Below are positions 1 through 22,935 of a stretch of DNA of 22,935 nt, piece after piece. Position numbers and translations under genes: made by a program. The stretch comes from a virus: positions 1 through 22,935 of the IMG/VR virus record IMGVR_UViG_3300046007_006061; one strand, 5' to 3'. The notes below the pieces were generated by a model. The model searched no databases. It had not been told where the DNA came from and worked only from the letters and a program-made list of their open reading frames with translations. The first letter of the stretch is position 1. Each line of letters begins with the position of its first letter.

Positions 1-1
1 T

Positions 2-553
2 CGATCCACCATCAATGACATAGACTTCCGTGGAAGTGGAGTAACCGTTACACAGGCTGGTGGCGGTGTCATTGTCAACATCACTGGTGGCGGTGGTGGT
101 GGATCAGGTACGGTTCGATTCTACGAGCAGGATAATGCTCCAACGGGGATGACTGCTGGAGACATGTGGTTCGATACCGATGCTGGTGTTCTGTACCATG
201 CCGTGACTGATGATTCAGGAATCATTTGGGTTGATTTCATCGGCACTGGTGCATTGAAGGCAGTTTATAACACAACTGCCGTCACGGGAAATACCTATTA
301 TGCCACGGGAAATGATTATTACATTGGTGTTAGTTACAATGGTCCTGTGACCGTCATACTTCCCTACAACATCGTCAATGGCAAGGAAATGGTTGTGAAG
401 GACGAGAGCGGTCATGCTGGCGATGGAATCCATAGGCAGATCACCATACAGGGATCCTGTGGTGCAATGATAGACAACAAGAGCAGTGCTGTGCTGAACC
501 TGAACAACGGAGCCATTCAGATGATCTACAGGAATGGATGGAGAATCATATGA
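2..553 (+). CDS. Tail fibre / structural protein, C-terminal part (5' end outside window)
   Basis: The reading frame is open from base 2 with no start codon in view, so this is the C-terminal 183 residues of a longer protein; the ATG at 149 is internal. After a Gly-rich linker (about residues 33-39) comes a GDMWFDTDAG...W module that recurs in the collagen-like genes at 1787 and 5200. The C-terminal roughly 100 residues form a beta-rich domain ([30 protein letters not shown]) of the kind found at the ends of phage fibre proteins. Function as a fibre tip or adhesin is inferred from this architecture and the fibre-rich neighbourhood. The last codons overlap the start of the next gene (ATGA at 550-553), implying translational coupling. 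The exact fibre cannot be named. Confidence 0.8.
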   Translation, partial: RSTINDIDFRGSGVTVTQAGGGVIVNITGGGGGGSGTVRFYEQDNAPTGMTAGDMWFDTDAGVLYHAVTDDSGIIWVDFIGTGALKAVYNTTAVTGNTYYATGNDYYIGVSYNGPVTVILPYNIVNGKEMVVKDESGHAGDGIHRQITIQGSCGAMIDNKSSAVLNLNNGAIQMIYRNGWRII

Positions 554-1785
554 GTTATCTTTTCAACAACGAGGTTGGTTTTGTTGGCAATGCGGTGGAT
601 GGTTTCAACCGCCTCAAGATTTCCGCGCCATACACTTTGTTCGACAGCCAGCACCGCTATCAGATGAACGACAAGTGGGATACATTCGGTGTCACTGGCG
701 GAACTGCGACATTTGCCATAAACGAGAGTGTCGTACACATGATGGTTGGTGTGACTCTTGGAAGTAAGGTCACGCGGGAAACCAAGAGAGTATTTGCATA
801 TCAGCCAGGAAAGTCGCTTTTGATAATCAACACGTTCACAATGAATACGCCAAAGGATGGGCTGTTGCAGCGAGTTGGATATTTTGGAATCTCTGGTGGT
901 GCTACATTCGGTGTTCCCGCAAACGGAGTCTATCTGCAACAAGATGGATTGACCCTATCCATATGCCTTGCAAGTCAGTCGTTGAATACTATCACAAAGG
1001 TCGAACAGTCTTCGTGGAACGGAGATAAGTTCGATGGAAGTGGTGCTTCTGGAAGAACATTCGATGTCACCAAGGGAAACATCTTCTGGACTGACATAGA
1101 ATGGCTTGGTGTTGGAGATGTTAGGACTGGCTTCTTTGTGGATGGCAAGCCAGTCATAGCACACACATTCCACAACGACAATGTTCATCCAACGACATAC
1201 ATGACAACGGCAGTTCTTCCATGTCGATATGAACTTGAGAACAAGACTGCCCAAGCAAGCGGAAGCACAATGCATCAGATATGCACCACTGTCATGAGCG
1301 AAGGTGGATATGAAGGATTCAGCAGAAGATACAATATCACTAAATCCGGTTCAACTCTAGCCACACTCACCACAGCAGGAGTTCAATATCCCATTGTTGC
1401 ACTTCGATTGAATTCACAAAGATTGGATAGTGTCATTATTCCATCCAACATATCTGCTGTTGTTGAGCCAGGAACAAACAACAAGCCGCAAACTGTGCAA
1501 TATAGAATTCTGTTGAATCCAACCCTAACAGGAAATACATGGACAACTCATTTCAACGGAAATGTCGATTACAACATAACTGCCACAGCAGTCTCCGGTG
1601 GGACCGACATCATCGGTGGCTACATCAGTAGCAGTGGATCATTGGATATTTCCAGCATCAATGACTTTAACTTCCAACTCGGAAGAACTCAGAGGGGAAT
1701 TAGCGATACTTTTGTATTGACTATGACTCCACTAGTGGATGGAACTCAAATAACCGCAGATATGTCATGGTTTGAACTAGTCTAA
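550..1785 (+). CDS. Conserved T4-like marine phage structural (fibre/baseplate-associated) protein
   Basis: 411 residues starting [12 protein letters not shown] chose the ATG at 550 because it overlaps the upstream stop as ATGA and has GGAG at 540-543, six bases away; the in-frame ATG at 538 has no such site. Landmarks are [10 protein letters not shown] near residue 30, [24 protein letters not shown] near 80, [15 protein letters not shown] near 160, [18 protein letters not shown] near 185 and HTFHNDN near 205. From memory of the family, this pattern belongs to a protein recurrent in cyanophage and other marine T4-like genomes, annotated only as a structural or tail protein. The C-terminal third (from about residue 270) is a separate beta-rich domain. 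No catalytic motif is evident. The role is inferred from family and location. Confidence 0.8.
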
Positions 1786-1786
1786 A

Positions 1787-2608
1787 ATGTCCATAAATTT
1801 CCCAAACAGCCCCTCTCTCAATCAGACCTATGTGTTCGGAAACATCACATGGGTTTGGAATGGTTCTGCATGGGATCGGGTGTCAACCGCCACAGGATAT
1901 CTTGGGGCAACTGGACCGCAAGGACCAACGGGTGCTACAGGAGCAACTGGTTCTCAAGGTGCCACAGGTGCAACAGGTGCAACGGGTTCTAATGGTATCA
2001 CGGGTGCTACAGGTGCAACAGGCGCAACGGGTTCTAATGGTATCACGGGTGCTACAGGTTCTCAAGGTGCTACAGGTTCACAGGGTGTAACAGGTTCTCA
2101 AGGTGCTACAGGTTCTCAAGGTGCTACAGGTTCTCAAGGTGTCACGGGTGCTACAGGTTCTCAAGGTGTCACGGGTGCTACAGGTTCTCAAGGTGCTACA
2201 GGTTCTCAAGGTGTAACAGGTGCAATAAGTTTTACTTCATCAACTACAGCACCCGCAGGAGCCACATACGGCGATATGTGGTTCAACACCACAAGCGGAA
2301 ATATATTTGTTTATATTACAGACGGAACATCTTCCTATTGGGTTGAACCGTTTGGTCCTCAAGGAGCAACAGGTGCTAATGGAACAAGTGGTACGAATGG
2401 AACAAATGGTGCAACTGGTTCAACAGGTGCAACAGGTTCTACAGGTTCTAATGGAACAAATGGTGCAAATGGAGCCACGGGTGCTACAGGATCCACAGGA
2501 GCAACGGGAGCCACGGGTCCAGTCGGTGATTATGTCGAGTCCGTCAATGGAGTGACGGGTGCGGTTGTCTCCATCGTTGACTACAAGAGAGGATGGTTCT
2601 TCCTATGA
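1787..2608 (+). CDS. Collagen-like tail fibre protein
   Basis: 273 residues in modules. Residues 2-31 are an N-terminal [10 protein letters not shown]...W.WNGSAW module shared with the genes at 3462 and 8698. A first Gly-X-Y collagen-like tract covers residues 40-145 (units such as [12 protein letters not shown]). [11 protein letters not shown]...YWVEPFG module lies at about 162-190, and a second collagen tract at 190-246. The short tail carries SVNGVTGAV and ends KRGWFFL. Collagen-like repeats in phage fibres form trimeric triple helices; trimerisation here is inferred. The start follows the upstream stop by one base and lacks a clear Shine-Dalgarno, so expression probably depends on coupling. 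The end overlaps the next gene as ATGA. Confidence 0.85.
1904..2221 (+). repeat. Collagen-like coding repeat, first tract
   Basis: About 35 consecutive Gly-X-Y triplets. At DNA level it is an imperfect array of 9- and 18-base units, for example GGTTCTCAAGGTGCTACA and close variants. Near-identical units are adjacent, so length variation by slippage or unequal recombination is likely (inference). Confidence 0.85.
2354..2524 (+). repeat. Collagen-like coding repeat, second tract
   Basis: About 19 Gly-X-Y triplets with X/Y mostly Ala, Asn, Ser and Thr (GAT, GTN, GST, GAN). It is separated from the first tract by the GDMWF module and is richer in Asn and Thr and poorer in Gln. Confidence 0.8.
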
Positions 2609-3459
2609 GAAGATGGAGACTCAATTCGGGATACAACGGTGCAACGGATCAACGCCGAACACAGGCGGGAACCATTCCAATGCTCAAGCACTACATGGAG
2701 AGGAATCTTGGTGCATTCTCATATTCAGCAGGAGCGACTCCAAATGATGTCGATGTTGCTAATCTTCTTCTTTGGTATGCTGCTGATCGGGAAGTCGCCT
2801 ATTCAAATGGTCAGTCGGTATCTACGATGACAAATCTGACGGTGGGTGGTTCAAATGCCACGGCATTTGGAACTGGTCCAACCTATGTGACCAACATCCT
2901 CAACTCGCTGCCCATCTACAGATTTGCAAACAATCCATGCAGAACGGCATCGTCGTACTCATTCACGGACTTCACCTTCTATGTGATATTCAACAATACC
3001 AGCGGAGCGGAGACATACGAACGCCTTGTGGATCAGGATTATCAGAATGGTTTCTGGTTCGGTAGAAATAGCAGCAGCGCAAATAGTTTCGGTGGCGGTG
3101 TTCGTGAGTCTTCTGATCCGTATGGTGTGTTCGTCACTACTGCCACGGACGGACAATGGAACATCATTGCCAATCAGCGTGATGGAACCATACACAATGT
3201 GTGGAACAACGGTGACTTTGCGAACCGAGCGTCGAACTCCGTCGTGGCAACGGCAACGAACACCAATGTCGTGGGTATTGGTGGTTGGTACAACAACAGC
3301 ACTCAGCAGGCACAGAACATCGACATTGCCGAGATCGTCTTCTACAATAGTGCCTTGGATTCCACGGAGAGAAATGTCATCGAAGGATACCTTGCTCACA
3401 AGTGGGGTCTTCAGTCGAATCTGCCAGTAGGACATCCATATAAGGGTGTAGCACCATAA
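2605..3459 (+). CDS. LamG/concanavalin-like phage adhesin
   Basis: 284 residues from the ATG at 2605, which overlaps the previous stop (ATGA), as in several other genes here. The in-frame ATG at 2593 is an alternative: its extra residues MVLP align with LIP in the paralogue at 3462, but a purine-rich AGAGG abuts it with no spacing. Residues 5-35 ([24 protein letters not shown]) are a module shared with that paralogue. The rest is a beta-sandwich-like region typical of LamG/concanavalin-type domains ([46 protein letters not shown]). It ends in the signature EGYLAHKWG...LPVGHPYK. Such domains commonly bind glycans, so surface recognition is inferred. Confidence 0.8.
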
Positions 3460-3461
3460 CC

Positions 3462-4505
3462 ATGCCTATTCAATTTCCAACCAACCCCGAAGTAAACCAA
3501 GAGTACACCTACGAAGGTAAGGTATGGCAATGGGATGGTTCTGCATGGGTGGGGGTGCGTCAGGAGACAGGCATCCAACGCAGCAACATTTGGTCGAAGC
3601 AAAATCTCCTCATACCGAAGCGTGGCTTTGGGTTGAACTCTGGTTATTCTGGTGTGACTGATCAACGCCGAACACAGGCAGGAACGATAAATTCAGCAAA
3701 ACACTACATGGAGAGAGATCTTAGTCAGTTCCTGTTTTCTGTTTCTGGAGGATGGTCGCCAGCATCGATCACCACAGAACTTTGGTTGGATGGCTCTGAT
3801 GCTTCTACAATCACATTGAATGGTTCGGTTGTCTCTCAATGGAACGACAAGAGTGGCAATGGAAGACACGCAACTCAAGGTGATAATGCCAAAAGACCGA
3901 TTTATCTTTCAAATAGCATAAACGGAAGATCTACATTGGATTGGGATGGTACAGATGACAGTATGGAAATAACTGGTGCAGTATCTACAACACTAAACAC
4001 TATATTATCAAATGACGATACTCATAGCATCGCAATTTTGCTTGAGGCAGATGTCATTTCAAACTCTCCTGTCATTCTTCATGTACCAGAATCGTCTTGG
4101 GAGTTTCTTATTGAAGTAAATTCTACTGGTGGGGGATTGTATTGGGGATATACTACCTCTAATTTTAGAACATATAGCACAGGAACATTTGCTTCCATAA
4201 CCAAACCAACATTCTTTGTACTTACAAAAAGTGACAGCAGCACAGGTGATGCTTATTCCGCAGGATCTTTGGTTTCCACTTATAGTGGAACTCTTGGAGC
4301 AACACCTACTTTGTCTTCAAACTTCGTTATTGGAAGTTATTCATCATCATCATTCAATTTTAATGGAAGAATTGCCGAGATAATAATTTCAAAAGAAACT
4401 TGGGATACCGACACTCGACAAAAAATTGAAGGATACCTAGCACACAAATGGGGACGTGAAGGTGATCTGCCCGTAGACCATCCATACAAGAGTATATCAC
4501 CCTGA
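3462..4505 (+). CDS. LamG/concanavalin-like phage adhesin with FP-W-W N-terminal module
   Basis: 347 residues. Residues 1-32 are the FPTNPEVNQEYTY...W.WDGSAW module, like the N-terminus of the collagen protein at 1787. Next, at about 52-92, comes a [23 protein letters not shown]...KHYMERDL module matching the start of the gene at 2605. A LamG-like domain follows (LWLDGSDASTI, SQWNDKSGNGRHATQ, LDWDGTDDSM, IAEIIISKE), closing with EGYLAHKWG...LPVDHPYK. It is therefore a fusion of modules that lie in separate genes just upstream. The start is two bases after the previous stop without a good Shine-Dalgarno. The stop codon overlaps a late-promoter-like octamer. A glycan-binding or tail-fibre role is inferred. 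Confidence 0.8.
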   Translation: MPIQFPTNPEVNQEYTYEGKVWQWDGSAWVGVRQETGIQRSNIWSKQNLLIPKRGFGLNSGYSGVTDQRRTQAGTINSAKHYMERDLSQFLFSVSGGWSPASITTELWLDGSDASTITLNGSVVSQWNDKSGNGRHATQGDNAKRPIYLSNSINGRSTLDWDGTDDSMEITGAVSTTLNTILSNDDTHSIAILLEADVISNSPVILHVPESSWEFLIEVNSTGGGLYWGYTTSNFRTYSTGTFASITKPTFFVLTKSDSSTGDAYSAGSLVSTYSGTLGATPTLSSNFVIGSYSSSSFNFNGRIAEIIISKETWDTDTRQKIEGYLAHKWGREGDLPVDHPYKSISP

Positions 4506-4511
4506 TAAATA
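4504..4511 (+). promoter_or_regulatory. Candidate T4-type late promoter (GATAAATA)
   Basis: GATAAATA matches the NATAAATA late octamer of T4-like phages at seven of eight positions of the T4 consensus. It overlaps the upstream TGA stop. GGAG follows at 4518-4521 and an ATG at 4528. If the octamer occupies -13 to -6, the transcript would start near 4517, just before the Shine-Dalgarno. The same TGATAAATA arrangement recurs at 10950. Confidence 0.5.
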
Positions 4512-4527
4512 ATAAACGGAGATATTC

Positions 4528-4848
4528 ATGCCAGATATATACAAAAACTACGCAACTTCAATTGGGACTACTGGTGCAAGCACAATCTATGCTGGCATCA
4601 CGGGTACTGCAATCATCAACGGCATCCATGTGGCAAACACAAGCACTAGCACAGCAAACTCTGTTTCCATTCAGTTGTTCAAGGGTGCTACGGGATACTA
4701 CATTGTTCGTGCAGCAGCAGTTCCGATTCAGTCAACATATCAAGCACTAGACACACCTATTCCGTTAATAACAGGAGATACACTCAAGGCAACAGCAGGA
4801 GTAACTGCTGGTCTTGATATAATTGTATCAGTATTGGAGTCAACCTAA
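4528..4848 (+). CDS. Small phage structural protein of unknown function
   Basis: 106 residues, MPDIYKNYATSIGT onwards. Composition is rich in Thr, Ala, Ser, Ile and Gly with regular beta-strand-like spacing (TIYAGITGTAIINGIHVANTS, IQLFKG, LDIIVSVLEST). There are no Cys residues, signal peptide or catalytic motif. GGAG at 4518-4521 sits six bases from the start, and a candidate late promoter is immediately upstream. The stop overlaps the next start as TAATG, so the two small genes are a coupled pair. A minor virion or fibre-associated role is inferred from position only. Confidence 0.75.
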   Translation: MPDIYKNYATSIGTTGASTIYAGITGTAIINGIHVANTSTSTANSVSIQLFKGATGYYIVRAAAVPIQSTYQALDTPIPLITGDTLKATAGVTAGLDIIVSVLEST

Positions 4849-5156
4849 TGGCATTACAGCAGATAATTCAACATGAGACAGGTTCATACTCGCAATATTG
4901 GCGAGTTGTTCGTACAAGTTTAAACTATGATATTTTACGAGGAGAAATAGTTCTCTATGGATATGTCTCACAACAAGCGCGTGAGTCTGGAAAGACCAAA
5001 CTAGATTCTCGTACATTTTCAGTGACGACAGAAGATTTCAATACTTATTTTATTCCTTCTGCAATCGATCCACAAGATATCAATCAAGTTAAAAATTCTT
5101 ACTTGTATATTAAAGGTATAAGTGGTGGAGAATTTTCGACAGCAACAGATATTTAA
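4848..5156 (+). CDS. Small phage protein of unknown function
   Basis: 102 residues starting MALQQIIQHETGSYSQYWRV. The ATG overlaps the preceding stop (TAATG) with GGAG at 4836-4839. It is more hydrophilic than its neighbours (WRVVRTSLNYDILRGEIVLYGYVS, RESGKTKLDSRTFSVTTEDFNTYF) and ends in a segment with predicted strands (SYLYIKGISGGEF). It has no family motif I can name. Its place between structural genes suggests a virion or fibre-assembly role, but that is inference. Confidence 0.7.
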   Translation: MALQQIIQHETGSYSQYWRVVRTSLNYDILRGEIVLYGYVSQQARESGKTKLDSRTFSVTTEDFNTYFIPSAIDPQDINQVKNSYLYIKGISGGEFSTATDI

Positions 5157-5199
5157 AGGACATACACAAGAATTCTATGATGCATAGGATGTGTGATGC

Positions 5200-6102
5200 A
5201 TGGAAATATTCCCTACCATACAAATCAAGAGAGGTAGCACAGCGGGTCTAGTACCCGCTGGTTTGACATACGGCGAACTTGCTGTCAATGTGACTGATGC
5301 CATTTTATATGTTGGTGGTACAACCGGAGAAACCATTCAGATTGTTGGTGGGGGAGGGGGAAACAACTTTACTTTTGGTAGCACATTACCGACATCTCCA
5401 TCTGCTGGCGACATTTGGTTTGATTCGGAACTTGGCTCTGTGTTCTTCTATGTTGATGATGGTAATTCGCAACAATGGGTTGAAATTGGTGGGGGTGGAG
5501 GAGGGGGCGGATCTGTAGGTGCAACAGGTGCTACAGGTTCTCAAGGAATCCAAGGTCCAACTGGTGCAACAGGTTCTCAAGGCATTCAAGGTGTTACAGG
5601 TGCAACAGGTTCTCAAGGCATTCAAGGTGTTACAGGTGCAACCGGTTCACAAGGAATTCAAGGCATCCAAGGTAATACTGGTGCAACAGGTGCTACAGGT
5701 TCGCAAGGAATTCAAGGTACACCTGGTCCAACAGGTGCTACAGGTCCAACCGAAGACAACATAACTCTATTCATTGATGCAACTCCAGATGACATCACAA
5801 CAGGGAACAAAGGTTATAAGCAGATTGCATATAACTGCGAGGCAATTGAATGGTATGTAATTTCAGGACAAACTGGCAGTATTGAGTTTGATATCAAGAA
5901 ATCATCATTTGCTAACTACCCATCTACAACATCAATAGTCGGTTCAGATTATCCAGGATTGAGTGGAGCAATGAAGGACTCCAATACTGGAATCACCGCA
6001 TGGGGTGGTTTATCGGCAGGAGATATGATTGATTTTGTAATAAATAGTAATACGGGTGTGCAGAGTGTTGGATTGTTTATAAAGATCAGGAGAACATCGT
6101 GA
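5200..6102 (+). CDS. Collagen-like tail fibre protein with IKRG N-terminal module
   Basis: 300 residues. Residues 5-45 ([29 protein letters not shown]) resemble the small N-terminal knob of phage receptor-binding proteins such as the Mtd N-terminal domain, and recur in the genes at 9087 and 11444. [11 protein letters not shown]...QQWVEIG module follows at about 70-97. Then come an uninterrupted run of eight glycines (97-104) and a collagen-like tract at 107-183. The C-terminal 115 residues form a compact beta domain ([38 protein letters not shown]) likely to be the fibre head. AGGA at 5187-5190 serves the ATG. The end overlaps the next gene as GTGA. Confidence 0.83.
5518..5748 (+). repeat. 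Collagen-like coding repeat
   Basis: About 26 Gly-X-Y triplets dominated by GAT, GSQ, GIQ and GVT. In DNA it is a direct array of 27-base units with few differences (ACAGGTTCTCAAGGCATTCA and variants). Codon use in the repeats is close to that of the tract at 1904-2221, suggesting exchange between the two genes. Confidence 0.8.
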
Positions 6103-8552
6103 AAGTAGCAGTAGATCACCATTTCGTAGGACAAACTGTTGGATTCACAGGAGGACTTCCTGCTGTTGGAGTGACTGCGGGTGGTTATGATTCCACCAAG
6201 ACCATGCTTTCCTCGCTCATTCGCCAAGCCACAGGAGCAGAAGCAGAAGATAAGTTCATCTCCACAAAAGAACCAACGATACTCAACATACCCGACATAT
6301 TTGGTGGTGCGGGGTCCCAGTATATGCCCCATGTCGTGAAATGGTCAGACAACATCTATTGGGTTTTTACTGCGACCAACGGAAACGCCGCTGCAACAAG
6401 ATCACTAGCACTTTCGGAATACAACTCAACGGCAAGAACGGTGACATTCAAGGGGTTCATCACCCTGTCAGGAACAACCGTTTCTGGAGTCAAGACCGTT
6501 CGTTCGTTGAGAGCGATGGTTTATAAGCATACCACAGGAACAGTATCAACTAGCGGATCTTCCGCCACGATTGGTGGATCAGGCACGGGATTCACGGACG
6601 AGAGGATTGCTGTTGGCGCAAGGATTGGATTTGGAACAACCGATCCCACGGCAGTCACCACATGGTATGAAATCACAGGAATAACAGACAACACAACCCT
6701 AACGATCAATGCTCCCGTTACTCTATCTGCTGGAACTTCGTATGTTATTGAAGAGATACGAATTGCAGTTGCCTGTACGCAATCGGGTACTAATTCTATC
6801 GTTGTGAATAGCGGTGTTCATCTCATCAAGGGGTTGAACTACAGCACATTCTCTCAAGGCGGAACCACAATTACAGAAGCAACGACTGTTGATAACATTC
6901 GTGCTTCATACCTGTTGACCGATGCAAGAATAAACTCTGCACCAATCCAAACCTTCACAGTCACCATTGCTTCACCAGGAGTCTTTACTTGCAATAGTCA
7001 TGGACTGAGGAACGGTGATGTTGTTGTTTTGACAAGTACAGGTGCTTTGCCAACGGGACTTACGACATCACCGACAACTGCTGCAACGCAGTATTTTGTC
7101 ATCAATGCAGCGGCAAATACATTCAACCTGTCAACCACTCTCAACGGAACTGCGATCAATACCTCTGGTTCTCAGAGCGGAACACATACCATACACTCTC
7201 ATGCAAAGAATGTTGCTGCTACCTTGGCTTTGGATGATGAAGTAAGCAAGACAGACCACAGCATCTACTTGGTGTCAACATATGCAACCTCTTGTTCAAT
7301 AACCGAGTACAACCTCCGAGCGGCATTGACTGTTGGTGCGATGGGTTCGTTCATTACCGCAGGAACGAGTCCAAGTGCCTATGTGCTATCCACAACGACA
7401 CAGGCAGTCACGGGAACGCCTTCACAACTAAACAGTGGACGCATTTTCACCGTAAATCACGGGTCTGCTTCGGGTATCAAGTCGCTGTACTTTGTCACGA
7501 CATCAAGAGTCTACCGTGTTCCTGATGCGAATATCACGAATGGTTCGATAAACTGGTTGGAAGATTCGATGATCGAAAATCCTCCAGGCGGAACCACGAC
7601 ATATTCGGCAGTTTCCTCTATGTCTCAGATTGATTATTCCTCGACTATTGACCGAGTTTTTGTCACCACCACCACAGGCAGACTTGGCTTGTATGTTGCT
7701 GAATACAACACGGCAGGAGCGCAGTTTGACAAAACCATCGGCGCAAATTTGGGAAGGTTGTTTAGCGAAAATGTCGCCCAAGGAACCGTTCCTGGTCTAT
7801 TCCCACAGGCAGCATTGACCATATGGACTGAAGACGGGCAAATGTTTGCCATTCCATCGACAGGAACATCAGGTCTAAACTGGTTGCTTGTTTTCCCGTT
7901 TGCGGCAGATGCGTATTATCACGCAGCGACTCTACATGGAGCCATCACTCCAAAACTTGCAACTCCAAACGCAACTAAACTTCTCCATGCGTATGTCGAT
8001 CACCAAGAATATGCTGGCGACTATGGATTGGGATTCCCCGTTGAATCATACCGTCTGTGGTATCGCACAAGTGGAATAGATGACAATAGCGGCGAGTGGA
8101 CAGAGGTGGCAATAGGTGCTGATCTTGAAAGTGCTGCTGTCGGGGAGTATATTCAGTTCAAGATCGCATTCGATATCATGGGCGAAATCTGCGTTCCAAC
8201 ACGAATCTACTCCATTGCTTGTCTGTATGAAGATGCATCGCAAGATTCGCACTACCAACCTTCTCTCACAAAATCATCCGCCGCAAATAGACAATTTGTT
8301 TGGAGACAAGTTTCATCTTGGAGCGGAAATATACCAGACTTACAAATAAGACTTTATAATGCTACAACTGGTTTCCTTGTTCTTGATGACACTGTAGATC
8401 TTGCCGCCTCTGGTGATTGGGAATATTCAACGAATGGAACTACATGGAATGCGTGGAGTGCATCAGCAGATACTATTGGAAATTACATTCGCTATACAGC
8501 AGATACTCTTCCAAATAATATCACAGTTAGAGCATTACTAACACAGGCATAA
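6099..8552 (+). CDS. Large multidomain phage structural/adhesin protein
   Basis: 817 residues from a GTG start that overlaps the upstream stop (GTGA), with GGAG at 6088-6091. The N-terminus ([16 protein letters not shown]) leads into a region with repeated beta-strand patterns ([25 protein letters not shown]). Residues about 146-222 form a [26 protein letters not shown] module common in phage fibres. Residues about 285-367 ([18 protein letters not shown]...GALP.GL...[12 protein letters not shown]) match the small repeat often labelled E1 FCCH-like in phage fibre proteins. The C-terminus ([15 protein letters not shown]) is another beta module. This is the largest plus-strand gene. A fibre or baseplate-wedge-associated adhesin is the likeliest role; no enzymatic motif is seen. 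Confidence 0.78.
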
Positions 8553-8553
8553 T

Positions 8554-8697
8554 ATGGTAGATGATATCATTTTTCATAGCAACTATTTCTTTATAGAACT
8601 GCCAATATACAGTTCTGGAAGTATTGCTAGAATAGAAGCACAGAGTGAATATTTTGTTATTAGATTAGCACTACCAGAAAGAATAAGTGTTTCTTAA
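8554..8697 (+). CDS. 47-residue microprotein of unknown function
   Basis: A short frame encoding MVDDIIFHSNYFFIELPIYS...ERISVS. It starts one base after the previous stop, and its TAA is followed immediately by the ATG of the next gene, so it fills the gap exactly. That fit, together with ordinary codon use, is the main evidence that it is real; there is only a weak AGG upstream. The protein is rich in Ile, Phe, Tyr and Ser with alternating hydrophobics, consistent with a small beta structure. No homologue is recognised. A fibre-assembly or head-capping helper is possible but unsupported. Confidence 0.55.
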   Translation: MVDDIIFHSNYFFIELPIYSSGSIARIEAQSEYFVIRLALPERISVS

Positions 8698-9087
8698 ATG
8701 CCGATAGACTTTCCATTGTCTCCATCGCTTAACGATATCTACACATACAACTCAAAGAGTTGGACGTGGAATGGTTATGCTTGGGTGATTTCAATGGGTG
8801 TGGGATCTGTTGCTGGAGTTGCAAGTTTCAATGGCTTCAGTGGTGCGATCTCCTTGTCGGGAACCACGCAGGAGATTGAAATAAATTCTTCGACTGCAAA
8901 CCTTGTGGTTGGATTGCCAGATAATGTAAAAATAACAGGAAATCTTGGAATATCTGGTGACCTAGATATCTCAGGAAACATTCTTGTCAACGGTCTAATT
9001 GTGACCAAGACTGGTTTTCAAGGATTCACGGGAGATTCTGATCTGGAATACATTGATGGTGTTCTAGTAGATGGAGGAGAATACTAA
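8698..9087 (+). CDS. Short fibre protein with FP-W-W N-terminal module
   Basis: 129 residues. Residues 1-32 (FPLSPSLNDIYTYNSKSWTWNGYAWV) are the third copy of the N-terminal module also found at 1787 and 3462. An SFNGFSGAISLSG motif follows. Then comes a short repetitive beta stretch (VKITGNLGISGDLDISGNILVNG), which looks like a beta-helix or fibre-shaft fragment. The C-terminus is DGVLVDGGEY, like the DGGNY end of the next protein. The stop overlaps the next start (TAATG). It resembles a stripped-down fibre that keeps attachment module and tail but lacks a large binding domain. Alternatively it is an N-terminal partner of the 621-residue fibre downstream. Confidence 0.75.
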   Translation: MPIDFPLSPSLNDIYTYNSKSWTWNGYAWVISMGVGSVAGVASFNGFSGAISLSGTTQEIEINSSTANLVVGLPDNVKITGNLGISGDLDISGNILVNGLIVTKTGFQGFTGDSDLEYIDGVLVDGGEY

Positions 9088-10952
9088 TGGCAACAATCAA
9101 GATGAAGCGTGGTTCTGGTTTGCCGAGTGGTTTGACCGCAGGAGAACCAGCATTTGACACAACAGCAAAGCACTACTATGTTCACGATGGAAGCACAGCC
9201 CAATGGGTGGGTGCTGCTATCAAAAACAATGCTGGTGCAACTTCGTGGCTTGACTCTGTGTATGGGGACACCGTTCTTGCAACGCAGTATGCTATCGACC
9301 AGCGTATTGTTTCGCGAATCTCTGCTGGTGGTGGTGGATTTACTCTTGCAGCATCTAATGGAACTGCACAGAGTGTTGTTCTTGGATCTGATACTCTCAC
9401 CATTGCACAAGGTGATGGTATCATCACGTCCATTGGTGGTACCGACACTATTACAATCACAAACATTGGTGTTCGTTCAGTTTCGGCAGGAACGGGAATT
9501 GCAGTCTCTGGTTCTACTGGTGCAGTTACAATCAGCAATACTGGTGTTCAGTCCTTCAATGGCTCAACTGGTGCAGTTTCGTTTGTAAACTATGTTTCAT
9601 CGGCTGTTGCTGGAAGCAATATAACAGTAAGCGGTGCAACTGGTGCAGTAACTATCGGTGTGACTTCGACACCATCATTTACAACAATTTCTACCTCTGG
9701 TAATGGTACTGTTGGTGGTAATCTAACTGTAACAGGAAACCTCACTGTAAATGGAACTACAACCACAGTAAACAGTGATACGATGACTGTGGATGATCCA
9801 GTCATTGTTCTTGGTCTTTCTGGTGGTCTTCCACTCACTGTATCAGATGGTGGTAAAGATCGTGGTATCGCATTCACCTATTATGATGGTGCTGGTATAA
9901 CTGGTTTCTTTGGTTATGACGCAAGCGCAAAGGAATTCGTATTCTTGAATCGCGCCACAGTAACTAATGATGTTGCTACTGGTTTATCACTTGGAACTGC
10001 TAGAGTTGGTTCATTAAAGTTACAACCAACAAATTTAAGTTTTACAGATACGATAGTTTCATCTCCTAGTGCTGATCATACTTTTACATTAAGTTCAAAC
10101 TACGGTGGTGAATTGGTTGCATCTGGAGCATACCCCGTTACTGGTGGTTATATTCTAAAATCAAATTACGCTTTTGGTAGTCCTGAAGCACCAACATGGA
10201 TAGATCCATCGGCAGCAGGATTTACTGCATATGCCTCAACTAGACTTGCTACTGCAAGAAATATTGCACTCACAGGCAACGTAACAGCAACAGGAGTTGC
10301 CTTTGACGGAACCGCTGGCATCACACTGACCACAGTAATCCCATCTTCTACCGTCACAAACGCAATGCTTGTGAACAGTGGGTTTACTCTTGGTTCGACC
10401 AACATTTCCCTTGGATCGACAACCACAAGCATCAGCGGTTTGTCATCAATCGCTGCAACCACATTCACAGGTGCATTGAGTGGAAATGCATCAACAGCAA
10501 CTGCATTGCAGACTGCAAGAACATTCTCACTCACTGGAAATGTGACAGCATCTGGCATAACCTTCGATGGCACGGGAAATGTAACTCTCAGCACCACCAT
10601 CGGAAGTAGTGTTGTAACCAATGCGATGCTTGTGAACAGTGGATTCACACTAGGAACCACAAACATCACGCTTGGTTCAACGGGATTGACCCTCGCTGGT
10701 TTGTCCTCGGTGAGTGCCACCACATTCACGGGTGCATTGAGTGGAAATGCATCAACAGCAACTACAGCAACGAATGTCGTTACGACAGAGCAGACGACGG
10801 GAACCTACTACCTTGTCGGTGCTGCTTCTGCAAGTTCTTCCACCGGACTACTGATTGATGCTACAGCAACAACACCATTGTCGTACAATGTTGCCAATGG
10901 AACCTTGACCTGTGTTCGGGTTGAAGCCCTGATAGATGGTGGAAACTACTGA
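9087..10952 (+). CDS. Repeat-rich long tail fibre protein
   Basis: 621 residues, start supported by GGAGG at 9073-9077. Residues 3-45 are an IKMKRGSGLPSGLTAGEPAFD...YYVHDG module, as at 5200 and 11444. Repeated SVSAGTGIAVSGSTGAV and SFNGSTGAVSFVNYVSS units follow, then a shaft-like stretch (GNLTVTGNLTVNGTTTTVNSDTMTVDDPVIVLG) typical of phage fibre shafts. Residues 389-562 are two tandem copies of an 87-residue unit. It ends RVEALIDGGNY. Composition is very high in Thr, Ser, Gly, Val and Ala, with few charged residues and almost no Cys. This is most consistent with a trimeric beta-structured long fibre. The stop overlaps a candidate late promoter for the next gene. Confidence 0.83.
   Translation: MATIKMKRGSGLPSGLTAGEPAFDTTAKHYYVHDGSTAQWVGAAIKNNAGATSWLDSVYGDTVLATQYAIDQRIVSRISAGGGGFTLAASNGTAQSVVLGSDTLTIAQGDGIITSIGGTDTITITNIGVRSVSAGTGIAVSGSTGAVTISNTGVQSFNGSTGAVSFVNYVSSAVAGSNITVSGATGAVTIGVTSTPSFTTISTSGNGTVGGNLTVTGNLTVNGTTTTVNSDTMTVDDPVIVLGLSGGLPLTVSDGGKDRGIAFTYYDGAGITGFFGYDASAKEFVFLNRATVTNDVATGLSLGTARVGSLKLQPTNLSFTDTIVSSPSADHTFTLSSNYGGELVASGAYPVTGGYILKSNYAFGSPEAPTWIDPSAAGFTAYASTRLATARNIALTGNVTATGVAFDGTAGITLTTVIPSSTVTNAMLVNSGFTLGSTNISLGSTTTSISGLSSIAATTFTGALSGNASTATALQTARTFSLTGNVTASGITFDGTGNVTLSTTIGSSVVTNAMLVNSGFTLGTTNITLGSTGLTLAGLSSVSATTFTGALSGNASTATTATNVVTTEQTTGTYYLVGAASASSSTGLLIDATATTPLSYNVANGTLTCVRVEALIDGGNY
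10251..10771 (+). repeat. Tandem 261-base coding duplication in the fibre gene
   Basis: Two adjacent units of 87 codons, starting at 10251 and 10512. Both encode TAR..(A/S)LTGNVTA.G..FDGT, TNAMLVNSGFTLG.TNI.LGST and TTFTGALSGNASTAT. The stretch encoding GALSGNASTAT is nearly identical in DNA (around 10470-10500 and 10731-10761), while the flanks have diverged. That is consistent with an older duplication plus local conversion or constraint. Confidence 0.8.
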
Positions 10953-10958
10953 TAAATA
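10951..10958 (+). promoter_or_regulatory. Candidate T4-type late promoter (GATAAATA)
   Basis: GATAAATA begins inside the TGA stop of the fibre gene. GGAGG is at 10964-10968 and ATG at 10975. Predicted transcription start is near 10964, leaving an 11-base leader made almost wholly of the Shine-Dalgarno. The geometry equals that at 4504. Confidence 0.5.
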
Positions 10959-10974
10959 GCAATGGAGGTATATC

Positions 10975-11439
10975 ATGAGTGAAGTGAACTATTCGGAAAG
11001 CGTGATCATTCCAACTCTTCAGAAGAAGGTTCAGGATCTACAGAACTCCAACCTTGTGCTTGAAGTGAATCTTCTGGTTGAGCAAGCAAGGCACAGGGAT
11101 GTTGCTGCTCTGTATTCAGAGGTAAAGAACTCTCTCAAGACATCCTCTGATCAACTTGATGTGGAAGTCAACAGGGCAACATCCTTTGCTAACGAAGCAA
11201 ACAAGTTGAAGACGGAGATAGAAACCATTTCTGCAAGAACAACATCTCTTGAAAACGATCTTCGTAGGGAGATCAGCGTCAAGGAAAGTATTCTTGGTGA
11301 ATATAGGAATCTCAAGGAAACCTATGATGCATTGATGGCAGAGAACAATACACTGAAGACTGAAATTGAGCAGTTGAAGACTCCTGTAGTAGATACGAAG
11401 AAGAAGACAAAGACACTAATCACACAAGTACAAGTTTAA
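10975..11439 (+). CDS. Coiled-coil phage protein
   Basis: 154 residues with a strong Shine-Dalgarno (GGAGG, 10964-10968). Residues about 10-135 are almost entirely heptad-like helix: IIPTLQKKVQDLQNSNLVLE, then NEANKLKTEIETI, TTSLENDLRREI, ENNTLKTEIEQLK. The end is a basic tail (KKKTKTLITQVQV). It contains no Cys or Trp and is very unlike the beta-rich neighbours. A long coiled coil within a fibre cluster suggests a fibre-hinge, fibre-assembly chaperone or trimerisation partner, but no specific T4 protein (such as whiskers) is recognised. It has its own candidate late promoter, so it may be made at a different level from the fibres. Confidence 0.8.
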   Translation: MSEVNYSESVIIPTLQKKVQDLQNSNLVLEVNLLVEQARHRDVAALYSEVKNSLKTSSDQLDVEVNRATSFANEANKLKTEIETISARTTSLENDLRREISVKESILGEYRNLKETYDALMAENNTLKTEIEQLKTPVVDTKKKTKTLITQVQV

Positions 11440-11443
11440 TATT

Positions 11444-12814
11444 ATGGCAAAGATAAAGATTAAGAACTCCGTTACCACAGGCTCTGTTCCCGCTGGGTTA
11501 TCGTTCGGTGAGGTGGCTATTAACATTCCCGATAAGAAGATATTCGTCGGAAATGCAGTAGAATCAACAGTCACTCTTTATGATCCAAATAACCATGTGT
11601 TGTCCTTCAACGGACAGACTGGTGCTGTCTCTTTTGTCAACTATGTTTCCTCTGTAAATGGTGCTACTGGTGCTGTAACTATTTCTCCTGCGGGATCGAC
11701 AGGATACATCCAATACCATACAGGAGCAGGGTTCTCGGCAGACGATGGGTTGCAATATGATGCTTCAACTGAAACCTTCAGGATTGGGAGTGGATCGACT
11801 CATACCAAGCAGTACTCGACCCTCTATGACAACTTCTTGGAAGGGTACGGGAGCAATCTCAGAATCCGCCATGCAACGGGCAAGTACATCTCCATCGGTG
11901 ACAACTCGGCATACGGGTCGATAGGCAACGGAACCTACATCCTAGTATCGGACAACGATGCGTCGATTAGCCTCTATGCACAGTTAGTTTGGACTAGATC
12001 ACCAAGCCTCTTTGAGCAATACGCCACCTTCGATCAGTATGTGAACCTCAAGGGTGGACTACAAATATCTGGTTCTAGTGGGACGAATGGGCAAGTCTTG
12101 ACAAGCACTGGATCTGGTATCACATGGGCAACTGTGCAAGCAAATATCGGTTGTAATAACATTATGATAACAGATAATGCTACTACACCCGATGTAGTTT
12201 TAAATCCTGTGGGAACAGTATCGACTAGTATTACAAATACAGCAAATTTTGGTCCAACTGGATCATATATGTTACTCTTGCTTCCATTTATGTTTGACAA
12301 GGGAGTTACATTATCGAGAATCGCAACTCTTCAGGGGGGATCTCCATCTGGACATACTGGAAGTTTAATGTTTGCGGTATATGACACAAATCCGTCAACC
12401 GGTCTTCCATACACATTAAAATACGCAAGTGCTGAAACAAATTTAACAACATCAGCATTTCAAAGATATGCGGCAACTCCAAGTCTACAATTAAATAGAG
12501 GTGCATATTGGATTGGATTTTTACTAAATCACCCATCCGGTAAAGCATCTGAATCATGGTCATGGGCGGCGCATAGTACTGCATATGCATTTTGGGATGC
12601 ATATTCTAATGGATCAAGATGGTTTAATAATGGTGCAATGACACATTTAAGATATAGATTTAGTGGAATGACATTGGGAGCAGTTGGATCAACGCTAACG
12701 CACGGATTTACTTCTGCACTTACGAACAACACACATCCAGCAATCGGGTGGGGTACTTCAGAGATGTCTGCTTCTGCAAGGCAACCAAACGTAGTAGTAT
12801 CGGTGATACAATGA
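11444..12814 (+). CDS. Tail fibre / receptor-binding protein with IKIKN module
   Basis: 456 residues. Residues 3-42 are a third IKRG-type N-terminal module (IKIKNSVTTGSVPAGLSFGEVAINIPDKKIFVG). Two SFNG.TGAVSFVNYVSS / SVNGATGAVTIS motifs follow, close to those in the fibre at 9087. A GYIQYHTGAGFSADDGLQYD stretch leads into a beta-rich middle and a NGQVLTSTGSGITWA motif typical of phage fibres. From about residue 235 a new globular domain appears (NIMITDNATTPDVVL, MLLLLPFMFDKGVTL, SLMFAVYDTNPSTGLPYTL, AYWIGFLLNH), likely the receptor-binding head. Base composition becomes more AT-rich from about 12160, matching this switch and suggesting the head was acquired separately. The end overlaps the next gene as ATGA. 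Confidence 0.8.
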   Translation: MAKIKIKNSVTTGSVPAGLSFGEVAINIPDKKIFVGNAVESTVTLYDPNNHVLSFNGQTGAVSFVNYVSSVNGATGAVTISPAGSTGYIQYHTGAGFSADDGLQYDASTETFRIGSGSTHTKQYSTLYDNFLEGYGSNLRIRHATGKYISIGDNSAYGSIGNGTYILVSDNDASISLYAQLVWTRSPSLFEQYATFDQYVNLKGGLQISGSSGTNGQVLTSTGSGITWATVQANIGCNNIMITDNATTPDVVLNPVGTVSTSITNTANFGPTGSYMLLLLPFMFDKGVTLSRIATLQGGSPSGHTGSLMFAVYDTNPSTGLPYTLKYASAETNLTTSAFQRYAATPSLQLNRGAYWIGFLLNHPSGKASESWSWAAHSTAYAFWDAYSNGSRWFNNGAMTHLRYRFSGMTLGAVGSTLTHGFTSALTNNTHPAIGWGTSEMSASARQPNVVVSVIQ

Positions 12815-13386
12815 GTATAAGTAAAGAAATAGTAATTGGGGCGGATGGACAAATAACTGTTATTGATAACAGAGTTTTCTCCTCTGTTGTTGAAAGTCAA
12901 ATCGCAGCAATAAAAAGTTCAGCATCCGAAGAGATATTATCAAGGTATCCAAACTATAAGCAGTCAAATGCTGCACTTGGTATTTTAGATTCGGCAGAAG
13001 AAAACGAAATCAAAGATAGAATCAATGAGATTCGTACTTATTCAAATACTTTAGAAAATCAAGTTCGGGCAGTGGTTTGGGATGGAACTCAAAAAAATAG
13101 AGTAAAAGCATGTGATGATGTTCAAGCAGTACAGTGGAACTATGTTCCGAATCCAAATCTACCAAAAAGATATACCGCATACCAATTCTTGCTTAGATTT
13201 ACTCTAGCAGAAAGAACAGCATATCGTGCTGCTGCACTCACAGATCCTTTGGTTGCAGACTTCATGAATCTTGCACAGGCAGCACAAGAAATCATCACAA
13301 ATGATCCTGTGACGATACAAGGTATGGATTATCTTGTCGCGGTTGGTATAATATCGCAACAAAGAAGAGATGAGATTCTCGGGTAA
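12811..13386 (+). CDS. Phage protein of unknown function at the end of the fibre cluster
   Basis: 191 residues from the ATG at 12811, which overlaps the preceding stop as ATGA; an in-frame ATG at 12748 would overlap the fibre by 67 bases and is rejected. The first 100 residues are helix-rich and charged (VVESQIAAIKSSASEEILSR, DSAEENEIKDRINEIRTYSN). The C-terminal part (YQFLLRFTLAERTAYRAAALTDPLVADFMNL...PVTIQGMDYLVAVGII) matches a short helical domain I know from many phage tail-region proteins, where it has no assigned function. A fibre-attachment or assembly protein is plausible. It is AT-rich like the end of the preceding gene and closes the plus-strand structural run. Confidence 0.75.
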   Translation: MSISKEIVIGADGQITVIDNRVFSSVVESQIAAIKSSASEEILSRYPNYKQSNAALGILDSAEENEIKDRINEIRTYSNTLENQVRAVVWDGTQKNRVKACDDVQAVQWNYVPNPNLPKRYTAYQFLLRFTLAERTAYRAAALTDPLVADFMNLAQAAQEIITNDPVTIQGMDYLVAVGIISQQRRDEILG

Positions 13387-13416
13387 AACATTCAACAAAA
13401 CAATATTTTAGTATAC

Positions 13417-13444
13417 TTGAATCCAAATGGATTCGGTGTACGAT
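13417..13444 (+). promoter_or_regulatory. Candidate sigma70-type promoter for the RNR gene
   Basis: TTGAAT (13417-13422), 16-base spacer, TACGAT (13439-13444). The spacer sits within a perfect inverted repeat, GAATCC-AAAT-GGATTC (13419-13434), which could be an operator or a small hairpin. Both boxes are imperfect, so this is tentative. Confidence 0.3.
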
Positions 13445-13459
13445 ATCCATCGCTCGACG

Positions 13460-13466
13460 CTAAATA
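13460..13466 (+). promoter_or_regulatory. Possible late-promoter variant (CTAAATA) upstream of RNR
   Basis: GCTAAATA differs from TATAAATA at the first two positions. It lies 37 bases before the RNR ATG, giving a leader of about 31 bases that contains AAGGAG at 13486-13491. This is weak evidence. An RNR would usually be expressed early or middle rather than late. Confidence 0.25.
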
Positions 13467-13502
13467 GACAGCACAACAAAAACACAAGGAGTACAGTTTC
13501 AC

Positions 13503-15422
13503 ATGAGTTTACCAACCCCATATCAGCAATTTATTCACCTTTCTCGTTACTCAAGATGGCTAGAAAAGGAGGGTAGGCGAGAGGCATGGGAAGAGACTGT
13601 GGAACGCTACTTCAAGTTCTTTGATGAACACCTTGCGAACAATAGGAAATACAACCTTGATCCTACACTCCGTCAGGAACTCAAGACTGCTGTCCTTAAC
13701 CTTGAGATCATGCCTTCCATGCGTTCTCTTATGACCGCAGGAGAAGCACTCAAGCGAGACAATACCGCTGGCTACAACTGTTCATATGTTGCCGTAAACC
13801 GTGTTCGCGCATTTGATGAGATTCTCTACATATTGATGTGTGGTACAGGCGTAGGCTTTTCCGTGGAGAGGCAGTATGTCGAGAAACTTCCTACAATCGC
13901 TGAAGCATTCACTGATTCGGATACCACGATTGTGGTGCAGGATTCGAAGGCTGGTTGGGCAAAGGCTTTCAGGGAACTCGTCTCTCTTCTTATTGGAGGT
14001 CAAGTACCCCAATGGGATCTGTCAAAGATTCGTCCTGCGGGAGCAAGACTTAAGACTTTTGGAGGTCGTGCGAGCGGACCAAAGCCATTGGAGGATCTGT
14101 TTAGATTCACCGTTGATACCTTTAAGCGAGCCGCAGGACGAAAACTTACTAGCATCGAATGCCATGATATCGTCTGTAAGATTGCGGAGATTGTCGTTGT
14201 CGGAGGAGTCCGACGCTCTGCTCTTATCTCCCTATCAAATCTCACAGATGAGCGAATGAGGGATGCAAAGACAGGTGCATGGTGGAATGATAATCCACAA
14301 CGCGCACTTGCAAACAACTCAGTTGCATACAAGGAGAAGCCAGAGATCGGCGTGTTCATGGACGAGTGGGTTTCCCTCTACAAGTCCAAGAGCGGAGAAC
14401 GTGGTATCTTCAATCGTGCAGCAGCACAGAAGACTGTGGCAAAGTTGGGTGATCGCCGCGATCCGAACTATGAGTTTGGAACGAATCCATGCAGCGAGAT
14501 CATTCTTCGTGATTGCGAATTCTGCAATCTCACTGAAGTTGTTGTTCGTCCCGAAGACACGCTTGAGTCATTGCGTCGCAAGGTCGAACTTGCATCTATT
14601 CTTGGAACATGGCAAGCATCACTCACTCATTTTCCATATCTTTCAACATCATGGCAGAAGAACTGCGAGGAAGAGGCACTCCTTGGTGTGTCGCTCACAG
14701 GCATTCTTGACAACAAGATGATGCGTGGCGAAGAAGGTTCCTTGGAAAACATCCTCACGACATTGCGGAATCAAGCACAAGAGACAAACAAGACATGGGC
14801 AGCAAACATTGGAATCAATCCTGCTGCTGCTATTACATGTGTCAAACCAAGTGGAACGGTGTCTCAGTTGACCGATTCGGCATCGGGAATTCATCCTCGT
14901 CACAGTGAGTACTACATTCGTACCGTTCGTGCGGATCGCAAGGATCCACTATGTCAGATGATGATCGACATGGGATTCCCCGCAGAGCCTTGCGTGATGA
15001 AGCCAGATCACACAATGGTCTTCTCGTTCCCGATGAAGGCAGAGGGTTCTATCACCCGTAATGATCTTACTGCAATTCAACATCTTCAGTTGTGGCTTGA
15101 GTATCAGCGTCACTGGTGCGAACACAAGCCATCGATCACCATCACCGTGCGTGAGCATGAGTGGATGGAAGTTGGAGCATTCGTGTATAGGCACTTCGAT
15201 GAGATCAGCGGCATTTCCTTCTTACCGCACTCTGACCACAACTATAGACAAGCCCCCTACCAAGACTGCACCAAGACTGCATATACTGCTTTGGCTGTAG
15301 AAATGCCTAAAAATGTAGATTGGTCACTGCTGAAGAATTATGAAAAGACCGACACTACCGCAAGTTCGCAGACATTTGCTTGCTCTGGTGACAAGTGTGA
15401 AATTGTTGATCTCACTACATAA
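13503..15422 (+). CDS. nrdJ: Adenosylcobalamin-dependent (class II, monomeric) ribonucleotide reductase
   Basis: 639 residues. It reduces ribonucleotides to deoxyribonucleotides for phage DNA synthesis, using an adenosylcobalamin-generated thiyl radical. Key residues are visible. NPCSEI at 328-333 gives the thiyl Cys330 and Glu332. Cys341 lies 11 residues after Cys330, exactly as C408/C419 in the Lactobacillus leichmannii enzyme. Cys93 (NCSYV) fits the partner cysteine of the active-site pair. Cys627-X4-Cys632 near the C-terminus matches the C731/C736 relay pair. KPSGT at 448-452 is the phosphate-binding segment. LKTFGGRASGP, ECHDIVCKIAE and VRRSAL are typical of the monomeric class II branch. 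It is shorter than the 739-residue reference, with 237 rather than 289 residues between the first two cysteines. AAGGAG lies at 13486-13491 and a strong terminator follows. Confidence 0.93.
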   Translation: MSLPTPYQQFIHLSRYSRWLEKEGRREAWEETVERYFKFFDEHLANNRKYNLDPTLRQELKTAVLNLEIMPSMRSLMTAGEALKRDNTAGYNCSYVAVNRVRAFDEILYILMCGTGVGFSVERQYVEKLPTIAEAFTDSDTTIVVQDSKAGWAKAFRELVSLLIGGQVPQWDLSKIRPAGARLKTFGGRASGPKPLEDLFRFTVDTFKRAAGRKLTSIECHDIVCKIAEIVVVGGVRRSALISLSNLTDERMRDAKTGAWWNDNPQRALANNSVAYKEKPEIGVFMDEWVSLYKSKSGERGIFNRAAAQKTVAKLGDRRDPNYEFGTNPCSEIILRDCEFCNLTEVVVRPEDTLESLRRKVELASILGTWQASLTHFPYLSTSWQKNCEEEALLGVSLTGILDNKMMRGEEGSLENILTTLRNQAQETNKTWAANIGINPAAAITCVKPSGTVSQLTDSASGIHPRHSEYYIRTVRADRKDPLCQMMIDMGFPAEPCVMKPDHTMVFSFPMKAEGSITRNDLTAIQHLQLWLEYQRHWCEHKPSITITVREHEWMEVGAFVYRHFDEISGISFLPHSDHNYRQAPYQDCTKTAYTALAVEMPKNVDWSLLKNYEKTDTTASSQTFACSGDKCEIVDLTT

Positions 15423-15456
15423 CAACAGCCCCGCTTGAGATCGCATCTCTTGCCCG

Positions 15457-15486
15457 ACAACCCCCGAAAGGGGGGTTGTTTCTTTT
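15457..15486 (+). terminator. Rho-independent terminator after the RNR gene
   Basis: Stem ACAACCCCC / GGGGGTTGT (15457-15465 with 15471-15479), loop GAAAG, followed by TTTCTTTT. A smaller hairpin, GAGAT-CGC-ATCTC, lies just before it (15437-15449). Confidence 0.9.
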
Positions 15487-15494
15487 CATAAATA
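15487..15494 (+). promoter_or_regulatory. Candidate late promoter (CATAAATA) between two terminators
   Basis: CATAAATA fits NATAAATA. It lies immediately after the RNR terminator. No plus-strand gene follows; the next element downstream is the hairpin terminator at 15531. It could make a short RNA of about 65 bases or be a chance match. Confidence 0.35.
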
Positions 15495-15530
15495 CTGTCG
15501 AGTGGGTTATGATTTGACACCCACATGTGC

Positions 15531-15565
15531 AAACCCCCCGCTCTTCACACGGGGGGTTTTGCTTT
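15531..15565. terminator. GC-rich hairpin terminator between convergent genes
   Basis: Perfect 10-bp stem AAACCCCCCG / CGGGGGGTTT (15531-15540 with 15550-15559) and a 9-base loop. Read on the plus strand it is followed by TTTTGCTTT. On the minus strand it directly follows the stop of the spike gene, but the trailing sequence there is only TTTGC. It probably acts in both directions, more strongly on plus. Confidence 0.75.
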
Positions 15566-18500
15566 AAGGATTTCGTGTTCTATATTTGATATGGAGTATA
15601 GGCAGATGTGATACATTTTCTATTCTTATGTTTTTACCAACAGCCTGTTCTTCAGCCACTATTGCTCGACTTAATTCAAGGTATTGATATTCAGTACCGC
15701 CATCTGTCTTGGTATTTGAAGCAATGTCCCCATCAATTCCGTCTGCAATAGAGAGAACCTGATAGATTCCATTATTTGATGCAGAACCGCTCACTCTGAT
15801 GTATGAACCAACTGCTATTCCTATGCTTGTTGCTGCACCAAACAAACGTGTTCCTTGAATTGGCACTTTGTATGCAAGGAGATTCTTGTTGCCGGTGTTT
15901 ATTGGATTGATGAATCTTAAATGCATCTTTTGTGGGTCGGATTGGGAATCAGGAATAATATAACGGGGTGTCGATGGATCCAAATTAGTTAGATAATTTA
16001 TATCGTTGGATGCGACTACTCCATTGTGATCATATCTTGGTTTTGTGGTATTGAATATAGAATTTGTTCCGCTAGGAGCCATTCCCTGAAGAACAATCTT
16101 GTTTCCATTTTCTATAAGTCCAACAAACTTTCTGATCTTATTTGTACAGGTTATAATTTGTGGGTTTGTTCCGGCAGTATTTGTTTTACTTGCGCTTGTA
16201 AACTCGCCATAGGAATTAATATTGCAAGTTATTCCTGTGGTTAGAGCCTGCAATTTTCCAATTTTAGCCGCCGTTGTTGGTATTCCCGTTACAAGATCAA
16301 CATAAGATAATCCTGTAGCCCCACTTGATAAAGATAATCCATCCATCTCATTGCGCGTAAGATCAATGTAGGTGTGGTGTGGAGATTTTCGGAATGATAT
16401 CTGATTACTAGTTAAAGAATTTGTTACTCCTGCTTCTTTACTGTGGAATGAGATATAGGAAAATAGTTTATAAAAATCCCCAAAGTGAACACCTTCAACA
16501 TTTGGGTTTGGTGAATTTCCCTCATCTCCCAATTGTTCATTTGTTATTTCGGATTCTGCAACATAGTTGTATTCCCCAAACTCTGTGCTTGGTATTGTTT
16601 TACCATGAAGAATTACCGCAAATGTTTTTCCTCCGGATACTCTAACATCGGACTGAAACTTAATTGCAAGATTTTTAACATCCATGGAATTTATAGCACT
16701 GATAGTTGGATCTAGAGTCACATCAATAGTCCCACCGGTAACATATACACCACCCTGATTTGGTACTTCTGTACTGTTTCCAGATGCTTCGTTACTCCTA
16801 CTTGGACCAATATCTGGATTGTCTGGTGGTGGGTCTGTAATTTCTTTTATACGTTCAAGATAATTTGGTATTTGAACTATTGAGTTTGCAGAATAAAAAG
16901 AATCTGCTCCATGAGTCACTCCATAAAACGTATCTTTACTCGCCCATGAGATGTCTTTTTGTATGTCTGTTGTGGTAAGGCTAATCGTAATTGGATGATT
17001 AACAAATTGTGTTTCAGCAGTTTCTGTTGGTGTGGTTGTATCTGCTCTTTGATCATAAATCAAGAATGATCCAGATGCATCAGAACTTAAAGGATCTGTC
17101 TCCCAATAATCTGGACTACTCAAGTCGATCCATTTGTTTCTGCCATGTGTATTGTTGTACGAAGTGTTAAAGGCTGTATCTTTAAAGAATAGTTTGTCTA
17201 GGTCAGGATTGGGGGATCCTGTTCGACATCTTTTTATTAGAGATGGTCGCAATGGAGTGTGAAATTGTCCTCGACTTATTTCAAGTGCTGCTCCAGATAA
17301 TGTACTGCCAACGGCTCTATCATATCTGAATGGAGCAGTGGGGCTTTCATCGTCTGTTTTTCCGATAATGGAATCTTGGAAAATGAAATTTCCATGAAAA
17401 CAACGGATAATCGCAATCAATGCTCCGTTCGATTTATTGTTTTGCATGAAAGTGCATTTATCCAAAACAATATCGCGTATCATGGATGAAGAAGTTCCTG
17501 CTGGAGGAATCTTCATTGCTGATGGGAAATTGTACTCTGCCCATCGCTGCTCATATTGATCTGAAATATTTAAATTCGGATTCAATGTGAATCCAACAAA
17601 CGAACCACCCGCCTCAAAAAATGGTCCTTGGGAATAATAATCTTTGGAACTCATCTCGTAGTAAATACGATTTCTTGATTGTCCACCAGAGCCAGGAAAT
17701 ATTTGAAAGACATCCGTATGTGCGTGTCCTGGGACGTTAGAGCCACTTAATCCAGCACCAACCACATCATGAGTTAATGTTGTGCCAGCATTGAATGGGT
17801 TTCCGATGATATCCGATGCAGTGCATTTTACTCCGCAGCCAACGTCTCTCCAGCAGTCTTCGAATATTTTTTCTGCATGGCATTTGTTCATGAAATAAAC
17901 TTGTCCACCTTTGGTGAATGCTTGCATATCGGAAAAAGTTGAACCGATCAGACACATAGAGGTGCAGTCTGCCGTTTCTATCACTGTACTATTCCCTAAG
18001 CCTTCAACAAAGTTTCTATTGACTGTTGTGGCATCAGTTCTCCAATTTGGATTGTAAGTCAACCCACTGTATTGGTAGAACCATTTTGCGGCTCTTTGTC
18101 TAAAGTCTACTATAGTCTCTCCTACATTTTGTACAGTAACATTTATTTCAACATCCGCTGGTATTTGATTTCCATAGGGATCACGATCATTATCACCAAA
18201 AATTCTTACATAACTAGGTCTTGTTTTTTCCCAATCAAAGAGTGGTTGGTGATTGAAGTTACAGTTACAGTTCTCAACTAGAACATGAACTCCACCATAC
18301 TGAGAAGTTGCAACAGTGTATGTTATTCCTTTTATTGGATTCGTAAATATTTTTCTATTGGGATTCGTAAACGAAAATATTCTGCCTTCTTTAGTGGCAG
18401 TATTGATGGATCGGCTTGGTTGATCTATTTTTAGATTGAGAAATCTATACTTGTTTAAGGCAAGTCCTGCTTCATTTCCTCGTTTTCTCAAAGTCACATT

Positions 18501-19259
18501 TGCATTTTGATAAGGAGTAAAAGTAACATATCTTTTTAGGTTGTTTACTCTTAATGCAGATGAAAACGATGTATATCCAATAGTTCCGAGGTCATAGTCA
18601 ACTCTTTGACCATTATTACCCATAAGATAAATTATCAAACCATCCACTTCTTTTGCAGTCCCACCAGCAGCGATCAACACACCTTCTATAGTTTTCTTTG
18701 GTGTTGTTGGCGTGATTCCATCGTTGTCATCGTTGCCAGTACTAGCATTTACATAGAATTCTTCTCTTGGTAAAGACCCATTAAAATTTGTAGCGAAAAA
18801 ATATGAGTGGTGTCCGTGTTTTAGATTTCTTAAGCCAGGAGCGAGAGGGCTAAAATTGGGAATTTGATCACCCATTGCTTCGCCTTGAAGAACTTGGGGA
18901 TATCCACTATTTGGATAGACTTTCGCTCGTAGTTCATTGTATTCATTGTCGGGAATACCACTGCTCAATGTTATGTTGTAACATGTGGCACCGATTGTTG
19001 CGTTATATGATTGATCTGTTACAGTGACAACGGGACCATTATTGAGTTGAAACTCAACGCGATCTATTCCCGATATGTGATATGCCAACAACGGAATCTC
19101 TGTTGGGGAATCATAATCCTTGAAAAGTGGTGCTGCCCACCGTGCAATCGTATTGTTGTGGTATGCAGGATTATTCGGATCACCAACTTGTTCTAAAGTA
19201 TTATCTGGATTTACTGGATAATCTGAAAATATATCTGTGCCAGATGTTATTGTTGACAT
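15564..19259 (-). CDS. Large beta-helix tail spike / receptor-binding protein
   Basis: 1231 residues from the ATG at 19259 (MSTITSGTDIF), chosen because AAGGA lies seven bases upstream (19267-19271). The frame reaches back to an ATG at 19295, but that start overlaps the upstream gene and lacks a site. The N-terminal ~160 residues are a particle-attachment-like beta region (EIPLLAYHISGIDRVEFQLNNG). Residues from about 175 (EFYVNASTGNDDNDGITPTTPKKTIEGVL) show the classic entry motif of pectate-lyase-like right-handed beta-helices, YV...G.D.NDG..P..TI. Helix-like coils continue through about residue 700, with unusual Cys/His content (ENCNCNFNH, CHAEKIFEDCWRDVGCGVKC, GHAHTDVFQ). The C-terminal 400 residues are further beta domains. 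Tail spikes of this fold often bind or cleave polysaccharide; catalytic residues cannot be assigned here. Confidence 0.8.
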   Translation of the reverse strand: MSTITSGTDIFSDYPVNPDNTLEQVGDPNNPAYHNNTIARWAAPLFKDYDSPTEIPLLAYHISGIDRVEFQLNNGPVVTVTDQSYNATIGATCYNITLSSGIPDNEYNELRAKVYPNSGYPQVLQGEAMGDQIPNFSPLAPGLRNLKHGHHSYFFATNFNGSLPREEFYVNASTGNDDNDGITPTTPKKTIEGVLIAAGGTAKEVDGLIIYLMGNNGQRVDYDLGTIGYTSFSSALRVNNLKRYVTFTPYQNANVTLRKRGNEAGLALNKYRFLNLKIDQPSRSINTATKEGRIFSFTNPNRKIFTNPIKGITYTVATSQYGGVHVLVENCNCNFNHQPLFDWEKTRPSYVRIFGDNDRDPYGNQIPADVEINVTVQNVGETIVDFRQRAAKWFYQYSGLTYNPNWRTDATTVNRNFVEGLGNSTVIETADCTSMCLIGSTFSDMQAFTKGGQVYFMNKCHAEKIFEDCWRDVGCGVKCTASDIIGNPFNAGTTLTHDVVGAGLSGSNVPGHAHTDVFQIFPGSGGQSRNRIYYEMSSKDYYSQGPFFEAGGSFVGFTLNPNLNISDQYEQRWAEYNFPSAMKIPPAGTSSSMIRDIVLDKCTFMQNNKSNGALIAIIRCFHGNFIFQDSIIGKTDDESPTAPFRYDRAVGSTLSGAALEISRGQFHTPLRPSLIKRCRTGSPNPDLDKLFFKDTAFNTSYNNTHGRNKWIDLSSPDYWETDPLSSDASGSFLIYDQRADTTTPTETAETQFVNHPITISLTTTDIQKDISWASKDTFYGVTHGADSFYSANSIVQIPNYLERIKEITDPPPDNPDIGPSRSNEASGNSTEVPNQGGVYVTGGTIDVTLDPTISAINSMDVKNLAIKFQSDVRVSGGKTFAVILHGKTIPSTEFGEYNYVAESEITNEQLGDEGNSPNPNVEGVHFGDFYKLFSYISFHSKEAGVTNSLTSNQISFRKSPHHTYIDLTRNEMDGLSLSSGATGLSYVDLVTGIPTTAAKIGKLQALTTGITCNINSYGEFTSASKTNTAGTNPQIITCTNKIRKFVGLIENGNKIVLQGMAPSGTNSIFNTTKPRYDHNGVVASNDINYLTNLDPSTPRYIIPDSQSDPQKMHLRFINPINTGNKNLLAYKVPIQGTRLFGAATSIGIAVGSYIRVSGSASNNGIYQVLSIADGIDGDIASNTKTDGGTEYQYLELSRAIVAEEQAVGKNIRIENVSHLPILHIKYRTRNP

Positions 19260-19269
19260 TTGTAGTTCC

Positions 19270-19680
19270 TTAGACCCAATTTCTATTGTTTGCAACGGTG
19301 AGGTTAAGTTTTGCTTCTATTATTTCGGCATTTGCTGGAAGTGATGTCAGATTGAAAGCCATTGCTGTTCGTGTTGGACTTCTTACTTGTATGAGTGTCC
19401 CTAACACCCCACTTTCTGATGGAGCATCTTCTCCATCGTTCCATGGGTTCAATAGACCGATTGGAACTTGTGTTGCTTGTTCGAAATCACCACCATTGGG
19501 TAATACAGGAGTGCCATTCCATCTATCGTCTAATGCTCCATAAATTACAGGATTGTGCCAATAGAAAGTATCAAACTCTGGTATTACTATGATTTCACTC
19601 TCGGTGGTTTGTGGTGGACTACCACCATCAAGCCTCACTCTGTTCTTGATGTTTCTTTTGTTTATAAAATCGCTACGCAT
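19270..19680 (-). CDS. Small spike-operon protein with partial DNRLRE-like segment
   Basis: 136 residues, MRSDFINKRNIKNRV onwards. The ATG is one base from the stop of the upstream gene, with AGGAA seven bases before it. The basic N-terminus is followed by an acidic/Pro-rich middle (EIIVIPEFDTFYWHNPVIYG). The last 45 residues (GTLIQVRSPTRTAMAFNLTSLPANAEIIEAKLNLTVAN) match the start of DNRLRE-type beta-sandwich domains (R...AFDLS.LP..A.I..A.L.L.V). Such domains usually run on for another 80 or more residues, but this frame stops at NNRNWV. The stop lies inside the Shine-Dalgarno of the spike gene, so translation is coupled. It may be a spike cofactor or a truncated carbohydrate-binding module. 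Confidence 0.7.
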   Translation of the reverse strand: MRSDFINKRNIKNRVRLDGGSPPQTTESEIIVIPEFDTFYWHNPVIYGALDDRWNGTPVLPNGGDFEQATQVPIGLLNPWNDGEDAPSESGVLGTLIQVRSPTRTAMAFNLTSLPANAEIIEAKLNLTVANNRNWV

Positions 19681-19681
19681 A

Positions 19682-21277
19682 TTAGGTTCCTATGTAATAG
19701 AGAGTGGCACCATTGACCGTTGACCACGCCTGAATTCTATTCAAGTTATCCGTTTCAATGAATATTTGATCTCCGTTGTACAACGGGAATCCGACTTGTG
19801 ATAACACTGCCGATGAGAATCCAATGAATATGGTTCCTGTATTGTTTAGGTCACTTCGGAAGTGTACACCGCTTTGTAATGCTACAGACGAGAATGTATT
19901 TACACCACCCGAAGGAGACACAGCAACTTTGTTAGCAGTTCCGCCTGTTGGTTGTGCTATTCTTTGAATGTCAACCTTCACCATTTTATTACTTGAAGAA
20001 TCCGTTGAAACAAGGTTGTCGGATCCTGTTGTGGTGAATATGGTATTCAACGAGTTCATATTTGATGAGATCGTTGAAATTGTATTGTTTATGTTTGCTG
20101 AATTTACATCAGACGTATACAAATAGTTGTATTCTGCACCAACCTCATTAAACTTCAGTTTATTCAATTGGGTGAGTGCATCACCGGTTAATGCCATGTA
20201 ATCACCCGATGCACCAAGAACTCTTATAACAGCGGTAACTGAATCTGTGGCAGCATTCAAGTCTCTAATATCAAGGTTAGCACCAGTGACGGTGATTGGA
20301 ACCATATCACTGCCTGTATAGCCGTGAACGGGCATCACTTGAGATCTAGAGGTTGGCAAACTGGTTCCAAATGAAAGACCATCTATCTTGAGGAATTCTA
20401 AATTATCAACGATAGCGGTAACACCAACAGAACCAGTAACAAGATTCACATACAACGCACCAGTGCTATCAACCTTGAATGGAATTTTGGTGTCGTAATT
20501 ATTGATGTTGGTAAGACCGTGTGTGAAGACCGCAACAGGATATGCACCTGAAAGACCAACGACACGGACGGTATCTTCTGCATTGAAAGATTGGTCAGAT
20601 CTCACTAATGTTGCTAATGTTAAAGGAGTTGCTCCACTTGTTGCTCTTAATAATCTTGTTTCAAATCCAGAAGAGGTACTATCTATCGGCGTACTACTAG
20701 ATACAACATTCACATTGTTCAACACAGACACACTATCAGAACCATATGTCAGTGATCGAATGTCGAGGTCTGTTGCGGTAACTCCAACTGCCCATCCGCC
20801 AGAGTAGCCAACGATTCTCACAACATCTTGACCCGCAGCACCAGCCGTCGCTGGATCTCCTGCTGTCAATGCACGAATTCCAAAGTTTGTTGCAGTGACT
20901 CCAACTGCCCAACCACCAGAGTATCCAACCACACGAACAACATCTTGACTAATTGCACCAGCAGTAGTTGGATCTCCTGCGGTTAATGTTCTGATGTCAA
21001 GATCAGTTGCAGTTACTCCAACGGGTTGATTTACGCTTACAGTTCCCGTTACAGTTACGGTTCCACCAACACTCGACACGGCAACCGTTGGAGTGTTTAC
21101 GATAGCAACTGGCAAACCGTTTGATGATGTAACTCTTGTACCACCTTCTCCAGTAGCACCATAAGCAATCTTCATTACTTGAAAATGATTTCCCTCTGAT
21201 GCGGAGTAGTCTGTCGCAATTACCGCTTCTCCAGAAAATCCTGATACTGCCACATTGTTGTCCGTGTCGTAAGCCAT
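19682..21277 (-). CDS. Repeat-rich phage fibre protein, first gene of the minus-strand late operon
   Basis: 531 residues. The start at 21277 has AAGGA (complement of 21284-21288) and a perfect late promoter about 34 bases upstream. The N-terminus reads MAYDTDNNVAVSGFSGEAV. Residues 72-86 are Val/Thr-rich (GTVTVTGTVSVNQPV). Two 39-residue tandem repeats follow (residues 87-164), each with GVTAT(D/N), IR.LTAGDP, AG, QDVVR.VGYSGGWAV, plus a partial third copy. Similar RVLG.SG and LDIRDL elements recur to residue 350. A short helical stretch (INNTISTISSNMNSLNTIF) precedes a C-terminal beta domain (HFRSDLNNTGTIFIGFSSAVLS, YNGDQIFIETDNLNRI). It is probably an elongated trimeric fibre or connector holding the spike; that role is inferred. 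Confidence 0.8.
   Translation of the reverse strand: MAYDTDNNVAVSGFSGEAVIATDYSASEGNHFQVMKIAYGATGEGGTRVTSSNGLPVAIVNTPTVAVSSVGGTVTVTGTVSVNQPVGVTATDLDIRTLTAGDPTTAGAISQDVVRVVGYSGGWAVGVTATNFGIRALTAGDPATAGAAGQDVVRIVGYSGGWAVGVTATDLDIRSLTYGSDSVSVLNNVNVVSSSTPIDSTSSGFETRLLRATSGATPLTLATLVRSDQSFNAEDTVRVVGLSGAYPVAVFTHGLTNINNYDTKIPFKVDSTGALYVNLVTGSVGVTAIVDNLEFLKIDGLSFGTSLPTSRSQVMPVHGYTGSDMVPITVTGANLDIRDLNAATDSVTAVIRVLGASGDYMALTGDALTQLNKLKFNEVGAEYNYLYTSDVNSANINNTISTISSNMNSLNTIFTTTGSDNLVSTDSSSNKMVKVDIQRIAQPTGGTANKVAVSPSGGVNTFSSVALQSGVHFRSDLNNTGTIFIGFSSAVLSQVGFPLYNGDQIFIETDNLNRIQAWSTVNGATLYYIGT
20747..21019 (-). repeat. 117-base tandem coding repeat (2.3 copies)
   Basis: Units of 39 codons encode residues 87-125 and 126-164 of the 531-residue fibre protein, with a partial third unit (GVTATDLDIRSLT). 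The encoded repeats differ at about 10 of 39 residues, while QDVVR and VGYSGGWAVGVTAT are invariant apart from one V/I. Confidence 0.85.
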
Positions 21278-21310
21278 TTTGATTCCTTTTTATGATTCTG
21301 TGATCTTGAT

Positions 21311-21318
21311 TATTTATA
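21311..21318 (-). promoter_or_regulatory. T4-type late promoter TATAAATA for the spike operon
   Basis: The complement of TATTTATA is a perfect TATAAATA on the minus strand. It gives a predicted start near 21305 and a leader of about 28 bases containing AAGGA before the ATG at 21277. It is the best late-promoter match in the window and the only one for three minus-strand genes spanning 5.7 kb. Confidence 0.8.
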
Positions 21319-21322
21319 CTCC

Positions 21323-21349
21323 TTGACACCACAATACATAGAGTATAAT
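21323..21349 (+). promoter_or_regulatory. Sigma70-type promoter for the gp33-like gene
   Basis: TTGACA (21323-21328) and TATAAT (21344-21349) are both perfect consensus boxes, with a short 15-base spacer. The predicted start falls at 21356-21357, on or next to the A of the ATG, so the mRNA would be leaderless or nearly so. Confidence 0.7.
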
Positions 21350-21356
21350 CCTCATC

Positions 21357-21572
21357 ATGATTGACCCCACACAGATATCCAATCTCATAGAACGAATGGT
21401 TTCCAACAGAAAGATCTCCTACATGGAGGCTGTTTTGGAAATTTGCGAAGAACATTCAGTTGATGCATCGCTTGTGGCAAAGCACTTGTCTCGTCCAATC
21501 ATTGAAAACATTGAGAACGAAGCACGACAAGTGAATCTATTGCCGCGTAAGAAATCATTGCCTTTCGCTTGA
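21357..21572 (+). CDS. 33: gp33-like late-promoter transcription accessory protein
   Basis: 71 residues. In T4, gp33 bridges RNA polymerase and the sliding clamp to activate late transcription together with sigma gp55. The central stretch here (KISYMEAVLEICEEHSVDAS, then LVAKHLSRPIIENIENEAR and NLLP) follows the pattern I recall for T4 gp33 (MSYLEA, EENSI, AKFI, IIEKIQSEA, NLL). It also resembles the short gp33 proteins of marine T4-like phages, which likewise sit next to gene 32. It lacks the long N-terminal extension of the 112-residue T4 protein. The C-terminus, KKSLPFA, is hydrophobic like the clamp-binding tail but is not the T4 sequence. There is no clear Shine-Dalgarno. The stop codon overlaps the -35 box of the gp32 promoter. 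Confidence 0.72.
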   Translation: MIDPTQISNLIERMVSNRKISYMEAVLEICEEHSVDASLVAKHLSRPIIENIENEARQVNLLPRKKSLPFA

Positions 21573-21596
21573 CACACACCGTACACGCTGTATACT
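21569..21596 (+). promoter_or_regulatory. Sigma70-type promoter for gene 32
   Basis: TTGACA (21569-21574), 16-base spacer, TATACT (21591-21596). Predicted start near 21603, leader about 41 bases. The octamer ATACTCAG occurs twice, at 21592-21599 (overlapping the -10 box) and 21611-21618, and may be an operator or RNA-binding element. Confidence 0.75.
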
Positions 21597-21643
21597 CAGC
21601 ACATTGTCAGATACTCAGTACACCCAGTAAAAGGAGCAATACG

Positions 21644-22585
21644 ATGTCAGATTTCGCAAGTTTTAAGAAAAGTTCGAAGAACAACCTTGGCAAGATTGCC
21701 AAGGAACTAGAGAAAGTCACTAAAGGCGGGGGAGAGAATTCCTACAAGGATGATCGTCTCTGGCAGCCTGAAGTTGACAAGACGGGTAACGGGTATGCAG
21801 TCATCCGTTTCCTCCCCGCTCCTCCAAGCGAGGATCTTCCTTGGGTTCGTGTCTTCAGCCACGGATTCCAAGCAAAGGGTGGTTGGTACATTGAGAACTG
21901 CCCCACCACAATCGGACAGAAGTGTCCCGTTTGTGAAGCAAACAACGAGTTGTGGAACAGCGGAAACGATGATGACAAGAACATTGCGCGTGATCGCAAG
22001 CGCAAGTTGTCCTACATCAGCAATGTCGTTGTGATTGAAGATCCTGTCAATCCTGCCAACAACGGTAAGATCTTCCTCTACCGCTATGGCAAGAAGATCT
22101 TTGATAAGATCAACGACAAGATGAATCCTCAGTACAAGGATGAGGATGCTGTGAATCCATTCGACTTCTGGCAGGGAGCGAACTTCAAGATCAAGATTCG
22201 TAATGTCGATGGATACCGCAACTACGACAAGTCAGAGTTCTCTGCATCGTCACCTCTCCTCGACGGGGATGACAAGGCACTTGAGGCTCTGTGGCGCAAG
22301 GAATACTCATTGCTTGACTTCGTGAAGCCTGATCAATTCAAGGCATACGGAGAACTCAAGACAAAGTTCCAATCCGTCATCAATGGTTCTCAGTCTCAGA
22401 AGGCAGAGGACATGGACATTTCTGAGGAAGAAGAGGATGCTTCGGAGAAGAAGTTCACCCCGAAGTTCCCAACTGCTGAAGCGAAGGCACCTGGTCGGGA
22501 AACAAAGCCAAAGACTAGCAAGGTGAGTGAAGATGATGACGAGGATGATGCCTTGTCATACTTCAAGAAGTTGGCAAATGAGTGA
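21644..22585 (+). CDS. 32: gp32-type single-stranded DNA-binding protein
   Basis: 313 residues (T4 gp32 has 301). It coats ssDNA cooperatively in phage replication, recombination and repair. I chose the ATG at 21644 because AAGGAG (21631-21636) lies seven bases upstream; the frame extends to a TTG at 21569 inside the promoter, which is rejected. The basic N-terminal segment (residues 8-25, KKSSKNNLGKIAKELEKV) matches the region used for cooperativity. The zinc site is His73-X12-Cys86-X7-Cys94-X2-Cys97, the phage gp32 pattern apart from X7 in place of X9 in T4. The core carries aromatic and basic residues (RYGKKIFDKIND, DFWQGANFKIKIRNVDGYRNYDKS). The C-terminus is strongly acidic (SEEEEDASE, EDDDEDDALSYF), as expected for the protein-interaction tail. 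Confidence 0.97.
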   Translation: MSDFASFKKSSKNNLGKIAKELEKVTKGGGENSYKDDRLWQPEVDKTGNGYAVIRFLPAPPSEDLPWVRVFSHGFQAKGGWYIENCPTTIGQKCPVCEANNELWNSGNDDDKNIARDRKRKLSYISNVVVIEDPVNPANNGKIFLYRYGKKIFDKINDKMNPQYKDEDAVNPFDFWQGANFKIKIRNVDGYRNYDKSEFSASSPLLDGDDKALEALWRKEYSLLDFVKPDQFKAYGELKTKFQSVINGSQSQKAEDMDISEEEEDASEKKFTPKFPTAEAKAPGRETKPKTSKVSEDDDEDDALSYFKKLANE

Positions 22586-22602
22586 GTTTTATACATATTG
22601 TT

Positions 22603-22703
22603 GTTCGCCCCAGTCTTCTCACTGAGTCGGCGTGGGGACAGTGCAAGCGTCTCATTACGCTATTCACTGCGCGTCGGGGAGTAACTTAACCCGCACAAGG
22701 AAC
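22603..22703 (+). ncRNA. Possible structured RNA segment downstream of gene 32
   Basis: This is a GC-richer non-coding stretch. Outer GTTC (22603-22606) can pair with GAAC (22700-22703). CCCCA (22608-22612) can pair with TGGGG (22633-22637). CAGTG (22639-22643) can pair with CACTG (22665-22669), enclosing a perfect AGCGT / ACGCT hairpin (22646-22661). CGGG (22675-22678) can pair with CCCG (22690-22693). A strong terminator follows 10 bases later. It may be the structured 3' end of the gene 32 mRNA, a processed sRNA or a riboswitch-like element. No Rfam family is identified with confidence. Confidence 0.3.
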
Positions 22704-22713
22704 TTCGCTACCG

Positions 22714-22746
22714 AACACCCCTCAGAAATGAGGGGTGTTTTATTTT
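22714..22746 (+). terminator. Rho-independent terminator after gene 32
   Basis: Perfect 10-bp stem AACACCCCTC / GAGGGGTGTT (22714-22723 with 22730-22739), loop AGAAAT, tail TTTATTTT. Confidence 0.93.
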
Positions 22747-22760
22747 CAGAACACAGCAAG

Positions 22761-22768
22761 AATAAATA
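22761..22768 (+). promoter_or_regulatory. Candidate late promoter (AATAAATA)
   Basis: AATAAATA lies 14 bases after the gene 32 terminator and five bases before an ATG. If it occupies -13 to -6, transcription would start at the A of that ATG (22774), giving a leaderless message. GTGG between them is only a poor Shine-Dalgarno. Confidence 0.45.
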
Positions 22769-22773
22769 GTGGT

Positions 22774-22935
22774 ATGAAGAAGAGCGATAAAGCATTAATT
22801 GAATCTTTAAAAACAATCCTATCTTCTGATGATGAGTTGAAGAAGGATAAGGTAAAGATGCTTATTGATATTGGATTTTTTGGTTTGAATGAAAAGGAAA
22901 AAGAATCTTTGTTCAATCCAAAACCCACAAAACAT
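22774..22935 (+). CDS. N-terminal part of an unidentified phage protein (runs off window)
   Basis: 54 codons in frame to the window edge without a stop. The sequence, starting MKKSDKALIESLKTIL, is Lys/Glu-rich and helical (SDDELKKDKVKMLIDIGFF, NEKEKESLF). The terminator upstream and a late-promoter-like octamer five bases before the ATG set it apart from gene 32 as a new transcription unit. The sequence is too short to assign a family. Confidence 0.55.
   Translation, partial: MKKSDKALIESLKTILSSDDELKKDKVKMLIDIGFFGLNEKEKESLFNPKPTKH

Follow-up and report, generated by a model that had tools for sequence, protein, structure and literature searches.

The 79-nt gap between gp33, the gene for the T4-type late-transcription coactivator, and a divergent structural operon is probably a compact divergent promoter region, in which a sigma70 early promoter with a leaderless gp33 start opposes a gp55-type late promoter and the two are likely to be mutually exclusive. 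The 22,935 nt analysed here (the window) form a 22.9-kb fragment of a virus record, and the right end of the window carries gp33 and gp32 on the plus strand and a three-gene operon on the minus strand. Whole records were used for two near relatives, G001 (156.6 kb) and G002 (92.8 kb), and for G006 (76 kb), which belongs to a second clade (clade 2, L034-L053) with gp33 proteins ~45% identical to that of the window. Within the window's own clade we collected 29 gp33 loci and aligned 12 distinct ones in register; these 12 rows were hand-chosen to drop near-copies and share ancestry, so that the counts given below are of non-independent events. The features of the locus are as follows.

15564-19295, minus strand: third gene of the divergent operon, 1243 aa, with beta-helix-like sequence (an impression)
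19270-19680, minus strand: second gene of the divergent operon (136 aa), which is an ORF of its own in G001 too
19682-21277, minus strand: leading gene of the divergent operon (531 aa), for a probable virion or tail protein whose N-terminus is homologous to that of the divergent gene in clade 2
21278-21304, minus strand: 5' leader predicted for the divergent operon, carrying an AAGGA ribosome-binding site, from the sequence and the T4 late promoter register
21311-21318, minus strand: late promoter core TATAAATA (T4 positions -13 to -6), predicted start at ~21305
21323-21328, plus strand: -35 box (TTGACA) of the early promoter of gp33; relatives mostly retain CTTGA
21333-21340, plus strand: late-like octamer AATACATA between the -35 and -10 boxes, its TANATA constant at all positions but N across 12 lineages
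21344-21349, plus strand: -10 box TATAAT, ending 7 nt before the gp33 ATG; T-A-n-A-n-T unchanged across 12 lineages
21356-21357, plus strand: predicted transcription start at the gp33 ATG or 1 nt before it, from the register of the -10 box and the 6-7 nt distance peak
21357-21572, plus strand: gp33, late-transcription coactivator, 71 aa (PF16805, phrog_254, PDB profile match)
21569-21596, plus strand: separate sigma70-like promoter of gp32, TTGACA-16-TATACT, with an ordinary leader and ribosome-binding site; the same in G001 at 47478
21644-22585, plus strand: gp32 (Pfam and PHROG searches)

Genes of the locus

The first-pass annotation had called the gene at 21357-21572 gp33-like, and on sequence grounds its identity as a genuine gp33 is secure: PF16805 matches it at E 6e-19 and 68 bits (cut-off 25) in a profile search, phrog_254 is its PHROG match, and the solved T4 gp33 structures 3TBI and 7D7D match residues 10-62 at E about 1e-7 by profile. 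The C-terminus, where a clamp-binding motif would be expected, reads SLPF(A/S) and is nearly invariant. The nearest phages in the annotated collection, which are Kyanoviridae-type, have gp33 ~40% and gp32 56% identical to those of the window, and the source phage is T4-like and Kyanoviridae-related. The cyanophage marker psbA was not found in nine records.

Of the 5.7-kb spike operon proposed earlier, the operon itself stands, with three minus-strand ORFs running from 21277 to 15564; the word spike goes back to the beta-helix-like impression, and the Pfam and PHROG searches of the operon gave no family match. We considered whether a frameshift or sequence error separates the 136-aa from the 1243-aa ORF and set this aside, the small ORF standing separate in G001 too. 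Strong terminator-like hairpins with T runs are found in the window at 22713-22740, after gp32, and at 15456-15480, after the reductase gene.

The probable late promoter of the divergent operon

At 21311-21318 the plus-strand letters TATTTATA give TATAAATA on the minus strand, the sole exact copy in the window, 33 nt upstream of the first ATG in the divergent operon. Both the perfect minus-strand octamer and its distance of 4 bases from the -35 box (21319-21322 lying between), as originally described, are borne out by the sequence. With 0.79 copies expected by chance in the window, the exact octamer is insignificant when taken alone, and exact TATAAATA was rejected as a genome-wide late consensus, since its 4 copies in 156 kb do not exceed the count for the reversed control.

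The evidence for a late promoter comes instead from the shorter core TAAATA. In unbiased 7-mer counts, ATAAATA, CTAAATA and TAAATAT rank at or near the top upstream of genes in G001 and G002. At promoter positions, that is before same-strand start codons, TAAATA is found at 4 of 13 sites in the window (0.12 expected, p 4e-6), 9 of 56 in G001 (p 2e-9) and 8 of 31 in G002 (p 1e-9), and the antisense TATTTA has no enrichment at these positions in any of the three. Collagen-like fibre genes and other genes of the clade are found behind such cores. TAAATA is thus the late core of the window's clade. The window being a 22.9-kb fragment, the late factors were sought in the near relative G001, which encodes gp55 (phrog_234, E 1.8e-57) and gp45 (PF09116). 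The enrichment and these two genes make it very likely that the minus-strand octamer marks a true late promoter, and the enriched core together with its conservation supports the earlier assignment of a late promoter to the divergent operon.

Two further late cores were noted. In the window, the class II ribonucleotide reductase gene at 13503, of a kind commonly regarded as early, has TAAATA (13461-13466) 36 nt ahead of it. In G001, a 719-aa cytidyltransferase-like ORF has the late core CCTAAATA (31557) 6 nt ahead of its ATG, possibly giving a leaderless late mRNA.

The predicted early promoter of gp33

TTGACA-N15-TATAAT is the sole perfect hexamer pair with a spacer of 15-19 in the window, where 0.03 are expected, and this pair, together with the conservation of its elements, supports the proposal that an early sigma70 promoter drives gp33. 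The optimal sigma70 spacer is ~17, so the description of the promoter as consensus holds for both hexamers (TTGACA at 21323, TATAAT at 21344) and fails for the spacer of 15. Relatives have spacers of 15-16, against a sigma70 criterion of 16-18 bp, with the T, A, A and T of the -10 box invariant. The short 15-bp spacer counts against this reading. Beyond TTG the -35 box drifts among relatives, from TTGACA to TTGAAG, TTGATC, TTGCTT and TTGTAC, and where it has decayed (TTGCTT, TTGTAC, TTGATC) gp33 may have only a weak early promoter, or one that does not use sigma70.

As the -10 box ends 6-7 nt before the ATG, the gp33 mRNA is predicted to be leaderless. Position -1 is a pyrimidine in 12 of 12 lineages. 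When sigma70-like sites were collected from three genomes, 13 of the 71 sites within 40 nt lay 6-7 nt from open start codons, compared with 3.6 if they were spread evenly over the 40 distances, and a stricter threshold left 7 sites at 6-7 nt versus 0-3 for permuted motifs. The genes behind this peak include gp41 (both clades), gp43 (clade 2), uvsY, the Pyr_excise protein gene and gp33, with these promoters in the relatives:

G001 70544, 94841 and 108543 and G006 40500 and 58433, all on the minus strand: sigma70 promoters, predicted leaderless, of gp41, the Pyr_excise protein gene, uvsY and (clade 2) gp43, -10 box 6-7 nt before the ATG

Since the leaderless-type genes include gp41, uvsY and gp43, the spacing would place gp33 among the pre-replicative genes. 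Among the papers examined, nothing usable was found on transcription start site maps or leaderless mRNAs of T4-like cyanophages. The predicted leaderless gp33, gp41, uvsY and gp43 mRNAs suggest a translation strategy for pre-replicative genes in an uncultured phage group, which would bear on start-codon annotation and on host prediction. Leaderless-type promoters, again 7 nt before the ATG, also precede the genes of two small proteins, each with a hydrophobic segment at its C-terminal end: one of 47 aa in G001 (4570, minus strand) and one of 42 aa in G002 (60251, plus strand).

Conservation of the overlapping promoters

All 12 aligned relatives keep the late core, CTTGA (mostly), the TANANT -10 box and the spacing between them. 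The octamer is almost invariant (CATACATA in L022, CATAAATA in L025), with 7 of its 8 columns at a pairwise identity of at least 0.83 across the 12 lineages; in the gp33 coding sequence of the same rows, none of 12 fourfold columns and only 5 of 71 third codon positions are invariant. From octamer start to CTTG the distance is 11 nt in all but L025 (10 nt), and from the -10 box to the ATG it is 7 nt (6 nt in L025). The spacing is fixed on the CTTG side of the octamer and varies on its opposite side.

Clade 2 has the same gene order, with both genes divergent, and the N-termini of its divergent gene and that of the window are homologous (39% over 83 aa, E 4e-7). Each of its 9 distinct promoters carries a minus-strand TATATA 16-17 nt from TATA[AC]T, followed by 6-7 nt to the ATG, so that this late-core variant occupies the -35 position. 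In G006, TATATA is enriched at promoter positions (5 of 24 sites, p 1.5e-6) and, as a palindrome, reads the same on both strands. With TATATA at the overlapping position, the overlap was retained while the late core changed. The conserved overlap that the first-pass annotation proposed to look for in related phages is therefore found in clades 1 and 2, neither of which has the promoters far apart while keeping both genes. Among the other relatives examined, the cultured T4-like phages S-SM1, DSL-LC03 and Melnitz and phage C48C1 have gp33 codirectional among other genes, within an early operon in the cultured phages; the back-to-back arrangement is thus a feature of the window's branch and not a requirement of T4-type late control.

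Probable polymerase exclusion in a short divergent gap

In the order of events that we infer, host sigma70 RNA polymerase would start early at or next to the gp33 ATG, giving a leaderless gp33 mRNA as for other pre-replicative genes, and after the onset of replication the gp55-gp33-clamp polymerase would open the minus-strand TATAAATA and transcribe the divergent structural operon. The two initiation complexes would share one 50-bp stretch and should be mutually exclusive, with heavy use of the late promoter lowering early gp33 initiation as a by-product. The predicted starts, at ~21305 by the T4 register and at 21356/57, are back to back and ~51 bp apart. The upstream border of a polymerase complex is usually near -40. 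In T4, the clamp-activated late complex protects 13 bp more upstream DNA than the basal complex (PMC2988020). By analogy, the late complex would cover the -35 box, -10 box and start of gp33, which makes mutual exclusion of the two polymerases likely from the geometry; its presumed size and weight would depend on how long the late promoter is occupied. The earlier statement that late polymerase physically blocks the gp33 promoter thus agrees with the overlap and the geometry, and we hold the blocking itself to be likely only.

A plainer account is that two independent promoters have come to lie in a short divergent gap with no selection for regulatory coupling, and we give it a real if somewhat less than even chance. 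The non-ORF share of these genomes is ~3.5-5.5%, the clade-2 gap is ~68-70 nt in all (79 nt in the window), and a leaderless start forces the gp33 promoter to lie within 40 nt of the ATG; the short gap and the leaderless gp33 may by themselves account for the overlap. The fixed octamer-to-CTTG spacing is more rigid than such compaction needs, although shared ancestry could explain it. Compaction can hold together with the mutual exclusion that we favour, as can the dual gp33 promoter discussed below.

A late-like core within the gp33 promoter

Between the -35 and -10 boxes of gp33, all 12 lineages have TANATA, always 13 nt from CTTG, a conservation for which the early promoter alone does not account. 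The core reads CTAAATA, the canonical late core of the clade, in 5 of the 12 lineages (L011, L012, L020, L025 and L027) and TAGATA in two more (L016, L021), while the window shares TACATA with four other lineages; L022 bears CATACATA on both strands. Counted by eye, and suggestive only, the CTAAATA lineages mostly have the weaker sigma70 match (7-9 of 12 positions, L025 excepted) and the TACATA lineages the stronger one (10-12 of 12, L022 excepted). In a gp32 tree, considered for polarising the change in this core, most forks had no support and the tree did not resolve.

These data raise the possibility that the spacer core is a plus-strand gp55 promoter, with gp33 transcribed early by sigma70 and again late in positive feedback. 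A plus-strand late core could keep gp33 transcribed late as well, the opposite of a shut-off, and its canonical form in 5 of 12 lineages points to such continued transcription; L022, with its core on both strands, and the RB49 and S-PM2 precedent (PMC2984593) speak for the same reading. On the other side, as ordinary late cores TACATA, the form in the window, is weakly enriched at promoter positions genome-wide and TAGATA not at all, a start from the spacer core would give a ~12-nt leader with no ribosome-binding site, and other leaderless or early promoters of the clade (gp41, uvsY) are without the spacer TANATA. We therefore regard late transcription from this core as doubtful, and equally so the related view of the whole region as a divergent late promoter pair with an early promoter laid over one member. 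A second candidate dual early/late promoter, TTGACA-16-TACACT with TAAATA in its spacer, precedes a 101-aa phrog_527 gene at G001 82460 (minus strand).

A selected switch of three cores appears unlikely: here the early sigma70 promoter and two back-to-back gp55 cores would make gp33 self-sustaining yet in competition with the operon it activates, the balance in each lineage being set by the strength of the early promoter and of the plus-strand late core. The least probable reading, and one that we would not adopt, is a toggle with negative feedback, in which accumulated gp33 drives late polymerase to the minus-strand octamer, blocks its own promoter and so limits itself. The retention of the overlap in two clades favours it. 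In addition, gp33 occupies the sigma region 4 site on the beta flap and, when the clamp is missing, represses basal transcription (PMC2988020, PMC7892883), so that, by analogy, repression of a -35-dependent promoter by gp33 is plausible, and such clamp-independent repression can be a separate route to negative feedback. However, the late promoter would have to be highly occupied for occlusion to work, many relatives have a plus-strand late core directed at gp33, the 79-nt gap makes overlap expected anyway, and the cultured T4-like phages examined lack the arrangement. The claim that gp33 shuts off its own promoter is accordingly unsupported: the plus-strand core points the other way, and gap length and leaderless start may explain the overlap.

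Comparison with known systems

The arrangement is a variant of known T4-type late control. As in T4 late promoters (gp55-gp33-gp45), the core is of the TATAAATA type, there is no -35 box, and gp55, gp33 and gp45 are present in the clade; the core differs in being (A/C)TAAATA, or TATATA in clade 2, and one late promoter here adjoins the coactivator gene's own promoter. Overlapping early and late promoters have been proposed for RB49 and S-PM2 middle genes (PMC2984593), which likewise have sigma70 elements together with a late core in a single promoter region, whereas here it is the opposite strand that bears the best-conserved late core, the core on the same strand being canonical in only 5 of 12 lineages and reading TACATA in the window. 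The phi29 A2c/A2b-A3 region also holds early and late promoters together, the early ones going off as the late one comes on (PMC3100819). That switch uses the DNA-binding proteins p4 and p6, while for the window gap we propose only an overlap of polymerases, read from the sequence, gp33 and gp55 being the regulators considered.

The literature examined holds no description of autoregulation of a T4-type late coactivator, and the conserved 50-bp overlap of gp33's promoter with a promoter that gp33 serves makes such autoregulation directly testable. The gp33 genes of S-SM1, DSL-LC03, Melnitz and C48C1 belong to the same family and lie near gp32 or gp59, and in three of these four phages gp33 overlaps the preceding gene; in the window, by contrast, gp33 heads its own unit, diverges from a structural operon and is predicted to be leaderless.
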